Positions 1-64,000 of a DNA stretch of 64,000 bases are shown here, piece after piece. The notes below the pieces were generated by a model that was given only the letters and a program-made list of their open reading frames with translations, was not told the origin of the DNA and did no database searches. The DNA is taken from contig JAPOXD010000041.1 of the NCBI GenBank assembly GCA_026707285.1, forward strand, positions 1 to 64,000, given 5' to 3'. How positions within the stretch are numbered: the first letter of the stretch is position 1; each line of letters opens with the position of its first letter. This DNA comes from Chloroflexota bacterium. GTDB taxonomy: Bacteria; Chloroflexota; UBA11872. A program made the translations under genes and the position numbers.

Positions 1-302
1 TCATGAGCATGATCGAGCGCGACCTGGGCGCGGCGTCCGTGGTGCACCTCATGCGCCTGCGCTCCGCCGGCCTCGAGCTCGTCGAGTTGACCGTGGCCAG
101 TGAGTCAGCCGCGGCCGGGGCGTCGGTCTCCGACCTGCAGCTCGAGCAGTTGGGCGCCCGCGTGGCCGTCGTGCTGCGCGGCGACGATGCGCTGTTCACG
201 TTCACCGACCTCGTGCTCAGGTCCGGCGATACGGTGGTGGCGGTCGTGGATATCGCCAACGAAGGCGCCGTGCGCTCCCGTTTCGACGCCGCCCACTTCT
301 AG
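1..302 (+). CDS. TrkA/RCK C-terminal domain protein, 3' part only
   Basis: The reading frame is open from the window edge, so the N-terminal part lies upstream. About 99 residues are visible and they match the TrkA C-terminal (RCK-C) fold: a strand ending in LVELTVAS, then SVSDLQL, then VAVVLRGDD and a final SGDTVVAVVD strand. In this family the domain binds a small ligand and gates potassium uptake (Trk/Ktr) or sits on other ion transporters. The usual NAD-binding RCK-N half should lie upstream. The Met codons at 3 and 9 are probably internal. The exact transporter cannot be told from this fragment. Confidence 0.75.
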   Translation, partial: MSMIERDLGAASVVHLMRLRSAGLELVELTVASESAAAGASVSDLQLEQLGARVAVVLRGDDALFTFTDLVLRSGDTVVAVVDIANEGAVRSRFDAAHF

Positions 303-335
303 GAACGGTCCGAATTAGGTGGTGGACTGCACCCC

Positions 336-379
336 CATCCGTTCGCCCTGAGCCTGTCGAAGGGGTAATCGAACGGATG
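336..379. repeat. Intergenic palindromic repeat, family D
   Basis: The inverted arms ATCCGTTCG and CGAACGGAT enclose a core reading GCCCTGAGCCTGTCGAAGG. A related diverged copy lies at 40393-40425. It sits between two converging genes and could also act as a terminator hairpin. Confidence 0.6.
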
Positions 380-474
380 GTGGGTCGATGCGGCCATCAT
401 TGGGACGATTGCAGCCGCGATCCAGATCGATTGTCCAGCCGTCCCCCGCCGCAATCGCAGGGCGCGACAGCCGA

Positions 475-1146
475 CTACGCGGGAGCTTCTTCCTCCGGCG
501 GCGCTTCCGCGACCTCGCCTTCCTCGCCGGGCTCGATCTCCACCTCGTCGAGGTCGACCTCTTCTTCCTCGACATCTTCGGCCTGTGCCCGCAGCACGTG
601 CACCGAAATCACCGTTTCGGCGGAATCGCCCACCGGCGTGTAAGCGCCGTCCGGCGCGCGCAGGTCGGCCACCACCACCTCGTCTCCAGGAGCTTCCAAG
701 CCGGAGACCTCGGCCACCAGCGTCGATGGGATCTCGGTGGGCAGCGCTTCGACCTCCAGCGTGGTGAGCGATTGAATCACCGTCACGCCCATGACTGCCG
801 CGGCCGGCGCCGTCCCTTGCAGCTCGATGCCCACCTCCACCGTCACCGGCTTGGTGAGGTCCACGCGGCGGAACGTCGCGTGCAGCAAGCGGTCGGTGAT
901 GATGTCCAACTCGTAGTCGTCGAACAGCACCGCCTCGGTGGATCCGTCGCACTCGAGGTCGAGCAGCCGGCCGTCGGCCCCGTGCCGCACCAGGGTGGCC
1001 AGCTCGCGTTCATCCACTTGGACGGCGGTCGACGGCTGGTTCGGCGTGACGAGATTCGCCGGAATCACGCCCGACCGCCGCAGGCGCTTGACGGCCCGGC
1101 CCCGCACGGTGCGGGAGGACGCCTGGAGGCGTGGACGTTCGGGCAC
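475..1146 (-). CDS. rplY: 50S ribosomal protein L25, long CTC form
   Basis: This 223-residue protein has the two-domain L25/CTC layout: an N-terminal 5S-rRNA-binding domain (residues about 5-95, with the typical SRTVRGRAVKRLRRSGVIPA opening) and a beta-rich C-terminal domain ending in the family pattern of valine-rich strands. Residues about 190-223 form a strongly acidic Glu-rich tail, common in the long form. The start is GTG, preceded by AGAGGAA at good spacing. It binds 5S rRNA in the large ribosomal subunit. It has no operon partner here (pth, often adjacent, is not seen). Confidence 0.92.
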   Translation of the reverse strand: MPERPRLQASSRTVRGRAVKRLRRSGVIPANLVTPNQPSTAVQVDERELATLVRHGADGRLLDLECDGSTEAVLFDDYELDIITDRLLHATFRRVDLTKPVTVEVGIELQGTAPAAAVMGVTVIQSLTTLEVEALPTEIPSTLVAEVSGLEAPGDEVVVADLRAPDGAYTPVGDSAETVISVHVLRAQAEDVEEEEVDLDEVEIEPGEEGEVAEAPPEEEAPA

Positions 1147-1492
1147 TCGGAGTTCCTCTGGAATGGGTTCGGCGACGACGCCGCAATTGGGAGACGCGGC
1201 GCCGGCGATTCACGCACGAGCCGCGCGTCGCACGAGTCTAGAAACGCCGCCCTCTCGCGTCAACGCCCCGAACAGCCTCAGGACGGTTGTTTCCGAGTGC
1301 GAGGGTGGCGCCTTAGCAGACCGGTTAGCGAAATCGGATTGACGGGCATGACTGCAGCGGAGGTCGAGCAATATCTGGCGGCGGTGGCCACGCGCGACCC
1401 AGCGGCGTTTGGACGCCGCAACGGGCATTTGCCGGATGAGATGAGGCGAGCACCAGGCCGCACCCGGGATCCGTGATTCAGCCGGTGTAAGG
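1147..1492. other. Intergenic region upstream of rplY and the methyltransferase
   Basis: These 346 bases separate the rplY start from the next plus-strand gene. The rplY ribosome-binding site lies at the left edge. A 42-codon plus-strand frame starting at ATG 1349 (MTAAEVEQYLAAV...) ends near 1474, but it has no clear ribosome-binding site or recognisable domain, so I do not call it. Promoters are expected here but none is clear. Confidence 0.5.
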
Positions 1493-2362
1493 ATGGATTC
1501 ATACCAGTATTGCCGCTATGCTCCGTGCTACGTCCATCGCCGCCGGTCGCCATGCGCGACGCCCAAGCGGCGGCGAAACATCGCCCAGCCTAACCAGGAG
1601 TTGTCGAGTGTCGGGTATTGGGCTTCCTTGATCTCCCGGATGCTCAAGCGCCACGGGATCCCGACGCCGAGCGCTATCGATCAGACGGTTGACGAGGCCA
1701 GCATGCAATTCTTCGGCTGGCTGGTTGAGTGGCTCGACGAAGACTTGAACGGGGCGCTCCTGCTCGACGCTGGATGCTGGAATGCGCCCTTTGGCGTGTA
1801 TCTTCGAGCGTCCGGGACGAACGTGGGCTACGTGGGAGTCGACCTTAGCCATCAGGCGCTTCGCTACGCCCGCGGGGTCGATCGAGGCCTTCAAGTCCTC
1901 CGGGCCGATTTGGTGGGACAGACACTGCCGTTCGCCGCAGAATCCTTTGACGGCGTGGTACTGACTCGGACCTACGAGCATCTGCCGCGCGGGGCCGAGC
2001 CTGAGGCGATCCGCGCGCTGGTGAAACTCTTGAAGCCTGGCGGGTGGCTGCTAGTGACGACAGAGCTCAACAGCATCCTCAACCCGCTGGATCCGGCGTG
2101 GCCATTTGGGCACCGGCACTATTCACCCGGCGACCTGGTGTCGGTGTTCCAGGGTGCCGGTCTGGAGATTGAGGCCACGCGCATCAACGGAGGCGTGTGG
2201 CACTGCCTGCAAGTGATCGCGTTCTATGTCGCCAAGTACATCTTTCGGCGCCGGCTCTACCGGCCGGCCTGGCTGCGAGCGCTCACCATCCGCGAATATG
2301 AAGCGGCTCCCCGCTGGCTGGGATCGCACCTGTGCTTCAAGTGTCGGCGGCCCGCCGGCTGA
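1493..2362 (+). CDS. Class I SAM-dependent methyltransferase
   Basis: The fold is a Rossmann-type class I methyltransferase. Motif I is at residues about 88-97 (LLLDAGCWNAPFG), the acidic SAM-ribose residue is in GYVGVDLS, motif II is in ESFDGVVLTRTYEHLP, and the post-motif LLKPGGWLLVTTE follows. The substrate is unknown; family members methylate sugars, lipids, quinones or proteins. The first 49 residues are Arg/Cys-rich and unlike the family. The true start may be the ATG at 1640 (MLKRHGIP), giving about 240 residues. The C-terminus has a CFKC pair. No operon partner is seen. Confidence 0.75.
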   Translation: MDSYQYCRYAPCYVHRRRSPCATPKRRRNIAQPNQELSSVGYWASLISRMLKRHGIPTPSAIDQTVDEASMQFFGWLVEWLDEDLNGALLLDAGCWNAPFGVYLRASGTNVGYVGVDLSHQALRYARGVDRGLQVLRADLVGQTLPFAAESFDGVVLTRTYEHLPRGAEPEAIRALVKLLKPGGWLLVTTELNSILNPLDPAWPFGHRHYSPGDLVSVFQGAGLEIEATRINGGVWHCLQVIAFYVAKYIFRRRLYRPAWLRALTIREYEAAPRWLGSHLCFKCRRPAG

Positions 2363-2412
2363 GCCATGATCCGCGGTGACGCCGTTTTCCGACGCCAGCG
2401 TGCATCCGTCGG

Positions 2413-5259
2413 CTAACGTACCGTAAACGTCACCGGGTCCGACGCCGTCTGGTTGCCGGCCCGATCTGTTGCGATCGCCCGCAGCGTGTAGGTGCCCGGC
2501 TCCGCCGTCCAGCGCAGGCGATATGGGGCGCGCTGCACCTCGCCAATGGACTCGCCGTTCATCTCGTAGGCCACCGCCGCCAACCCACCCGCGTCCTGCC
2601 ACACCGCCTGCAGCTCGAGCACGCCGGCCGGACGCTCGTCGCCGTTGGCCAGGCCCGCCACCGCCACTGCCGGTGGAGAGTTGTCCACCACGAATCGCCG
2701 GAACACAAAGTCCTCGCGTCCATTCGACGCGCGCACCGCCAGGCGCAGCGTGTAGGGACCGTCGGGGAGTTGACTGGTGTCGATCGCCCGCAGCGGCCCC
2801 TCCGTCACGGGGCTCCCGCCAACCGTGCCAATGCGTATCCAGCTCCCCGGGGCCGGTCCCGGGCCATAGCGCAGCTCGAAATCTCTGAAGAGGGGTCCGG
2901 CCGCCGTCCCCTGGACGTCCAGCACGCTGCGCACGCGCTCCGACGGCGCGGGGCTGGTGATGGCCGCCTCCCCCGACGCGCCGGAGGACGGCCCCACCGC
3001 CTCGACGAAGGCCTCGGGGGGTAGCCGCAGCGACGAGTCCTCCGGCAACGTTCGCTGCCACTCCTCGGCTTCGGTCGGCAGCACCACGAACACCTGCTCC
3101 TCCACGTCGTCCCGCGGCGTATCCGGCGTGGCGAGCAGGCCCGTCGGCACGTGAATCTCAAACGGCTGATGCACCATGTCCCGCTGCGCCGGCACCGTGC
3201 CGGTGAGGAAGAATTCCTCGCGGGTCTCCGGGGTGAACGGCGATGGCAACAGGCCGGACAGCGCGTCGATTTCCTGCACCGCCACCGTGGCCGGCTGCGG
3301 CCATGCCAGCGTCGGCTGGCCCTCCAGCGCCGCCGTCATGAACCGCTGCCAAATCGGCGCGGCTCCGCGCACGCCGGTCACATCGTCCATCGGCGTCCCA
3401 TCGGCATTGCCCACCCACACCCCCGTCACCAGCTGGGGCGTGTAGCCAACCGTTAGCGCATCCCGCGTATCCTCCGTCGTGCCGGTCTTGGCGGCCGCCG
3501 CGCGTCCGGGCAGCTGGAGATTGCGCCGCGTTTCGCCGAATCCGAGCACCCGCGCGTTCTCGTCGCTGAGGATCGACGTCATCAAGAACGCCAGCCCGGG
3601 ACTGATCACTTGCGTCGCCGCGATCCGGGTCGGGGCCTCCGCCACATCCGCGAGCACTCGCGCGCTGCAACCGTCATCCCCCAACTGCTCGACCACCCGG
3701 CCCTGGGCGTCCAGGATGCAGAGAATGCCCGTGGGCGCGACCGACCGCCCCTCGTTGGCGAAGACGCCGTAGGCGCTCGTCAACTCGATTAACCGCACCT
3801 CGTTGGACCCCAGCGCCAGGGCCGGTCCGATGCGAGACGGGTCCGTCAGCGTTGTGATTCCCAGCCGCTCGGCCATGGCCACCGTGGGACTGAGACCGAC
3901 GTTTGGGTCGATCTGCGTCCGCACCGCCGGGATATTCAGCGAGCTTCCCAGCGCCGTGCGCAGGCTCACCGGTCCGCTGAACCGCTCGCTGTAGTTCCGC
4001 GGCGCGTACGGCTCTTGCCCCGCGATCGGCACGATCGTTGGAATGTCGAGCAGCATGGTCGCCGGGGTATAGCCCCGCTGCAGGGCGCTGGCGTACATGA
4101 CGGGCTTGAACGCCGATCCCGGCTGCCGCGGCGCCAGCGTCACGTTCACCTGGCCGTCGATCGTCGCGTCGTTGAAGTCGAGGCTGCCCACCATGGCCAG
4201 AACCTCGCCCGTGCCCGGCCGCAGCGCCACCAGCGCGGCGTTCGTCACCGTCTGGTCGGCCAGCGTGGCGACGTGCTCGCGCGCCGCGGCCTCGGCCTGC
4301 TCCTGTAGGTCCAGATCCAGCGTGGTGACGATGCGCCAGCCCTGCCAGCTCACGTCCGGCCCGTAGCGCGCCTGCACTTCGTCCAACACGTACTGGAAGA
4401 AGTGGGGCGCGCGCACCTCGGCTGCCTGCGGCGGCATGATCGTGATGACCTCGCGGCGCGCCGCTTCCACGCGCGCCGGCGACGCCAGTCCGGACTCTTC
4501 GAGCCGGTCCAGCACCCGCAGCTGCTCCCGGCGCGCCGCCTCGGGGTCCACGTGGGGATTGTCGGTGGACGGCGACCGCAAGAGCCCCGCCAGCAGTGCG
4601 GCCTCCGCCAGCGTCACGTCACGCAGCGGCTTCCCAAAATAGGTGCGGGCGGCCGCGGCCACCCCGTAGCTCAAGCTGCCGAAGTAGTTCTGATTGAGGT
4701 AGAGCCCCAGGATTTCGTCTTTCGAGAATTGCTCACTGAGCTGCCACGCCAGCACGGCTTCCTTGACCTTGCGCTCCACCGTCTCCTCCGGCGTGAGCAG
4801 CACGTTCTTGACCAGTTGCTGCGTGATGGTGCTGGCCCCGGAGACGATTTCGCCGCCCGTGAAGTTCTGCCACAGGGCGCGCACGATGGCGCGCAGCTCA
4901 ACCCCCGGGTTCTCGTAGAACGTGGCGTCTTCCGCCGCAATCACCGCCGCCTTCACGTCGGCGGGAATCGCGTCCGGCGGCACCAATGTGCGCCGGCCTT
5001 GGCCCAACAGCTCGCCCAGTTGACGGCCGCGCCGGTCGACGATTGTGGTGGTTTGAAAGAGGCCGGAGCCGACGTCCAGGATCTCCTCGACCTCGGGAAC
5101 GTCCGTCAGCAGCGTGCTGGCGGCCGCCGCGGCGGCGCCCACGCCGCTGGCCGCAATCACCGCGAACACCAGCGTGCCGGCCAGGATTGCCGCTGAAGCG
5201 GCGCCCGTCACCAACCACACCCAAGCCGCGACCGGGGCGCGCGAGCGCCGGGACTGCAT
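2413..5259 (-). CDS. Class A penicillin-binding protein (glycosyltransferase plus transpeptidase)
   Basis: This bifunctional peptidoglycan synthase of about 948 residues polymerises lipid II and cross-links the peptides outside the membrane. After a short basic N-terminus there is one membrane anchor (about residues 13-40), then a GT51 domain (AAEDATFYENPG, TITQQLVKN and KEAVLAWQLSEQFSKDEIL motifs). The transpeptidase has SxxK in GSAFKPVMYA, a GSSLNIPAV segment with SLN, and KTGT in AAKTGTTEDTRDA. The last 250 residues hold PBP1C-like and Ig-like beta modules. The open frame extends to 5694, over the divergent gene. I chose the ATG at 5259 because CGGAG lies 7-8 bases upstream; ATG 5325 is possible. 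Confidence 0.9.
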   Translation of the reverse strand: MQSRRSRAPVAAWVWLVTGAASAAILAGTLVFAVIAASGVGAAAAAASTLLTDVPEVEEILDVGSGLFQTTTIVDRRGRQLGELLGQGRRTLVPPDAIPADVKAAVIAAEDATFYENPGVELRAIVRALWQNFTGGEIVSGASTITQQLVKNVLLTPEETVERKVKEAVLAWQLSEQFSKDEILGLYLNQNYFGSLSYGVAAAARTYFGKPLRDVTLAEAALLAGLLRSPSTDNPHVDPEAARREQLRVLDRLEESGLASPARVEAARREVITIMPPQAAEVRAPHFFQYVLDEVQARYGPDVSWQGWRIVTTLDLDLQEQAEAAAREHVATLADQTVTNAALVALRPGTGEVLAMVGSLDFNDATIDGQVNVTLAPRQPGSAFKPVMYASALQRGYTPATMLLDIPTIVPIAGQEPYAPRNYSERFSGPVSLRTALGSSLNIPAVRTQIDPNVGLSPTVAMAERLGITTLTDPSRIGPALALGSNEVRLIELTSAYGVFANEGRSVAPTGILCILDAQGRVVEQLGDDGCSARVLADVAEAPTRIAATQVISPGLAFLMTSILSDENARVLGFGETRRNLQLPGRAAAAKTGTTEDTRDALTVGYTPQLVTGVWVGNADGTPMDDVTGVRGAAPIWQRFMTAALEGQPTLAWPQPATVAVQEIDALSGLLPSPFTPETREEFFLTGTVPAQRDMVHQPFEIHVPTGLLATPDTPRDDVEEQVFVVLPTEAEEWQRTLPEDSSLRLPPEAFVEAVGPSSGASGEAAITSPAPSERVRSVLDVQGTAAGPLFRDFELRYGPGPAPGSWIRIGTVGGSPVTEGPLRAIDTSQLPDGPYTLRLAVRASNGREDFVFRRFVVDNSPPAVAVAGLANGDERPAGVLELQAVWQDAGGLAAVAYEMNGESIGEVQRAPYRLRWTAEPGTYTLRAIATDRAGNQTASDPVTFTVR

Positions 5260-5451
5260 CAGCGAACTCCGCGCAAGCCTTGCCCGCGCGTCTCGATTGA
5301 CCTGGCGGCCGCTGGAGGGCCGCATCCGCGAGCTTCGCACCCGCACCAGCCTCACTCTCGGAGAACTCCATTCTAAGCGTGCGCGCTTCCCCTTCCCGTT
5401 ACGCCGATCATCGGGTGCCGGGCCGTAGACTGGCGCCGGGAGAGCAAGGTC

Positions 5452-6444
5452 ATGGTGAGCGACATTCGCATCGGGCTCATTGGCTTCGGCGCGTGGACGC
5501 GCAGCGCCTACGTCCCGGCGCTGCGCTTGGACGGTCGCGCCAGGGTGACGGCGGTGGCGGCGCCCAGCGCCGAAACGCGCGACCGCGCCCTTGCGGAGCT
5601 CGGGCCCGGGATTGCGGTGTTTGGATCGGCGCCTGAGCTGCTCGCCGCCGCGGACCTGGACGCCGTCACCGTCGCGGTTCCCGACCTGGCGCACGAACCG
5701 GTGCTGGCAGACGCGCTGGCCTCAGGCCTGCCCCTCCTGTTCGAACCGCCCGTGGCCTCCGACCGGCCCGGCGTGGAACGAATGCTGGACGCGCTGCGCG
5801 CCGCGCCGCAGCTCGTGCATCCCGACCTGGAGCTTTCCTACCTGCCCGTCGTCGCGAGCCTGCGCGAGGCGCTGGACGCCGGCGCCATTGGTCAGCCTCG
5901 AACCGCGAACGTGCGGCTCCAAGCCGGGTGGGGCCATCCGCCGCGGCACCAGCTGAGCGTGGTGCACATGCTGGCCGGCTGGTATCTGGACATGCTGGAC
6001 CGCGCGCTCGGCCGCACGGCGCGCCGCGTGCTGGTGCTCAACGGCGACGACGAGCCGGGGCTGATGCAAACGCGCGCCATCGCCCATCTGGACTACGGCG
6101 ACGTGCAAGGTACGTTCCAGGTCAACATCGGAGCGGTTGGACCGCTGCGCATCGACTTGGAGGTCAACGGCACCGACGGCGACATCGTTTGCGATCCGCT
6201 CGCGGGCGTCTGGCGCTTGCGCACGCGGGAGTTTCCCCACTGGTGTCTGGCGCGGCAGCCGGCCCTGGAACCGCCGGCCGGGTGGCCCGGTGTCCACGAA
6301 TGCCTGCGCGCTTTCCTCGACGCCGTCGAACAGGGCGCGACCAACACCGGCATGCGCGACGCGATCATTCGCCAGCACGAGGTCGGCCTGGCCGCTGACC
6401 GCTCCTGCGAGACGGGCATGTGGCAGGACGTTCGATCAGTCTGA
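5452..6444 (+). CDS. Gfo/Idh/MocA-family oxidoreductase, degenerate active site
   Basis: The N-terminal Rossmann domain starts with GLIGFGAWTRSAY, and the overall length (330) fits NAD(P)-dependent sugar dehydrogenases. The usual EKP catalytic-lysine motif reads FEPPVAS, so the lysine is absent. The later conserved region that normally holds catalytic His and Asp reads HMLAGWYLDMLD. It may be a non-canonical or non-catalytic member. It diverges from the penicillin-binding protein gene and has no operon partner. Family call is firm; substrate and activity are open. Confidence 0.75.
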   Translation: MVSDIRIGLIGFGAWTRSAYVPALRLDGRARVTAVAAPSAETRDRALAELGPGIAVFGSAPELLAAADLDAVTVAVPDLAHEPVLADALASGLPLLFEPPVASDRPGVERMLDALRAAPQLVHPDLELSYLPVVASLREALDAGAIGQPRTANVRLQAGWGHPPRHQLSVVHMLAGWYLDMLDRALGRTARRVLVLNGDDEPGLMQTRAIAHLDYGDVQGTFQVNIGAVGPLRIDLEVNGTDGDIVCDPLAGVWRLRTREFPHWCLARQPALEPPAGWPGVHECLRAFLDAVEQGATNTGMRDAIIRQHEVGLAADRSCETGMWQDVRSV

Positions 6445-6468
6445 GCCGGCCGCCAATCCGCCCGAAGC

Positions 6469-6501
6469 CGTCATTCCGAGCGCAGCGAGGAATCTAAGGG
6501 G
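6469..6501. repeat. Intergenic palindromic repeat, family C
   Basis: GTCATTCC then GAGCGCAGCGAGGAATC forms a short hairpin just after the Gfo/Idh stop, between converging genes. It is related in outline to copies at 40501-40529 and 53407-53433 (GTCATTCC...GGAATCCA). Confidence 0.6.
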
Positions 6502-6537
6502 CCGGCCACGATCTCGGGCGCCCACCAGGGACACCCC

Positions 6538-7143
6538 CTACGCCGAGGGCGCCGGATCCGCCTCCAGAGCCTCTTCGAGCGCCGCCCGGTCGTCGGGCGG
6601 CAAGTCCAATTCCAGCGCCAGGGCGCGGGCTGCCGGCGACATCTTGCGCCAGGTCTTTTGGACGATGTCCGCGATCTTCGCCGCCGGATGCTGGGCGCGC
6701 AGGTCGGCGAATTGCGTTTCGAGGAAGACCAGGCAGAGCCCATCCTCCAGCGTCTGCACCTCCGGGTCGCGCGTGAGGTTGTGCTTGCGCACCAACTGCT
6801 GGACGCGCGCGATCTCATCGGCGCCGTAGCCGGCTTCCTGCAAGACGCGGCCGACCTCAGCGGCGTGCATGGCCTGCAGCGCCGTGCGCCAGCGCAGATA
6901 GCCGCGCCGGCCGCTCGGATAGTCGTCGCGAGGGATGGTCCAGCGGCGAATGTGGTGCGCGCGCGCCGCCAGTAGCAGGGCCTCGCCGGCGTCGGGGCGC
7001 AGGCGCCGCACCCAGGCTGTGAGCATCGCGGCGTGGGTGAGCTCCTTGGGCCGGGGCGCGCCGTCGACGGTCAGCGTGTGCGGGTCGTCGGCGTTGGCCG
7101 CGTCGATGCGCCGGATGGCGTCCTGAAAGCGCTCGGTATCCAC
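6538..7143 (-). CDS. DUF4202 family protein
   Basis: This 201-residue protein matches DUF4202 from end to end: the opening ERFQDAIRRIDAANADDP, then RPKELTHAAMLTAWVRRL, then ARAHHIRRWTIPRDDYP and GRRGYLRWR, and the late TWRKMS. The conserved HH and D residues suggest a helical HD-like bundle, but no activity has been established that I know of. It is cytoplasmic by sequence, with no signal peptide. It stands alone, divergent from the ThiO-like gene. Confidence 0.85.
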   Translation of the reverse strand: MDTERFQDAIRRIDAANADDPHTLTVDGAPRPKELTHAAMLTAWVRRLRPDAGEALLLAARAHHIRRWTIPRDDYPSGRRGYLRWRTALQAMHAAEVGRVLQEAGYGADEIARVQQLVRKHNLTRDPEVQTLEDGLCLVFLETQFADLRAQHPAAKIADIVQKTWRKMSPAARALALELDLPPDDRAALEEALEADPAPSA

Positions 7144-7196
7144 GGGCGAATTCTCGCACGGTCCAGCGCGCCGCGACTCGGGTATCGTGCCGCAGG

Positions 7197-8288
7197 ATGA
7201 GCGGGCAGTCGGCGGACGTCGTGATCTGCGGGGGCGGCGTGTTGGGCGCCGCCCTGGCCTACGAGCTCGCCGGGCGCGGCGTTCGGCCGCTGCTGATCGA
7301 GTCGCGCGCCATCGCGTCAGGAGCCAGCGGCAAGGCCGCCGGGCTGCTCTCGCCGGCGTCGGACGCGCGGGCCGCCGGGCCGCTGGGACCGCTCTGGCGG
7401 ACCAGCTTGTCGCGGCATCACGAGCTTGTGCGCGAGTTGGAGGTCCACGGAGCGCCCGGCTACGGGTTCGAGAAAAGCCCCTCGCTGCTCGTCACCGCCG
7501 ACGCCGCCGAAGCCGAATCCCTGCGGCAGGCTGCTCCTTCTCGGTGGCTGGAACCCGACGGCGTGCGCGCCCGCTGCGCCTGGATCGACGGCCCCATTGA
7601 GGGCGGCGTCCTGCGCGAAGCGAGCGCCGAGATCGAACCCGCCGACTTCACCCAAGCGTTGATCCACGCCGCCCAAGTTCGCGGCGCGCGCGTCGAGCAC
7701 GGGCGGGTGACCGGGCTGAGCCTCGACGGCCGCACCGTCACCGGGGTGAAGCTGGCCGGCGGGACCGTCGACACGAACACCGTCGTCCTGGCCATGGGGC
7801 CCTGGACCAGCGCGGCTGGCGAATGGATCGGGGTCCGCATTCCCATCACCCCCCTCAAAGGCCAGATTCTGCGGCTGCGACTGCCGCCCGCGGCCGCCGA
7901 AACACGGTTCTCGGATACCGACGGCAACTACATGGCGCGCAAGGCCGACGGCCTGGTCTACGTCGGCACCACCGAAGAACGGGTGGGTTTCGACGAGACG
8001 CCAACCGACGCGGCCCGACGCCGAATCCTTCGCCAGGCCGGCCGCTTCGTCTCCGCCGTGTCGCAGGCCGAGATCGTCAAGCAGACGGCGTGCCTCCGCC
8101 CACTCTCGCCAGACGGCCTGCCGATCCTGGGCCCCGCCCCCGGCCTCTCCGGCGCCTACATCGCCACCGGCCACGGACGCGCCGGCTTGCTGCTCGCCCC
8201 CGGCAGCGCCGCAGCCCTGGCCGCCCTCATCACCGGCAAGTCGCCGTCCATCGACCTGACGCCCTTCGACCCCGCCCGCTTCGGCTGA
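7197..8288 (+). CDS. FAD-dependent amine oxidase, glycine oxidase ThiO-like
   Basis: A DAO-superfamily flavoprotein of 363 residues. The FAD-binding GGGVLGAALAYELAGRG is near residues 11-27, followed by an acidic residue in LLIES. The C-terminal part has the family pattern LRPLSPDGLPILGPAPG and GHGRAGLLLAPGSA. Glycine oxidases of this type form imino-glycine for the thiazole of thiamine, but other members oxidise sarcosine or D-amino acids. No thiS, thiG or thiE gene lies beside it, so a thiamine role is only suggested. Start ATG follows CGCAGG closely. Confidence 0.75.
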   Translation: MSGQSADVVICGGGVLGAALAYELAGRGVRPLLIESRAIASGASGKAAGLLSPASDARAAGPLGPLWRTSLSRHHELVRELEVHGAPGYGFEKSPSLLVTADAAEAESLRQAAPSRWLEPDGVRARCAWIDGPIEGGVLREASAEIEPADFTQALIHAAQVRGARVEHGRVTGLSLDGRTVTGVKLAGGTVDTNTVVLAMGPWTSAAGEWIGVRIPITPLKGQILRLRLPPAAAETRFSDTDGNYMARKADGLVYVGTTEERVGFDETPTDAARRRILRQAGRFVSAVSQAEIVKQTACLRPLSPDGLPILGPAPGLSGAYIATGHGRAGLLLAPGSAAALAALITGKSPSIDLTPFDPARFG

Positions 8289-8298
8289 CCGTCGACTT

Positions 8299-8327
8299 CC
8301 CGCGCTGCGGGCAGCGCGGGCCACCGG
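8299..8327. repeat. Intergenic palindromic repeat, family A
   Basis: CCCGCGCTGCGGGCAGCGCG with the trailing GGGCCACCGG. It is one of about six to seven copies in the window, each an inverted repeat next to a GGTGGCC or GGCCACC end. Confidence 0.7.
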
Positions 8328-8343
8328 ACAGCGGCCAATTCCC

Positions 8344-8369
8344 GTAGGGGCGTCCCTTGTGGGCGCCCG
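8344..8369. repeat. Intergenic palindromic repeat, family B
   Basis: GTAGGGGCGTCCCTTGTGGG then CGCCCG. A nearly identical copy is at 59988-60013. Confidence 0.7.
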
Positions 8370-8406
8370 GATCGAAGCCGCTCGCTGCCGGGCACACGCA
8401 CTGGAT

Positions 8407-8504
8407 TGGCGGAGGTGCATGGGAGTCGAACCCACCTAGGACGCTGACCAGCGCCCCACAACGGTTTTGAAGACCGCGAGAGCCACCCGGCCCCTTCCAC
8501 CTCC
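8407..8504 (-). tRNA. selC: tRNA-Sec (anticodon UCA)
   Basis: The transcript is about 94 nt plus an encoded CCA. It has the long variable arm and enlarged shape of selenocysteine tRNA. The acceptor arms GGAGGTG and CACCTCC pair; the discriminator is G; the anticodon loop reads TCTTCAAAA with UCA; the T-loop is GGTTCGACTCC. The GGTCTTCAAAACC stem-loop and GTTGTGGGGC stretch closely parallel E. coli tRNA-Sec. It decodes UGA as selenocysteine with SelB. No selA, selB or selD gene and no recognised selenoprotein is in this window. Confidence 0.9.
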
Positions 8505-8585
8505 ACCGCCACGCTAGCAGGTTGGCCGCCGGCAGCTCTTCGGCACCATGCCCTGGCGGCTAAGATCGGCGCGGGAGGGAGGCTT

Positions 8586-8933
8586 ATGGTCCGTGACGCA
8601 ACCGTGACGCTGTCGCAGACGGCGTACGACGCCCTGATCGCGCGGAATGAGGAGCTCGAAGACCGGCTGGCCGCGATTGAAGCGGACGACGGGAGCCGAA
8701 TTCCCCACGCCGTGGCCCTTGCCATCATGCGCGGCGATCGTCCATTGGCTGCGTATCGGAAACATCGCGGCCTCACGCTGCGGGCGCTTGCCGAAGAGAC
8801 GGGCATCGCCGCGAGCTACCTGTCCGAAATCGAACGGGGGCGCAAGCCGGGCTCGGCCGCGGCACTGGCCCGCATCGCCGCCGCGCTGGGAACAACCGTC
8901 GACGCCCTGCTAAGCGACGTGGCGTCGGGCTAG
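8586..8933 (+). CDS. XRE-family helix-turn-helix DNA-binding protein
   Basis: A 115-residue protein with a Cro/C1-type HTH at residues about 50-110 (LTLRALAEETGIAASYLSEIERGRKPG is diagnostic). The first 35 residues (VTLSQTAYDALIARNEELEDRLAAIE) look like a helical dimerisation segment of the kind seen in antitoxins. No toxin gene adjoins: the next gene, 13 bases downstream, is a sulfatase. It could therefore be a local transcription regulator. The start follows GGGAGG upstream. Confidence 0.8.
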   Translation: MVRDATVTLSQTAYDALIARNEELEDRLAAIEADDGSRIPHAVALAIMRGDRPLAAYRKHRGLTLRALAEETGIAASYLSEIERGRKPGSAAALARIAAALGTTVDALLSDVASG

Positions 8934-8946
8934 AGTCCCGCTCACC

Positions 8947-10392
8947 ATGTCCCCCGACCGCCCCAACATCCTCTGGTACTGCACCGACCAGCAGCGGTTC
9001 GACACGATCGGCGCGCTGGGCAATCCGCATGTCCGCACGCCGAACCTGGACCGCTTCGTGGCGCAGTCGGTGGCGTTCACGCACGCCTACTGCCAGAGCC
9101 CCATCTGCACGCCCAGCCGCGCCAGCTTCCTCACCGGCATGTATCCCAGCCGGGTCCACAACGCGCGCAATGGGAATGCGGCGGTGCCGCCGGAAACCGC
9201 TGACTACCTGGTCACACGCGCGCTGGCGGACGCCGGCTACGACGGCGGGCTGGTCGGCAAGCTGCACCTGGCCGGCGCGGCGACGGCCCAGGAGCCGCGC
9301 GTGGACGACGGCTACCGCGTCTTCGAGTACAGCCACGCCCCGCGCAACGACTGGCCGCTCGCCCAGCACGACTACGCCCGCTGGCTGCACGACAAGGGCC
9401 ACGATCCGGCGGAAGTGCTGCGCACCCGGGCCGGTTACGGCGGGCTCATGGCGCCCACGCCCGAGCGGGACAACGTGCCGCCCGAGTTGCACCAAACGAC
9501 CTGGTGCACCGAGCGCGCCATCGACTTCATCACCAGCGACCGTGAAGCCGACACCCCTTGGTTTCTCTCTGTCAATCCTTACGATCCGCACCCGCCCTAC
9601 AACCCGCCCTGGGAGTACTACCGCCGCTACGACCCGGCGGCGCTGCCCGGCCCGCATTTCCGCCCGAGCGATCTCGAGACCCAGGGCCGCCTCACCCGTG
9701 CCGGCGTTGACTTCCAGAGCGAGTCGCAGCATCCCGACGAATTCCGCGCACGCGAGGTGCAGGCGGCCTACTACGCCATGATCGAGCAGATCGACGAGCA
9801 ATTCGGCCGGCTGCTCGACGCGCTGGAGGCAGCGGGTCAGGCCGAGCGCACGGTAGTCGTCTTCACCAGCGACCACGGCGAGTCAGCGGGCGATCACGGC
9901 CTGCTCCAGAAGGGCTGCCGCTTTTTCGACGGCCTCACGCGCGTGCCGCTCATCTGGCGCTGGCCGGGGCGCTTCGTTGCCGGCCGCCGCAGCGACGCGC
10001 TGGTTGAGCTCACCGACATCGCGCCGACCTTGTTGGAGATCGCCGGACTGCCCGTGCCCGAGGAGACCCAGGGTCGCTCGCTGCTGCCCATCCTGCGCGG
10101 CGACGCCCCGGCGAACGAGCATCGGGACTACGTGCGCTGCGAGTACCTCGACGCCGTGGACTTTCCCGGCCACACCCGCGCCACCATGTATCGCAACCGC
10201 CGCTGGAAGCTGAACGTCTATCACAACCACGGGCTGGGCGAGCTCTACGACATGCAGGCCGATCCGCACGAGTTCGACAACCTGTGGGACAGCCCGGACC
10301 ACCGCGACGTGCGCGACGAGCTGCTGCAGGCCAGCTTCAACGCCACCGTCATGGCCCTGGATCCAGGCCCGCGAAGGACCTCGGGCTTCTAG
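8947..10392 (+). CDS. Sulfatase (formylglycine-dependent)
   Basis: A type I sulfatase of 481 residues. The CxPSR maturation motif is at Cys54 (CTPSRASFLTG), where the Cys is converted to formylglycine. The metal-binding start NILWYCTDQQR and later TSDHGESAGDHG are present. It lacks a signal peptide, so it is probably cytoplasmic and acts on a small sulfate ester after uptake; the substrate is unknown. The N-terminal TDQQR pattern is shared with choline-sulfatase-like members. It follows the XRE gene closely and may be controlled by it. No formylglycine-generating enzyme gene is in view. Confidence 0.88.
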   Translation: MSPDRPNILWYCTDQQRFDTIGALGNPHVRTPNLDRFVAQSVAFTHAYCQSPICTPSRASFLTGMYPSRVHNARNGNAAVPPETADYLVTRALADAGYDGGLVGKLHLAGAATAQEPRVDDGYRVFEYSHAPRNDWPLAQHDYARWLHDKGHDPAEVLRTRAGYGGLMAPTPERDNVPPELHQTTWCTERAIDFITSDREADTPWFLSVNPYDPHPPYNPPWEYYRRYDPAALPGPHFRPSDLETQGRLTRAGVDFQSESQHPDEFRAREVQAAYYAMIEQIDEQFGRLLDALEAAGQAERTVVVFTSDHGESAGDHGLLQKGCRFFDGLTRVPLIWRWPGRFVAGRRSDALVELTDIAPTLLEIAGLPVPEETQGRSLLPILRGDAPANEHRDYVRCEYLDAVDFPGHTRATMYRNRRWKLNVYHNHGLGELYDMQADPHEFDNLWDSPDHRDVRDELLQASFNATVMALDPGPRRTSGF

Positions 10393-10710
10393 CTACGGCC
10401 GCGGCGCCATGACGACCAGCAGCCGCGCCCGGTCCCCGGACTCGTTCGTCACGCCGTGGTCGGAGCCCGCCGGCGCCCACACGGCGTGCCCGGGGCCCAC
10501 CGCCTGCCGCTCGCCGTCCACCTCGAACGTCGGCGCGCCCTCGATCACGAAATAGACCTTGTCCGACGCGGCGTGGGCATGGACGCGCTGGTCCTGTCCC
10601 GGCTCCAGGCAGTAGACGTCGCAGAACATCCGCTCCGACTCGAATAGGTTGTTCTTGGCCATCTTGGCGGCGGCAAAGTCGCTGTGGCGATCAACGTGGT
10701 GAACGTGCAT
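10393..10710 (-). CDS. Small single-domain cupin
   Basis: About 105 residues forming one cupin barrel. The metal-type motif 1 is partly kept in RVHAHAASDKVYFVIEGAPTF, and motif 2 is GHAVWAPAGSDHGVTNES. I chose the ATG at 10710 because GGGAG lies about 6 bases upstream; the longer frame would need a TTG. The role is unknown: such proteins bind small molecules or act as isomerases or dioxygenases. It converges on the sulfatase gene. Confidence 0.75.
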   Translation of the reverse strand: MHVHHVDRHSDFAAAKMAKNNLFESERMFCDVYCLEPGQDQRVHAHAASDKVYFVIEGAPTFEVDGERQAVGPGHAVWAPAGSDHGVTNESGDRARLLVVMAPRP

Positions 10711-10772
10711 GGCATCTCCCAATCGGCGGAGTATCGAGCCGCAGCGTAGCGCCGGCCGCGCACGACCGTCGG

Positions 10773-12074
10773 TTAGGCCGGCAGCTCCGGTCCGGCGGTC
10801 ACCAGCGTATAGGCCTCGGGATCGAGCAGCCGCGCCGCCGCCTGTTGCACGTCCTCCGCCATCACCGCCTCAACGATGTCCGGATAGCGCATGAGGTAGT
10901 CGAGCCCCAGGCCAAAGTTCTCGATCGTCAGGAGCATGCCCGCAATGCCGCCGTTGCGCTCCAGCCGCAGCGGCAGCGAGCCGATCATGGCTTGCTTGGT
11001 GAGTCGCAGCTCCTCATCGGTCGGCGGCTCGTCCATCAGGCGCCGCGCCTCCGCCAGCCCGCTGGTGACGGCCTTGGGCACGTTCACCGGGTTGACGCCC
11101 GCGCGAATGGTCCATGGCATTCGGGCGTGGGCCGCCTCGGCGTGGCTGGTGGCGTGATAGGCCAGCCCCTGCGCGTCGCGCACGTTGGCGCCGATGCGTC
11201 CGCCAAGCCCCAACTGCCCCAGGATGTAGTTGCCCATCATCACAGGGAAATACGCGGAGTCGAGCCGTCGCACGCCCGGCCAGCCGAGCGTGAACTCGGT
11301 CTGTGTCTTGCCCGCCAGGCTCAGGTCCTCGCGCACGCCGCCGGCCGTGGTTGTGCCCGTGTCGAAGGCGCGAATGGCATCGCGCTGGCGCTCGGCGGCG
11401 CCCGTGCCGGGTCCCTGCCAGTCCTCGAAATAGCGCGCCGCAAGGTCGCGCACGGCGTCGGGGGTCACCGCGCCGACCACCGCCAGCACGATCGAGGCCG
11501 GATCGAACGCCTCGGCATGGAAGTCTCGAACCGCGGTTGGAGTGAGGGCGCGCATGGTTTCGGCGTAGCCCTCGTCGGGGCGGCCGTAGGGGTTGTCGCG
11601 GCCGAACAGCAGCTCGCGGAAGCGTCGATCGGCCAGCGCTCCGGGGTTGTTCTCGACGTGCGCGATGCCGGTGAGCGCCTGGTCACGCAGGCGCTCGACC
11701 TCGTCGTCGGGGAAAACGGAGTTTCGCAGGCCGTCCGCGGCCAGCCGCAGCAGCACGTCCAGGTCCTCGGCCAGGGCGCGGCCGCTGAAGCTGCCGTGCT
11801 CGATGCCGGCGCCGAAATTGAGCGAGGCGCCCACGTCGTCGAGCTCGGCGCTGAACTCCATGAAGGACCGCGTCGCCGTGCCGCGGTTGAGGCCGTCGGC
11901 GGTGAGTCCCGCCAGGCCGCAGTCGTCCTCGGATTCCAGGATGGCCCCCGCCGCATGCTGCGCGGCCACCGCGACGGATGGCGACGACGGGTTGGGATAG
12001 ACCAGCAGCACCATGCCGTTGGCCAGGGTGGACCGCGCCACCGTCTCGGGGCCGAGCGCCGGACCGCGCGTCAC
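10773..12074 (-). CDS. M16-family peptidase-like protein, inactive partner subunit
   Basis: About 433 residues with the M16 two-domain layout but no HxxEH: the equivalent stretch reads CGLAGLTADGLNRG. In two-gene M16 systems the second subunit lacks zinc ligands and supports an active partner. The start is a GTG at 12074 whose GTGA overlaps the stop of the active subunit upstream, so the two are translationally coupled. The longer open frame upstream of this GTG is shadow. The late GLGGRIGANVRDAQGLAYH matches the conserved M16 C-domain. Confidence 0.88.
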   Translation of the reverse strand: MTRGPALGPETVARSTLANGMVLLVYPNPSSPSVAVAAQHAAGAILESEDDCGLAGLTADGLNRGTATRSFMEFSAELDDVGASLNFGAGIEHGSFSGRALAEDLDVLLRLAADGLRNSVFPDDEVERLRDQALTGIAHVENNPGALADRRFRELLFGRDNPYGRPDEGYAETMRALTPTAVRDFHAEAFDPASIVLAVVGAVTPDAVRDLAARYFEDWQGPGTGAAERQRDAIRAFDTGTTTAGGVREDLSLAGKTQTEFTLGWPGVRRLDSAYFPVMMGNYILGQLGLGGRIGANVRDAQGLAYHATSHAEAAHARMPWTIRAGVNPVNVPKAVTSGLAEARRLMDEPPTDEELRLTKQAMIGSLPLRLERNGGIAGMLLTIENFGLGLDYLMRYPDIVEAVMAEDVQQAAARLLDPEAYTLVTAGPELPA

Positions 12075-13351
12075 GCCCGCGCCGGACCCTCGGGAATGAA
12101 CCAGCCGGTGGTCCGCCGCTCCGGTCGCAGATAGGTTTGCGCCGCGCGCTGCACGTCCTGCGGCAAAACTTCCGTGAGGCGGTCGGTGAAGGTCTGCGCC
12201 GCGCGCCAGGTGTGCGCGATATCCAGGAACCCCAGCCACATCGCCTGCGCCGTCACGCCCTCCAGGCCAATGGCCTGCTTGGCGCGCGCCTGGCGCACGG
12301 CCCGGGCGAGCTCGGCCTCTTTGGGCGGGGCATCGTGCAGATCTTGGATCACTTCCTCGACCGCCTCGGCGATCGGCTCGCGGTCGCCGTTGGGCTTCAG
12401 CACCACGGTGATCCGATGCAGGGTCGGGTCGATGTTGAAGCCGACATCCGTGCCGACGGCGGCCGCCATGCCCGAGGCCACGAAGCGCCGATAGAGCCGT
12501 GAGGTGCGCACGATCCCGCCGCCGCCAAACGGTCCGCTCTTGGGGCCGGACAGCAGCGCGTCGAGCGCCAGCAATGCGGGGAAGTCGGGATGCGCGAACT
12601 CCGGGATCCGGTGGCCCACCGTCAGGATCGGGAATGGACCCGGGTGCCGCACGTCCACCTCGCGCGGGCTCGTTTGCTCCGGCTCACGCACGTCCAGCGG
12701 CGGCGGCAGCGTCCGCGCGGGAATGTGCCCAAACGCCGCTTCCATCCGCTCCAGTACGTCGGCCTCGGCCACGTCGCCGGCGATGACCGCCAGCGCGTTG
12801 TTGGGCGCGTAGTAGTCCTGGTAGTGCTCGTACAGCTCGTCGCGGGTCATGCGGTTCAGATCGGCCTTGCTGCCGATCACGCCATGGCCGTAGGGATGGG
12901 TGGTGAAGGCGGCGGCCTCCAGCGCCTCAGCGAGCAGGAACATGGGCTCCGCCTCGTGCCCCTCGCGCTCGGAGATGATGACGGTGCGCTCACTCGCCAC
13001 GTCGTCGGGATCGAAAACGGCATTGGCCATGCGGTCGGACTCGATCCTGAGCGGCAGGTCCAGGTGCTGCGACGGCACCGTCTCGAAGTAGGCCGTCGTA
13101 TCCTCCGTGGTGAATCCGTTCCACGTGCCGCCCACCCCGTTGACCAGGCGGCCGATGTCGCCGGGGTTGAGCGTCTCGGTACGCTTGAACAGCATGTGCT
13201 CGACCCAGTGGGAGGCCCCGCTCATGCCTGGCGGCTCGTTGCGCGCGCCCACGCGATACCACATGACGAAACTGACCAGGGGAACGGCGTGACTCTCGCG
13301 CAGCAGGACCTGGAGTCCGTTGGAGAGGGTGTGCTCGGCGACGTCGTCCAT
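12071..13351 (-). CDS. M16-family zinc peptidase, active subunit
   Basis: A 426-residue insulinase/pitrilysin-type peptidase. The inverted zinc motif is HWVEH at residues 48-52 within SGASHWVEHMLFKRT, and the distal Glu lies in VIISEREGHEAE. The C-terminal half has the homologous inactive domain. It is the upstream gene of a coupled pair with the inactive subunit at 10773-12074. No signal peptide is obvious, so it is probably cytoplasmic; members digest peptides or process leader peptides. Start ATG at 13351. Confidence 0.92.
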   Translation of the reverse strand: MDDVAEHTLSNGLQVLLRESHAVPLVSFVMWYRVGARNEPPGMSGASHWVEHMLFKRTETLNPGDIGRLVNGVGGTWNGFTTEDTTAYFETVPSQHLDLPLRIESDRMANAVFDPDDVASERTVIISEREGHEAEPMFLLAEALEAAAFTTHPYGHGVIGSKADLNRMTRDELYEHYQDYYAPNNALAVIAGDVAEADVLERMEAAFGHIPARTLPPPLDVREPEQTSPREVDVRHPGPFPILTVGHRIPEFAHPDFPALLALDALLSGPKSGPFGGGGIVRTSRLYRRFVASGMAAAVGTDVGFNIDPTLHRITVVLKPNGDREPIAEAVEEVIQDLHDAPPKEAELARAVRQARAKQAIGLEGVTAQAMWLGFLDIAHTWRAAQTFTDRLTEVLPQDVQRAAQTYLRPERRTTGWFIPEGPARA

Positions 13352-13425
13352 GGGGTGCGATTACCGCCGACGGCGGGCCGACGGGATGCTAGCACAGTGG
13401 TCGGTGCACCGGGCCGCTCCCGCCC

Positions 13426-13794
13426 ATGACCCCCGCCGAGTTCGAGGAGCACGTGCGCGAGGCCATCGCCGGCATTCCCGAGGGCTTGCGCGATCACCTG
13501 GAAAACGTCGAGGTCCTCATCGCCGACTGGCCCACGGAGGACGAGCTGGAGAGCGCGGAGGTGCCGCCGGGCTACACCCTCTTTGGTCTCTACAGCGGCG
13601 TGCCGCTCACCGAGCGCACCTCCGGCTATCACATGGTGCTGCCGGACCGCATCACCATCTTCCAGGGCCCGCTCGAAGAGGCCTACCGCGACCCCGACGC
13701 CCTCCGAGAGGAGATCCGCTCCACCGTCATCCACGAGTTCGCCCATCACTTCGGCCTGAGCGACGACGACCTTCGACGGTGGGGGGTTGCCTAA
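13426..13794 (+). CDS. Metallopeptidase family protein (minimal zincin)
   Basis: A 122-residue protein with HExxH at residues 103-107 (VIHEFAHHFGLSD), the family pattern of the short zincin-like proteins once named DUF1025. The preceding DRITIFQGPLE and EIRSTVIHE segments are also typical. No target is known. Its stop TAA is directly followed by the ATG of the threonine-synthase-like gene, so the two are probably translated together. Confidence 0.88.
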   Translation: MTPAEFEEHVREAIAGIPEGLRDHLENVEVLIADWPTEDELESAEVPPGYTLFGLYSGVPLTERTSGYHMVLPDRITIFQGPLEEAYRDPDALREEIRSTVIHEFAHHFGLSDDDLRRWGVA

Positions 13795-14955
13795 ATGGCC
13801 GCCGTGACGCTGCGCTGTCCGGCCTGCCCAACTGACGCCGCGTGGGACGCCTCCCAGTTGGCATGCCCGCGCTGCGACGGGCTGCTCGACGCGGCCGTGG
13901 ACTTGCCGAAGCTGACCCACGACATTCGGCCACTGATCGACGAGGGCGCGCCCGGCGTCTGGCGCTACCGGCCCGCGCTGGCGTTGCCGAGCGACGTGCC
14001 CCTCCTGTCACTCGGCGAGGGACGCACGCCGGTGGTGGAGCTTGCCGCCTGGGGCGGCGGCCATGGACTCAGCCGCTGCCGCGCCAAGCTGGAGTTCATG
14101 GCCCCGACGGGGTCGTTCAAGGACCGCGGCGCGGCGCCGGTGATCGCCTCGCTCAAGGCCCAGGGCGCCGCCAAGGTGGTGGAGGACTCGTCGGGCAACG
14201 CGGGCGCCGCCATGGCCGCCTACGCCGCGCGCGCCGGGCTGGCCGCCGACATCTACGTACCCGCCGCGGCGCCTGCCGCGAAGCTCGCGCAGATCGCCCA
14301 GTACGGCGCCGCGGTGATTCCCGTGGGAGGCACGCGCGAGGACGTGGCTGACGCGGCGGCCCGAGCCGCGCAGGCCCCCGGCGCGGCCTACGCCTCGCAC
14401 AGTCGGCATCCGGCGTTCGTCGAAGGGACCAAGACATTCGTGCTGGAGCTGCTGGAGCACGGCGTGGACGCCCTGCCGCAACACCTCGTGTTTCCGGTGG
14501 GCAACGGCGGACTGATCCTCGGCGCGCACAAGGCGCTGACCGAGCTGCGTCAAGCCGGGCTGCAATTTCGGATGCCGCGCCTGCACGTCGCCCAGGCGGC
14601 GGCCTGCCAGCCGCTCGTTCAGGCGTTCGAGGCGGGCGCCGCCGCGCCGGTTGCGGTCGAACGCCGCCCGACCATCGCCGGCGGCATCGACGTCGCCGTG
14701 CCGGCCCGCGGCGCCGCCGTGCTTCAGGCCGCCCGCGACTCCGGCGGCAGCGCCGTAGCGGTGGGTGAAGCCGAGATCGCGGCGGCCCGCTCGGCGCTGG
14801 CTCGCAACGAAGGCCTGTTCGTCGAGGCGACCTCAGCGGCCGCCTTCGCCGCCGCGGCGAAACTGCGCGCCCAGGGCGCCATCGCCGCCGAGGACACCCT
14901 GCTCATCGCCGCCACCGGCAGCGGCCTCAAGGACCCGCCGCAACCGTCGGCCTAA
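13795..14955 (+). CDS. Threonine synthase-like PLP enzyme (first copy)
   Basis: A fold-type II PLP enzyme of 386 residues. The Schiff-base lysine is K109 in GSFKDRG; the phosphate-binding and substrate loop SSGNAGAAMAAYAA follows; the glycine-rich VFPVGNGGLILG is in the C-terminal half. An N-terminal zinc-ribbon-like set of Cys (8, 11, 24, 27) is also present. Threonine synthase turns O-phosphohomoserine into threonine. This copy lacks a riboswitch and starts at the stop of the zincin gene. A second, SAM-riboswitch-controlled relative is at 53903-55150. Either could be the true ThrC. Confidence 0.78.
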   Translation: MAAVTLRCPACPTDAAWDASQLACPRCDGLLDAAVDLPKLTHDIRPLIDEGAPGVWRYRPALALPSDVPLLSLGEGRTPVVELAAWGGGHGLSRCRAKLEFMAPTGSFKDRGAAPVIASLKAQGAAKVVEDSSGNAGAAMAAYAARAGLAADIYVPAAAPAAKLAQIAQYGAAVIPVGGTREDVADAAARAAQAPGAAYASHSRHPAFVEGTKTFVLELLEHGVDALPQHLVFPVGNGGLILGAHKALTELRQAGLQFRMPRLHVAQAAACQPLVQAFEAGAAAPVAVERRPTIAGGIDVAVPARGAAVLQAARDSGGSAVAVGEAEIAAARSALARNEGLFVEATSAAAFAAAAKLRAQGAIAAEDTLLIAATGSGLKDPPQPSA

Positions 14956-14968
14956 GCCGACGTTCGAT

Positions 14969-15463
14969 TCAGGAGGCGCGCTGCTTCGCCCGCGCCGCGC
15001 GGCGCGCTTGCTTGGCCTCCGGACTGTGCACGGCCTCGTGGGCCGCGATCAGGTCGTCCGGCGTCACCCGCGCCACGGCCTCGCCAATCACGTCCAGCGC
15101 CGCGTCGTCGGCGCGTCGAAACCGCACGCACGACTTGCCCATGTTCAGCTTCTTGCCCGATTCCGCGTACGCCGTGACGAACCAGTCCGTCAGCTCCTGG
15201 CTGGCATAGAGCCCGTGCAGATAGACCGAGATGTGCCGCTTCTGCGACGCCAAGGCCACCGAGCCGAGCGCCTGGCCGTTGTAGGTGTTGGGAAAGCGCT
15301 CCAGCGGAATCGCGTAGCCGATCATGCCGTACTGCATGGTCTCCTCGAGCCCGTCGGGCAGGTTGGCCAGGATCACCTCGCGCACCCGCGCCACGTCCGC
15401 CCGCCGATCGTCCGGCAGATCGGCCAGGTATTGCTCAGCCGTCGTTGCCTTGCTTGAAACCAT
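14969..15463 (-). CDS. DUF1801 family protein
   Basis: A 164-residue protein with the DUF1801 (YdhG-like) fold: TAEQYLADLPDDRR, LPDGLEETMQYGMIGYAIPL, then LASQKRHISVYL and CVRFRRADD. The C-terminal 25 residues are Ala/Arg/Lys-rich. No signal peptide. The biochemical role is unknown. It converges with the preceding gene with 13 bases between stops. Confidence 0.85.
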   Translation of the reverse strand: MVSSKATTAEQYLADLPDDRRADVARVREVILANLPDGLEETMQYGMIGYAIPLERFPNTYNGQALGSVALASQKRHISVYLHGLYASQELTDWFVTAYAESGKKLNMGKSCVRFRRADDAALDVIGEAVARVTPDDLIAAHEAVHSPEAKQARRAARAKQRAS

Positions 15464-15718
15464 GCGCTCGTTTCCTCCGGGTCAGGCGAGCCATGCCGCG
15501 ACAATCTGGGCTGGATAGCGTAGCGCCGGCGGCTTCGACACACGGGCCAGGTCCAGCGTCATCGCCGGGTTTGGCCGGCGCCAGTCTCACCGGTGTCCGG
15601 CGGACCGAGTGCGATACTACCTGGGTTCCGCTGTCATCCGCGGCAGCACCATGTACCGATTGACCTCTTCCGCTGGACCGCCCGGACCCCGCCCCGGATC
15701 GAGGATGCCGTGGCCCTC

Positions 15719-17398
15719 ATGAGCGGCGGCGAGGCCCTGGTGGAATCCCTCGTCCGCGAAGGCGTCGAAGTCGTCTTTGGCATTCCCGGCATTCACATGT
15801 CCGGCATCATGGCCGCCCTGCGGGACGAGCCCCGCATCCGCCTGGTCACCACTCGACACGAGCAGGCCTCCGCCCACATGGCCGACGGCTATGCGCGCGT
15901 CTCAAACAAGCCGGGCGTCGTCCTCGTTGTTCCGGGCGCCGGGGTGTACAACGCCGCCAGCGGCCTGGCCACCGCCTACGCCCGCTCCTCGCCCGTCCTC
16001 GCCATCGCCGGCCAGATCCCGCGCGGCCAGATCGGAGGGGGCTCAGGCAGTTATCACGAAGTTCTCGACCAGGGGTCCATCGTCGAGCCCGTCACCAAGT
16101 GGCGGCGGCAGGCGCTCACGCCACGGGAGATTCCAGACGCCGTCGCCGAGGCGTTCCGCCAGATGCGCACCGGCCGCCCTCGCCCCACGCTGATTGAGAT
16201 TCCGCCCGAGGCCGGCGTCGAGCGCGACGAGGTCGTGCTGCGCGATCCGGCGCCGCTTTCGCGCCTCGTGCCTGGCCCCGACCAGTTGCGCGAAGCCGCC
16301 CGCATCATCGCGGAGTCTCGCCTGCCCCTCATCTACGCCGGCGGCGGCGTGGCCCTTTCGGACGCCGAATCCGCCCTCGTGGCCCTGGCCGAAGCCACCA
16401 ACATCCCCGTCATCACGTCCGCCGGTGGCAAGGGCGTCATCCCCGACCGTCACTCACTCTCCTACGGCTCGTGCTTCGCCCCGTGGGGCGAGCACGACGA
16501 GATGAACGAGCTCTTCGAGGTGATGCAGGCCGCCGACGTCGTCATCGGCATCGGCGCTCGCTTCTCACTGGGGAACCCCGCCCGCGAGGATTCCACCCTC
16601 ATCAATATCAACATCGACGACACCGAAATCGCGAGCGTCCATGCCAACACGCTTCCCCTGCACGGCGACGCCAAGGCCACGATCGAAGCCCTGATTCCCC
16701 TCCTGCGCGAAGCCGGCGCCGGCGATCGACCTTCACCCGTCGAAGCCGTCGCCGCCGCCCGCCGCCTGATCGCCTATGCCGACATCCGGCGCCAGGAGCC
16801 GCAGTACCCGATCCTCGAAACCATTCAACGCAGCATTCCCGAGGACGCTCACATCGTTTGGGACGTCACCCAGTTCGGCTACTACGCCCGCACGCACTAT
16901 CAAGTCAATCACCCCAAGACCTACATTGACAGCGGCTACTCCTTCAACCTCGGGTTCGGCGTCCCCACCGCCCTGGGCGCCAAGGTGGCGCACCCCGACC
17001 GCCACGTCCTCTGCGTCAGCGGCGACGGCGGCTTCCTGTTCAACGCGGTAGAGCTCGCCACCGCCGTGCAATACGGCATACACGTCATCACCGTCGTCTT
17101 CCGCGACGACGCGTATGGGAACGTCGGGCGCGATCTGGATGAGCTATTTGGCGGGACCTACGAGACGGACCTGCACAATCCCGACCTTGTCGCGTTCACC
17201 GAATCCTTCGGCGCCGTTGGACTGCGGGCCAGCGATCCCATGGAGCTCGAAATCCTGCTCCCGCACGCCCTCGAATGTCAGGCCCCGGTGGTCATCGACG
17301 TCCCCATTGGAAACATGCCGCTTCCCCGCGGCAAGTTCATGTCCGTTGCCGTGTCACTTCCCTGGAACCGGCCCCAGGAAGGCCTGATTTCAAGCTAG
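15719..17398 (+). CDS. Thiamine-diphosphate enzyme, acetolactate synthase-like
   Basis: About 559 residues with the three-domain layout of the acetolactate synthase family. The catalytic Glu is in TRHEQASAHMADGYAR, and the ThDP/Mg motif is GDGG...RDDAYGN. The central domain has GIGARFSLGN and ININIDD. No ilvN-type small subunit or ilvC follows, so a decarboxylase or carboligase for another 2-oxo acid is as likely as branched-chain synthesis. The frame opens at 15593, but the first 42 residues are not family-like; ATG 15719 (MSGGEALVESL) fits the family start. A GTG at 15710 is an alternative. Confidence 0.85.
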   Translation: MSGGEALVESLVREGVEVVFGIPGIHMSGIMAALRDEPRIRLVTTRHEQASAHMADGYARVSNKPGVVLVVPGAGVYNAASGLATAYARSSPVLAIAGQIPRGQIGGGSGSYHEVLDQGSIVEPVTKWRRQALTPREIPDAVAEAFRQMRTGRPRPTLIEIPPEAGVERDEVVLRDPAPLSRLVPGPDQLREAARIIAESRLPLIYAGGGVALSDAESALVALAEATNIPVITSAGGKGVIPDRHSLSYGSCFAPWGEHDEMNELFEVMQAADVVIGIGARFSLGNPAREDSTLININIDDTEIASVHANTLPLHGDAKATIEALIPLLREAGAGDRPSPVEAVAAARRLIAYADIRRQEPQYPILETIQRSIPEDAHIVWDVTQFGYYARTHYQVNHPKTYIDSGYSFNLGFGVPTALGAKVAHPDRHVLCVSGDGGFLFNAVELATAVQYGIHVITVVFRDDAYGNVGRDLDELFGGTYETDLHNPDLVAFTESFGAVGLRASDPMELEILLPHALECQAPVVIDVPIGNMPLPRGKFMSVAVSLPWNRPQEGLISS

Positions 17399-17438
17399 GC
17401 GAGCGGCGCGGAGCTGCCGTCGAACGGCGACCGGTGGG

Positions 17439-18569
17439 CTAGCTCCCGGCGGTGGCAGCCTCGGGGAGCGGCAGCGGGTGGTGGTCCTCCTCGGGGTATT
17501 GCTGAAAGAGCCGGCCCCACGGCCCGCGCAGCGCTTCGGCCGCTCGGCGGCGGCCGTGCACGTTCCACCAATAGACGTCGTGATAGGCGCGCGACGCCGC
17601 GTATGACCACGGCGCAATCACCGTGCGCAGCAGCAGGCGCTCCAGGGGCTTCAGCGGCCCCCAGTAGATGAGCTTCTGACCGCGGCTGGCAAAGGTCTCC
17701 CGGGCCGCGCGGGCCTGCCAGCTCACGGCATCGGGGTCGATACCTACGACATCGATCTCGCGAGCGTCGGCGGTACCCAGCCCGGCCTCGTGCGCCAGCC
17801 GCAGGAACGGAATCTCGAACGGGTCCAGGCCCATCAGCCGCGCGATGGTGGCGTCCACGGCGACCTGGTCGGCGCTCGCCAGCATCAAGCCGCGCTCGTG
17901 GACGTCCATGCAGCGCGGGCCCGGCCCTTCGCCGATGAACGTGCCGTCCACGACCGCGAAAATGCCCTGGTGAATCTCCTTCTGAATCGTCAACAGGTCC
18001 ACCAGCGTCTCGTGGATCGTCGCGTGGCAGAAGTGGCGCTTCTCGAAGAGCAGACCGCCAAACGCGTTCTTCATGGCCCCGGTGATGGTGGTGAACACGT
18101 GCGTTTTCATGGTCGGCAGGTGAATGATGTTGGTGCCGATGAGGCGCTCGGGAATGCGCACGCCCTCGGGATACACGTCGTGCAGGGTGAGCATCCGGCC
18201 CTGCGGCTCGTAGCGAACCCAGCGCTCGTCCTCGTAGAGGTGCACGTTGCGCACGCCGTGCGCCGCCAGCACCGGTCGGTGCTTGTTGACGCGCTCGCCC
18301 ACGCGGGCGCTCACCACCACGGTGCGGTTGTGCGCGCCGAAGATGGTCTCCACGGGGAAGCCGTCGGCCAGCAGCGTGCGGGTGACGCCGTCGAGCTGCC
18401 AGGGCGCGGTGGAGCAGGCCGGGTACCAGTGGTGCCACGAGATGTTGATCTTGAGCGCGGTTTCGGCCGCGGGATCGAGGTGTTCCCGGTATCCGGCGCG
18501 GCGCATCACGTCGGCGACGTCGTCGAGAACCGACTCGGGCCGCGTGCGAACCAGGGCGACGGTACTCAC
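17439..18569 (-). CDS. DUF362 family protein
   Basis: A 376-residue protein matching DUF362: KINISWHHWYPACSTAPW, IHLPTMKTHVFTTITGAMKN, and VVDGTFIGEGPGPR. Many DUF362 proteins have added ferredoxin clusters; this one shows no CxxCxxCxxxC, so it is the short form. Function is not established; the family is linked in general to redox or metal chemistry. It lies 12 bases upstream of nothing and 13 bases downstream of the RibD-like gene on the same strand, so they may be co-transcribed. Confidence 0.82.
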   Translation of the reverse strand: MSTVALVRTRPESVLDDVADVMRRAGYREHLDPAAETALKINISWHHWYPACSTAPWQLDGVTRTLLADGFPVETIFGAHNRTVVVSARVGERVNKHRPVLAAHGVRNVHLYEDERWVRYEPQGRMLTLHDVYPEGVRIPERLIGTNIIHLPTMKTHVFTTITGAMKNAFGGLLFEKRHFCHATIHETLVDLLTIQKEIHQGIFAVVDGTFIGEGPGPRCMDVHERGLMLASADQVAVDATIARLMGLDPFEIPFLRLAHEAGLGTADAREIDVVGIDPDAVSWQARAARETFASRGQKLIYWGPLKPLERLLLRTVIAPWSYAASRAYHDVYWWNVHGRRRAAEALRGPWGRLFQQYPEEDHHPLPLPEAATAGS

Positions 18570-18581
18570 GGTGGGCTGCTA

Positions 18582-19331
18582 CTAGGTGTAAGGGGTGGCG
18601 TTCGGTACACGGTAGCGCAGGAAAACCTCGCCCTGGCAGTGGGTCACGCTGACCAGGTCGAGCGATAGGACGTCCTCCGGCGGCAGCGCGCGCTCACCTT
18701 CGACCGCCGTACGCGGCCGCGGCTCGCCGATGATCGACGGCGTGACGGTGATGAAGAACTCATCCACCAGGCCCGCCCGGAGCATGTGCGCGTTGAGAAT
18801 CGCGCCGCCTTCGCACACCATCCGCCGGACGCCCCGCTCCGCAGTCAGGTAGGCCGCCAGCGCCGGAAGATCGACGGCCGTGTCGCCCAGCCGCACGATC
18901 TCCGCAACCTCGGCAAGAGCCGGAGAGACGTGGGCCGCTTCGTGCGTCACCACGATGGGCCGCAGCGGATAGCGCCGGCGCCGGAACACCCGGTCCGCGG
19001 GATCGATCTCGGCTGAGTTGGTCACGATCACGAACAGCGGGGGCTCCGTGAGGCCGCGCTGCCGGCGCATCTCCCGCAGCTCTTTGCTCCACAAGTACCG
19101 GTCCAGCCCCATCCCCAGCGTCCGCGCGCCGTGCAGCACGGCGTCGAAGTGAATGCGAAACCGGCGGAACGTGCGCTGGTCGGCCTCGCCGCCGATCGGC
19201 CAGTAGGCGTCGGTCGGGCCCTTGATGGCGCCGTCCAGCGTCATCACCATTTGGATCGCCGTGTAGGGACGGCGGGCGCCGGCGGGCAGCTCGAGATCGT
19301 CGTAGACCCCGCCCAATTCCTCCGCTGACAA
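18582..19331 (-). CDS. RibD C-terminal-type reductase
   Basis: About 249 residues with the dihydrofolate-reductase-like fold of RibD C-domains: the start YTAIQMVMTLDGAIKG, the DAVLHGARTLGMG segment, and MVCEGGAILNAHMLRAGLVDEFFITVTPSIIG. In riboflavin synthesis this domain reduces the ribosyl group with NADPH; lone copies have varied roles. No deaminase half is present. The best start is TTG at 19331, one base after the stop of the enolase-family gene; a longer frame upstream overlaps that gene and is not family-like. It is the middle of a three-gene run with DUF362. Confidence 0.8.
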   Translation of the reverse strand: MSAEELGGVYDDLELPAGARRPYTAIQMVMTLDGAIKGPTDAYWPIGGEADQRTFRRFRIHFDAVLHGARTLGMGLDRYLWSKELREMRRQRGLTEPPLFVIVTNSAEIDPADRVFRRRRYPLRPIVVTHEAAHVSPALAEVAEIVRLGDTAVDLPALAAYLTAERGVRRMVCEGGAILNAHMLRAGLVDEFFITVTPSIIGEPRPRTAVEGERALPPEDVLSLDLVSVTHCQGEVFLRYRVPNATPYT

Positions 19332-19332
19332 C

Positions 19333-20490
19333 TCAGACCTCGGCCGGCGCGCCGTCCGCAAAGCGCAGCAAGTCGGGCGGCGCGGCCGGACCCGCGGCCT
19401 CCAGCGCACGCGCCGCGGCCTCGTCGAGCGCGATACCCAGTCCCGGCGACGTGGGCGGCAAGGCGAAGCCGTCCTTGATTGTCAGGTCGCTCTCGAACAA
19501 CGCCTCGACCTCCGGCGCGAAGGGCCAGATCACCTCCTGGATTGCCGCGTTGTGCAGCGCGAAGTCCAGGTGCAGGCTGGCCATGGTGTTGACGGGGCTC
19601 TGGGGATTGTGCGGCGCCAGCTTGATCAAGTGGGCGTCGGCGGCCACGCCCATCTTCCACACCTCGGTCAGCCCACCGGCGTGCGCGATGTCCGGCTGCA
19701 GGCAGTCGACCAGCTCCTCGTCGATGACGGGCTGCGCGTCCCAGCGGTGCAGCAGGCGCTCGCCCGTGGCCAGCGGCACGTTCACCGTCCGCCGGATGCG
19801 CCGCAGCGGCGCCACGGCCTCCGGCCGCGTGGGCTCTTCCAGGAAGTAGGGGTCGAACGGCTCGAGCCGCCGCGCCAGGTCGATGAACTCGTCCGGTCGC
19901 AGCCGTCCGTGGGTCTCGATGAGCAGGTGAAACGCCTCGCCCACGAACTCGCGCGCGGCCTGCACGATGCGCTGCGCCTGGCGAATGGCAACCGGCACGT
20001 CCATGCCCCGCTCCTGCTCGTCGGCAGTCACCAGCGGCAGGAACTTGGCGGCGGTCCATCCCGCGTCCACCAGCGGACCGAACGCGTCGGGGACCTCCTC
20101 CGGCGCGTGGACGCTGCAATGCGTATAGAGCGCCACGCGGTCCCGCACCGGCCCTCCGAGCAGCCGGTGGATCGGCAGCCCCAGCGCCTGCCCGGCAATG
20201 TCCCACAAGGCCACGTCGATGCCGGCCAGCGCGCCCATTTGCACCGCACCGCTGCGGCGGCGGTCACTCAGAAACACCCGATGCCAGAGGTATTCGCGCC
20301 GCAGCGGGTCCTCGCCGACCACCAGCTCCGCGAAGTCCCGCAGCGCCTCCCGCACCGACCGCTCGCGGCCCATCAGCGTCGCCTCGCCCAGTCCGGTCAG
20401 CCCCGCGTCCGTCCGCACCAGCACATACACATAGCTGCGCCCCGCCTGCGGAACGATGACGCTATCGACAGCCGTGATGCGCATGGTCAA
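19333..20490 (-). CDS. Enolase-superfamily dehydratase/racemase, galactonate dehydratase-like
   Basis: A 385-residue mandelate racemase/muconate lactonising-type enzyme. The N-terminal capping domain runs to about residue 130, then the barrel: ALAGIDVALWDIAGQALG, the HGRLRPDEFI segment, the Mg-ligand strands FLEEPTRPE and ATGERL, then QPDIAHAGGLTEVWKM and the His-containing APHNPQSPVN. This pattern is closest to acid-sugar dehydratases such as D-galactonate dehydratase. The substrate cannot be set from sequence alone. It is the first of a same-strand run with the RibD-like reductase (one-base gap) and DUF362. Confidence 0.88.
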   Translation of the reverse strand: MTMRITAVDSVIVPQAGRSYVYVLVRTDAGLTGLGEATLMGRERSVREALRDFAELVVGEDPLRREYLWHRVFLSDRRRSGAVQMGALAGIDVALWDIAGQALGLPIHRLLGGPVRDRVALYTHCSVHAPEEVPDAFGPLVDAGWTAAKFLPLVTADEQERGMDVPVAIRQAQRIVQAAREFVGEAFHLLIETHGRLRPDEFIDLARRLEPFDPYFLEEPTRPEAVAPLRRIRRTVNVPLATGERLLHRWDAQPVIDEELVDCLQPDIAHAGGLTEVWKMGVAADAHLIKLAPHNPQSPVNTMASLHLDFALHNAAIQEVIWPFAPEVEALFESDLTIKDGFALPPTSPGLGIALDEAAARALEAAGPAAPPDLLRFADGAPAEV

Positions 20491-20538
20491 AAGGCCGCGT
20501 GGTCCAGTTGCCGGCTATCGCTCAACCGGATCTCTCCA

Positions 20539-20925
20539 TCACACGGCCTGGATGGGGGCGGGATATTGGGTCAGTCTCTTGTCCATGGTCAGCAGCGTGA
20601 TGTTCTCAACTTGGGCTTGTGCCATGAGAATCCGGTCGAATGGGTCATTGTGAATCACTGGCAGGAGGCCGACCGCGAGCGCGTGTTCCGAGCGAATCGC
20701 AAGCTCGCTGTAGCCGTGTTGCAGCAGACCGTCGCGCAAGAGTTGCGGGTCCACGCGAAAGTCGCTTCTGCCGAGGGCGCGCTTGATTACGACCTCCCAG
20801 ATGCTTGCCGTGCTGAACATCAACTCCGCGGCGGGGTCGTCGAGAAGGCTCCGAGATTCCGGCGTCAACCGGGTCGGGTCGCCGGCCACCCACAGCAACA
20901 GATGCGTATCCAGGAGAAACGTCAC
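20539..20925 (-). CDS. PIN-domain toxin, VapC-like
   Basis: A 128-residue PIN ribonuclease. The acidic residues expected for Mg binding are in FLLDTHLLLW (Asp6), SIWEVVIKRALGR (Glu), and NDPFDRILMAQA (Asp), with LLTMDKRL at the end. VapC toxins cleave tRNA or rRNA. The start is GTG at 20925, and GTGA overlaps the stop of the gene upstream, so this toxin is coupled to the 306-residue protein whose tail looks like a VapB/Phd-type antitoxin. Confidence 0.88.
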   Translation of the reverse strand: MTFLLDTHLLLWVAGDPTRLTPESRSLLDDPAAELMFSTASIWEVVIKRALGRSDFRVDPQLLRDGLLQHGYSELAIRSEHALAVGLLPVIHNDPFDRILMAQAQVENITLLTMDKRLTQYPAPIQAV

Positions 20926-21842
20926 GCCGTCGTCCCGAACAGCCTTTCGATCTCAGGACCGCCCATGACATCGAAGTCGTCGGGAACTTCGACTTGCCCG
21001 GCCATGAATCCAAGCCGGGACGACGCTATCTCGTCGGGAAGCGCAAAGCCAAACTCTCGACGCATGCGGTCATAAACGCCCCGCGCCTCGGAACAGCCCC
21101 GGGCCACGGCCTTTCGCAGTTGCGACAAGTCTGCGCCGCCGTATAGGAGATCTACCGTGTCGGCAATGAAATCCTCCACAAGGGGATCGCCGACGTCCTG
21201 CTGCACCGCCCACCGCCAAAACGTCGCCATGCGCTCGTCGTCGGGATCGCTAAAGTCCTCCGGTTGCATGCCCGCAACCGCCCAGGGCCTTCCCAGACGA
21301 AAGTCGGGGTTTATTGATTCCCGATAGGTCCACATTCGCAATCCCGCCATGAGGGCGGCGCAAATGAACGCTCCGTTAGACGTATAGCGGTCCGTTCCGG
21401 CCATCCCTCCAGCCCTTGTACGACGCCGGTCCATCTGATTCAGGTACGACTCCACGTCGTGCTTGAGCGCATAGCTCGAACGTCGCGGCGGGGCCGGCCC
21501 ATTGAGGCGACGTGCCCAGCTGCACCCCTTCAGTCGATAGCTGAGCGACACGCGTCCCTCGGCAAAATACTCGAGCGTGTGGCAAATGCCTGCCTCGCAG
21601 TCCCCGCCTGCCCGCAACTCATCCCGCGCGGCGTTCAAATCGTCGGGGATGCACTCCGTCTCCCAACGCTCCGTGTGCTTGCCGTCGGGCGCCACGACGC
21701 GACGCCGGCGACGCACTTGTCCCAAGCCATGCGAATTGAGCAAGGGGTGCTCTTGCAGCACTCGCTCGCGCTCCGAATCAAGAAATCCCGGATCCGAAAG
21801 CAAGCGGGCCGCCCGCAACCAGAACCGTTGACTCTTGGTCAC
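20922..21842 (-). CDS. Unknown protein with antitoxin-like C-terminal tail, coupled to VapC
   Basis: A 306-residue protein. The last 30 residues (GFMAGQVEVPDDFDVMGG then PEIERLFG) closely resemble the C-terminal toxin-binding tail of Phd/VapB-type antitoxins of PIN toxins. The rest is not recognised: it is Arg-rich early, has Cys near residues 65-110 and a central FICAALMAGLRMW segment, with no clear DNA-binding motif. It overlaps vapC by GTGA. A normal antitoxin has 70-90 residues, so this looks like a fusion of an unknown domain to an antitoxin tail. The tail match is strong; the function is inferred. Confidence 0.6.
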   Translation of the reverse strand: MTKSQRFWLRAARLLSDPGFLDSERERVLQEHPLLNSHGLGQVRRRRRVVAPDGKHTERWETECIPDDLNAARDELRAGGDCEAGICHTLEYFAEGRVSLSYRLKGCSWARRLNGPAPPRRSSYALKHDVESYLNQMDRRRTRAGGMAGTDRYTSNGAFICAALMAGLRMWTYRESINPDFRLGRPWAVAGMQPEDFSDPDDERMATFWRWAVQQDVGDPLVEDFIADTVDLLYGGADLSQLRKAVARGCSEARGVYDRMRREFGFALPDEIASSRLGFMAGQVEVPDDFDVMGGPEIERLFGTTA

Positions 21843-21960
21843 AGAGAAACCCTCGCTATTTGTGGAAACCCCTAATAATTCTAGTTGACCACAGGGGATC
21901 TACGCTAATCCCTAGGTGTTCAGTAGCTAGGCCTGTGCCGCCGGCCGCGAAAACGACGGC

Positions 21961-22236
21961 CTACCGCTTCTCGGTCAGGCGCCCGGACAGGTATTTGTGG
22001 ATCACGCTGGAGAGCAGCGTTTGGTAGGGAATGCCCTCTTCTCTGGCCCGCGCGTGCGCGAGGTTGAAGTCGCGCTCGGAGACCCGCAGGTTCACGCGCT
22101 TGGTCTTGTTGAACGTATGACGCGCCGCCTCCCGCGCCGCCTGGATTTCGCCTTCGAGGCTAGGGACGGAGCGCAACTCGCCCCGCTCGAATTGATCGAG
22201 GATGTCCCGCTCCTCGGCGTTTAGCTTGTCGGTCAC
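21961..22236 (-). CDS. CopG/BrnA-type antitoxin-like ribbon-helix-helix protein
   Basis: A 91-residue protein typical of a CopG-type antitoxin family: MTDKLNAEERDILDQFERGE, the RVNLRVSERDFNLAHARAREEGIPYQTL ribbon-helix-helix, and SSVIHKYLSGRL at the end. It should bind DNA as a dimer and neutralise a toxin, yet no RelE/BrnT-type toxin gene is next to it. The 306-residue gene and vapC lie 118 bases downstream on the same strand. It may be an orphan antitoxin or a second regulator of that module. Confidence 0.8.
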   Translation of the reverse strand: MTDKLNAEERDILDQFERGELRSVPSLEGEIQAAREAARHTFNKTKRVNLRVSERDFNLAHARAREEGIPYQTLLSSVIHKYLSGRLTEKR

Positions 22237-22410
22237 GGTGCCGGCCTCCTACGAGAGTCTCGCGTAGCCGGCCGGCAGCCGAAATGCTTCCGGGCAGGTC
22301 ACGCTGCACCTGCGCCGTCGTGCGCTCGCCTGCGACGAGCTATGGTTTTGGTAGATTAGAAAAAATATTAGGCTACTCAATATTGCCGGTTCTCCTATGC
22401 TGAATACCCC

Positions 22411-24045
22411 GTGAACGACTCGCATCCAACCCCTCCCAAGGCTCCGTCGGAACGACGCCAGCGCGTGCTGGTGCTGGTGGCGGTCGTGGTCGGCACGATG
22501 TTCTCCGCCCTCGATCAGCTCATCGTCATCACGGCCATCCCGCGCGTGGTGGCCGACCTGGGCGGCCTGGCGGACTTTGCGTGGGTTTTCACGGCCTACA
22601 CCCTGGTCTCGACGGTCAGCCTCCCGGTGTGGGGCAAGCTCTCGGACACCCACGGTCGGCGGCGGCTCTGGCTGACTGGCCTGGGGCTGTTCATGGCCGG
22701 CTCGGCCATCGCCGGCGCGAGCCAGGAGATGATCCAGCTCATCGTTTCGCGCGGCCTGCAGGGTCTCGGAGCCGGCGCCCTGATGGCGCTGGGCCCGGCG
22801 CTGATTGGGGATCTGTTTCCGCCCTCCGAGCGTCCCAAGTGGCAGGGCGCCCTGATGGCGCTGTTCGGGGTGGTGGTGATCGCCGGGCCCACGATCGGCG
22901 GCTGGATCACGGACACGCTGACCTGGCGCTGGGTCTTCTACGTGAACCTGCCGTTCGGCGGCCTCGCCGTGCTCGCCGCCTGGTTCGGGCTGCCGTCGGC
23001 GCGGTCGGGCGGGCGACGGTCCATCGACGTCGCCGGCGCGCTGGCGCTCGTCGGGGCCGTGGTGCCGCTGTTGCTGGCGTTTGCGTGGGCCGGCGGGCGC
23101 TACCCGTGGCTCTCGACGCCCATCGTCGGCTTGCTGCTGGGCGCCGCCGCCATGCTCGGCCTGCTGGTGGTCCTCGAGCGCCGGGCCCCAGACCCCATGA
23201 TCAACCTGGGATTCCTGACCAATCGCGTCTACGTGGTGGCCATCCTCACCACGTTCCTGGTGAGCGGCGGAATGATCGGCGCGGTGCTCTACATCCCACT
23301 CTTCGCCCAGGCCGTAATCGGGACCAGCGCCACCGGCTCCGGCGCGGTGCTGGTGCCCATGATGCTCGGCTTCATCGTCAGCGCGATCGCGTCCGGGCAG
23401 ATCGTGTCCCGCACGGGTCGCTACAAGGCGCTGATCCTGGTGCTGTTCGCCGTCGGCATCGTGGGCGGGGTGCTGCTCGCGCGAATGGAGGCGTCCACCA
23501 CCGAGCTCGAGCTGGTGCGCAACATGATTGTCATGGGTCTGGGCATCGGCGGACCGTTCTCGGTGCTGGTGGTCGTGGCGCAGAACGCCTTTCCCGACCG
23601 CAACCTCGGCGAGGTCACGGCGGGATCGCGCTTCTTTCGATCCATGGGGTCCACGATCGGCGCGCAGCTCATGGGGTCGCTGCTGAGCCTGTGGTTCGCC
23701 GCCAACTTGCGCGAGCGGCTGCCGACAGAGGTGCGCGAGGCGCTGGGCCCGGAGCGTTTGGACGAAGTCAGTAATCCGGAAGCCTTGTTTGTGCCTGAAG
23801 CCACGGCGTCGCTGCGGGAGTCGCTCGGCGCGGCGGCGCCCGCCGTGACCGACCTGCTGATGGAGACCCTGCGCCTGGGCCTGGCCGACGCATTGCGCGG
23901 ACTGTTCGTGGTCACGGCGGGGCTCATGCTCGTCGGCTTCGCCATCGCGATCTTCCTGCCGGAGATTCCGCTGCGCACGACGCGCGACGCCGATCTCCCC
24001 GCGGACACCGCCGACGCCGCTGCGCCAAGCGCGCGAGGCCCATAG
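22411..24045 (+). CDS. MFS drug exporter, DHA2 (EmrB/QacA) family
   Basis: A 544-residue integral membrane protein with about 14 hydrophobic segments. The DHA2 signatures are visible: VVVGTMFSALDQLIVITAIP in the first segment, GKLSDTHGRRRLWL (motif A) and GLQGLGAGALMALGPALIGD (motif C type), then TWRWVFYVNLPFGG. It should export toxic compounds in exchange for protons across the cytoplasmic membrane. The start is GTG at 22411. The 174 bases upstream are AT-rich, unlike the flanks, and probably hold the promoter. No adjacent TetR regulator. Confidence 0.9.
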   Translation: MNDSHPTPPKAPSERRQRVLVLVAVVVGTMFSALDQLIVITAIPRVVADLGGLADFAWVFTAYTLVSTVSLPVWGKLSDTHGRRRLWLTGLGLFMAGSAIAGASQEMIQLIVSRGLQGLGAGALMALGPALIGDLFPPSERPKWQGALMALFGVVVIAGPTIGGWITDTLTWRWVFYVNLPFGGLAVLAAWFGLPSARSGGRRSIDVAGALALVGAVVPLLLAFAWAGGRYPWLSTPIVGLLLGAAAMLGLLVVLERRAPDPMINLGFLTNRVYVVAILTTFLVSGGMIGAVLYIPLFAQAVIGTSATGSGAVLVPMMLGFIVSAIASGQIVSRTGRYKALILVLFAVGIVGGVLLARMEASTTELELVRNMIVMGLGIGGPFSVLVVVAQNAFPDRNLGEVTAGSRFFRSMGSTIGAQLMGSLLSLWFAANLRERLPTEVREALGPERLDEVSNPEALFVPEATASLRESLGAAAPAVTDLLMETLRLGLADALRGLFVVTAGLMLVGFAIAIFLPEIPLRTTRDADLPADTADAAAPSARGP

Positions 24046-24092
24046 CCGCCAAGATCGGACCGGCGGTTCTCTCGCGCGAGTCTCCCGCCGTT

Positions 24093-24120
24093 GTAGGGGC
24101 GACGCATGCGTCGCCCCTAC
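24093..24120. repeat. Perfect 28-base palindrome, family B type
   Basis: Arms GTAGGGGCGACGCA and TGCGTCGCCCCTAC meet with no loop. It follows the MFS stop at 48 bases and could terminate transcription in either direction, although no T-run is present. Confidence 0.75.
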
Positions 24121-24125
24121 GATTG

Positions 24126-24230
24126 CTAACCCCGCCCTGTCACCGCCACCAGCAGGATCGCCAGGGCGAAGGCCGCGAGCCCGATTGCCGTGGCCGCCGC
24201 CCGGACGACCGCGATGCGCGCCCGGATCAC
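24126..24230 (-). pseudogene. Truncated copy of the small membrane protein at 25070-25351
   Basis: The DNA at 24127-24201 matches 25071-25145 with only a few differences, then resumes at a match to about 25314-25340. Compared with the full copy, about 170 bases are missing, and the deletion keeps the frame: GTG at 24230 through to a TAG gives 34 residues ending in the same LVAVTGRG. It would retain one membrane segment. It may be a remnant or a short peptide gene; no ribosome-binding site is clear. Confidence 0.6.
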
Positions 24231-24287
24231 TCCAGGCGGCTGCGGTTGCCCCGGCCGATGACTACCGTGGCAATTCCCACGGCCTGC

Positions 24288-24689
24288 TCAGCCGGCCTTT
24301 CCCGCGAGCTTCGGCCCGGCGGCGGCAAGGGCCTGGTCGAAAGTCATGATCTCTCGCACGCCACGCCGCCTGCAGCTTGCAAGGTGGCAGAGGTCTCTGG
24401 CGCTCAGGGTGGGCTGCCGGTCATGGAGTTGGCGGGCCAGAATGACGTCCGCCTCCTCCAGCGGCCAAACCTCAACACCGGACCTCTCCATCAGCTCCAA
24501 CGCCGAGTCCAAGGTGTGCGGCCGCTTGATCCGCAGATAGACATGCATCAACTCTTGGACGACCTCGGCCGAGGTGAAGAGCGGCTTGCGGTTGCGCAGC
24601 GCCTCGTCAAAGAACTGCTGGGCGGGAGATTGCAGCGGATGCGGCTTTCCGACCGCATACATGAAGACGCTGGTGTCGACGAAGATCAC
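24288..24689 (-). CDS. PIN-domain toxin
   Basis: About 133 residues from a GTG at 24689. PIN features: VIFVDTSVFMYAVG (Asp5), TSAEVVQELMHVYLRI (Glu), LSARDLCHLASCRRRG (Asp) and IMTFDQALA. The GTGA at 24686-24689 overlaps the stop of the ribbon-helix-helix gene upstream. It is predicted to be a toxin ribonuclease. The longer open frame above this GTG overlaps the antitoxin and is not used. The short truncated-copy gene lies 57 bases downstream. Confidence 0.85.
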   Translation of the reverse strand: MIFVDTSVFMYAVGKPHPLQSPAQQFFDEALRNRKPLFTSAEVVQELMHVYLRIKRPHTLDSALELMERSGVEVWPLEEADVILARQLHDRQPTLSARDLCHLASCRRRGVREIMTFDQALAAAGPKLAGKAG

Positions 24690-24961
24690 ACGCTGGGCAA
24701 GCCGTCGGTCTTCGATTCGCGCAGTGTCTGGAGGTGCTCGTGCCAATCTGGTTCCACGCCGGGCCCTTCACGCGCCGCGCAGGTGTCGAAGAACCGCCAC
24801 AGGTCCTCCGAAGACGCGAACCGTTCCGTGCGTTGCCGCGCCTCGAGCCGCTCACGCGCGGCGGCCCTGAGCCAGGCGCTGAAGGTCAGGCCTTCCCGAC
24901 GGGCCTGGCGAACGAACCGGTCGCGGTCCTCGTCCGGAATGATGAGCTGAACCCTCGCCAC
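24686..24961 (-). CDS. Ribbon-helix-helix antitoxin paired with PIN toxin
   Basis: A 91-residue antitoxin candidate: MARVQLIIPDEDRDRFVRQARREGLTFSAWLRAAAR is a typical CopG/MetJ-type strand-helix-helix. Residues 45-91 are an acidic toxin-binding tail. It overlaps the toxin start by GTGA, which fits a vapBC-like operon with the antitoxin first. It should repress its own promoter in the 24962-25069 region. Confidence 0.82.
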   Translation of the reverse strand: MARVQLIIPDEDRDRFVRQARREGLTFSAWLRAAARERLEARQRTERFASSEDLWRFFDTCAAREGPGVEPDWHEHLQTLRESKTDGLPSV

Positions 24962-25069
24962 GGCGACAGCCCTTGTCTACGCGCAATGTGTGTATTGACC
25001 CTACACATCGGCGAGACCGACGTCAACGTCCGTCGTGAACTCGTCGGGCGCTCGAACGCCCAGTCAGAC

Positions 25070-25351
25070 CTAGCCCCGCCCCGTCACCGCCACCAGCAGG
25101 ATGGCCAGGGCGAAAGCCGCGAGCCCGATCGCCGTGGCCGCCGCCGTGCCAACGATGAGGGGCCGCAGCGAGCCGCGCGACTCCGACCCGACGCGCAGCC
25201 CCAGGTATCCGGCAAGCGCCACCACCACCGCAATCGTGGCCGCGCCGGCGGCGCGCTGGTTGTCGATGAGGAAGTAGACCGCCGCCACCACGGCCGCGAA
25301 GGCCGCCGCGCAGACCACCGCGATGCGCGCCCGGCGCGCTTCGAAACGCAT
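25070..25351 (-). CDS. Small three-helix membrane protein
   Basis: 93 residues from ATG 25351: a basic N-terminus (MRFEARRARIAVV), then three hydrophobic stretches (about residues 9-27, 37-54 and 65-88) with an Asn/Arg loop between the first two. No family recognised. A shortened copy with an in-frame internal deletion lies at 24126-24230. It diverges from the TPP enzyme at 25440. It is probably an unknown cytoplasmic-membrane protein. Confidence 0.6.
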   Translation of the reverse strand: MRFEARRARIAVVCAAAFAAVVAAVYFLIDNQRAAGAATIAVVVALAGYLGLRVGSESRGSLRPLIVGTAAATAIGLAAFALAILLVAVTGRG

Positions 25352-25439
25352 CGGCGCAGCATAAGCGACCGCCCGCCGGTTGCCGGATGGCCGCGTACGT
25401 GCCAACGTTCCACCAGTTGACCTGCTGAGGGACATTGCC

Positions 25440-27095
25440 GTGACCGGAGCCGATGCGCTTGTCGCCATCCTGAAAGCCGAAGGCATCCAGCAGGCGTTCT
25501 GCTACCCCACGACGCCTATTCTCGAAGCGCTGGCCCGCGGCGGCGTCCGTACGCTGCTGGCGCGCCAGGAGCGCGTCGCCGGCAACATGGCCGACGGCGT
25601 GGCGCGCTCGACCAACGGACGTCAGTTGGGCGTCTTCACCGTGCAGCAATCCGCCGGCTCCGAAAACGCCTTCGCTCCGATCGCCCAATCATTCACCGAC
25701 GCATCGCCCCTGCTGTTCATTCCGGGCCATCCGGGCTTGCAAAAGGCTGGCATCCCGCCGGCGTTCGACGGCCTGCCGCACTACAGCGCGATCACCAAAC
25801 TGGCGCTGCAGCCGACGTCGGCCCAGCAGATCCCGCAGCGCGCCCGCATGGCCATCGCGGCATTGCGCTCGGGCCGGCCGGGCCCGGTGATGTTCGAGAT
25901 GCCCACCGACGTCGCCGCGCAGGAGTTCAGCGGCCCCATCTCGCACACGCCGGTGCAACCGGTCCGGAGCGCCGCCGATCCGGGCGCCGTCGACGAGGCC
26001 GCGGAGCGCCTGCTGCGATCTGAGTCGCCGCTGATTTGGGCCGGTCAGGGCGTGCTCTACGCCGAGGCTTCCGCCGAGCTGCAAGCCGTCGCCGAACTCC
26101 TCGGGGCCCCGGTTATGACCACCTTGCAGGGCAAGAGCGCCTTCAACGAGCGCCACGAGCTCTCGGCCGGCGTGGGCGCCTACGTCGAGACCGGCATGGT
26201 GACCCACTACCTGGAGCACAGCGACACCCTGCTGGGCGTGGGCACGAGCCTGAGCCTCAGCCCCTTTACGCCCAAGATTCCCGAGGGCAAAACGATCATT
26301 CACGCCACCAACGACCACGCGGACCTGCACAAGGTCTACCCGGCGGACGTGGCCGTTTGTGCCGATGCCAAGCTGTTTCTGGCCCAGTTGGCCGAGGTCC
26401 TGAGGTCCCGGGTCGGCGCCTCGCAGCAGGAGCTGCGGCGGAGCACGGTCGCCAAGCTCGCCGAGCTGCGCAGCGCCTGGCGGGCGGACTTCGCGGCCGA
26501 GTTCGGCGACGAGAGCGACCCTGTCAACGGCTACCGCCTCTTCGGCGAGCTATGGAGCCTGCTGGACCCCGACGCGTCGATGGTCACGCACGAGTCCGGC
26601 GCCACTCGCGACATCCAATGCGTGTTCTACGAGTCGACCGTGCCGCGCAGCTATCTCGGCTGGGGACAATCCTCGCAGCTCGGCTTTTCGCTGGGACTGG
26701 CCATGGGCGCCAAGCTGGCCAACCCGGACAAGCTCGTCGTGAACGTGATGGGCGACGGCGGCGCCGGCATGACCGGCATGGACTGGGAGACGGCCTCGCG
26801 CGAGAACATCCCGATCCTCAGCGTCATCAAGAACGACGCCATTTTCAGCGGCTACGACCGCAACATCCCCACCGCCATCGAAAAGTTCGGCGTGTCCTCG
26901 CTCTTTGGGGACTACGCGGGAGTGGCCAAGGCCTTGGGCTGCCACGGAGAGAAGGTGGACACCGTGGCCGAGTTGCGGCCGGCGCTCCAGCGCGCCATCC
27001 GCGCCACGCAGGAGGGCCAGCCCGCCGTGGTGGACGTATCCACCGCCGAAACCCGGCGGCTCTCAGTCCCGCCGCCCGAGCGCAAGACGACTTAG
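25440..27095 (+). CDS. Thiamine-diphosphate-dependent enzyme, second copy type
   Basis: About 551 residues in the acetolactate synthase/benzoylformate decarboxylase superfamily. The catalytic Glu is in LLARQERVAGNMADGVAR; the ThDP motif is GDGG...IKNDAIFSGYD. It differs from the enzyme at 15719 in the 'FCYPTTPILEAL' opening and the FTVQQSAGSENAFAPIAQSF segment. Members of this subgroup are annotated only as TPP-requiring enzymes; the substrate is unknown. GTG at 25440 (VTGADALVAIL) is preceded by GAGGGA; the ATG at 25380 would add 20 non-family residues. Confidence 0.83.
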   Translation: MTGADALVAILKAEGIQQAFCYPTTPILEALARGGVRTLLARQERVAGNMADGVARSTNGRQLGVFTVQQSAGSENAFAPIAQSFTDASPLLFIPGHPGLQKAGIPPAFDGLPHYSAITKLALQPTSAQQIPQRARMAIAALRSGRPGPVMFEMPTDVAAQEFSGPISHTPVQPVRSAADPGAVDEAAERLLRSESPLIWAGQGVLYAEASAELQAVAELLGAPVMTTLQGKSAFNERHELSAGVGAYVETGMVTHYLEHSDTLLGVGTSLSLSPFTPKIPEGKTIIHATNDHADLHKVYPADVAVCADAKLFLAQLAEVLRSRVGASQQELRRSTVAKLAELRSAWRADFAAEFGDESDPVNGYRLFGELWSLLDPDASMVTHESGATRDIQCVFYESTVPRSYLGWGQSSQLGFSLGLAMGAKLANPDKLVVNVMGDGGAGMTGMDWETASRENIPILSVIKNDAIFSGYDRNIPTAIEKFGVSSLFGDYAGVAKALGCHGEKVDTVAELRPALQRAIRATQEGQPAVVDVSTAETRRLSVPPPERKTT

Positions 27096-27179
27096 CGCGC
27101 CGGCGTTGGAGGCCGGGGACGAACAGGCCCCGGAGCCGTGATCAGATCGACGCCAGGGGCGCCACGGTACTCAGTTGCC

Positions 27180-29441
27180 CTAGCGCCAGCGCTCGACGAT
27201 GGCCTTGGTGGTGGCCGCGGCTTCTGACGTCGCCCCGGTCGTGAACGCCTCCGTGATTGCCTCCAGGTAGGGTGCCCGCTGCACGGGAGGGCACGGGACA
27301 TCAATGGTTTCCCGTTCCGGAAAACAACTGCCGTGCAGGTTGGCGTATCTCATGTTGACCAGTTGGGCGAAGCCTTTGTGAAACGACTCCGCATCCAACT
27401 GCTCATATAGCTCAGCAAATATCCGTGGACCAAAATAGTAGTCACAGTACCCTAGCGAATCATCTGCGGCATCACTAATACTCTCAAAGGCGCAGGGCAG
27501 ACGCTCGCCAACTTGGAAATGTGGCGATCCTGACTCAGGTAGCGAATACGCTCCGCGATAGCCGAGCCCGTATTCAACAACCGTGGCCACTCCCTCATCG
27601 ACCAAACGGTCGCCGGTCTGCCAATAGTGCGCAATGATATGGGACAGTATTCTTCGCGTGTCTGTTGTTACGCTTCCATTTCTAATGTATTTATAGTCGA
27701 TCTCAATACTATGGCCTAAGTTATCGCCTCTGCCCAATGCAGCGTCGGTCTTCAAGATCACGTAGCCATGTGGAAATGGGACCTCCACAAACTCGGCTAC
27801 TTCGTGTAAGACGGATTCCAGGATATCCATGGCACTGGGGTCTACGGACTGACTGAGATGATGGATGAAGAACAACTTTACAAAGCCAGTGGACGGAATA
27901 TAGACCGTGCGCTTCTTGACGCCGAAGTCCGGGCTCCAGCCGTTGATCAGGTGAGGGACGTCCCAGGGGGGCGCCAGGAAGTCGCGCAAAGAGGTGCCGA
28001 GATATCGGTAGGCGAGCGCTTGTGCATCGGTAATCCCGCCGGTCGAAAGAAATTCCTGGAGAGCCCTCTGCGTGTGCTGAAGTCCTCCATAGGTGCCGGC
28101 AGGTCTTCCGGGGCGTGCCGTAAATGCAATTTCCTTGGGGAAGTCTTGAATGATATGGGTTTCATAGCCTTCGAAGGTATCCAGGAAGGGCATGTCGAGC
28201 ATCAGGCTGAGGAGCTCGTTGACCTCCTCCGTCTTGCCGAAGTAGGTCGTGCCGGGATGGCGCGGATAGTTGAGCGTGAAATAGAGGAAATGATCGACGA
28301 GCTGCAGCTCATCCCAGGTGACCCCGTCCCGCATCCAGGGCTTCTGCAGGAGCTTTTGGAATGCGGGTGGCCAATCCGCTCGAGGTGTATCGAGTAACAC
28401 TCGCATGATCTGAGGATCGGTTGCGTTGACGTACTTGCGTGTCCAGGGGATGTCGGCGATCGCGAGGAGAATCCCCAGCGCGGCCTCGGACTGAGGATCG
28501 GGTGGCTGGTGCACCCAGACCGTCTGGCGTTCGAACACGAGGCGCGAGTAGAGCTCGGGGGAGGTCGAATAGAGCCTGCGAAGCAGCGCAACGGATTCCC
28601 GATCGCCCGCGGCAATGCCGTCCGCGATCCAGGAGATGGACCGGATGGCAGGTTCTAGCGCGGAGTCTGGGGGATAGGCCGGGATCTTGGCGGCGTCCGG
28701 AATGACGACGTTGCTGAGCTGCTTCAGCTTGTCCGGCACGTTTTGGAGGTTCACCCGGCCCACCGTGATGCCGGCCGCCGGCACGTTCCAGACCACGAAT
28801 ACCGTCCGCTGGGCCCGGAGCATTTGCACGCCTTGCGGGTTGCCCGAGACCTCCAGCTCCGCATAGCGGATCGGCAGCCCGTAGAGGTTCAGCCAATCGG
28901 GCTCGCTGAGGAATCGTCGCTTGATTGCCGGATTCTGATCCAGGATGGCGAGGTGGTTGCGCGTGATGGTGCCGAAATCGGCTCCGCGGTCCGCCTCCAG
29001 CACCTGGTGCGGCGGCACGAATGGAAGCTCCACCTCCGAGTAGCGGTTCGCCAGCGCGTCGAGGGTGTTGTAGAAGTTCATGCGCTGCTTGCCGGAGTCC
29101 CACTGCAGGATGACCTTCTGGAAGGCCTGGAGGGTGAACGGGCCATCGGTCCAGCGCTGGCTGATCGGAAAGCCGATGGCTTGGAGATCCCGGTCGCGGA
29201 CGAAGTCCCACATCGGCACGCCGTTGACGTTGGTGACGGCGTAACCGTCGTCCGGATCGGGCGTGTCGCCGCCAGTGATGGTGAAGAGACAGCCGTCGTC
29301 GAGCGCGTTGCCCTCGCATTCGAGTGCGTAGACGGGCGCCGCCACGGCAAGCGCCACCGCGACGACCACCAGGCCGAGCGCTAGCTTGCGCACGCTGAAT
29401 CTCCAACTAGCCGTGCTCCGGCGGCATTTCGATTGTTCCAT
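27180..29441 (-). CDS. Large secreted protein with GFPIS domain and peptidase-MA-like remnant (paralog 1)
   Basis: About 753 residues. A signal peptide (VRKLALGLVVVAVALAV to VYA) is followed by a domain with GFPISQRWTDGPF and LQAFQKVILQWD, a module I associate with Chloroflexota secreted proteins. The late part has SHIIAHYWQTGDRLVDEGVA then TVVEYGLGY, which recalls HExxH...EGxA of gluzincins (Peptidase MA), but the catalytic Glu is Ile. It is therefore probably non-catalytic. The first 250 residues closely match the gene downstream at 29556; the second half diverges and is visibly more AT-rich. Start ATG 29441. Confidence 0.6.
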   Translation of the reverse strand: MEQSKCRRSTASWRFSVRKLALGLVVVAVALAVAAPVYALECEGNALDDGCLFTITGGDTPDPDDGYAVTNVNGVPMWDFVRDRDLQAIGFPISQRWTDGPFTLQAFQKVILQWDSGKQRMNFYNTLDALANRYSEVELPFVPPHQVLEADRGADFGTITRNHLAILDQNPAIKRRFLSEPDWLNLYGLPIRYAELEVSGNPQGVQMLRAQRTVFVVWNVPAAGITVGRVNLQNVPDKLKQLSNVVIPDAAKIPAYPPDSALEPAIRSISWIADGIAAGDRESVALLRRLYSTSPELYSRLVFERQTVWVHQPPDPQSEAALGILLAIADIPWTRKYVNATDPQIMRVLLDTPRADWPPAFQKLLQKPWMRDGVTWDELQLVDHFLYFTLNYPRHPGTTYFGKTEEVNELLSLMLDMPFLDTFEGYETHIIQDFPKEIAFTARPGRPAGTYGGLQHTQRALQEFLSTGGITDAQALAYRYLGTSLRDFLAPPWDVPHLINGWSPDFGVKKRTVYIPSTGFVKLFFIHHLSQSVDPSAMDILESVLHEVAEFVEVPFPHGYVILKTDAALGRGDNLGHSIEIDYKYIRNGSVTTDTRRILSHIIAHYWQTGDRLVDEGVATVVEYGLGYRGAYSLPESGSPHFQVGERLPCAFESISDAADDSLGYCDYYFGPRIFAELYEQLDAESFHKGFAQLVNMRYANLHGSCFPERETIDVPCPPVQRAPYLEAITEAFTTGATSEAAATTKAIVERWR

Positions 29442-29555
29442 AGCGAAGCGTTGCGGCGTGTCAATCGGCGGCCGGGGGGAAACCGTCGGGCGCGTGGCGC
29501 TCTCGCCGGCGTACTGCGTGGCCGTGCCCACCGCGACTCAGGACGCTCCAAGCCC

Positions 29556-31790
29556 CTAGCGGCCGTGGTACCACCGTTGAATCACGGCCCTGGCGATGGC
29601 TGCGGCTTCAGGTGTCACGCCGGTCGTAAACGCGTCGGTCAGCGCCGTCTCAAAGGACGGTCGCTCCGTATATACGCAAGGAATGTCGAGAATCCTATTC
29701 TGCGCCCAACATAAGCTATAGAGAGGAATCCAGCCATTCGTGTTGGCAATCATCCTGGCCAATCCATTGCGAAACGATGCAGTATCCAATGATCGATATA
29801 GGTCGAGAAAGAAGCTTACGCCAAGATACTCATGACAGCTGGCATCGCCGAGGGCGAACTGATTGCTGACGGTATTGACTGGGCACTGGACGTTGTCACC
29901 AGGATCTTGAAATTCACTAAGGCCAGGATTCCAATGTGCGGGGCGATACCCCATGCCCAACTCAACGACCGCAGCCATCCCCTCGGTTGCCCAATATGGC
30001 ACTTCGTACCCATTGTGATAGGCGATAAAACGTCGGACCAGTTGTCTTCGCGCCTCTCGGATTTCAGGAGCGGAGCCAGGGACGATATAATCGTTGAAGC
30101 TTACATAGTGCCCGGGAAACGGTACCTGAGTAAACGCAACCAGTTCATTTAGAACGCTTTCGATGGTTCCTATCGTATGAGAGATGGCCGTCGGGCTGGC
30201 GACAATGTCCTGGCGATTGATGAGAACGATGCGTACGCGGCCGGATAGCGGGAGAAAGATGTCCTTTTCAATAACTGAAGACTCGCTCGCCCTGTGGCTA
30301 ACGGCTGCGCCAAATTCCTCTGGCTCCCCGTGGAAATCTCGAGGTCTTGGGAACAGCGCCTGACGATCCGTGATGCCACCGGTGGCGGCGAAGCCGCGGA
30401 GCATCCGCATGACGAGATCCGGGCCATGAAGCCATTCGCTGGCTCCAGTGCGTGGATTTGTGCGGCTATAGCCGAAAAAGAGATTTTCGGTAATGGTAGT
30501 TTCATAGCCTTCGAAGCTGTCCAGATAAGGCATATCGAGCATGATGCTAAGAATGTTATCGAGCTCAGCGAGTTTGCCGTTGTATTGCGGGTTGTTTGCC
30601 TCGGCAAGCACGAGGGTTTGCCTGAGCGCGATTTCGGCAAATCTCAGTTCGCCCCAGGTGACGCCGTCGCGAATCCAGGGCTTATGCATCAGCTTGCGGA
30701 ACGACGCGGGCCATTGGTCTTCGGTAGCGTTGAGCAAGACACTGAGGAGGAGTGGCTGTGCGGGGCCTATATGCTTTCGAGTCCAGGGGATTTCGGCGAA
30801 TGCGCTGATCATGCGCAGGGCGCCTTGGCCTTGGGCGCCGGGCAGGCGTTGGAGCCAGTCGGGCTGCCGCGTGACGAGGAGCCTGGTGAGGAGCTCGTCG
30901 GAGGATGAGCCGAGCTTGCGGAGCAGCAGGAGGGTTTCCTGTTCGTGCGGGAGGATGCCGTCGGCAACCCATGGAAGGGCTCGGATGGCCGGGTGCAGGC
31001 CGGGATCGGGGGCGCTGACGAGGCCCTTCGCGGTGTCTGGAATGACGACGTTGCTCAGCTGCTTCAGCTTGTCGGGCACGTTTTGGAGATTCACGCGGCC
31101 GACGGTGATGCCGGCGGCTGGGACGTTCCAGACCACGAACACTGTCCGCTGGCTCCGCAGCAGTTGCACGCCCGCGGGGTTGCCGTCGACCTCACGTTCC
31201 TCGTAGCGGATCGGCAGCCCGTAGAGGTTGAGCCAGTCGGGCTCGCTGAGGAACCGTTCCTTGATGGCCTCGTTTTGGTCGAGCAGCGCCAGGTGGTTCC
31301 GGATGATCGTGCCGAAGGTCGCCCCCTGGTCCTCCTCCAGGACCTGATGGGGTGGCACGAAGGGTAGTTCGACCCACGGAAAGCGGTTCGCCAGCGCGTC
31401 CAGGGTGTTGTAGTAGTTCATGCGCTGCTTGATGGGGTCCCACTGCAGGATGACCTTTTGGAAGGCCTGCAGCGTGAACGGCCCCTCGGTCCAGCGCTGG
31501 CTGATGGGAAAGCCGATGGCCTGGGCCTCCCGGTCGCGGACGAAGTCCCACATGGGCACGCTGTGGGCATTGGTGACGGCGTAGCCGTCGTCCGGATCGG
31601 TCGTGTCTCCCCCGGTGATCGTGAAGAAGCAGCCGTCGTCAAGGTCGAATCCCTCGCAATCGAGGGCATAGGCTGGGGAGGCCACGGCGCAGATCACCGC
31701 AGCGACGACCAGGCCGACCGCTAGCTTCCGCACCCTGCCCCCGACCACACGCCCGCTTCGGGGCGAACCGGTTGTTCTATACCGGTGCAT
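29556..31790 (-). CDS. Large secreted protein, paralog 2 of the tandem pair
   Basis: 744 residues with a signal peptide ending AYA. The N-terminal third is nearly the same as in the neighbour: GFPISQRWTEGPF and the shared run VVWNVPAAGITVGRVNLQN. The C-terminal part keeps only traces of a gluzincin site: RRFIAYHNGYEVPYWATEGM then AAVVELGMGYR, so HExxH is gone while the EGM/Glu end remains. The gene order is upstream paralog 2, then paralog 1, same strand, 114 bases apart. It may be a surface or envelope protein; no function is known to me. The 3' part is AT-richer than its neighbours. Confidence 0.6.
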   Translation of the reverse strand: MHRYRTTGSPRSGRVVGGRVRKLAVGLVVAAVICAVASPAYALDCEGFDLDDGCFFTITGGDTTDPDDGYAVTNAHSVPMWDFVRDREAQAIGFPISQRWTEGPFTLQAFQKVILQWDPIKQRMNYYNTLDALANRFPWVELPFVPPHQVLEEDQGATFGTIIRNHLALLDQNEAIKERFLSEPDWLNLYGLPIRYEEREVDGNPAGVQLLRSQRTVFVVWNVPAAGITVGRVNLQNVPDKLKQLSNVVIPDTAKGLVSAPDPGLHPAIRALPWVADGILPHEQETLLLLRKLGSSSDELLTRLLVTRQPDWLQRLPGAQGQGALRMISAFAEIPWTRKHIGPAQPLLLSVLLNATEDQWPASFRKLMHKPWIRDGVTWGELRFAEIALRQTLVLAEANNPQYNGKLAELDNILSIMLDMPYLDSFEGYETTITENLFFGYSRTNPRTGASEWLHGPDLVMRMLRGFAATGGITDRQALFPRPRDFHGEPEEFGAAVSHRASESSVIEKDIFLPLSGRVRIVLINRQDIVASPTAISHTIGTIESVLNELVAFTQVPFPGHYVSFNDYIVPGSAPEIREARRQLVRRFIAYHNGYEVPYWATEGMAAVVELGMGYRPAHWNPGLSEFQDPGDNVQCPVNTVSNQFALGDASCHEYLGVSFFLDLYRSLDTASFRNGLARMIANTNGWIPLYSLCWAQNRILDIPCVYTERPSFETALTDAFTTGVTPEAAAIARAVIQRWYHGR

Positions 31791-31855
31791 CTGGGCGTGT
31801 CAAGTGGCGGACCCAGGAACCGCGGGAGGCGGGGGGGCGCCGGGGCTGCCATTAG

Positions 31856-32599
31856 CTAGAAGCCGTCGACCTCATCGCCGAACCACTTCGCGATCAGCGC
31901 GTTCAGCGAGCCGTCGTTTTTCATCTCGGTGATGGCCTTGTCCAGCTTGTCCTTCAGCTCGCCATCGTCTTCTCGAACGCCGATGCCGGTCCCCCGGTCA
32001 AGCTTCACGTCCGGGCCGACGATGCTCAGCATCCCCTCGTGCTCAGCCATGCTCTCTTCGGCAAAATTCAGGTCCACCAGTGCCGCGTCCGCTTCGCCGC
32101 TCAGCACCGCCGCAATGGCGTCGGGAGCCAGGTCGAACTCGAGAAGCGTGGCGCCCGATTGCGACGCAAGGAAGTCGGCCTGGACCGTGGCCCCCTGTGC
32201 GGCCACCGTGCCAGTGACCGCTTCGTCGCCGGCGCCGGCCACCGCGAGATAGACCGATGCGCCGGGTGGGAGATACGGCTGCGTGAAGTCAATGATCTCG
32301 TCCCGTTCCTGCGTGATGCTCATCCCGGCCACGATCGTGTCGTATTGGCCGTCCACGAGGTTCGGAATGATGGTGTCCCAATCGTTGGTGACCCAGGTGC
32401 ATTCAAGATCGGCCCGCCGGCACAGCTCGTCGCCCAGTTCCCGATCAAACCCATCGATCTCACCGGCATCGTTGATGAAGTTGTAGGGCGGATAGGCGCC
32501 CTCGGTTCCCATCCGGACGGCATCGGAAGCTTCGGAGCATGCCAGGGAAACCGCGAGGAACACCGCCACCAAGGCGCCGAGAATGATGCCCCTAGCCAT
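31856..32599 (-). CDS. Amino-acid-type ABC transporter substrate-binding lipoprotein
   Basis: About 247 residues. A lipoprotein signal ends at Cys21 (FLAVSLACSEAS). The mature part is a class II solute-binding protein of the polar amino acid family: YPPYNFINDAGEIDGFDRELGDELCRRADL, then VDGQYDTIVAGMSITQERDEIIDFTQPY. Permease and ATPase genes are not adjacent, so it works with components elsewhere. The ATG at 32599 lies one base after the stop of the ThiS/MoaD-like gene, so the two should be co-translated. An upstream in-frame ATG at 32647 overlaps that gene and is not used. Confidence 0.88.
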   Translation of the reverse strand: MARGIILGALVAVFLAVSLACSEASDAVRMGTEGAYPPYNFINDAGEIDGFDRELGDELCRRADLECTWVTNDWDTIIPNLVDGQYDTIVAGMSITQERDEIIDFTQPYLPPGASVYLAVAGAGDEAVTGTVAAQGATVQADFLASQSGATLLEFDLAPDAIAAVLSGEADAALVDLNFAEESMAEHEGMLSIVGPDVKLDRGTGIGVREDDGELKDKLDKAITEMKNDGSLNALIAKWFGDEVDGF

Positions 32600-32600
32600 G

Positions 32601-32939
32601 TCAATCGCTCCCAACGTGGTTGCATGAGCCCTCGCTGCTTCCCACAAGCCTTCTGCTCCGCCCGCCGCCGGACATGGCCGGCAGGATCGTCAGGGTGTCG
32701 CCGGTCCTCATGGGCGAATCCAGGCCGTCGAGCGTGGCGACGTCCTGCTCGTTGAGGAACAGGTTCGTGGCTTCGAGCACGTTGCCGCTGGGCGGCGTGA
32801 GCGACTCGCGCAGGCTCGGATAGACGGCGAAGAGCGCCTCGAACGCGTCTCGCACGGAGCCCGCCTCGACGTCAACGCTGCGCGCGCCATCCGTATGGTG
32901 CCGCAGCACCTCGGGAATACGGATGGTGACCGTGGGCAT
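32601..32939 (-). CDS. ThiS/MoaD-like ubiquitin-fold protein with C-terminal tail
   Basis: 112 residues. The first 90 match a MoaD/ThiS beta-grasp: PTVTIRIPEVLRHHTDG, FEALFAVYPSLRESL, NLFLNEQDV, and DTLTILPAMSGG. The Gly-Gly that is usually the C-terminus is at 91-92 and is followed by 20 more residues (GRSRRLVGSSEGSCNHVGSD). If the tail is real it must be cut off before sulfur loading, as known for some carriers that need a JAMM-type protease. No such protease, E1 enzyme or PLP partner is adjacent. It is coupled to the ABC binding protein. Confidence 0.78.
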   Translation of the reverse strand: MPTVTIRIPEVLRHHTDGARSVDVEAGSVRDAFEALFAVYPSLRESLTPPSGNVLEATNLFLNEQDVATLDGLDSPMRTGDTLTILPAMSGGGRSRRLVGSSEGSCNHVGSD

Positions 32940-33074
32940 GAGACGGCCTGGACGGGATTCGCGGCCCGGCATTTTCCGCGATGGGGCTCGCCAATGGCAA
33001 CGGCACCGCCACACTTTCGGCGGTCCGCGCCGGGACTTAGGATGGGGCAGCGGATCCGCCAAGTGAGAAACCCG

Positions 33075-33431
33075 ATGCAACCCAAGGTCATCGATCCCGG
33101 CGAGGTCGCCGCGGAGCACGTCTACCCCGACGCCCCGAGCAAGGTCATCAAGCGCAACCTGGTGACCCACCGGGACGACGCGCCGAACTTCGGCATGCGG
33201 CTCTTCGAAGTCGAGGCCGGCGGCGCGACCGATCATCACCAGCACCCCTGGGAGCACGAGGTGTTCATTGTCAGCGGCAGCGGCCACCTGCTGACCGACG
33301 ACGGGCTCAAGCCCTTCGCGCAAGGCCAGGCCGTCTTCGTACCGCCCATGGCCATGCACCAGTTCCAGAACACTGGCGCCGCGCCGTTGCAGTTCATCTG
33401 CATGATCCCCAACAGCGGGGACTGTCAGTAG
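33075..33431 (+). CDS. Cupin-domain protein
   Basis: 118 residues from ATG 33075, matching a single metal-binding cupin: DHHQHPWEHEVFIVSGSG has the His, His and Glu of motif 1, and PPMAMHQFQNTG has the motif 2 His. No catalytic role can be set; relatives are small-molecule-binding proteins or sugar isomerases. Longer frames upstream to 32895 overlap the promoter region of the ThiS-like gene and look non-family. It is divergent from that gene with about 135 bases between. Confidence 0.82.
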   Translation: MQPKVIDPGEVAAEHVYPDAPSKVIKRNLVTHRDDAPNFGMRLFEVEAGGATDHHQHPWEHEVFIVSGSGHLLTDDGLKPFAQGQAVFVPPMAMHQFQNTGAAPLQFICMIPNSGDCQ

Positions 33432-33463
33432 CGCCGCTCGACGGCAAGCCGGTTGTCGCCGGC

Positions 33464-35302
33464 GTGAAAGTCCGGCAAACAGCGACGTCCCTGGCGAAGG
33501 TTGAGGCGGAACGCCACGTGCCCTCCGCAATAAACCTGCCACCGGATAACCGATTGCTGGGCCGTGGTGTCCTGCTGGTCGTTTGCGCCTGCTCGATATT
33601 CCTTGCCCTGGTCCTGGCGACGGCCTGCGGCGGCCTGGAGACCTCGCCGGAAACCGACCGGGCGGCGCTGACCCTGCTGTACCAGGCCACCGACGGACCC
33701 AACTGGATCCGCCGCGCCAATTGGCTCACCGACGCGCCCTTGGACCAGTGGGAGGGCGTGACCACCGACGAGAACGGCCGGGTCATCGGCTTGGACCTCT
33801 ACCGCAACAACGTCTCCGGCGTCATACCGACGGACGTGGGCAACCTGGACAAGCTCCAGGTTTTCAACGTGGCCAATACCAGCGATCACCTTGTGTCGGA
33901 CGTGGCCGAAATCATTGTCGGGTTTGCAAGTCTTCTGGAGCTGGTTCTCACCGGAGACACAACGCTAAACACCAGGAATCCGCCCGAATACAACGATTTG
34001 TACGGGTGCCTTCCAAGCCGTCTGCAAGGGCAGTTGGACAGCGAGCGGTCCAACCTGGGTGGGCGAGGATTCTGTGACGGGGCGAACGAGGCGGTCAACA
34101 CGAACACGCTGGCCCTCGAATACGCCGTCCTTAAGGGAGACGTTGCGGCGGTGCAGCGTCTCGTTCGCGACGGAGCTGATGTTGCCTGCATCAATGACTC
34201 GGGCCCCACGGCGCTTCACGCAGCAGTCGCGCAAGGGAACGTTGAGATCACTCGAGTGTTGGCGGAGCAATGCGCGGAGGATCTGGACGACGCGAGCAGC
34301 GGCGCCCTCTACGAGCTTGCCCTCGACCGCCGTACACCCGTGATTGTCCAGGTCCTGCTGGATGCCGGCGTCGACTTCCCCTGCACCAGTGATTCGGACC
34401 CCACGCTGCTTCACGTCGCGGTCGCGGATGAGCACGTTGAATTGGCGCGAACGGTCGCGGAGCAATGTTCGGAGCTCTTGAACACTGTGAGCACGAGCTA
34501 CTTCGACGAGCAGACGCCCTTGAGCCTGGCGATCGAACGCGGCAACCAGGAGCTGGTCCGAATCCTCATCGAGGCGGGCGCGGACCCCAACGTGCGAGTC
34601 CTACCTGACTATGAGGTTGGTTCCCATCTGGCATATGCCGTCGAGGAAGGCGACGCGGCCATCGTGACGCTTCTCCTAGAGGCGGGCGCGGACCCCAATG
34701 TCTCAGACGCTGATTTGGGAGCGCCGGGTTATCGGGAAACGCCGCTCGCTCGGGCCTATCACAACGACCGGGCGGATCTGGTGCGAATGCTCGTTGACGC
34801 AGGCGCGGACCTTGGCGCCACGGGCAACGCCATGCTCTCGGCGGCGATCATCAACGGAAAGGCCGAGATGGTGAGCGCATTGGTCGAGGTTGGGGTGGAA
34901 GTCAGCGGACGAGACGCCAGGGGTCGATCCATGCTCGAACGGGCCATGGTGAGGGGCAGCGCTGAAATCGTCGCAACATTGGTGGAGGCAGGCGCGGACC
35001 CGAATGCAACCGATGCCGATGGCGAGCACATTCTCTTCGACGCAATCTTGCACGGCGGCGCTGAAATCGTGGGGATACTGGTCGACGCAGGCGCGGACGC
35101 GAATGCGACCGATGCCGTTGGAGAGCCTGTTCTCTTCTATGCGCTCCTGCTCGGCAGTGCTGAAACCGTGGAGGTATTGGTGGATGCCGGCGCGGACGTA
35201 AACGCAAGGGACAAGAACGGTCGTTCCGTGCTCGGCAGGGCCAGGCTGTTCAACGATCCCGAAGTGATCAGCATTCTCGTCAATGCCGGAGCGAAGGAAT
35301 GA
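33464..35302 (+). CDS. Lipoprotein with LRR-type head and ankyrin repeats
   Basis: 612 residues. A hydrophobic stretch ends with a lipobox (LALVLATACGG, Cys55), so it is anchored outside the membrane. The next 100 residues are an LRR N-cap with one or two degenerate repeats (LLYQATDGPNWIRRANWL, WEGVTTDENGRVIGLDLYRN), as in the LRR protein at 41866. From about residue 215 there are about 11-12 ankyrin repeats (for example ALEYAVLKGDVAAVQRLVRD, LVDAGADLGA, LVEAGADPNA). Ankyrin arrays bind proteins. The joining of an LRR head to ankyrin repeats is unusual. Confidence 0.85.
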   Translation: MKVRQTATSLAKVEAERHVPSAINLPPDNRLLGRGVLLVVCACSIFLALVLATACGGLETSPETDRAALTLLYQATDGPNWIRRANWLTDAPLDQWEGVTTDENGRVIGLDLYRNNVSGVIPTDVGNLDKLQVFNVANTSDHLVSDVAEIIVGFASLLELVLTGDTTLNTRNPPEYNDLYGCLPSRLQGQLDSERSNLGGRGFCDGANEAVNTNTLALEYAVLKGDVAAVQRLVRDGADVACINDSGPTALHAAVAQGNVEITRVLAEQCAEDLDDASSGALYELALDRRTPVIVQVLLDAGVDFPCTSDSDPTLLHVAVADEHVELARTVAEQCSELLNTVSTSYFDEQTPLSLAIERGNQELVRILIEAGADPNVRVLPDYEVGSHLAYAVEEGDAAIVTLLLEAGADPNVSDADLGAPGYRETPLARAYHNDRADLVRMLVDAGADLGATGNAMLSAAIINGKAEMVSALVEVGVEVSGRDARGRSMLERAMVRGSAEIVATLVEAGADPNATDADGEHILFDAILHGGAEIVGILVDAGADANATDAVGEPVLFYALLLGSAETVEVLVDAGADVNARDKNGRSVLGRARLFNDPEVISILVNAGAKE

Positions 35303-35367
35303 GAACTACTAGGCACCCGGACCTGCGGCCGGCAGCGAGCGCCTGGACGCGCGCGGCCCGACGGCGG

Positions 35368-35443
35368 TGGCGCCCCCGAGGGAATTCGAATCCCTGTCGC
35401 CACCTTGAAAGGGTGGTGTCCTAGGCCTCTAGACGACGGGGGC
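35368..35443 (-). tRNA. tRNA-Glu (anticodon UUC)
   Basis: The acceptor GCCCCCG pairs with CGGGGGC; the D-arm TCGTCTAGAGGCC and anticodon loop CTTTCAA give anticodon UUC; the T-loop is GATTCGAATTC. The discriminator is G and CCA is encoded at 35368-35370. The sequence parallels E. coli tRNA-Glu closely. Confidence 0.95.
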
Positions 35444-35526
35444 CGTGGTGTGGGCGGGTCACTCTAGCACCGAGGTCGGCGCCGCCAGCCGTACGTCAAT
35501 GCGGGACGACGCACACGCCGGTCCGT

Positions 35527-35552
35527 GTAGGGGCGGGCCTTGTGCCCGCCCG
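35527..35552. repeat. Intergenic palindromic repeat, family B
   Basis: GTAGGGGCGGGCCTTGTGCC then CGCCCG; the same layout as copies at 8344 and 59988. Confidence 0.65.
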
Positions 35553-35650
35553 CGACCGACGCCGCCAGCGGTGACCTGTCATTCTGGCGGCACGTCGCTG
35601 CCTTGAGCATCGCAAATGACCCCGCGCCTCCCCAACGCTTGCGACGCGCC

Positions 35651-36415
35651 ATGAAAGATCCGCCTCCCGAAAGCCCACGAGACCCGGCGCTTCAACTGCG
35701 CTCACGCCTCGAAGCCGTCGCCGACCCGGTGCGCGCGGCGGGCGAGGCCAAATACCTCAAGCTGGAGCGGCGCCGGGTGATCGGCACGTCGATGCCGGGC
35801 GCCGAGCGCGTGCTAACGGGCTTCGTCAGGGATTTCGGCCTGCCGTCAGACCTGAGCCTGCTCGAACGGCTCTTCGACGCATCGCTGGAAGAAGCCTGGT
35901 GCGCCATCTGGACGCTGGCGGCCCAGCCGGCGTTCGATGCCGGAACCTGGCAACTCGCCGAGGCCTGGAGCGGCGCGCCGGACACCTGGGCGCTGGCCGA
36001 CCCCATCTCGCTGCTGCTCGTGGCGGGCCACCTCGACGCCGGCGTCATCAGCGAGGACGTGCTCCGCGCCTGGACCGCGCGCGAGGAACCGTTCTGGTTC
36101 CGGCGCATCGCCCTGGTGGCGACGGTGTCGCTCAACGACGGCCTGCACGGCCCAACCCAGCGGCGGCTGCGGCGCATCGGGCGCGTGCCGCCGGTCGGCG
36201 AATCGCCTCGACCGGAGCTCACGCTTGACCTGCTGGAAGCCAGCATCCACGACCGGCGGCACTTCATCCGCCTGGGCATCGGCTGGGCGCTGCGACCGTT
36301 GTCCGCCGTGGACCCCGACGGCGTCGCGGCGTTTGTCCGGCGCCACCGCGACCACATCACCAAGGCCATGCTGCGCAAGGCGCGCCTGGACGACGACGGA
36401 AGGCGAACGACGTGA
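35651..36415 (+). CDS. DNA alkylation repair protein, AlkD-like
   Basis: About 254 residues from ATG 35651. It has the AlkD HEAT-repeat pattern: SRLEAVADPVRAAGEAKYLK, LFDASLEEAWCAIWTLAAQP, DTWALADPIS and EPFWFRRIALVATV, with RHFIRLGIGWALR near the end. AlkD excises 3-methyladenine and 7-methylguanine from DNA; substrate use in this copy is inferred. The longer frame to 35540 adds a non-family leader. Its stop overlaps the GTG start of the nucleoside hydrolase gene (GTGA), so the trio to 38495 is coupled. Confidence 0.8.
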   Translation: MKDPPPESPRDPALQLRSRLEAVADPVRAAGEAKYLKLERRRVIGTSMPGAERVLTGFVRDFGLPSDLSLLERLFDASLEEAWCAIWTLAAQPAFDAGTWQLAEAWSGAPDTWALADPISLLLVAGHLDAGVISEDVLRAWTAREEPFWFRRIALVATVSLNDGLHGPTQRRLRRIGRVPPVGESPRPELTLDLLEASIHDRRHFIRLGIGWALRPLSAVDPDGVAAFVRRHRDHITKAMLRKARLDDDGRRTT

Positions 36416-37233
36416 TCTCGCTCATCCTCGACACCGACATCGGTGACGACGTGGACGACGCCTTTGCGCTGGCCTTCGCCGCGCGGCACCCGCAAATCCG
36501 CCTGTGCGCCGTGACCACCGTGCTGGGCGACACGCGCTGGCGCGCGGCGCTGACGCTGCGGCTGCTGGACGAGCTGGGCATCGAGGGCATCACGCTCTCC
36601 GGCGATGTGGTGCTGCCGCCAGGGAGTGCCGATCCGCGTTGCGATCCCCGCCCAGCAACCGATCTCATGGCCGACGCGATTGCGGCCGCGCCGGAGCCGG
36701 TCTGGCTCGCAACCATCGGTCCGGCCACCAACGCCGCCGCGCTGCTGGCCGCGCGGCCCAGATCGCTGGACCGCCTGTCCGGGATCGTCATGATGGGCGG
36801 CCGGCACGATCCGTCAAACCCGCGCGAGCACAACTTCGGCGCCGATCCCGCCGCCGCAGCCGCCGTGTGCAACTGCGGCCGGCGCGTGCGCGTGGGCGAC
36901 TACCTCGTCACGTCCCAAGCGCAACTGCGGCGGGACGACCTGGCCCGCGTGCGGCGCGCCCCGGGCATTGGCCGCTCGCTGGGTCTGATGCTCGAAACCT
37001 ACCTGGGCCGGCGCGGCCGCGATTGGACCAGCATGTACGATCCCGCGGCGCTTACTTTGGCGCTCGGCGAGGAGTTTCTGCGACTCGGCCTGACGCCGCG
37101 CCGCGCCGAGGTCGTGGCGGGCCAGGTTCGGTTTCGGGTCGCGAGTGCAGCTACCCATTTGCGCATCGCGGCGGCTATCGACGCCGGGGCCTTTCGTCGC
37201 GGGTTGCTCGATGTCCTCGGCTTGCGCGAATGA
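36412..37233 (+). CDS. Inosine-uridine-type nucleoside hydrolase
   Basis: 273 residues. The calcium-binding signature DTDIGDDVDDAFAL is at residues 7-20; GPATNAAALL, SGIVMMGG and HNFGADPAAA match the family. It hydrolyses ribonucleosides to base plus ribose. The protein is slightly short compared with the usual 310. It starts with GTG at 36412 inside the AlkD stop, and its own stop overlaps the ATG of the nucleotidyltransferase (ATGA at 37230). Confidence 0.85.
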   Translation: MISLILDTDIGDDVDDAFALAFAARHPQIRLCAVTTVLGDTRWRAALTLRLLDELGIEGITLSGDVVLPPGSADPRCDPRPATDLMADAIAAAPEPVWLATIGPATNAAALLAARPRSLDRLSGIVMMGGRHDPSNPREHNFGADPAAAAAVCNCGRRVRVGDYLVTSQAQLRRDDLARVRRAPGIGRSLGLMLETYLGRRGRDWTSMYDPAALTLALGEEFLRLGLTPRRAEVVAGQVRFRVASAATHLRIAAAIDAGAFRRGLLDVLGLRE

Positions 37234-38495
37234 GCTTGCCGACCAGCCCGGATCTGGCGCCCGCCAGCGCGCAATATCAACTCATCGATTCGGCACCTGC
37301 GGTGCTGGCGACGGACTCCAGGGTCGTCGCGGCGTGGATCGGCGGCAGTATCGCCGCGGGGACCGCGGACCGGTGGTCGGACGTGGATTTGCGCCTGGCC
37401 GTCGAGCAACCTGATCTGCCCGGAGTCATCGCCGGCATTCCGGCGACGCTGGCGGCTATCCGTCCGGTGCTGGGATGGTTCGGACGGCCCGTTCGTGGTG
37501 GACATCTCGTCGTCGTCACCTTCGAGGGGCCGCTGCGCGCGGACCTGGAAATCGCGACGCCGGCGTACCTGCGCGGTCCGCGGCACGAGGCGGTGGCGCC
37601 CCTGATCGACCCGGACGGCCAGGTTGCGCGGTTTGCCGGCACTCCCGTCGCACCGCCCCGGCTCACGCCGGCGGAGCTGATCCAGCGCGAGGCGGCGCGG
37701 CTTCCATCTGAGTTGGGACGGTTGCAGCGGGCCATCGAGGAACGCTCCATCCTGTCGGCAACGCAAGCCCAAGCCACGCTACTCGAGTCCGCCCAGCGCC
37801 TGCTTCTGCTGCTGCGCGACCCGCGCGCCGCGGGCCTCGCGGGGCCCAAGCACGCGGCGGACGCGCTGACCGCAGCCGACGTCGAGCCGCTCCTGGCTCC
37901 CCTGCGCGCCTGGAGCGCCGACTGGCCCGATCCGGCGGCTGATTCCATCGACCCGACCCTCGATCTCCTGCGTCCGCTCGTCGCGGAGGTTCAAAACCGA
38001 CACGAAACAACGGTGCCCCTGCATCCAGAGCCGCCCGATCCCGAGGGCGCCGTGGCGGGGTCGAGCCATTTCACCCGATACGCGCCGACGGAAGCTGTTC
38101 AGGCCGCCCACAACCTGCTGGTGCACGCCATGGTCGGCGCCAGTTCCTACAACCGCGGCCTCTACACCGGACTGCTCTGGGGCTATGCCATGGCGGCGCA
38201 ACTGGCCGCCGACCTGGCCCGCGTGCGGCCAGAATCGCCGGAGCTCGCGGTCCAGCTCGCGCCCGCCGACGCGGCTGCATTGGAGTCCGCGCTGCGGCCG
38301 CTGCGGCGCGGGAGCGTCGAGGCCGTCCGCCATGTCGCGGCCAGCGTGGCGGCGTTGTATTCGCGCTACCTCGAACGGGCCTGCGACGCGCTGGGCCTGT
38401 CCTACCAGCGGCGGCTCGACCGCGAGGTCAATTCCTATCTATTCCGCGAAGGTGTGTTCGCCTACGACGTAACCGCCGCCAACCCTGCACCCTGA
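37230..38495 (+). CDS. Nucleotidyltransferase-domain protein
   Basis: 421 residues from ATG 37230. The nucleotidyltransferase signature GGSIAAGTADRWSDVDLRL (GS then DxD) is at about residues 38-56. The rest is helical, Ala/Arg/Leu-rich, and not recognised; it resembles the helical add-ons of kanamycin-type or antitoxin-like nucleotidyltransferases only in outline. It is the last gene of a coupled trio with AlkD and the nucleoside hydrolase. The open frame extends to 36504 but overlaps the hydrolase and is not used. Role unknown. Confidence 0.65.
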   Translation: MSLPTSPDLAPASAQYQLIDSAPAVLATDSRVVAAWIGGSIAAGTADRWSDVDLRLAVEQPDLPGVIAGIPATLAAIRPVLGWFGRPVRGGHLVVVTFEGPLRADLEIATPAYLRGPRHEAVAPLIDPDGQVARFAGTPVAPPRLTPAELIQREAARLPSELGRLQRAIEERSILSATQAQATLLESAQRLLLLLRDPRAAGLAGPKHAADALTAADVEPLLAPLRAWSADWPDPAADSIDPTLDLLRPLVAEVQNRHETTVPLHPEPPDPEGAVAGSSHFTRYAPTEAVQAAHNLLVHAMVGASSYNRGLYTGLLWGYAMAAQLAADLARVRPESPELAVQLAPADAAALESALRPLRRGSVEAVRHVAASVAALYSRYLERACDALGLSYQRRLDREVNSYLFREGVFAYDVTAANPAP

Positions 38496-38505
38496 ACCCG
38501 GCTGC

Positions 38506-39078
38506 TCACTCCGGGCGTCCGCTCGCGCCGCGTGCGCGCCGCCGCACCCACCCCAGCGCGACGCACGCCCCCACCGCCGTCGTGCCGGCGAGCACGTTGA
38601 ACAGGATGTCTCGCGGGTCGACGACCCGGCTCGGCAGAACCGCCTGCACGCCTTCGTCGAGCAGGCCAAGTGACCCCGTCGCCACGACCGCGACCAGGGG
38701 CGGCAGCGGAACGCGCCGACCCTGGCGCGCGCGCTCGGCCAGCGCTTCGTAGATGAAGACGCCCACCACGCCGTATTCCATCAGGTGCGTGCGCTCTTCC
38801 TGACCAGCCATCAGCCGCGCGACCATCAGCAGGTAGGCCGCCGCGATGCCCAGCGCGACGGCAATCTCCACCCCGCCCGGACGCACTTGCAGCCCCTGCG
38901 TGACGATGGTCATCCCTACGAGTACCAGGCCACAGGCGACGGCGGCCGGCAGCCAGCCGCGCTCGCGCAGGACCTGGGCCAGCATTGGCGCCAGGCCCAG
39001 GGTGGCGTAAATCGCCACCAGCACGGCCAGGGTCCAGAGCCAAAGCCGCCGCTCTCGCTTCGAGGAAAATAAAGCCAT
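38506..39078 (-). CDS. VanZ-like membrane protein (paralog 1)
   Basis: About 190 residues from ATG 39078, with about five or six membrane segments. VanZ-type features include ERTHLMEYGVVGVFIYEAL and GLLDEGVQAVLPSRVVDPRDILFN. VanZ proteins are linked in some bacteria to glycopeptide or lipid effects; here the role is unknown. A close paralog lies at 49942-50517 in the opposite direction. The longer frame to 39129 overlaps the aminotransferase leader and is not used. Confidence 0.78.
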   Translation of the reverse strand: MALFSSKRERRLWLWTLAVLVAIYATLGLAPMLAQVLRERGWLPAAVACGLVLVGMTIVTQGLQVRPGGVEIAVALGIAAAYLLMVARLMAGQEERTHLMEYGVVGVFIYEALAERARQGRRVPLPPLVAVVATGSLGLLDEGVQAVLPSRVVDPRDILFNVLAGTTAVGACVALGWVRRRARGASGRPE

Positions 39079-39163
39079 GGCCGAAACTGTAGCGGGAGCG
39101 GCCGCTGGTTCTTCCGCCGTCAGGCACAATGAGCGCCGCCGACTCTTATCCGAAGGCTGGCCC

Positions 39164-40339
39164 GTGAAGATCTCGCAGCGTGTTCAAGACTTGGCCGAAT
39201 CAGGAACGATCGCCGTCAGCAACAAGGTCGCGGCGATGCGCGCCCAGGGCATCGACGTCGTGAGCCTGGGCGCCGGAGAGCCCGACTTCGACACGCCCGA
39301 CCACATCAAGGCGGCCGCCGCGGCGGCCCTGGACGGCGGCGAGACCAAATACGCCAAGCCGGCCTCGGGCGTGCCCGAACTCAAGCATGCCGTCGTCGCC
39401 AAGCTGAAGCGCGAGAACGGCCTCACCTATTCCACCGACCAGGTCGTCGCCAGCGTCGGCGGCAAGGAAGCGCTCTACCTGGCCTTCGCCACCCTGCTCG
39501 ACCCGGGCGACGAGGTCATCATCCCCGCGCCCTATTGGGTGTCTTACCCGGAGCAGGTCAAGCTCGCCGGCGGCGTGCCCGTCTTCGTCAACGCGGGCGC
39601 GGACGCCGGCTTCCGGATCACCCCGGACCAGCTGCGCGACGCGCTCACGCCGCGCACGCGCGTATTCGTGTTCAACTCGCCCAGCAACCCCACCGGCGCC
39701 GCCTACTCGCCCGAAGAAACCGACGCGCTGGCGGCGGTGCTGGCCGACACCGACGTCGTCACCTTCAGCGACGAGATGTACGACCGCTTGCTGTTTGGCG
39801 GCCGAGAGTTCAAGAGCTTCGCCGCCACGTCGGCGCACGCCTACGACCACACCATCACGTTCAACGCGGGCTCGAAGTCCTACTCCATGACCGGCTGGCG
39901 CATCGGCTACGCCGCCGGACCGGTCGACGTCATCAAGGGCATGGCCAAGCTCCAGTCGCAGACCACCAGCGGCGGCGCCACGTTCACCATGCACGCGCTG
40001 GCCGCCGCGCTGAACGGCGACCAATCCTGCGTGGAAGTCATGCGTGCCGAGTTCGAGCGCCGCGGAAAGTTCCTCAGTGACCGCCTGAATGCCCTGGACG
40101 GCGTGGTCTGCCCCGAACCGGGCGGCGCCTTTTACGCCTTCCCCGACGTCTCCGGCACCTTCGAGGCCAAGGGCGTGTCCGGCTCGACCGAGTGGGCCGG
40201 CCGCCTGCTGGAAGACGCCCACGTCGGCGTGGTGCCGGGCAGCGACTTCGGCGCCGACGCCTGCGTGCGCCTCAGCTTCGCCACCAGCATGGCCGCCCTG
40301 GAAACCGCCCTGGACCGCATCGAAGGCTTCCTGGACTAA
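39164..40339 (+). CDS. Aspartate aminotransferase-family PLP enzyme
   Basis: About 391 residues. Fold-type I, class I aminotransferase: LGAGEPDFDTPDHIKAA, the NSPSNPTGAAYS loop, and the PLP lysine at about Lys238 in NAGSKSYSMTGWRIGY. Members of this subgroup exchange amino groups between aspartate and 2-oxoglutarate, or have related substrates. The start is probably GTG at 39164 (VKISQRVQDL), as in the family; the ATG at 39077 adds 29 poor residues. It stands alone between the VanZ-like gene and a repeat-rich gap. Confidence 0.9.
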   Translation: MKISQRVQDLAESGTIAVSNKVAAMRAQGIDVVSLGAGEPDFDTPDHIKAAAAAALDGGETKYAKPASGVPELKHAVVAKLKRENGLTYSTDQVVASVGGKEALYLAFATLLDPGDEVIIPAPYWVSYPEQVKLAGGVPVFVNAGADAGFRITPDQLRDALTPRTRVFVFNSPSNPTGAAYSPEETDALAAVLADTDVVTFSDEMYDRLLFGGREFKSFAATSAHAYDHTITFNAGSKSYSMTGWRIGYAAGPVDVIKGMAKLQSQTTSGGATFTMHALAAALNGDQSCVEVMRAEFERRGKFLSDRLNALDGVVCPEPGGAFYAFPDVSGTFEAKGVSGSTEWAGRLLEDAHVGVVPGSDFGADACVRLSFATSMAALETALDRIEGFLD

Positions 40340-40392
40340 CCAAAGCCGAGTTGCGGCGCGCATGAGGCGCCAGCGACAGAAGCCCGCGAGAC

Positions 40393-40425
40393 CCGTTCGT
40401 GGTGAGCCCGTCGAACCATGAACGG
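40393..40425. repeat. Intergenic palindromic repeat, family D
   Basis: CCGTTCGTGGTGAGCCCGTC then GAACCATGAACGG; a diverged relative of 336-379. Confidence 0.5.
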
Positions 40426-40500
40426 CCCCTCGACCGCTGGGTTTGCCTTGCGTTTGGCTCTGACCCTATACCTTGATGGCGGTCTTCCCGTAACCTCTTC

Positions 40501-40529
40501 GTCATTCCGGCGGAAGCCGGAATCCAGGG
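40501..40529. repeat. Intergenic palindromic repeat, family C
   Basis: GTCATTCCGGCGGAAGCCGG then AATCCAGGG. The CCGGC and GCCGG arms form a hairpin. It is related to 53407-53433. Confidence 0.65.
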
Positions 40530-40610
40530 CCCTCCCAACGCAGGGACACGCTGGGTGGTTTGCATCGATCCCGCCCCAGCCCGGAAAGGCGTCCGCCCGG
40601 TCGTCTGGGC

Positions 40611-41666
40611 TTACGCCGCGTCGGCCCCCCGAGCCAGCCCGTCGAGGTCATCCCGATCCAACCCCAGGCTCTCGGCCGTGTCCAGGATCGCCGTCCACGT
40701 GGCCTCCGCCACCGGCAGGCCGGCCGTGCTCAGCTTCTCCCGCGACCGCCGCTCGGTGTCGCCGGGAATCAGCACCTCGTCGAAGCCGGCGGCCGGGCGC
40801 GTGTTGCGCATGCGGTCGAAGGTGTCGCGAGAGGCCGCGTCGTAGCCGTCGCCCCGGTCGAAGGCGTTGGTGTCGACGGCCATGGCAAACGTGCCGATGC
40901 GCACGTTGATTTCCGGGTTGATGGCGCCGGTGAGATTGGCGGCCAGGATCTCCGTCATCAGCGACAGGCCGTAGCCCTTGTGACCCGCCATGTGGAGCAG
41001 CACGCCGCCGTCATAGAGGTCACCGGGATTCGTTGACGGCTGCCCGTCGCCGTCCAGGATCTGGCCGGGCGGCAGCTGCGTGCCTTTGGCCAGTGCCACC
41101 CGCACCTTGCCCTCCGCGGTGGCCGTGGTGGCGAAATCCACGATCAGCGGATCGGTCCCCTCCGCCGGCGCGCCAAAGGCCATGGGATTCGTGCTCAGCC
41201 GCCCTTCGGCCCCGCCGAAGGGCGCGGCCCGCATCGTGCCCGGTCCGCCCGCGGCCATGAGGTAGACCACGCCCAGCTCGGCCCCCAGCTCGGCCCATTC
41301 GCCCAGGCGTCCGATGTGGTTGCAGTGGAAGATGCCGCCGATGGCGACGCGCGAGGTCTTGGCTTTCGCCGCCAGGCGTATCGTCAGATCCTCCGCCGCC
41401 AGGTGACCGAATCCATATTGGGCGTCCAGCAGGACCGTGGTGTCCGACTCGGATACGACCACCGGCCCCACGGCGGGGATGAACGCGCCCTGGCGGATGC
41501 GGTCGACGTAGTCCGGGATGCGGATCACGCCATGCGAGGGATGCCCCGACAGATCGGCGCGAACGAGCCACGTCGCGATCTTGGCGGACGCCTCGGCGGG
41601 CGTCCCCGCGGCTTCCAGAATCCGCGCTGTGGCGGCAGTCAGGGGTTCGGCGGAAAACGTCGGCAT
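40611..41666 (-). CDS. Ldh-family (malate/L-lactate-type) oxidoreductase, copy 1
   Basis: 351 residues from ATG 41666. It matches the Ldh_2 malate/L-lactate dehydrogenase family: SGHPSHGVIRIPDYVDRIR, AAPFGGAEGRLSTNPMAFG, and HMAGHKGYGLSLMTEILAA. These NAD(P)-dependent enzymes act on 2-hydroxy acids, ureidoglycolate or related substrates; no clear substrate here. Longer frames to 42077 overlap the divergent LRR gene. A paralog, about the same length, lies at 43812-44867 on the other side of the LRR gene. All three could belong to one transport and catabolism locus. Confidence 0.88.
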   Translation of the reverse strand: MPTFSAEPLTAATARILEAAGTPAEASAKIATWLVRADLSGHPSHGVIRIPDYVDRIRQGAFIPAVGPVVVSESDTTVLLDAQYGFGHLAAEDLTIRLAAKAKTSRVAIGGIFHCNHIGRLGEWAELGAELGVVYLMAAGGPGTMRAAPFGGAEGRLSTNPMAFGAPAEGTDPLIVDFATTATAEGKVRVALAKGTQLPPGQILDGDGQPSTNPGDLYDGGVLLHMAGHKGYGLSLMTEILAANLTGAINPEINVRIGTFAMAVDTNAFDRGDGYDAASRDTFDRMRNTRPAAGFDEVLIPGDTERRSREKLSTAGLPVAEATWTAILDTAESLGLDRDDLDGLARGADAA

Positions 41667-41865
41667 GCGTTCCTCAGGTCGTTCATGGCAGCGCCACCGG
41701 CACAGCCGATTCGCATGATACGCAGCCGTCCTGACCAGCGCCCCGGCGGGGCTTGGCTGCTGCCGGCGGATTCCTTGCTGCGAAGTCCTGTCAATAGCGC
41801 GCGGAGCATGCGCAGGTAGACTGGTTATCCAGTCACAACGCCTCAGTCGATAGGAACGTCCTTTT

Positions 41866-43698
41866 ATGACTCTCGCCCTGCGCTGCGCCCGACGTGGCGC
41901 GCTGCTGTTCGCGCTGCTCGTTGTAGGCATCGCCACGGCCGTACCCACCTTTGCCGACTCGCACGCCGGCCTTTCCGCCCTCGTAACGCGAAGCGTCTTC
42001 TTCGAGCCCGACGCCCACCTGGCGCACAATGTCCCGGATCTGCGCCTGACGGTTGGGGACGGCGAGGTCGACTGCAACTTCCTCTCGCACTACGAGTCGA
42101 CCGGCGGCGACATCCGCTGGGGTTTCGCCACCTCCGAAGTCATCGAAGAAGACGGCGGCAGCCTGACGCAGTACTACCAACGTGGCGTCTTGGACTGCCA
42201 CGAGCGCGACGGCATGTGGCGCCTGGAGCGCCGCCTCGTGTGGGACTACGTCGGCGGCGGTATGGCCGACTCGCCCGATCTGGGCGTCGAGCCCGACCTC
42301 GTGAGCGAGCAGCCCGGCCGTCCAAGCGGGCCGTGGGGGCACCGCGTGTCCAATTTCGCCATTGACGGCACGCCCACCGGATTCCTGGACTTCTACTACG
42401 AGCTTGGCGGCATACAGGCGTTTGGCCTGCCCAAGAGCGACGCCCGCCTGGACAACACGCCCGGCGCCATGCTCACCATCGAGGGCGCCGACCCCGGCGT
42501 CATCCGGCAGTACTTCCAGGCTGCAGTGTTCGAACACTGGCCTGACAGCGATCAACCGGTGCAGCTTCGCTTCCTGGGCGACGCCGTCCGCGATCTTCGC
42601 TACCCCTATGGCAGCCACCTGGTGATCGCGAGCTTTCAGGCGGCCGAGCCCCTGAGCGACGGCGACGCCTACGCGCCCGAGAGTGTCTCGCTCGGGGACG
42701 CGCTGGTCATGCTCTACGGAGCCACCAACGGCGACCACGACGCCTACGTGGCGCGGCAGCGTGACGCGCTCGTCGCGCTCTACCACGCCGCCAACGGCGA
42801 CGATTGGAACAAGAACGACAACTGGCTCAGCGACGCGCCGCTCGGCGAGTGGTTCGGCGTCACCACGGACATCCACGACCGCATCGTCGATTTGGACCTC
42901 TCGCAGAACCAGTTGAGCGGCACGCTCCCGCCCGAGATCGGGCAGCTCGCCGCCCTCCGTCGATTGGATGTCCAGGGCAATCAGCTGCACGGCGAGATTC
43001 CGCCCGAGATCGGCGACCTGGACAACGTGACCCACCTCTCCCTGTGGGCCAATCAGTTCAGCGGGTCCATCCCCGCAGAGATGGGCGACATGGCCAGCCT
43101 GGAATGGGCCGCGCTGGGCATCAATGAGTTGACCGGCCCGATTCCTCCCGAGTTGGGCAACCTGTCGACGGCCACCCATCTGGATTTCACCCTGAATCAG
43201 CTCAGCGGCGAAATCCCAGCCGAGCTGGGCAACCTCACCAACCTGGTCTGGCTGACCTTCTGGAGCAACCGGTTGACGGGCCCGATTCCACCTGAGTTGG
43301 GCAACCTCACCAACCTGGAGCAGCTCGACCTGGACACCAATCGGCTGAGCGGCCCAATTCCGCCCGAGCTGGGCAACCTCGTCAACCTTGACGAGCTGTG
43401 GCTGCGTGTCAACCAGTTCACCGGTGAGATTCCGCCCGAGCTGGGCAACCTCACCAACCTGCAAGTGCTGGGTCTAAGCCAGAACGCACTGACCGGTGAG
43501 ATTCCGCGCGAGTTGGACAACCTCACCAGCCTGCGAAGCGTCTATCTCGCGGGCAATCAGCTCACCGGCTGCGTGCCCGCGGCGTTGGCGACGATTCCCA
43601 GAAGCGACTTGCACGAGGTCGACCTGCCGCCATGTGAACTCGAAGAGCCGGAGGACATGGAGGACACCGAGGAGTCGGAGGGCGCGACGGAGGTCTAG
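41866..43698 (+). CDS. Secreted leucine-rich-repeat protein
   Basis: 610 residues. A signal peptide (LALRCARRGALLFALLVVGI to TFADS) leads. Residues about 140-250 are a GLPKS-type domain (GFLDFYYELGGIQAFGLPKS, VIRQYFQAAVFEHWP) that I associate with Chloroflexota. Then an LRR N-cap (ALYHAANGDDWNKNDNWLSD) and about 10 plant-type LRRs of 24 residues with the repeat pattern GPIPPELGNLTNLEQLDLDTN. The end is acidic (EEPEDMEDTEESEG). It is probably a surface or released binding protein. It shares its LRR head with the lipoprotein at 33464. Confidence 0.87.
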   Translation: MTLALRCARRGALLFALLVVGIATAVPTFADSHAGLSALVTRSVFFEPDAHLAHNVPDLRLTVGDGEVDCNFLSHYESTGGDIRWGFATSEVIEEDGGSLTQYYQRGVLDCHERDGMWRLERRLVWDYVGGGMADSPDLGVEPDLVSEQPGRPSGPWGHRVSNFAIDGTPTGFLDFYYELGGIQAFGLPKSDARLDNTPGAMLTIEGADPGVIRQYFQAAVFEHWPDSDQPVQLRFLGDAVRDLRYPYGSHLVIASFQAAEPLSDGDAYAPESVSLGDALVMLYGATNGDHDAYVARQRDALVALYHAANGDDWNKNDNWLSDAPLGEWFGVTTDIHDRIVDLDLSQNQLSGTLPPEIGQLAALRRLDVQGNQLHGEIPPEIGDLDNVTHLSLWANQFSGSIPAEMGDMASLEWAALGINELTGPIPPELGNLSTATHLDFTLNQLSGEIPAELGNLTNLVWLTFWSNRLTGPIPPELGNLTNLEQLDLDTNRLSGPIPPELGNLVNLDELWLRVNQFTGEIPPELGNLTNLQVLGLSQNALTGEIPRELDNLTSLRSVYLAGNQLTGCVPAALATIPRSDLHEVDLPPCELEEPEDMEDTEESEGATEV

Positions 43699-43711
43699 GC
43701 CTGTCTCGAAT

Positions 43712-43737
43712 GGGTCGGGTTTGAAACCCGCCCCGCC
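43712..43737. repeat. Intergenic palindromic repeat, family B-like
   Basis: GGGTCGGGTTTGAAACCCGC then CCCGCC; similar in design to 59890-59917 (GGGCAGGTTTCAAACCTGCC). Confidence 0.5.
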
Positions 43738-43745
43738 GCCGGAAT

Positions 43746-43775
43746 CCGGTGGCCCGCGCTGCGCGCAGCGTGGGA
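43746..43775. repeat. Intergenic palindromic repeat, family A
   Basis: CCGGTGGCCCGCGCTGCGCG then CAGCGTGGGA. It is in reverse orientation to the copy at 8299. Confidence 0.7.
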
Positions 43776-43811
43776 CTGCCCGCATTCGTCGTGAGCCCGG
43801 CTCCTTTGCCG

Positions 43812-44867
43812 CTACCCCGCCCCGCTCGCCAAGGCGTTGACCTCCTCGGCCGACACGCCCACCTTCTCGGCGCTGTCCAGGTAGAGCTCCCAGGTCGAGT
43901 CGGGAATGTCCAGCGGCTGTCCCGCGAGGTCACGGCACGAGGCGCGCTCGAAATCGCCCGGCACCTGCACTTCGGTGAATCCCGGCGCGGGGCGCGTGTT
44001 GCGCAGGCGCTGCAGGTTGGCGCGGATGCCGCGCCGCACGTCCTCGGCGTCGCCGAACGCCCCGGGGGCGATCGCCAGCGCGAATCCGCCGGCAGGATTC
44101 TCGCCGCCCTCCACTGCCGTGCCCACCAGGTTGGCGCCCAGGAGCGACACCATCAGGCCAACGGCATAGCCCTTGTGACCGCCAAACGGCACCAACATCC
44201 CGCCCTCGTAGAGCTTCGCCGGGTCGTTGGTGGGGCGTCCGTCCTGGTCCAGCAGCCAGCCGTCCGGCACCGGCAGGCCCTTGTCGCGGTAGACCCGCAC
44301 CTTGCCCTCGGCGGACGCCGTCGTCGCCATGTCGATCAGCATGCCGTCGTTCTCCGCCGCCGGCGCGCCGAAGGTGAACGGCAGCGTGCCCACCCGCGGC
44401 TCCGCCCCTCCGAACGGGGCCGCGATGTCGGCCGCCCCCCCGGCCCAGCCCATGCACAGATACGAGATAACGCCCAGCTCGTTGCCAAGCTCGCCCCACT
44501 CGCCCAGGCGGCCGATGTGGGTCACGTTGGTCATGCCGCCAATGGCGACCGACGACTCCTTGGCCTTGGCCGCCACCACGCGCGTGAGCAGCTCGGCTGC
44601 GAAGTGCCCAAAGCCCAGGTTGCCCTCGATGAGGACCGTGGTCGCGGTCTCCGACACGATGGTCGGACGCTCTGCGGGCTTAATCCTGCCCTCCAGGATC
44701 AGACCCACATACTCGGGTACCCGCTGGAATCCGTGCGAGGGATGCCCCGCCAAGTTCGAGTTGGCCAGCCATTGGGCCAGCTGGTCGGCAATGTCGTCCG
44801 GCGCTCCGGCGGCCCCAAGGACGCGACTGGAGGCCTCGGTGAGTCCCTCGACAGAAAAGCTGGGCAT
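43812..44867 (-). CDS. Ldh-family oxidoreductase, copy 2
   Basis: 351 residues from ATG 44867. It shows the same Ldh_2 pattern as copy 1: LAGHPSHGFQRVPEYVGLI, AAPFGGAEPRVGTLPFTFGAP, PFGGHKGYAVGLMVSLLGAN. The two copies share the overall framework but differ throughout, so they probably have different substrates. It lies 101 bases from the divergent Fe-alcohol dehydrogenase. The longer frame to 44924 overlaps that promoter region. Substrate unknown. Confidence 0.88.
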   Translation of the reverse strand: MPSFSVEGLTEASSRVLGAAGAPDDIADQLAQWLANSNLAGHPSHGFQRVPEYVGLILEGRIKPAERPTIVSETATTVLIEGNLGFGHFAAELLTRVVAAKAKESSVAIGGMTNVTHIGRLGEWGELGNELGVISYLCMGWAGGAADIAAPFGGAEPRVGTLPFTFGAPAAENDGMLIDMATTASAEGKVRVYRDKGLPVPDGWLLDQDGRPTNDPAKLYEGGMLVPFGGHKGYAVGLMVSLLGANLVGTAVEGGENPAGGFALAIAPGAFGDAEDVRRGIRANLQRLRNTRPAPGFTEVQVPGDFERASCRDLAGQPLDIPDSTWELYLDSAEKVGVSAEEVNALASGAG

Positions 44868-44968
44868 GAAAGCGGACCCTCTCGCACCGCGCTGCGCTCG
44901 CATGGTACGCGCCCGGCCGGGCATCGGCGCATAATGGCGGGCTTGCCGGCTCAGCGGGACACGCGGCT

Positions 44969-46132
44969 ATGACTTTCGGCCCTTCACCTTCGACCTTTCG
45001 GACCACGCCCACGCTCGTCTTCGGACGTGGGGCGATCCACGAATTGCCGGATCATCTGCGCCGCACCGGCGCCGGCCGCGTCTTAATCGTCACCGATCCC
45101 GGCGTTGCGGCGTGTGGCGTGCTGGCGCAAGTCGAGGAGCTGCTCAACGACGCCGGAATCTCGTTCGGCGTCTATGCCGGTGTGGTGCCGGAACCCCCCA
45201 GCCCGAGCGTCGACGCCTGCGCCGAGGCCATCGAGGCCGATGGCGCCGACGTGGTCGTGGGTCTCGGCGGCGGCAGCGCCATGGACACCTCGCAAATCGC
45301 CGCCTGCCTGGTGACCAACGGCGGCGCCACCGAGGACTGGCTGGGCGTTGAGATTCTCGAAAAGCCCGGCATTCCCACCATCAGCGTGCCCACCACCGCG
45401 GGCACCGCGTCCGAGCTAACCGGCAACGCCGTCATCGTGCTGGCGGACCAGTCTAACAAGATGTCTGTCGTGAGCCCCTACATCTACCCCAAGGCGGCGA
45501 TCGTGGACCCGGCGCTCACGGACTCGGTGCCGCCGGACGTCACCGCGGCCACGGGCATGGACGCCTTCTGCCACGCCACCGAGTCGTTCATCTCGGTCAA
45601 AGCCACGCCGCACACGCGCCTTTACGCCGCCGAGTCCATGCGGCGCGTCGTGGAGTACCTGCCGCGCGCAGTGGCCGACGGCAGCGACACCGAGGCGCGC
45701 GACGAGCTGGCTTACGCCTGCGTCATGGCCGGCTACACCCTGGCCAACGCGGGCACGATCATCGTCCACGCCATGGCCCACGCCATCGGCGCCTGGGCCA
45801 AGATCCCCCACGGCGTGGCCAACACGCTCTGCCTGCTGCCCGTGATGGGGTTCTGCGCCGAGCGCGTGCCGGCGCTCGTGGGCGGCATGGCCGAGCCGCT
45901 GGGCGCACCGAATGGCGCCAACGACGCCGACCGCGCCCAGGCGACGCTGGACGCCATGCGGGGGCTGATAGATGGCATCGGGCTGTCCACCCGCCTCGGC
46001 GAGGCCGGCGTGCAGCGCGACTGGCTGCCCGAGGTCGCCCGCGTCACCCACGGCTCCCGCCGCCTCATGGACCAAAGCCCCGCTCAACCCACCGAAGCCG
46101 AGCTCCTGACCATGCTCGAGGCGGCGTACTAG
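44969..46132 (+). CDS. Iron-containing alcohol dehydrogenase family enzyme
   Basis: 387 residues in the group III Fe-ADH family. The NAD-binding VVGLGGGSAMDTSQIAA, the SVPTTAGTASELTGNAVI strand, and metal ligands in GMDAFCHATESFIS and HAMAHAIGAWAKIPHGVA are present. Such enzymes reduce aldehydes or oxidise alcohols, lactaldehyde or glycerol-like substrates. It is divergent from Ldh copy 2 and converges on the fic gene with 3 bases between. Substrate inferred only as a small alcohol or aldehyde. Confidence 0.88.
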   Translation: MTFGPSPSTFRTTPTLVFGRGAIHELPDHLRRTGAGRVLIVTDPGVAACGVLAQVEELLNDAGISFGVYAGVVPEPPSPSVDACAEAIEADGADVVVGLGGGSAMDTSQIAACLVTNGGATEDWLGVEILEKPGIPTISVPTTAGTASELTGNAVIVLADQSNKMSVVSPYIYPKAAIVDPALTDSVPPDVTAATGMDAFCHATESFISVKATPHTRLYAAESMRRVVEYLPRAVADGSDTEARDELAYACVMAGYTLANAGTIIVHAMAHAIGAWAKIPHGVANTLCLLPVMGFCAERVPALVGGMAEPLGAPNGANDADRAQATLDAMRGLIDGIGLSTRLGEAGVQRDWLPEVARVTHGSRRLMDQSPAQPTEAELLTMLEAAY

Positions 46133-46135
46133 ACG

Positions 46136-47284
46136 CTACGGTTCAGCGAACAAGGCCATGATCTCAACGTGAGGGACGAGTTGGCCATCGCGCTCTATAA
46201 GCAACTCGTGCTCTAGCAGCGTGCGGAGGTCGCGTTGCGTGGTCCTAACTCCCACGCGGCGATAGACGCTGCCAATGATGCTTGGTGAATCCAAGTTCTC
46301 GTGGGGCGCCCGCGCGAGTTGCGCGCCCGTCAGGCGCCTGATGAGATCCAACATCCGCGCCCGCCGCCGATCCCCGAGGCCGGGCACCTCTTCGAGCGTC
46401 TGGCGGGCGTACTCGTGGAAAGCGATGACTCGAATCATCGCCATCAACTCACGTCGCACTTGCGCAAGCTCGCTTGCCAACCCCTCGATCGCAAAGAGCA
46501 CGAAATCTGTAAGGTCGCCGTCCGACCTGAAACGCGCGGCTGTTAGCGCGTCCACGTAGGCGTCTCGGTTCTGGTAGTAGAAATTCGCCAGCGAGTAGAA
46601 CCCAAAGGCGTTGATCCCGGCGCGATAGAGCATGAAGCTTTCGACGCCACGCGATGCCCGCCCGTTGCCATCGCCGAACGGGTGAATGCTCACCACGTAG
46701 AAGTGCGCGATGGCCGCACGAACAATCGGGTCCCAGGCGGCAGCCGTGCCCTCGTCGAACCAGCGCACGAAGTCCGACATAAGCCGGCAGACCTCGTCGC
46801 CGGTAGCTGGCGGACGGTAGTCGCCGGCGGATACGGCGTGGTCTCGGAATTGCCCTGGCTCATTGCCTTGGTAGGGCACACCCTCCGTAGTAAGCCGGTG
46901 GAATTCCCGGATGAGCGGCTCGTCGAGCCGCCGCTCGGGATTTGCCCGCAGCTCATGCTGCACGAATTCAAGCACGGCCTGCGCGTTGCGGGCTTCACGC
47001 TCGTCGCGCGACCGGTCGTCCGGCAAGACTTTGACATCGGCCGGTGCGTCCAGCACTTCGAGCGCCTCGGTTTCCGAAATCCGCGTCCCCTCGATTGCCG
47101 CCGTACCACGTACGGCGCGTGCGATGTTGAGCGCGTTCAGGCGTCGCCGCACACCAACGGTCACCGGAATGCCGCGAATCGTCTCGGCGATCGCGCGCGA
47201 GCGCTCAATCGCCCGCACGAGCCGCGGCTCATCGACGCGAATGCGGACATTGAAGTGAACGTCCCAGCTCGGCATGCTGCTCAT
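46136..47284 (-). CDS. Fic-domain protein (predicted AMP transferase)
   Basis: 382 residues. The Fic signature HPFGDGNGRASR is at residues 201-212, so the catalytic His is His201 and the usual Mg-binding Asp is present. An inhibitory-helix motif of the (S/T)xxxE(G/N) type, TAAIEG, is at 61-66 ahead of the core, the class II layout, so it is self-inhibited. A C-terminal winged-helix-like part (RRVGVRTTQRDLRTLLEHELLIERDG) follows. Fic proteins transfer AMP to target proteins. It is followed upstream by a run of TGTCGC half-sites that may be its operator. Confidence 0.88.
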   Translation of the reverse strand: MSSMPSWDVHFNVRIRVDEPRLVRAIERSRAIAETIRGIPVTVGVRRRLNALNIARAVRGTAAIEGTRISETEALEVLDAPADVKVLPDDRSRDEREARNAQAVLEFVQHELRANPERRLDEPLIREFHRLTTEGVPYQGNEPGQFRDHAVSAGDYRPPATGDEVCRLMSDFVRWFDEGTAAAWDPIVRAAIAHFYVVSIHPFGDGNGRASRGVESFMLYRAGINAFGFYSLANFYYQNRDAYVDALTAARFRSDGDLTDFVLFAIEGLASELAQVRRELMAMIRVIAFHEYARQTLEEVPGLGDRRRARMLDLIRRLTGAQLARAPHENLDSPSIIGSVYRRVGVRTTQRDLRTLLEHELLIERDGQLVPHVEIMALFAEP

Positions 47285-47287
47285 TAG

Positions 47288-47382
47288 GCGACAACATCCG
47301 CGTCATTGTCGCGGTAACTGTCGCGTCTCTCAAACCTGTTAAATGCTAGTTTTTCACGCGACAGTGTCGCCGTCAATGTCGC
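47288..47382. promoter_or_regulatory. Array of TGTCGC/GCGACA half-sites upstream of fic
   Basis: Six exact hexamers lie in 95 bases: GCGACA at 47288 and 47358, and TGTCGC at 47307, 47319, 47365 and 47377. Two TGTCGC pairs are 12 bases apart, and 47358-47370 is an inverted GCGACA-G-TGTCGC. The intervening CTGTTAAATGCTAGTTTTT stretch is AT-rich. The region lies directly upstream of fic. It looks like a multi-site operator with spacing near one helix turn; the regulator is unknown. It is a reading of the sequence, not a known motif. Confidence 0.5.
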
Positions 47383-47407
47383 ACGCAGTTACCTGGCGGA
47401 ACCGCCC

Positions 47408-48514
47408 CTAAGCCGCCCCACCCGCCACGAAGGCGCGAATCTGGTCCCCCGTCAGGCCGTCGATGCCGAGGTCGGCCAGGGTGCGACGGTTGGTGTCCAG
47501 CGGCTCTTGCAGCACGGTAAGGCCAAGTGCAACGACGGCGTCGATAATCGGAGTCGGCACGCCCAGCGCGGCGCCCAGGCCGGACCACGCGCGCAGGCCG
47601 TAAGGCACGTCCTCCGACAGCCAGCGCGTATTGAGTTCGCCCGGCGCCTTCAGCGCGGTGAGCATCGCGCTGCCGTTGATCGTGGCCCACAGGTCGGGCG
47701 GCTCGGCGCGGGGACCGAACCCGGCGGCAGCAAACGCTTGGGCGGCATCCGGCAGATCGTGGCCCAGGGCCGCGGCCACTGCGCGGCGCTCCGCGTCCAG
47801 CGCCATGATCGCCCGCACCACGCCCGGCGTGACGCCCTCGTCGTAGAAGTAGAACTCCCCCCGCGAGCGCTCGATGCGCCCGGCGTTGAGCAGCACGCCC
47901 GGCGGATGGACCACCGGGTTCATCGCGCTCAGCCCGCAGGCCAGCACGTCCGGCATGGGGGTGATGCCGGGGAACAGCGGCGCCAGCCGCTCGTGCACCT
48001 GCGCCGTGGCCGTGGACGGAAACACGCCCAGGCCCATCGCCGGCACCACGCCCCAGATCGTGGCGCCGTCCGGCTGGGTCTTGCGGCAGACGTAGGGCGC
48101 GGTGTCGGTTTCGGCGATTGGGATGGCGGGCGCGCCGGACTCACGCAGCAGGCGCGCCACCTCCAGCGCCCCGAGCGTTCCCGGCATGAGCGTGAGCGTG
48201 TGGCTCGGGCGGATGTGCGGAGCCAGCGCCCGCGCCCACGACGCATGGCCATAGGCCGGCACGATCAGCAGCAGGTCGTCCGACGCGGCCGCGGCGGCTC
48301 CGACGTCGTCCGTGACCATGTCAATGCGCGCCGCGCCCGTGTGCGCCACGCCGTGCAACTCGATCACCCGCGCCTCGCGCACCGGATCGAGGGCCTCGGC
48401 GAACTCGGGCAGCTCCCCCAGGGTCACGGAGTGCCCGGCCAGCGTCAGGTTGGCCGCCGTGGCAAAACCCGTGTTCCCGGCGCCCAGCACCACCACCGAT
48501 TCACCCGACGCCAT
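47408..48514 (-). CDS. Opine/octopine-type NAD(P)-dependent dehydrogenase
   Basis: 368 residues. The Rossmann N-domain has VVVLGAGNTGFATAANL. The C-terminal half has the opine dehydrogenase pattern: MNPVVHPPGVLLNAGRIE and an EDVPYGLRAW segment. These enzymes join or split an amino acid and a 2-oxo acid by reductive amination. Substrate unknown. It is upstream of the fic gene on the same strand but separated by the half-site array, so it is probably independent. It is divergent from the 2-hydroxyacid dehydrogenase. Confidence 0.82.
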   Translation of the reverse strand: MASGESVVVLGAGNTGFATAANLTLAGHSVTLGELPEFAEALDPVREARVIELHGVAHTGAARIDMVTDDVGAAAAASDDLLLIVPAYGHASWARALAPHIRPSHTLTLMPGTLGALEVARLLRESGAPAIPIAETDTAPYVCRKTQPDGATIWGVVPAMGLGVFPSTATAQVHERLAPLFPGITPMPDVLACGLSAMNPVVHPPGVLLNAGRIERSRGEFYFYDEGVTPGVVRAIMALDAERRAVAAALGHDLPDAAQAFAAAGFGPRAEPPDLWATINGSAMLTALKAPGELNTRWLSEDVPYGLRAWSGLGAALGVPTPIIDAVVALGLTVLQEPLDTNRRTLADLGIDGLTGDQIRAFVAGGAA

Positions 48515-48638
48515 GTGGCCCTCCAGCTTCCCGGCTCTCGTCGTCGACCCGGCACAGTATGACGCCTACCGCCGTGCCACCGCGTTCGATGCGTGCGGTA
48601 CGGTTGCCGCAGTGCCGCATCCAGGCGGAAGCAGTCGC

Positions 48639-49673
48639 ATGCCCGACAAGCCGTTTCGCGTCGCGCTGGCCAACGGGCTGCGCTATGCCTCCGTGCTCGA
48701 CTTCACCCACCTGCTGGACGCCGTCGGCGCGTCGCTGACGGTCGTCGACGCGCCCACGTCGGATGACCAGGCCGTGGAGCGACTGGCGGGCTACGACGGG
48801 ATCATCTGGCCCCACGGCCCCTATCGGCTGGCGCCGTTCGACCGGCTCCCCGACCTCCAGGGCGTGATCGCCCCGACCGTGGGCGTGGACCACGTCGACC
48901 TGGACGACGCCACCGCCGCCGGCGTGGTGGTCGGCAATCTGCCGGCCTTCGCCACGGAACAGACGGCGGACGCGGCGATGTTCCTCATCATCGGCTCGGT
49001 GCGGCGAGTGCCCCAGATGTGGGCCCAATGGCGCCAGGGAAACCGCGCCATCCCGGCCTGGGAGGCCCAAATCAGGCCCATCGGCGATATGCGCGGGGCC
49101 ACCCTGGCGCTGATTGGCTTCGGTCGCATCGCGCGCGCGGTGGCGGTGCGGGCGCAGAGCTTCGGCATGCGCTGCATCGCCTACGGCCCCACGGTGTCGC
49201 CCTGGGAGGCCGCGTCCTTCGGCGTCGATCTGGTCGACCTCGACACGGCCTTCGCGACCGGCGACGTGGTGTCCGTGCACCTGCCGCTGAACGCCGGCAC
49301 GCACCATTTCGTGGACGGCGACCTGCTGACGCGCATGAAGTCGTCCGCCGTGCTTGTCAACGTCTCGCGCGGGGCGGTCGTCGACGAGGCGGCGTTGCTG
49401 GAGGCGCTGCAGTCCGGCCGCATCGCCGGCGCCGGATTGGACGTCTTCGAGCAGGAGCCGGTGACACCGGATAACCCGCTGGTCAACATACCCAATGTGC
49501 TCTGGCTGCCTCACGCCGGCGGCTCCTCCGAGGAGGGCATCCGCCGCGTGGGCGAGGGCTCAGCCGAGCAAATGGCCTGGCTGGCCCAGGGCTACTGGCC
49601 GCGCCACATCGCGAACCCCGGCGTGCAGCCCAGAGTCCCCCTGCGACGGCGGGGCTATCCGGAGCGCCGCTAA
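48639..49673 (+). CDS. D-isomer-specific 2-hydroxyacid dehydrogenase
   Basis: 344 residues from ATG 48639. NAD-binding pattern: LIGFGRIARAVAVRAQSFGM. The catalytic residues are visible as Arg in VNVSRGAVVDE, Glu in DVFEQEPVTPDNPL and His in LPHAGGSSEEG. Such enzymes interconvert 2-oxo and D-2-hydroxy acids (glyoxylate, phosphoglycerate or lactate types); the exact substrate is not clear. The open frame extends to 48312 but overlaps the opine-type gene. It is followed by the initiator tRNA on the other strand. Confidence 0.88.
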   Translation: MPDKPFRVALANGLRYASVLDFTHLLDAVGASLTVVDAPTSDDQAVERLAGYDGIIWPHGPYRLAPFDRLPDLQGVIAPTVGVDHVDLDDATAAGVVVGNLPAFATEQTADAAMFLIIGSVRRVPQMWAQWRQGNRAIPAWEAQIRPIGDMRGATLALIGFGRIARAVAVRAQSFGMRCIAYGPTVSPWEAASFGVDLVDLDTAFATGDVVSVHLPLNAGTHHFVDGDLLTRMKSSAVLVNVSRGAVVDEAALLEALQSGRIAGAGLDVFEQEPVTPDNPLVNIPNVLWLPHAGGSSEEGIRRVGEGSAEQMAWLAQGYWPRHIANPGVQPRVPLRRRGYPERR

Positions 49674-49705
49674 CCGAGCGCGACTGTCGAATACTGGCGG
49701 CCTTT

Positions 49706-49735
49706 CCCAGGCTGCACGCAGCCTGGGCCACCGGA
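49706..49735. repeat. Intergenic palindromic repeat, family A
   Basis: CCCAGGCTGCACGCAGCCTG then GGCCACCGGA; almost identical to 59949-59976. Confidence 0.72.
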
Positions 49736-49754
49736 TCTAAGCAATGGGCTCGCG

Positions 49755-49829
<75 letters not shown>

Positions 49830-49906
49830 CGCCATTCTACCCGCTGGCGGTCCCGCCTCCGCCCCTTTTTCGGGTGCGCTGGGGTTCGCGCCGGTCGCGT
49901 GAGGTG

Positions 49907-49935
49907 TTGACAACCTGACGCCTGCCCCGTTCGAT
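49907..49935 (+). promoter_or_regulatory. Possible sigma-70-type promoter for VanZ paralog 2
   Basis: TTGACA at 49907-49912 is a perfect -35; a 17-base gap leads to TTCGAT at 49930-49935, a weak -10. Transcription would start at or near the ATG at 49942, implying a leaderless message. No ribosome-binding site is seen before that ATG. Confidence 0.3.
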
Positions 49936-49941
49936 GCGGGC

Positions 49942-50517
49942 ATGCCCTTCTTCTCCTCGACTCGGGAGCGGCGGCTCTGGGCCTGGACGCTGCTCGTGGT
50001 GGCGGCGATCTACGCCACCTTGGGCCTGGCGACCTCGCTGGCCGGGCTGCTGCGCGACACCGGCGTGCTCACCCCCCTTTTCGTCCTCGCCATGCTGTTG
50101 ATCGGCGTGGCCGTGGTCTCGCGGGGACTCACTTGGCGGCCGGGCGGCCTTGAGATCGCCGTGGTGCTGGGCGTGGCGGCCGTCTACGGCCTGGTGTTCG
50201 TGCGGATGGCGCTCGAGACGGAGCGCAGCCACCTGATCGAGTACGGCGTGGTGGCGCTGCTGATCTATGAGGCTCTGACCGAGCGCGCCAGCCAGGGCCG
50301 CCGCGTCCCCCTGCCCGCCGTGCTCGCCTTCCTGGCGGCGGTGGTGGTCGGCGCGGTGGACGAGGGCATCCAGGCGTGGCTGCCTGTCCGCGTGTTCGAC
50401 CCGCTGGACATCCTGTTCAACGCGCTGGCCGCCTTCATGGCCGTGGCGGGCAGCGTCGCCCTCGCCTGGGCGCGGCGGCGGACGTGGCGATCACGGCGCA
50501 GGCCGTCGGATCAGTAG
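49942..50517 (+). CDS. VanZ-like membrane protein (paralog 2)
   Basis: 191 residues with about five or six membrane segments. It parallels the protein at 38506 throughout: RERRLWAWTLLVVAAIYATL, then ERSHLIEYGVVALLIYEAL, GAVDEGIQAWLPVRVFDPLD and a basic C-terminus. Both copies share the DEG-to-FDPxDILFN block, typical of VanZ-like proteins. Function unknown. It lies alone between the initiator tRNA and a small monooxygenase-like gene. Confidence 0.78.
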   Translation: MPFFSSTRERRLWAWTLLVVAAIYATLGLATSLAGLLRDTGVLTPLFVLAMLLIGVAVVSRGLTWRPGGLEIAVVLGVAAVYGLVFVRMALETERSHLIEYGVVALLIYEALTERASQGRRVPLPAVLAFLAAVVVGAVDEGIQAWLPVRVFDPLDILFNALAAFMAVAGSVALAWARRRTWRSRRRPSDQ

Positions 50518-50533
50518 GGACACGCGCAGGACC

Positions 50534-50562
50534 GGGCGGGCAACCACGAGGGTTGCCCCTAC
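50534..50562. repeat. Intergenic palindromic repeat, family B
   Basis: GGGCGGGCAACCACGAGGGT then TGCCCCTAC; the GGGCAACC and GGTTGCCC arms pair. Confidence 0.6.
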
Positions 50563-50582
50563 ACCGGACAATCGGTCCGCCG

Positions 50583-50915
50583 TCAGGGCCCCGCACTGGT
50601 CCCGAGCAGGTCCTCGGCTTCCCACTCGTCTTCGAATTCCATGATTTCGTCCCAGCGTTCGAGGAGTGGAACGTATTCCTGCCACCACGCCTGGTAGTCG
50701 TCGGAGCTTGTGGTTGCGTGCCAGCGCTCGCGGCTTTCCCAAAACTGCTGCGTCAGGTAGGACCTCGTGCCGTCAATGTGCAAGAGACCCAGCCCAAGGC
50801 AGCCATTGAGCTTCGCGTAGTGCGGCTGAAACTCCTCACGTACGAGTTTGATGAGTTCCGATTCTGTTCGCCCGTCTATCAGCGACCAGCGTTTGAATGT
50901 GATGAATGCGGACAT
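50583..50915 (-). CDS. ABM/NIPSNAP-type small ferredoxin-like-fold protein
   Basis: 110 residues: FITFKRWSLIDGRTESELI, then LGLGLLHIDGTRSYLTQQFW and ERWHATTSSDDYQAWWQEYV. The pattern suggests an alpha-beta barrel dimer of the antibiotic-biosynthesis monooxygenase/NIPSNAP type. The substrate is unknown. Many relatives act on quinols or heme. No partner gene. Confidence 0.55.
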   Translation of the reverse strand: MSAFITFKRWSLIDGRTESELIKLVREEFQPHYAKLNGCLGLGLLHIDGTRSYLTQQFWESRERWHATTSSDDYQAWWQEYVPLLERWDEIMEFEDEWEAEDLLGTSAGP

Positions 50916-50927
50916 GTTGAAGCTTCG

Positions 50928-50956
50928 CGGTGGCCCAGGCTGCGCGCAGCCTGGGA
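50928..50956. repeat. Intergenic palindromic repeat, family A
   Basis: CGGTGGCCCAGGCTGCGCGC then AGCCTGGGA. A second, broken copy with GCGGGCCACC lies at about 50986-51003. Confidence 0.68.
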
Positions 50957-51033
50957 AATGTTAGGGCGGCACGCCCCTGCGGCACGCAGCGCGGGCCACC
51001 GGATGCGCGGCGTGGGCCACCGATGGCGGGCGC

Positions 51034-51383
51034 GCCGCCGAACCGGCCGATAAGCCGCATTCTGTCGCGGGCGGTCATCTATCTGGGACCGGCGTTGCCG
51101 CCGGCCTCGTGCGGCCCACCTGGGACTTGGCGAGCAGCCTGCAAACGTCCCGGCTTGGCCTTGCTCCCGGCAGAGGTTGGCCGTTTCACGCCTGGCGCGT
51201 ATACGTGCTTGTTCCCCGAGGGGGTGTCACAAGCGCCGGGCATCGTCACTGTGCCCCTGTTCCTGCCCTTCGCCGGATGTACCGACGTTGGACGACGGGC
51301 GTTACCCGCTGCCGTGCTCGATGGAGTGCGGACTTTCCTCCCCGACGCAAAGGTCGGGGCGACCGCCTGGCCGGCCCGGCGGC
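51034..51383 (-). ncRNA. rnpB: RNase P RNA, bacterial class A
   Basis: The class A core is visible on the minus strand: GAGGAAAGTCCGCACTCC near the 5' end and CGACAGAATGCGGCTTATCG at the 3' end. The P1 helix pairs GCCGCCGGGCCGGCC with GGCCGGTTCGGCGGC, setting the ends to about 350 nt. It is the ribozyme that trims tRNA 5' ends with the RnpA protein (not in the window). It lies downstream of 16S rRNA on the same strand, with about 190 bases between. Confidence 0.93.
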
Positions 51384-51570
51384 TCCCGCCGCCGGTGCGT
51401 GACGCACCTTAACGACGGGGAAGAGTGAGCGTGAGGTGGGCGTTCCAGACCTGGGCTCGATAGCGTTGTGGTCCTCAGCGCGACAGCCGGGCGGCCCGAA
51501 GGCCGACCGATGCCGGTCGATCCTCAACCTAGGATCGTCGGGCAGGTTGACTGCCCAACATATTCCCTAG

Positions 51571-53090
<1,520 letters not shown>

Positions 53091-53592
53091 AAACCTCATG
53101 CTCGACCGCAACGCGGCCAAGCGGTTGGTCAGTGTGTTAGACCGCCGGGCGCCGAAACGCCCCGCGGCTCCATCGAGCCGTCCTGATCAACACGGACTAC
53201 TGTCGCGCTGAGATTCAGGCCATGGGCGACCCGAATCCTCACGCTCACTCTTCCCCTGTTAAGGTGCCGCGCGTTTGCGGCTCGGACCCGAGAGATGCGC
53301 CGCCAAGGCGGGCAATGTCAAAAGGGTCACCGCAGCGCGCACGGAAGCGCTCACGTGCGTGAGCGTGCCCCAAGAATAGCACGCGATGGTGGGCGAGTTT
53401 GAGTCCGTCATTCCCGCGAAGGCGGGAATCCACCCCAGCAGGTCAACCGATCAATCGAGGGCGTCCGTCGGTGCTCGGTCAACATGCGGCTCTCAGGTGC
53501 CAGAGGCGACCACGTCAAAGCACGCCCGCTCCGTTGGCGACGCCAATTGGGGGTGATATCCTTGCCCCGGCCATGGACGAGCACATGGCTGG
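53091..53592. promoter_or_regulatory. 16S upstream region and riboswitch leader, no gene
   Basis: These 502 bases hold the 16S promoter (minus strand) and the start of the thrC-like transcript (plus strand). A TTGACA on the minus strand at 53316-53321 could be a -35, but no good -10 sits 16-18 bases away. A run of Gs and short palindromes near 53230-53390 may belong to the rRNA leader. The repeat 53407-53433 lies in the middle. No open reading frame is convincing. Confidence 0.4.
53407..53433. repeat. Intergenic palindromic repeat, family C
   Basis: GTCATTCCCGCGAAGGCGGG then AATCCAC: arms CCCGC and GCGGG. It lies between the 16S promoter and the riboswitch. Confidence 0.68.
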
Positions 53593-53695
53593 CTCTCATC
53601 CAGAGTGGTGGAGGGAACAGGCCCTGCGAAGCCTGGCAACCTGCGCAGCCACGCGCAAGGTGCCAACTCCGGCGGCGAAAGTCGCGAGATGAGAG
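53593..53695 (+). promoter_or_regulatory. SAM-I (S-box) riboswitch
   Basis: The consensus core is intact: P1 arms CTCTCATC (53593-53600) and GATGAGAG (53688-53695), CAGAGTGGTGGAGGGA, the GCCCTGCGAAGCCTGGCAACC block and AAGGTGCCAACTCC. S-boxes bind S-adenosylmethionine and shut off methionine or sulfur genes when SAM is high, usually by forming a terminator, which follows here. It controls the threonine-synthase-like and sulfur-carrier genes. Confidence 0.93.
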
Positions 53696-53711
53696 GTCAC
53701 GGGAATCGTGA

Positions 53712-53741
53712 CCCCTCGCTGGTCGGAGCAGCGAGGGGTTT
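53712..53741 (+). terminator. Riboswitch-linked intrinsic terminator
   Basis: CCCCTCGCTG and CAGCGAGGGG (10 bp each) form a stem with a 7-base loop, followed by TTT. A small hairpin GTCACGGGAATCGTGAC (53697-53713) overlaps its left edge and may be part of the switch. It should stop transcription before the gene at 53903 when SAM is bound. Confidence 0.8.
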
Positions 53742-53902
53742 CGTGCAAGTGGGATGTTCACGGTGAGCCACAGGCGCATCGTCCGTCGGCGGGTCATGGC
53801 GATGGCCGGGCCCGCGCGCGCCGCGGGCCGACCGGCCGCCGTCTGAGTCCATCCCCCGAGGGCTAGCCCCCCGACCCATTGCCAACCGAAGGACGATTTT
53901 CC

Positions 53903-55150
53903 GTGAGCACCATCAACGCGCTCCAGTGCCGCGAGTGCGGCCGCGCCTACGAACCGAGAGCGGTTCACGTCTGTGAGTTCTGTTTCGGCCCGCTCGAGGT
54001 GCAATTCGACTACCAGGCCATTCGCGACCGCATCTCGCGTGAGTCCATCGCCGCCGGTCCCCAAACCCTCTGGCGCTACGCCGACCTGCTGCCCGTCGAG
54101 AGCGGCTGGGACCCCACCTGGCCCGTGGGCCTCACGCCGCTGCAGCGCGCCCACAACCTGGGCGAGCGGCTGGGGCTCAACCGGCTCTACATCAAAAACG
54201 ACACCGTCAACCCCAGCTTCTCCTTCAAGGACCGCGTCGTGGCCGTGGCCGTGGCCAAGGCGCGCGAGCTGGGCTTCGAGACCTTTGCCTGCGCCTCCAC
54301 CGGCAACCTGGCCGGTGCCGTCGCCGCCGCCGGCGCCCGGCACGGCATGGACACCTACGTCTTCCTGCCCGCCGACATCGAGCTCGGCAAAGTGCGCGGC
54401 GCGGCGGTCTACGGCGCGCGCATCGTGGCCGTTGACGGCACCTACGACGAGCTCAACCGCCTCTGCAGCGAAATCGCCGATCTCTACGAGTGGGCCTTCT
54501 GCAACATCAACGTACGCCCCTACTATGCCGAGGGCTCCAAGACCCTGGCCTTCGAGACGGTGGAGCAGCTGGGCTGGCAAGCGCCCGATCACATCGTGGC
54601 GCCCATCGCCTCCGGCTCGCTCTACACCAAGATCGGCAAGGGCCTGCGCGAGCTGGTGGACGTCGGGCTGCTGGACGAGCAGCACACCCGCATTCACGGC
54701 GCCCAGGGCGACGGCTGCGCCCCGGTCGCCGAGGCCTTCGCCCGCGACAGCATGACCTATCGCGCCGTGCGCACGCCCCAGACCATCGCCAAGTCGCTCG
54801 CCATCGGCAATCCGGCCGACGGGTTCTATGCCCTCAAGCTGGCCAAGGAGTGCGAGGGCGTCATCGACGCCGTGTCCGACGCCGAGATCGTGGACGGCAT
54901 CCGGCTCCTGGCGGAAACCGAGGGGGTCTTCGCCGAGACCGCCGGCGGCGTCACCGTCGGCGTGCTCAAGCACCTGGTCGAAAACGGCGAAATCGGCCCC
55001 GACGACCTCACCGTCGCCCTCATCACGGGCAACGGCCTCAAGACGCAGGAAGCCATCGACAGCCAGACCGCCGACAGCTTTGCCGTCAAGCCCACCGTCA
55101 CCTCATTCGAGCAAGTCCTCGCCGACCGCGGGGTCTACGTCACGGCCTAG
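53903..55150 (+). CDS. Threonine synthase-family PLP enzyme under SAM control
   Basis: 415 residues. N-terminal Cys (9, 12, 24, 27) form a zinc-ribbon-like pair. The PLP lysine is K109 in SFSFKDRVVAV, the SNT-like loop is CASTGNLAGAVAAA, and APIASGSLYTKIGKGL is the glycine-rich C-domain. The family makes threonine from O-phosphohomoserine. Here it lies under a SAM-I switch and 32 bases before a ThiS/MoaD-like gene, which fits sulfur transfer (for example homocysteine formation) better than plain threonine synthesis. GTG 53903 with GAAGGA upstream is preferred to TTG 53879. Confidence 0.83.
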   Translation: MSTINALQCRECGRAYEPRAVHVCEFCFGPLEVQFDYQAIRDRISRESIAAGPQTLWRYADLLPVESGWDPTWPVGLTPLQRAHNLGERLGLNRLYIKNDTVNPSFSFKDRVVAVAVAKARELGFETFACASTGNLAGAVAAAGARHGMDTYVFLPADIELGKVRGAAVYGARIVAVDGTYDELNRLCSEIADLYEWAFCNINVRPYYAEGSKTLAFETVEQLGWQAPDHIVAPIASGSLYTKIGKGLRELVDVGLLDEQHTRIHGAQGDGCAPVAEAFARDSMTYRAVRTPQTIAKSLAIGNPADGFYALKLAKECEGVIDAVSDAEIVDGIRLLAETEGVFAETAGGVTVGVLKHLVENGEIGPDDLTVALITGNGLKTQEAIDSQTADSFAVKPTVTSFEQVLADRGVYVTA

Positions 55151-55182
55151 GTCGCCAGGGCGCACAGAAGGAGCCGCACCGC

Positions 55183-55455
55183 ATGCCAACCGTTCGCATC
55201 CCCACGCCGTTGCGCAGTCTCACCGGCGGCGAGAGCCGGGTGGACGTCGCCGCCGACACCGTCGGCGCGCTCGTCCAGCAGCTGGAAGCCGACTACCCGG
55301 GCATGGCCGAGCGCCTGCTCGACGCCGACGGCGAGCTGCGGCGCTTCGTCAACATCTACGTGGACGGCGACGACATCCGCTTCAAGGACGGCTTCGACAC
55401 CGCCCTCGACGGCGTCGGCGAAGTCTCCATCGTCCCGTCCGTCGCCGGAGGTTAG
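55183..55455 (+). CDS. ThiS/MoaD-family sulfur-carrier protein
   Basis: 90 residues from ATG 55183, with AAGGAG upstream. The beta-grasp pattern is clear: PTVRIPTPLRSLTGGES, LVQQLEADYPGMAERLLD, RRFVNIYVDGDDIRF, and EVSIVPSVAGG. The chain ends exactly in Gly-Gly, which an E1-like enzyme would adenylate and convert to a thiocarboxylate. The paired gene is the SAM-controlled threonine-synthase-like enzyme. Such carriers provide sulfide for thiamine, molybdopterin, cysteine or methionine synthesis. No E1 gene is in the window. Confidence 0.88.
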   Translation: MPTVRIPTPLRSLTGGESRVDVAADTVGALVQQLEADYPGMAERLLDADGELRRFVNIYVDGDDIRFKDGFDTALDGVGEVSIVPSVAGG

Positions 55456-55473
55456 ACGGCCACGTTCCGGTTT

Positions 55474-55505
55474 CCTCTCCCACGGGGAGAGGGTCAGGGT
55501 GAGGG
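55474..55505. repeat. Intergenic repeat, family E
   Basis: CCTCTCCCACGGGGAGAGG then GTCAGGGTGAGGG. The CCTCTCCC and GGGAGAGG arms pair. Confidence 0.6.
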
Positions 55506-55521
55506 CGTCCGGTGGTCCAAT

Positions 55522-55551
55522 CCGGTGGCCCGCGCTGCGTGCAGCGTGGGA
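55522..55551. repeat. Intergenic palindromic repeat, family A
   Basis: CCGGTGGCCCGCGCTGCGTG then CAGCGTGGGA; close to the copy at 43746. Confidence 0.7.
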
Positions 55552-55593
55552 TCACGACCTCGGCAACCTCGGGCACCGGCCGGTTCGTTCCGT

Positions 55594-55618
55594 GTAGGGG
55601 CGCCCCTTGCGGGCGCCC
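55594..55618. repeat. Intergenic palindromic repeat, family B
   Basis: GTAGGGGCGCCCCTTGCGGG then CGCCC; overlaps the end of the downstream gene region without entering the stop. Confidence 0.6.
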
Positions 55619-55624
55619 TTCAAC

Positions 55625-57094
55625 TCACGGCACCCCCGCGAACCACACCTCCACCCACGTGCTCACGAACAGCGACCCGTCCGCCTCGCTCACGTCTCTC
55701 ACCTCGATGCGCAGGCGTCCCGGCGCGGTCGCGCCCGTCACCGCAATCGACCTCGTGAACGTGCCCGGTCCGTCGAAATCGCCTTCAACGGTGATATAGC
55801 TCTCGCCCACCACCGTTCCGGCCTCGTCGTAGATGCGGTACGTCAGGTTCTTCTCGAACGGCATCACGCTGGTCCGCCCGCGAACCTCGATGTCGGCGCC
55901 CACGGTCGCGCCGCTCAGCGGCGCCTCCAGCACCAGCTCGCGTGCGGGTCGCTCGGTCTCCTCCATCGCCTGAGCGCCATACATCGACGGAGTGGCCTCG
56001 AGGACCACCGGAACCGCGGTGCGAGCCAGCGCCGAACCGTCGTCCGCATCCACGTCCACGATCTCGATTCGACCCGGTCCACCCTCGCCCGCGATGAACT
56101 CGACCGGCGCGGCAAACGTCCCCGGAGATCCCTCGAGTCCCTCCACCGGCAGCGCGCCCATGCCGATCACCCCGCCGCTAGCGTCGTAGACCAGGTAGCG
56201 GAGGCCGTCGCCCGACGGGGCCATGGTCGTCGTACCCCGAACCTCGACCCCGCCGGCCACCGTCTCGCCCGCCAGCGGCGACTCGATCACCAGCGCCTGG
56301 CGCTCCGCGAGCTCGCCCCCGCGCAGCGTGAAGTCGCGGGTAACTTCCAGCGTCGGGCAGCACATGCCGTCGCCGGAACGGTGCGCGACCGTCTCGGCCA
56401 CGATCTGGCCGCCGGCGATGGACAGACTCCGCACCGGCACCCGGTCGCCCAGGTAGATCCGTGCCGCCTGCACCGGCCCACCGTCCCGATCGAGCACGGC
56501 GACCAGATACTTGAACGTGCCGCTGCCTCCACCGGAAGTGAAGAGAACAATGGCCGCGTCCACGAATCCGTCACCGTCAAGATCGCCAAAGGCAACCGTG
56601 TCATTGTCAATGCCCGCGTAGTCACGTTCGGTCGCGCCCTCGCCATACGCAATAGATCGCTCGCCGTCCTCCAGTTGGATGGCGGTGTTTTCCTCGCCGA
56701 GGAGCGGCAGCAGGTATTCGGCGTTCCGCAGCTGCTCCAGCGTCAGCCGTTGCGTCGTCATGGCGGAAGCCATCGGGGCTTCCCAATCGAACCGCTCGCT
56801 GTTCAGCCGCTGCTGCAAACCCTCCGGACCGTTGATCCAGGTCCGCTCGCCGTCGGTAAACCCGGTCCAGTTGTCTGCCTTGCGCCAGGTCATCTGGCCG
56901 TTGGACGTCGTTTGCCGCGTCATGCCCGTTTCCGGATCGTGCTGCTCGTTCTCCAGGCAGTCCTCAACCACGTCCGGAATCAGGTCACGCAGCGCCTTGA
57001 ATCCCAGTTGAAACGAACAGTCCTGGGCGACAACCGGCTGAAATGAGAACAGCAGGCCGACAAGAGCAACCGCCAGTACGAGCCTGGTCTTCAT
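55625..57094 (-). CDS. Secreted protein with Gmad2-type Ig-like domains
   Basis: 489 residues. A signal peptide (KTRLVLAVALVGLLFSF to VVAQ) precedes a domain with CSFQLGFKALRDLIP and the Chloroflexota-like TWRKADNWTGFTDGERTWING. A GDLDGDGFVDAAIVLF segment resembles a calcium-binding beta-propeller-type loop. Two similar Ig-like modules follow: SPLAGETVAGGVEVRGTTTM at about residue 270 and APLSGATVGADIEVRGRTSV at about 395, as in Gmad2 domains. It is a cell-surface protein of unknown role. Confidence 0.72.
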   Translation of the reverse strand: MKTRLVLAVALVGLLFSFQPVVAQDCSFQLGFKALRDLIPDVVEDCLENEQHDPETGMTRQTTSNGQMTWRKADNWTGFTDGERTWINGPEGLQQRLNSERFDWEAPMASAMTTQRLTLEQLRNAEYLLPLLGEENTAIQLEDGERSIAYGEGATERDYAGIDNDTVAFGDLDGDGFVDAAIVLFTSGGGSGTFKYLVAVLDRDGGPVQAARIYLGDRVPVRSLSIAGGQIVAETVAHRSGDGMCCPTLEVTRDFTLRGGELAERQALVIESPLAGETVAGGVEVRGTTTMAPSGDGLRYLVYDASGGVIGMGALPVEGLEGSPGTFAAPVEFIAGEGGPGRIEIVDVDADDGSALARTAVPVVLEATPSMYGAQAMEETERPARELVLEAPLSGATVGADIEVRGRTSVMPFEKNLTYRIYDEAGTVVGESYITVEGDFDGPGTFTRSIAVTGATAPGRLRIEVRDVSEADGSLFVSTWVEVWFAGVP

Positions 57095-57177
57095 CGATCA
57101 GGCCTTCCCGCTCGTCCACAAGCGACGACTCGAAGGGATGCCCACGTTAGCAGCCCCCGGCTCAGGCCGCTGCCGAC

Positions 57178-59829
<2,652 letters not shown>

Positions 59830-59889
59830 GGGTGCCTGCGGCTGATCGACGGGGACTTCATTCTAGGGTAGACGGCGGTCGACGGTCCG

Positions 59890-59917
59890 GTAGGGGCAGG
59901 TTTCAAACCTGCCCGAC
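59890..59917. repeat. Intergenic palindromic repeat, family B
   Basis: GTAGGGGCAGGTTTCAAACC then TGCCCGAC; a palindrome of GGCAGGTTT and AAACCTGCC. Confidence 0.7.
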
Positions 59918-59948
59918 GACGAGACGAGCGGCGGGCGGCGCATCGCCT

Positions 59949-59976
59949 CCCAGGCTGCACGCAGCCTGGGCCACCG
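59949..59976. repeat. Intergenic palindromic repeat, family A
   Basis: CCCAGGCTGCACGCAGCCTG then GGCCACCG. Nearly the same as 49706-49735. Confidence 0.72.
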
Positions 59977-59987
59977 TGAATGTGCTT

Positions 59988-60013
59988 GTAGGGGCGTCCC
60001 TTGTGGGCGCCCG
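59988..60013. repeat. Intergenic palindromic repeat, family B
   Basis: GTAGGGGCGTCCCTTGTGGG then CGCCCG; the same as the copy at 8344. Confidence 0.7.
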
Positions 60014-60046
60014 CGCCGACTAATGTGAGGGTGCCGGACTCCGACC

Positions 60047-61396
60047 CTAACCCGCCGCCGCCAACTCGATCCGAAACGTCGACCCTTCGCCCGGCGTGCT
60101 CGTCGCGGTCAGTTGGCCGTCCATGGCCTCGATGAGCGCCCGCGCGATCGCCAGCCCCAGCCCGCTGCCGCGGGTCTTGCGCCCCGAGGCATCGCTGCCG
60201 CGGTAGAAGCGGTCGAAGATGTGCGGCAGGTCATCGGCGGGGATGCCCTCGCCCGTATCCGTCACCTCGATCCAGCAGGTCGCATCGTCCTGCCTGCCCG
60301 AGCGAACGCTGATCGAGCCGCCCGCCGGCGTGTGACGCACCGCGTTGTCGAGCAGATTGGCCAGCACCTGGCGCAGCCGCGCCTCGTCGGCCAACGCGTG
60401 TCCCGATGCAGGCGCCGACTCCAGCGCCACGCCCTTGGCCTGCGCTTGGCTTCGCATCGCCGCGGCCGCGTCTTCGAGCACGCGGCTGAGGGCAACCTGC
60501 TCCATCGCGAGGTCCAGCTTGCCCACGTCCGCCAGGGAGAGATCTCGGATGTCCTCCACCAGCCGGTGCAGCCCCTCGGCGCGGTCCAGCGTCGACTGCA
60601 GCGTCTCGTCCGAGCGGTCGTAGACGCCGTCCAGCATGGCCTGGAGATTGCCCTCGATCACGGTCACGGGCGTCCGCAGCTCGTGGGCGATATCGGCAAA
60701 CAGGTTGCGGCGGGCGGCCTCCTGGGCCTGCAAGCCGGCCGCCATGTCGTCGAATGCCGCCCCGACCGTGGCCACCTCGTCGCGGCCGGCCAGCCCGCTG
60801 CGCGCGCGCAAATCGCCCGCCGCCACGCCGCGCGCCGCCGCGGTTAGCCGCCGCAGCGGCCGGGTGATGCCGGCGGCGATGACGACCCCGACCACCAGCG
60901 CCACGCCCACGGCGATGGCCAGGCCGATGAGCAGCGACCGCACCGTCTCGTTAATGAAGGCTCGTTCCAGCACCGCGCGAGCGTCGGATCCGATGGGCAA
61001 TGGCCCCGCCGGACCCAGCGCTTGCGGCATGTGCAACTGTCCGATTTCTCGGCCCGCCACTACCAGAGGCGTCGCGGGCCAGGCGGCGATGGCCACGCGG
61101 GATCGAATACCGCCCGGGCCCCAGACCAAGTCGCCCTCGGCGTCCACCACGGCCAGCGGCAACCCGCGCGGCTGGCCGCGGGGAAACACCTCGCGTGCCG
61201 CCTTCCGAAGATCGCCCGTGCGCTCGTAGGCCGCCGCGAGCCGGTCGGCCGTATGTTCGGCTTCGTGGTGGCGAACGTCTGACGCGAACCGCTCGAACCG
61301 GCTCGCCGTCGTCAGCCCGACCACCAGCGCGGCCGTGCCCACGGCCACCGCCGCCACCGCGACAAAGGCAAGCACCAGCCGCAGCGAGAGCCGCAT
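60047..61396 (-). CDS. Sensor histidine kinase
   Basis: 449 residues. Two membrane segments (about residues 5-28 and 155-178) enclose a periplasmic or extracellular domain of about 125 residues. Then a HAMP linker (GITRPLRRLTAAARGVAAGDL), the H-box with His238 in FADIAHELRTPVTV, the N-box LLDNAVRHTP, and GSGLGLAIARALIEAMDG. It phosphorylates the response regulator encoded just upstream. It is the second gene of the pair, with a 2-base gap. The signal is not known. Confidence 0.93.
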   Translation of the reverse strand: MRLSLRLVLAFVAVAAVAVGTAALVVGLTTASRFERFASDVRHHEAEHTADRLAAAYERTGDLRKAAREVFPRGQPRGLPLAVVDAEGDLVWGPGGIRSRVAIAAWPATPLVVAGREIGQLHMPQALGPAGPLPIGSDARAVLERAFINETVRSLLIGLAIAVGVALVVGVVIAAGITRPLRRLTAAARGVAAGDLRARSGLAGRDEVATVGAAFDDMAAGLQAQEAARRNLFADIAHELRTPVTVIEGNLQAMLDGVYDRSDETLQSTLDRAEGLHRLVEDIRDLSLADVGKLDLAMEQVALSRVLEDAAAAMRSQAQAKGVALESAPASGHALADEARLRQVLANLLDNAVRHTPAGGSISVRSGRQDDATCWIEVTDTGEGIPADDLPHIFDRFYRGSDASGRKTRGSGLGLAIARALIEAMDGQLTATSTPGEGSTFRIELAAAG

Positions 61397-61398
61397 GT

Positions 61399-62082
61399 CT
61401 ACGTGTCGCCCAGCCGATAGCCGACCCCGGTCACCGTCACGACATAGCGCGGCTCGCCGGGATCGGGCTCCACCTTGCGCCGCAGGTTGCGAATGTGGCT
61501 GTCGATCGAGCGCTCCAGGGTGATGCTGTCCGGACCCGCCACGGCGTCCAGCAGGTCCGCGCGTGACAGCACCCGTCCGTCGGCTCGCGCCAGCGTCGCC
61601 AGCAGATCGAATTCGGTGCGCGTCAGCGAAAGCAGCTCCCCCTCGCGCCTGACCTGGCGACGGTCGACGTCGATTTCCAGCGAGCCGATGCGCGTGGACG
61701 CGGCGACCGGCTCCGCCTGCGCGCGCCGCAGGATCGTGTGGACGCGGGCCACAAGCTCCCGGGGATGGAACGGCTTGGTGACGTAATCGTCGGCGCCCAA
61801 CTCGAGGCCCAGGACGCGGTCCGTCACCTCATCCCGTGCCGTCAGCAGCACGACGGGCCGCGGTCCGCGTTCCCGGATCGTGCGCAGCACATCGAGGCCG
61901 CCGATTCCCGGAAGCATCAGATCCAGCACCACGATGTCGGGCTGCTGCGTGGCCTCGTGCATCAGGGCGGTCTCGCCGTCCTCCGCCGTGATGACATCCA
62001 TGCCCTCGCGGCGCAGATAGGCGCTCACCAGGCGGCGAATATCGGGGTCGTCGTCCACCACGAGGACGCGCTGGTGTTTCAC
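61399..62082 (-). CDS. OmpR/PhoB-type response regulator
   Basis: 227 residues from GTG 62082, which has GGGAGA upstream. The receiver has DDD at residues 10-12, the phospho-acceptor Asp54 in VVLDLMLPG, and the T/K in LTARDE and TKPF. The C-terminal winged helix has LTRTEFDLLATLARADGRVLS and HIRNLRRKVEPDPGEPRYVVTVTGVGYRL. It controls transcription when phosphorylated by the partner kinase. The frame above 62082 is non-family. The repeat-protein gene ends 77 bases upstream and may be regulated by or co-transcribed with it. Confidence 0.94.
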   Translation of the reverse strand: MKHQRVLVVDDDPDIRRLVSAYLRREGMDVITAEDGETALMHEATQQPDIVVLDLMLPGIGGLDVLRTIRERGPRPVVLLTARDEVTDRVLGLELGADDYVTKPFHPRELVARVHTILRRAQAEPVAASTRIGSLEIDVDRRQVRREGELLSLTRTEFDLLATLARADGRVLSRADLLDAVAGPDSITLERSIDSHIRNLRRKVEPDPGEPRYVVTVTGVGYRLGDT

Positions 62083-62159
62083 GGGCAATCTCCCGGAATC
62101 GTCACGGCGGCGGGAGCCGGCCGCCGACCGGCTCCCGCCCACCGTACGCCTGGGGGAGG

Positions 62160-62966
62160 CTACAGAGCCAGCCGGCTCGCACTGGCATCCGCCGGTGTCG
62201 ATTTGGAGGAGTGGCAGCCGCCGTGCTTGCCTCCGCGTCCGCCGTGCCCGAAGCCGCGGCCCCAACCGTGACCGCGTTTCGGCGCATCGGTGTTGGTCAC
62301 GATGGATTCCACGCGATCCGCCAGCCCGTCCTTCATGGTCTGGGCGCGCTCCTCGCTCAGGCGGCCGGCCTCGACCATCGCGTCGATGGCGGCCGTCGCC
62401 CGTGTCATCAGCTCGTCGACGTACTCGTCCTTGGTCACGCCGTTGGCCTCGCCGATTTCCGCCAGCGACGTGCCCTCGACGCGTTGCTCGCGGATCTCCT
62501 CGACCGAGAGGCCAGACAGCTCGCTAAGGACGACGACGGGGGAAGGCTTGTTGTCGAGTTTGACCGCCCAGCCGCGGCTCCGGCCGTGCCAGCCGGCCTC
62601 GCTGGTGACCATGCCCGTCACCTTGTCGGTCAGCCCCGCCTTGATTTCCTCGGCGCGATCCTCGGAGAGCTTGCCGTCGGCGACCGCGTCATCGATCGCC
62701 GTTGTCGCCGCAACCACCACCGCCGCCACGTAGTCGTCGGTCGTGACGTCATTGGCCTCCGCGATGTCGGCCAGCGAGTCGCCGTTCTGGCGCGCCGTGC
62801 GTATGTCCTCGACGGAAACGCCCGTCAGGTCGCTCAGGATCTCCACCGGTGAGACCCGCTTACCACCAAATCCCCCGCCCCCATGCGCCAGTGCGAGGCT
62901 CACGGCCACGACGGACACGATGGCGGCGCCCGCTACGGCGAGCGCCAGTTTCCTCCACCGACCCAT
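62160..62966 (-). CDS. Exported two-repeat protein with His/Gly-rich tail
   Basis: About 268 residues from ATG 62966, with AAGGAGG six bases upstream. A signal peptide (LALAVAGAAIVSVVAVSLALA) is followed by two repeats of about 75 residues: each has LSxLxGxSVExIRxxR, SLAxIxEANxVTxDxY, ATxAIDxxVxxGxLSExRA and LxDxVxxxV. The last 50 residues are Gly/His-rich (RGHGWGRGFGHGGRGGKHGG then CHSS) and look metal-binding. It lies just upstream of the two-component pair on the same strand. Function unknown; I infer an envelope metal-related protein. Confidence 0.72.
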   Translation of the reverse strand: MGRWRKLALAVAGAAIVSVVAVSLALAHGGGGFGGKRVSPVEILSDLTGVSVEDIRTARQNGDSLADIAEANDVTTDDYVAAVVVAATTAIDDAVADGKLSEDRAEEIKAGLTDKVTGMVTSEAGWHGRSRGWAVKLDNKPSPVVVLSELSGLSVEEIREQRVEGTSLAEIGEANGVTKDEYVDELMTRATAAIDAMVEAGRLSEERAQTMKDGLADRVESIVTNTDAPKRGHGWGRGFGHGGRGGKHGGCHSSKSTPADASASRLAL

Positions 62967-63105
62967 CCACATCCTCCTTGCCGTCAGGCGAGGGCAGTTG
63001 CTCACGACAACGACGGTAGAGGCGGGCTGTCAACCGAACCCGCAGACGCAATGCAGAGCGTGTGCAGTTTTCGGAGCCGTATTCCCGCCGCGCTGATCGG
63101 CCGAA

Positions 63106-63135
63106 CAGAGGGGCGGTTCGCGAACCGCCCCTCTG
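63106..63135. terminator. Perfect 30-base palindrome, likely terminator
   Basis: CAGAGGGGCGGTTCG and CGAACCGCCCCTCTG are exact inverted arms with no loop. It lies just past the stop of the MFS gene and before the repeat-protein gene region. It also fits the family B core. No T-tract is evident. Confidence 0.6.
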
Positions 63136-63153
63136 CCCGTTCGACTGAAACCT

Positions 63154-64000
63154 TCAGTCCCCCGCCGCGACCTCAGCCCTCGGCGTCTGGGACTCGGACT
63201 GGTCGCGAGCGGCGTCCGCCTGCTCATCGGAGGCGTTCAAGCCAGCCGCCGTGAGTCCCCACAGTTGGCGGCCCCACAGCGCCACGAACACCCCGACGCA
63301 CAGGCTCAGGCTGCCACCGATCGCCATGGCCACCGGCGTTCCCAGGCGTTCGGCGGTCGCCGACAGCGGCAGCAGGCCCAGCGGCATAAGCCCCCAATTG
63401 ATCATCCAGACCGCCATCACCCGCCCGCGCATATGCGCCGGCACCAGCAGCTGCACGATCGTCTGGGTCAGCGCCATGTGAATCCCCTGGAACGTGCCGA
63501 CGCACGCCAGGACGAGCGCCACGAATGGCAGAAACCGCGTGAACGAGAGGACCACGAACAACGCGCCGTTGATGACGATGGCGGCAATGGCCAGCCGGCC
63601 GGGACGCCGGACCTCCGGCGCCGCAACCAGGGCCAGCGCGCCGAGCACCGCGCCCGCGCCCAGCGCGCTGGTCACCAGGCCCAGATCCTGCACGCCGGCC
63701 TGCAGGTCCTGCTTCACGAAGGCCGGCAGGAGCATCGTGAGCGGATAGCTGAACAACGCCGGAGCCAGGGTGAGCACCATCAGCGAGCGTATGGGTCCAT
63801 GACTCAGGATGTAGACAACTCCGGCGCGCAGGATTGCCACCGGCGATCCCTGGGCTCGCGGCCGGTGCTCGTCGGCGTCGATGCGCCGCACGTTGAGGAT
63901 GCTCCAGACGTAGCCGCCGACCATCGTGAAATAGGCCGCCGCGATGCCGGCCGCGCCGACGATGAGTCCCGCCAGCGCGGGACCGATCACGCGGGCCAGG
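63154..64000 (-). CDS. MFS transporter, 5' end beyond window
   Basis: The frame is open to the window edge, so the N-terminal part is missing; the last 280 or so residues are visible. About eight membrane segments are seen. Pattern VPAHMRGRVMAVWMINWGLMPLG and the MFS_3 (EntS-like) layout suggest an exporter for siderophores, drugs or other small molecules. The C-terminus is a short acidic and polar cytoplasmic tail. It lies upstream of the repeat protein on the same strand, separated by a 30-base palindrome. Confidence 0.82.
   Translation of the reverse strand, partial: LARVIGPALAGLIVGAAGIAAAYFTMVGGYVWSILNVRRIDADEHRPRAQGSPVAILRAGVVYILSHGPIRSLMVLTLAPALFSYPLTMLLPAFVKQDLQAGVQDLGLVTSALGAGAVLGALALVAAPEVRRPGRLAIAAIVINGALFVVLSFTRFLPFVALVLACVGTFQGIHMALTQTIVQLLVPAHMRGRVMAVWMINWGLMPLGLLPLSATAERLGTPVAMAIGGSLSLCVGVFVALWGRQLWGLTAAGLNASDEQADAARDQSESQTPRAEVAAGD

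Follow-up and report, generated by a model that had tools for sequence, protein, structure and literature searches.

Many pseudopeptidases are known that bind or regulate (PMC11266112). For Tma108, a homologue of the M1 peptidases, the substrate pocket is reported to serve in the binding of nascent proteins, and pseudometallopeptidases have been documented to regulate their active relatives (PMC11266112). Sponge symbionts encode eukaryote-like repeat proteins (PMC6306507, PMC8163846), the export route of which is unclear, as few lineages have classical secretion systems (PMC8163846). Polymorphic toxins combine a conserved N-terminal part with a variable C-terminal part (PMC3482391).

Here we describe two neighboring genes, P0001 and P0002, from a 64,000-nucleotide window of a Chloroflexota contig (JAPOXD010000041.1), the products of which bear a likeness to each of these systems. 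The predicted fold of the C-terminal domain of P0001 matches the M1/Peptidase MA gluzincins (ERAP1, PepN, Deinococcus M1), and intact relatives carry HExxH..WxxEG. Unlike these enzymes, P0001 and P0002 have no Pfam M1 match and have lost the catalytic residues; in addition, the family has a shorter HExxH-to-Glu spacing, and the helical repeats precede the catalytic domain instead of following it. As in the Tma108-type pseudometallopeptidases, a peptidase fold is kept for a probable non-catalytic role, but P0001 and P0002 are bacterial, exported, and fused to a class-wide head, their metal site is dismantled, and the family shows several independent losses. They probably belong to the same kind of organism as the eukaryote-like repeat proteins, and the same head occurs on LRR and RCC1 tails in paralogs, whereas their own tails are peptidase-derived and match no Pfam repeat family. 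With polymorphic toxins they share the conserved N-terminal and variable C-terminal parts, although no Pfam toxin domain was detected in either protein and the 162 bases separating the two genes, counted from the putative GTG starts, contain no immunity ORF. The host is probably a sponge-dwelling uncultured Chloroflexota, judging from related MAG bins named RHO and COS; these names fit collections of sponge MAGs published for Rhopaloeides and Coscinoderma (PMC8163846).

Gene layout and divergence of the pair

P0001 and P0002 are neighboring minus-strand ORFs (27180–29531 and 29556–31790) predicted to encode tandem Sec-exported paralogs (Table 1). A GTG codon within the motif VRKLA.GL, at 29393 in P0001 and 31733 in P0002, is kept in the relatives inspected and is the likely translation start of each gene. 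Upstream of this codon in P0001, positions 29445–29471 (minus strand) translate to a conserved P.IDTP.RF, also seen in L033 and L034 (three genomes); this stretch could be part of the coding sequence or, alternatively, a conserved leader.

Table 1. Features of the P0001/P0002 pair, in window coordinates.
Feature	Position	Strand	Remarks
Gene 1 (P0001; head, PWxxDG repeats, dead gluzincin domain)	27180..29393	-	737 aa from putative GTG; ORF open to 29531
Signal peptide, gene 1 (MRKLALGLVVVAVALAVAAPVYA)	29325..29393	-	Sec type, without lipobox; layout same in relatives; putative cleavage site
Head module, gene 1	28686..29324	-	~215 aa; two cysteines near start; without Pfam/NCBIfam match
Helical repeat region, gene 1	27921..28685	-	PWxxDG/MPFL motifs
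Catalytic-type gluzincin domain, gene 1 (M1-like fold)	27183..27920	-	Predicted structure and Foldseek
HIIAH, degenerate HExxH, gene 1	27627..27641	-	Ile for catalytic Glu; both His kept; same in G003 relative L033
DEGVA, third-zinc-ligand position, gene 1	27585..27599	-	Glu kept
Gene 2 (P0002)	29556..31733	-	725 aa from putative GTG; ORF open to 31790
Signal peptide, gene 2	31665..31733	-	Putative cleavage site
Head module, gene 2	31026..31664	-	85% identical to gene 1 head
Helical repeat region, gene 2	30276..31025	-	By alignment to gene 1
Catalytic-type domain, gene 2	29559..30275	-	By alignment to gene 1
RFIAY, HExxH wholly lost, gene 2	30018..30032	-	Same in G003 relative L047
TEGMA, third-ligand motif present, gene 2	29973..29987	-	Sequence

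The initial annotation, made from the sequence alone, had described the pair as tandem ORFs with a conserved start of 250 residues, a diverged and more AT-rich 3' half, and broken metallopeptidase motifs. Our comparison agrees with this description, except that the conserved head, which is real, extends over about 215 mature residues plus the signal peptide. The mature heads are 85% identical at the protein level (dS 0.61, dN 0.10) and the tails 39% (dS 1.8, dN 0.59). Along each gene, GC content falls from about 0.65 to 0.53, and GC3 falls from 0.88 in both heads to 0.67 and 0.64 in the tails of P0001 and P0002, respectively. Composition and dS are both uneven between head and tail, and divergence is not even along the length. 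In the majority of the pairs, whether intact or dead, dS climbs from the head through the repeat region to the catalytic domain as GC3 drops.

The head module

With P0001 as the query, a search of its own genome (3.2 Mb, 61 contigs) returned 16 places, mostly heads with unrelated tails. About a dozen proteins of this genome carry the head on many tail types, an outcome in line with the further paralogs that the initial annotation had proposed to look for. Tails assigned by Pfam are RCC1, LRR, M23, GSDH, and beta-lactamase, with the head at the C-terminus in the GSDH protein; one further tail has a sub-cutoff match to DUF6782, a putative metallopeptidase family, and two glycosidase-like tails and one CAP-like tail were recognized by inspection. 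Heads were found in 41 of the 41 class genomes searched, with up to 21 matches per genome, and in 71 of 400 genomes of a phylum-wide draw, 41 of the 71 belonging to the same class. The head is a module reused on many different exported proteins across the class, and this context suggests that it retains the protein at the cell surface or targets it.

Inspection of related Chloroflexota MAGs disclosed tails with DGFDTTANTD repeats, a TolB-like propeller, and a LamG-like domain. Seven proteins (L087, L088, L089, L091, L093, L094, L095) have the head followed by tandem DGFDTTANTDxD repeats, which resemble calcium-binding thrombospondin type 3 repeats, and form one clade on the head tree. Three heads (G003:C9:68652-69308, G004:C25:216861-217517, and G190:C113:2932-3549) lie inside very long open frames (2046, 4635 residues).

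No Pfam or NCBIfam model matched the head, including the 24 heads of alignment A4. AlphaFold predictions of the head, within full-length P0001 and alone (46 sequences), were poor (mean pLDDT < 60), and Foldseek found no structural match for the predicted head. Visual inspection of the head shows two copies of the motif G.P....G.F..Q.F....W, reminiscent of the LGFP repeat (PF08310); we rejected this assignment, as PF08310 matched neither any head locus in P0001's genome nor any of the 24 A4 heads. The sole match to PDB profiles, to galactonolactone dehydrogenase, was short (E 0.007) and was taken as chance.

Fold and active site of the tail

The tail consists of two parts, an array of helical "PWxxDG" repeats and, after it, a catalytic-type domain, and the number of PWxxDG/MPFL motifs differs among relatives. 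An AlphaFold model of P0001 from a 30-sequence alignment was usable across the tail, with pLDDT mostly 70–95. A Foldseek comparison of this tail with the PDB placed M1 peptidases at the top: Deinococcus M1 (E 1.4e-5, probability 1.0), followed by ERAP1 and PepN. The model thus supports an M1-like gluzincin fold for the C-terminal domain of P0001, as the initial annotation had suggested checking by structure prediction. At the sequence level, no Pfam peptidase family matched P0001 or P0002, M1 being absent even at E 1; some relatives gave weak matches (BSP 9e-4, M1 1.2e-3). No Pfam match to LRR, ankyrin, TPR, HEAT, or WD40 repeats was found in either tail.

HExxH with its catalytic Glu is absent from both proteins, reading HIIAH in P0001 and RFIAY in P0002, and the EG motif of the third ligand is kept (DEGVA and TEGMA, respectively). 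P0001 retains His, His, and Glu, all three candidate zinc ligands, which P0002 does not; P0001 may therefore still bind some metal or have an unusual chemistry. The same genome also encodes intact relatives, one with the head (C20:36860-39760, HESAH...WLAEG) and one without it (C46:2479-4224, HELGH...WIGEG). A relationship of the C46 protein to TAL effectors was suggested by weak summed matches with no single significant stretch, which we took as chance.

Loss of the active site and selection on the dead tails

Relatives were found in the taxonomic family to which P0001's genome belongs and in a second family of the same class; the rest of the phylum gave a single weak one. All four tails examined from the other family (L144–L147) are intact and lack a P0001-type head; the intact active site is therefore ancestral. 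A tail tree built leaving out the motif columns groups P0001 and P0002 with seven further dead tails in one nine-member clade spanning two genera (bootstrap/SH-aLRT 99–100). On this tree, P0001 and P0002 descend from one dead ancestor. Over the whole tree, parsimony counts four losses, and the best supported branches force a minimum of two. Among the nine dead tails, the former metal site reads HIIAH, RFIAY, NLIAH, HLIAH, NLIAR, YLLSD, or NALAG, giving a freely varying pattern of [HRNY][IFLA][IL][AS][HYRDG] at the old HExxH. The independent genome G003 has the same pair in the same place with identical lesions (HIIAH in L033, RFIAY in L047).

Between P0001/P0002 and the G003 pair, dN/dS was 0.11–0.21 in the dead tails and 0.05–0.14 in the heads; tails of intact relatives gave 0.12–0.45. 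Because their dN/dS is this low, the tails of P0001 and P0002 are not pseudogenes, and the substitution rates indicate that purifying selection acts on the dead tails. Of the fully conserved columns of the dead clade, 27 lie in the repeats and 19 in the catalytic domain, compared with 15 and 49 in intact tails (Fisher p 0.0003), a difference to which repeat-number variation among the intact relatives may contribute by depressing their repeat identity. At the codon level, the shift of constraint toward the repeats in dead tails is weak, partly because dS also climbs toward the 3' end. We treat the conserved-column shift to the repeats as supporting evidence only.

The genomic slot

The slot of P0001 and P0002 is flanked by a TPP enzyme and a solute-binding protein. 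The same slot is found in other species of the genus; in G001, the contig stops just beyond the pair. Compared with G001 and G002, the slot genes have dS of 0.5–0.8 in the head and > 1.0 in the tail, and the flanks 0.21–0.46. Since the slot genes are far more diverged than their flanks, the slot is held by divergent versions or old paralogs, as at a variable surface-protein locus.

Elsewhere in the window, 33464–35302 (plus strand) encodes an ankyrin-repeat protein opening with the same TDGPNW...LTDAPL unit that the LRR tails have. It has no counterpart in the matching interval of G003, G002, and G001 and looks like a lineage-specific insertion. A 663-residue ORF at 36504–38495 (plus strand), without a Pfam match, diverges fast, with dN/dS of 0.37–0.51 against G001 and G002; in G003, it is only partly alignable, with dN > dS.

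Discussion

The catalytic residues are lost and the protein is nevertheless maintained, and binding is therefore the most economical reading. We propose, with a probability of about 0.6, that P0001 and P0002 are modular exported pseudopeptidases that bind rather than cut. Of the modular, binding surface proteins envisaged in the initial annotation, the modularity, the export, and the loss of catalytic residues stand; the surface location and the binding we infer. The Sec signal leads a head of about 215 residues, a class-wide module that presents or targets unrelated exported domains, probably by anchoring them. After the head come the helical repeat array and an M1-like gluzincin domain descended from an active secreted peptidase, the catalytic Glu having been lost before the two genera split. 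The zinc site then decayed differently in each copy, with the rest of the protein held under purifying selection. Non-catalytic binding would fall to the repeats and the former substrate cleft, the proposed ligands being peptides or proteins of the sponge matrix, of neighboring cells, or of phages, or else active sister peptidases. Variants presumably turn over at the fixed locus, and a role in the recognition of host, neighbor, or phage is suggested.

Several alternatives were considered. The proteins could be regulatory pseudoenzymes that pair or compete with the intact sister peptidases of the C20 and C46 loci and so tune activity or substrate supply. A single genome does encode both intact and dead relatives, alike in signal peptide and tail layout, and such a role has precedent (PMC11266112). 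However, every near-full-length tail found in G001, G002, G009, G011, and G015 has lost the motif, and the tails of P0001 and P0002 are only 22–24% identical to the intact ones of the same genome, which makes this reading unlikely. The proteins might instead have remained enzymes by rearranging the active site, P0001 for instance using another base; the three ligand positions kept in P0001, in the G003 relative of P0001, and in L048 would fit. At least one ligand is missing from P0002 and from other members of the clade, though, and a conserved new active site would not be expected to vary so freely at these positions; we give this reading little credence. Broken catalytic motifs might also mark decaying pseudogenes or assembly artefacts, which is hardly believable given full-length frames, signal peptides, lesions repeated identically in G003, the low dN/dS, and a dead state common to two genera.

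A further possibility, implied by the remark in the initial annotation that the AT-rich tail looks swapped in, is that a foreign tail was recently joined to a resident head by horizontal transfer. The sharp GC3 step at the junction, the higher dS of the tail, and the conflict between head and tail trees at L039/L040 would agree with such an event. Yet every gluzincin tail sampled, intact or dead, in two genera has a GC3 of 0.53–0.73, below that of its own head (0.73–0.94), and none has been ameliorated; the step is therefore old. Informative sites in the G000–G003 quartet favor vertical orthology (79 in the head, 496 in the tail) over within-genome exchange (0 and 6). With these data and the shared dead ancestor of P0001 and P0002, a recent swap is rather improbable, and that claim is not upheld. 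Gene conversion as the source of the similar heads was likewise rejected, with 0 supporting head sites in the quartet. At greater depth, the heads of dead-tail proteins are not one clade, and the head tree conflicts with that of the tails (AU p=0.0002); the L037 tail carries another N-terminus, and the C46 tail lacks a head. The trees thus support head-tail reshuffling at depth only, not recently.

Building on the reading of P0001 and P0002 as pseudopeptidases that bind, we offer a tentative and still doubtful extension. The dead tails may be diversifying peptide- or protein-binding receptors at a fixed locus, shown on a class-wide export and display module with interchangeable tails (LRR, RCC1, glycosidases, and intact and dead peptidases) in sponge-associated Chloroflexota, a recognition repertoire made from a retired protease.

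The principle of the pseudopeptidase is already known; what is new is its setting in bacterial, exported, and modular proteins in which it evolved repeatedly. A Sec-exported head on LRR, RCC1, enzyme, and pseudoenzyme tails would be a concrete and testable answer to the question of export for one bacterial class, and a peptidase site that was lost several times, in a protein that is kept, may provide a natural series for the passage from an enzyme to a binding protein.

What the first reader, a model, noticed from the sequence alone, without database searches (positions are those of the whole stretch)
47288..47382. Six TGTCGC half-sites upstream of fic
Six exact hexamers in 95 bases is far above chance. 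Two direct pairs are 12 bases apart and one forms an inverted pair with a single-base gap. They lie right before a self-inhibited Fic protein, so they look like an operator for a dedicated repressor.
Basis: seen in the sequence. Interest (0 to 1): 0.55.

Follow-up and report, generated by a model that had tools for sequence, protein, structure and literature searches.

The report
Fic gene's own repeat-array operator
The repeated six-letter motif in front of this bacterial fic gene is most likely the set of landing sites through which the Fic enzyme, using its own DNA-binding tail, turns down its own gene, and the same 12-base-spaced design recurs before related Fic genes in other bacteria and in viral sequences.

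Summary
In detail: six exact TGTCGC/GCGACA hexamers lie at 47288-47382, in the 123-bp gap before fic. Of 2034 hexamers it alone reaches six copies in any 95 bp of the window; 400 shuffles never exceed four. A seventh half-site with one mismatch (47300-47305) completes two clusters, O1 and O2. All 13 orthologs found in 24 genomes of the order have a same-strand GACA (or TGTC) pair 12 bp apart upstream. Outside the order, 13 of 30 Fic proteins with a similar C-terminal winged helix also have such a pair (shuffles: mean 0.25, max 3), against 1 of 58 other Fic-motif genes. The base before GACA tracks residue 347, at the start of Fic's recognition helix, better than any other of 375 protein columns (22 of 24 loci), with several concordant switches on a tree; loci without arrays fit this less well. 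So 'operator' is right, but the 'dedicated repressor' is most likely Fic itself: a self-regulated AMPylase, as shown by experiment for CccR. Binding and repression were not tested here. Apparently new: the 12-bp GACA array and its covarying residue.

The parts
46136..47284 (-). fic gene, 382 aa, Fic AMPylase-type domain plus C-terminal winged helix-turn-helix
   Evidence: Pfam Fic E 2.1e-15; AlphaFold2 model, mean pLDDT 88.4; VIA-align Z 28.6 to CbFic2 8cil, 341 aligned, rmsd 4.5
47087..47104 (-). TAAIEG (residues 61-66), fitting the [S/T]xxxE[G/N] inhibitory-helix motif (motif recalled)
   Evidence: T61, E65, G66 invariant in 13 orthologs
46649..46684 (-). HPFGDGNGRASR (residues 201-212), Fic active-site motif
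46148..46372 (-). C-terminal winged helix-turn-helix (residues 305-379); recognition helix 346-358 with R347-T-T-Q350-R-D-L
   Evidence: AlphaFold2 secondary structure; the assignment as recognition helix is inferred
47358..47382 (-). operator cluster O1: GCGACA-N6-GCGACA-N1-TGTCGC (three exact half-sites; 13-bp dyad 47358-47370)
47288..47324 (-). operator cluster O2: GCGACA-N6-GCGACA-N1-TGACGC-N6-TGTCGC (four half-sites, one with a mismatch; symmetric)
   Evidence: all four exact in L002
47371..47376 (-). TTGACG, possible -35 inside O1, 17 bp before AAAACT (47348-47353); weak -10, inferred
   Evidence: TTGACG at the equivalent place in 10 of 13 orthologs; not found by the consensus scan
47305..47333 (-). 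alternative promoter-like pair TTGAGA-17-GACAAT, whose second hexamer overlaps an O2 half-site
   Evidence: 9 of 12 matches; mean 0.0 in shuffles
47331..47340 (-). AACAGGTTTG, conserved element between O1 and O2, role unknown
   Evidence: exact in 10 of 11 orthologs of the family

Best explanation
The array is the operator of the fic gene and the Fic protein itself is the repressor. The C-terminal winged helix of Fic places its recognition helix (346-358) on NGACA half-sites; several Fic molecules bind side by side at a 12-bp pitch (and, in this order of Chloroflexota, head to head on 13-bp dyads), cover the promoter-like hexamers, and hold fic expression low. The protein is at once a self-inhibited AMPylase (class II motif) and its own transcriptional brake, a one-gene counterpart of a toxin-antitoxin pair. 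Shown: the array, its conservation with fic, its 12-bp design in relatives, its statistical tie to residue 347. Inferred: physical binding, cooperativity, repression rather than activation, and what releases it.
For: All 13 orthologs found in the 24 genomes of the order have at least one same-strand GACA/TGTC pair 12 bp apart around the start of the reading frame (8 of 8 non-redundant representatives); G010 keeps the array although it lacks the dehydrogenase gene that lies upstream in the window. Outside the order 13 of 30 loci with a similar helix have a 12-bp GACA pair; 1000 shuffles: mean 0.25, max 3; other Fic-motif genes among my loci 1 of 58; GACA is the 4-mer most often repeated at 12 bp without choosing it beforehand (13 loci, next GGAC 8). 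Distances of 9-11 and 13-15 bp occur in 0 or 1 of 38. Of 375 aligned protein columns, residue 347 best predicts purine or pyrimidine before GACA: K with purine 10 of 10, R with pyrimidine 12 of 14, two tied loci (L018, L048) dropped, Fisher p 6.7e-5. On a tree of the Fic core without the wHTH (25 loci, the two ties assigned by hand), both labels need several changes, and L161, L166/L201 and L047 switch both together. Natural experiment: in G003 four flanking proteins are 93-97% identical to the window's but Fic is 52.5% identical, and both its helix (RTFRRDL for RTTQRDL) and its operator (GTGACA and TGGACA for GCGACA) differ. Precedent: CccR, a Fic protein with a C-terminal HTH, binds inverted repeats in its own promoter and represses it (PMC9755527, abstract and passages).
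Against: No binding, footprint or expression data. 17 of 30 loci outside the order have no 12-bp GACA pair, and the two Gordonia phage loci, not in that count, show no array (by eye). L066 has RTLQRDL but no array. The 58 controls are a mixed set of Fic-motif genes, some without a wHTH, so not a matched control. The residue-347 rule fails for L114 and L203; among 14 loci without an in-phase array, R-type L107, L157, L180, L192 and L267 have mostly or only G before GACA and K-type L118 has C, while L163, L097 (K-type) and L204 (R-type) fit. Position 347 was found after looking, and the loci are related. In the order, Q350 goes with C and R350 with T, but this is no clean rule outside. G004 keeps the operator although fic is gone, so an array alone does not prove a live regulator. 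The transcription start is not known.
Confidence: 0.75

Rival explanations
1. The array is an operator for a separate, unlinked repressor; Fic's wHTH binds elsewhere or has another role.
For: No experiment shows Fic binding. Symmetric, promoter-overlapping sites suit any dimeric repressor.
Against: The 12-bp GACA design recurs in Chloroflexota and viral contigs with Fic proteins of this helix type and hardly with other Fic-motif genes; the operator base follows residue 347 of Fic itself; none of the three neighbours searched is a regulator.
Confidence: 0.1
2. Fic binds the array but mainly to control its enzyme (DNA-induced dimerisation and activity, or storage of inactive enzyme), with promoter control secondary or activating.
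For: CbFic2 (best structural match) binds DNA through its HTH, and its activity is reported to be regulated by DNA binding (PMC10628234, passages).
Against: Sites lie at promoter-like hexamers just before fic, as expected for transcription control; CccR represses through such sites.
Confidence: 0.1
3. Replication-type iterons, a recombination site or an RNA element that happens to lie before fic.
For: Direct repeats at regular spacing resemble iterons in form (recalled).
Against: None of the neighbours put to Pfam is a replication or recombination gene; the repeats lie before fic in 13 of 13 orthologs found; the window lies on a 68.9-kb contig of a 3.2-Mb bacterial genome. RNA families were not searched.
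Confidence: 0.03
4. Chance cluster or low-complexity artefact.
For: Half-sites are short, and 57 hexamers exist in the window.
Against: Six in 95 bp against at most four in 400 shuffles; present, in variant form, in relatives down to 43% protein identity.
Confidence: 0.01

Closest known systems
CccR of Yersinia pseudotuberculosis (Fic + C-terminal HTH; PDB 7XUX; PMC9755527)
   Same: N-terminal Fic domain, C-terminal HTH; binds its own promoter and represses its own gene (abstract and passages); VIA-align Z 24.9, 324 aligned, rmsd 9.9 to our model
   Different: CccR's footprint holds two 10-bp inverted repeats with a 26-bp spacer; here hexamers at a 12-bp pitch with a GACA core, and 13-bp dyads. 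CccR is a secreted effector; secretion was not examined here.
CbFic2 (PDB 8cil; PMC10628234)
   Same: Best structural match (Z 28.6, 341 aligned, rmsd 4.5, 20% identity); DNA binding through HTH reported
   Different: Studied with random DNA sequences; the passages read name no operator
SoFic / PADLOC SoFic anti-phage Fic
   Same: PADLOC SoFic model E 1e-47 over residues 15-379; E. coli Sofic is reported as an abortive-infection toxin (PMC12249575, start of abstract and passages)
   Different: Far below NCBIfam's SoFic equivalog cut-off (50.8 against 550 bits); EcSofic has a small downstream antitoxin AS1, while here fic is followed after 3 bp by a convergent dehydrogenase gene
Cooperative binders of direct repeats, e.g. 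BldC (PMC5859096; title and start of abstract seen in the listing)
   Same: Protein multimers on direct repeats
   Different: MerR-related, not Fic; repeat unit and pitch not compared

Membership tests
Fic (Fido) AMPylase-type, PF02661 | Fic domain above Pfam cut-off with HPFx[D/E]GN[G/K]R | tested here: met
   57.8 bits against 24; HPFGDGNGR
Class II (self-inhibited) Fic | [S/T]xxxE[G/N] motif N-terminal to the Fic core (recalled definition) | tested here: met
   TAAIEG; T61/E65/G66 invariant in 13 orthologs; inhibition itself untested
CccR-type autoregulating Fic-HTH protein | C-terminal HTH after the Fic domain | tested here: met
   AlphaFold2 helices 305-324, 333-340, 346-358 and strands 362-365, 368-371
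CccR-type autoregulating Fic-HTH protein | Protein binds and represses its own promoter | not testable with these tools
   Only indirect: arrays and covariation
CccR-type autoregulating Fic-HTH protein | Two 10-bp inverted repeats with a 26-bp spacer | tested here: not met
   Hexamers at 12-bp pitch, dyads with 1-bp centre
SoFic defence protein | NCBIfam NF046030 equivalog cut-off (550 bits) | tested here: not met
   50.8 bits
SoFic defence protein | PADLOC SoFic model match | tested here: met
   E 1e-47
SoFic defence protein | Protection against phage | not testable with these tools
   -
Two-gene type II toxin-antitoxin system | Adjacent antitoxin gene in the same operon | tested here: not met
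   Adjacent genes are an octopine-type dehydrogenase and a convergent Fe-containing alcohol dehydrogenase

The most novel reading that the evidence does not exclude
Fic-wHTH proteins of the SoFic-like kind form a family of one-gene switches that polymerise at 12-bp pitch on GACA arrays over their own promoters, with specificity set largely by one residue at the start of the recognition helix (Lys reads purine-GACA, Arg mostly pyrimidine-GACA), so that alleles can be swapped with their operators as orthogonal cassettes between bacteria and mobile elements, and release from the array (by an invading phage or by competing DNA) both derepresses and arms the AMPylase.
Probability: 0.2. Interest if true: 0.8.

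Novelty: new variant of a known kind. Interest (0 to 1): 0.6.

Why it matters
Some Fic enzymes with DNA-binding tails are toxins, including anti-phage ones, and the only autoregulated case I found in print is CccR. If this reading is right, one DNA signature (NGACA at 12-bp pitch before the gene) marks autoregulated Fic proteins in bacteria and viral sequences, and one protein residue helps predict the operator letter, so self-binding can be tested with short oligonucleotides. In nine literature searches, judged from listings plus passages of three papers, I saw no mention of a 12-bp GACA array; the library holds open-licence papers only.

Tried and rejected
Separate repressor gene next to fic: of fic's neighbours, the three put to Pfam are dehydrogenases. 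Regulon elsewhere: GCGACA-N6-GCGACA occurs 5 times in the own genome, 2 before fic; the backward-read control pattern occurs 3 times, so the other 3 look like background; their gene context was not examined. GCGACANTGTCGC occurs at one place in the own genome, at fic; of the 12 loci from relatives and own genome printed, the 8 away from fic have the dyad and at most one further half-site within 250 bases.

One-residue code at position 350 (Q with C, R with T): holds in the order but not outside, so not claimed generally. My first residue-347 test (25 loci, 371 columns, 24 of 25) assigned two ties by hand and missed L203 because its start was misplaced; the corrected test (24 loci) drops the ties and adds L203, which is discordant, and its figures are the ones used. 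The tree still uses the 25-locus set.

Rows dropped before counts: the near copies L022, L002, L030, L028, L017, L050; L001, L002, L030, L028, L017, L050 and also L066 (another Fic class). One search leaves out one locus with too little upstream sequence, giving 38 of 39. The subfamily list of 46 loci was hand-picked from the C-terminal sequences printed; the 58 controls are the remaining Fic-motif reading frames, of mixed classes.

Promoter: the consensus scan names TTGAGA-17-GACAAT; I favour TTGACG-17-AAAACT on conservation, but it is not settled. O1-O2 centre distance is 58 bp in 7 of 13 sequences and 68 bp in one; in the other five (70, 70, 80, 92, 70) another stretch scores better or equal, so no claim on helical phasing.

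Named phage and plasmid relatives: Gordonia phages Mcklovin and EnalisNailo (2 of 10 matching phage records fetched) have the Fic-wHTH but no 12-bp GACA array; the Vibrio plasmid frame read in L269 has another C-terminus. Of 878 plasmid records matching the window's Fic only 5 were fetched; one, the Psychrobacter plasmid (L081), has the helix type and 12-bp pairs. A plasmid search with L159 at E 1e-30 found nothing. RNA families and two-hybrid-like tests were not run.

Full report
Observation. On the fic strand the 123-bp gap between the octopine-type dehydrogenase gene (47408-48514) and fic (46136-47284) reads O1 = GCGACA-TTGACG-GCGACA-C-TGTCGC and O2 = GCGACA-GTTACC-GCGACA-A-TGACGC-GGATGT-TGTCGC. 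O2 is symmetric: two half-sites 12 bp apart on each side of a one-base centre. TGTCGC is not enriched in the window as a whole (57 against 65 expected) but is the only hexamer of 2034 with six copies in 95 bp, and 400 shuffles never exceed four.

The gene. Fic is a 382-aa protein with a Fic domain (Pfam) and the TAAIEG and HPFGDGNGRASR motifs. The AlphaFold2 model (alignment of 26 sequences, mean pLDDT 88.4) ends in a winged helix-turn-helix: helices 305-324, 333-340 and 346-358, with a two-strand wing; residue 347 is the second residue of the last helix. Among structural matches that span nearly the whole model are CbFic2 (Z 28.6, 341 aligned, rmsd 4.5), Dde_2494 (27.1, 308, 6.5), SoFic (25.8, 313, 6.3) and CccR (7xux, 24.9, 324, 9.9); FICD entries rank among them on the Fic core alone. 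The wHTH part by itself was not searched.

Conservation in the order. A protein search of 24 genomes gave 13 with an ortholog (43-100% identity). Exact TGTCGC/GCGACA counts in the upstream 270 bases are 6, 5, 6, 5, 6, 3, 3, 2, 2, 2, 0, 4 and 0 (L003 and L009-L020). The two zeros, L018 and L020, carry GTGACA/TGTCAC forms instead, and both have R instead of Q at position 350. AACAGGTTTG between O1 and O2 is exact in 10 of the 11 orthologs of the family. In the same genus, G003 has four flanking proteins 93-97% identical to the window's but a Fic only 52.5% identical, with a correspondingly different operator: gene and operator differ as a unit.

Loss. G004 has the same neighbours (94-96% identical) but no fic; an operator relic of the GTGACA/GGACA kind remains. 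G018 has lost most of the Fic domain (residues about 22-288), yet keeps seven exact half-sites and the stretch encoding the wHTH, in another frame than the start. In four other genomes with the dehydrogenase gene but no ortholog (G007, G012, G014, G016) the stretch fetched beside it shows no cluster.

Beyond the order. A Chloroflexota genome of another class (L047, helix KTLSRDL) has five GGACA half-sites in a row at exactly 12 bp. Viral contigs added 27 relatives with a similar helix. In the 38 loci, a same-strand GACA pair at 12 bp occurs in 21; at 9, 10, 11, 13, 14 and 15 bp in 1, 0, 1, 1, 1 and 0; at 24 bp in 10 and at 36 bp in 7. Outside the order it is 13 of 30 (1000 shuffles: mean 0.25, max 3); 58 other Fic-motif genes give 1, though they are a mixed, unmatched set. 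The 13-bp dyad GACAnTGTC is an addition of this order: 7 of 8 against 0 of 30. So the general unit is the 12-bp direct repeat, and 17 of 30 relatives lack even that.

Who binds. For 24 loci with at least two in-phase sites and no tie, I asked which of 375 protein columns best predicts a purine or pyrimidine before GACA. Column 347, the first position of the motif R/K-T-x-x-R-D, comes first (z 13.8; next 8.6) and is right in 22 of 24: Lys with purine 10 of 10, Arg with pyrimidine 12 of 14. The exceptions are L114 and L203 (RLFRRDM). Of 14 loci without an in-phase array, R-type L107, L157, L180, L192 and L267 have mostly or only G, and K-type L118 has C, against the rule; L163, L097 and L204 fit; the rest are split, empty or of other helix types. 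On a tree of the Fic core alone (25 loci) the helix label needs 5 changes and the base label 4, with L161, L166 against L201, and L047 switching both together. This is what direct reading of the operator by Fic's own helix predicts. It was found after looking, and relatedness is only partly controlled.

Mechanism. Sites overlap promoter-like hexamers (TTGACG-17-AAAACT by conservation, or TTGAGA-17-GACAAT by consensus); in the distant L048, TTGACA-17-TAAAAT is interleaved with GGGACA sites (sequence). Autorepression by promoter cover is therefore the simplest reading, as shown for CccR by footprint, gel shift and lacZ fusion (PMC9755527, abstract and passages). A coupling between DNA binding and enzyme activity, as reported for CbFic2 (PMC10628234, passages), is possible. 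The PADLOC SoFic match (E 1e-47) and the report that Sofic is toxic when expression leaks (PMC12249575, passages) suggest why tight self-control would pay; a defence role here is untested.

Verdict. Autoregulation by a Fic-HTH protein is known (CccR); the 12-bp GACA array and the residue-347 relation were not seen in the papers I could search.

Noticed in passing
L241 (G003:C12:132500-138600): Same locus as the window with four flanking proteins 93-97% identical, but fic and its operator strongly diverged (52.5% protein identity), as if exchanged as a cassette.
   Followed up: partly
L262 (G004:C20:13400-17100): fic absent between the two dehydrogenase genes, but an operator array and AACAGGTTTG remain as a relic.
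   Followed up: partly
L246 (G018:C1:749500-755000): Most of the Fic domain is missing; seven exact half-sites and the wHTH-coding stretch remain, in another frame than the start.
   Followed up: partly
L073 and L076, just before the fic reading frame: Other Fic genes in Chloroflexota have a different repeat (GGTAATA/TATTACC, direct and inverted) before the gene, as if other helix types had their own operators.
   Followed up: no
L085 and L087, upstream of fic: Another Fic class shares GCGAATAATCGTTTATTC, an imperfect inverted repeat, before the gene.
   Followed up: no
window 47331-47340: AACAGGTTTG is exact in 10 of 11 orthologs of the family, even in the diverged G003 allele; its role is unknown.
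   Followed up: no
L267 (MN428055.1, Gordonia phage Mcklovin gene 33): A named phage carries a Fic-wHTH relative, annotated 'toxin in toxin/antitoxin system', close to tyrosine integrase genes; no 12-bp GACA array.
   Followed up: partly
G000 contigs C14, C15, C25 (L004-L008): The own genome has five further Fic relatives at E <= 0.001; no exact TGTCGC hexamer in the 420 bases printed on one side of each match (for minus-strand genes that side is downstream).
   Followed up: partly
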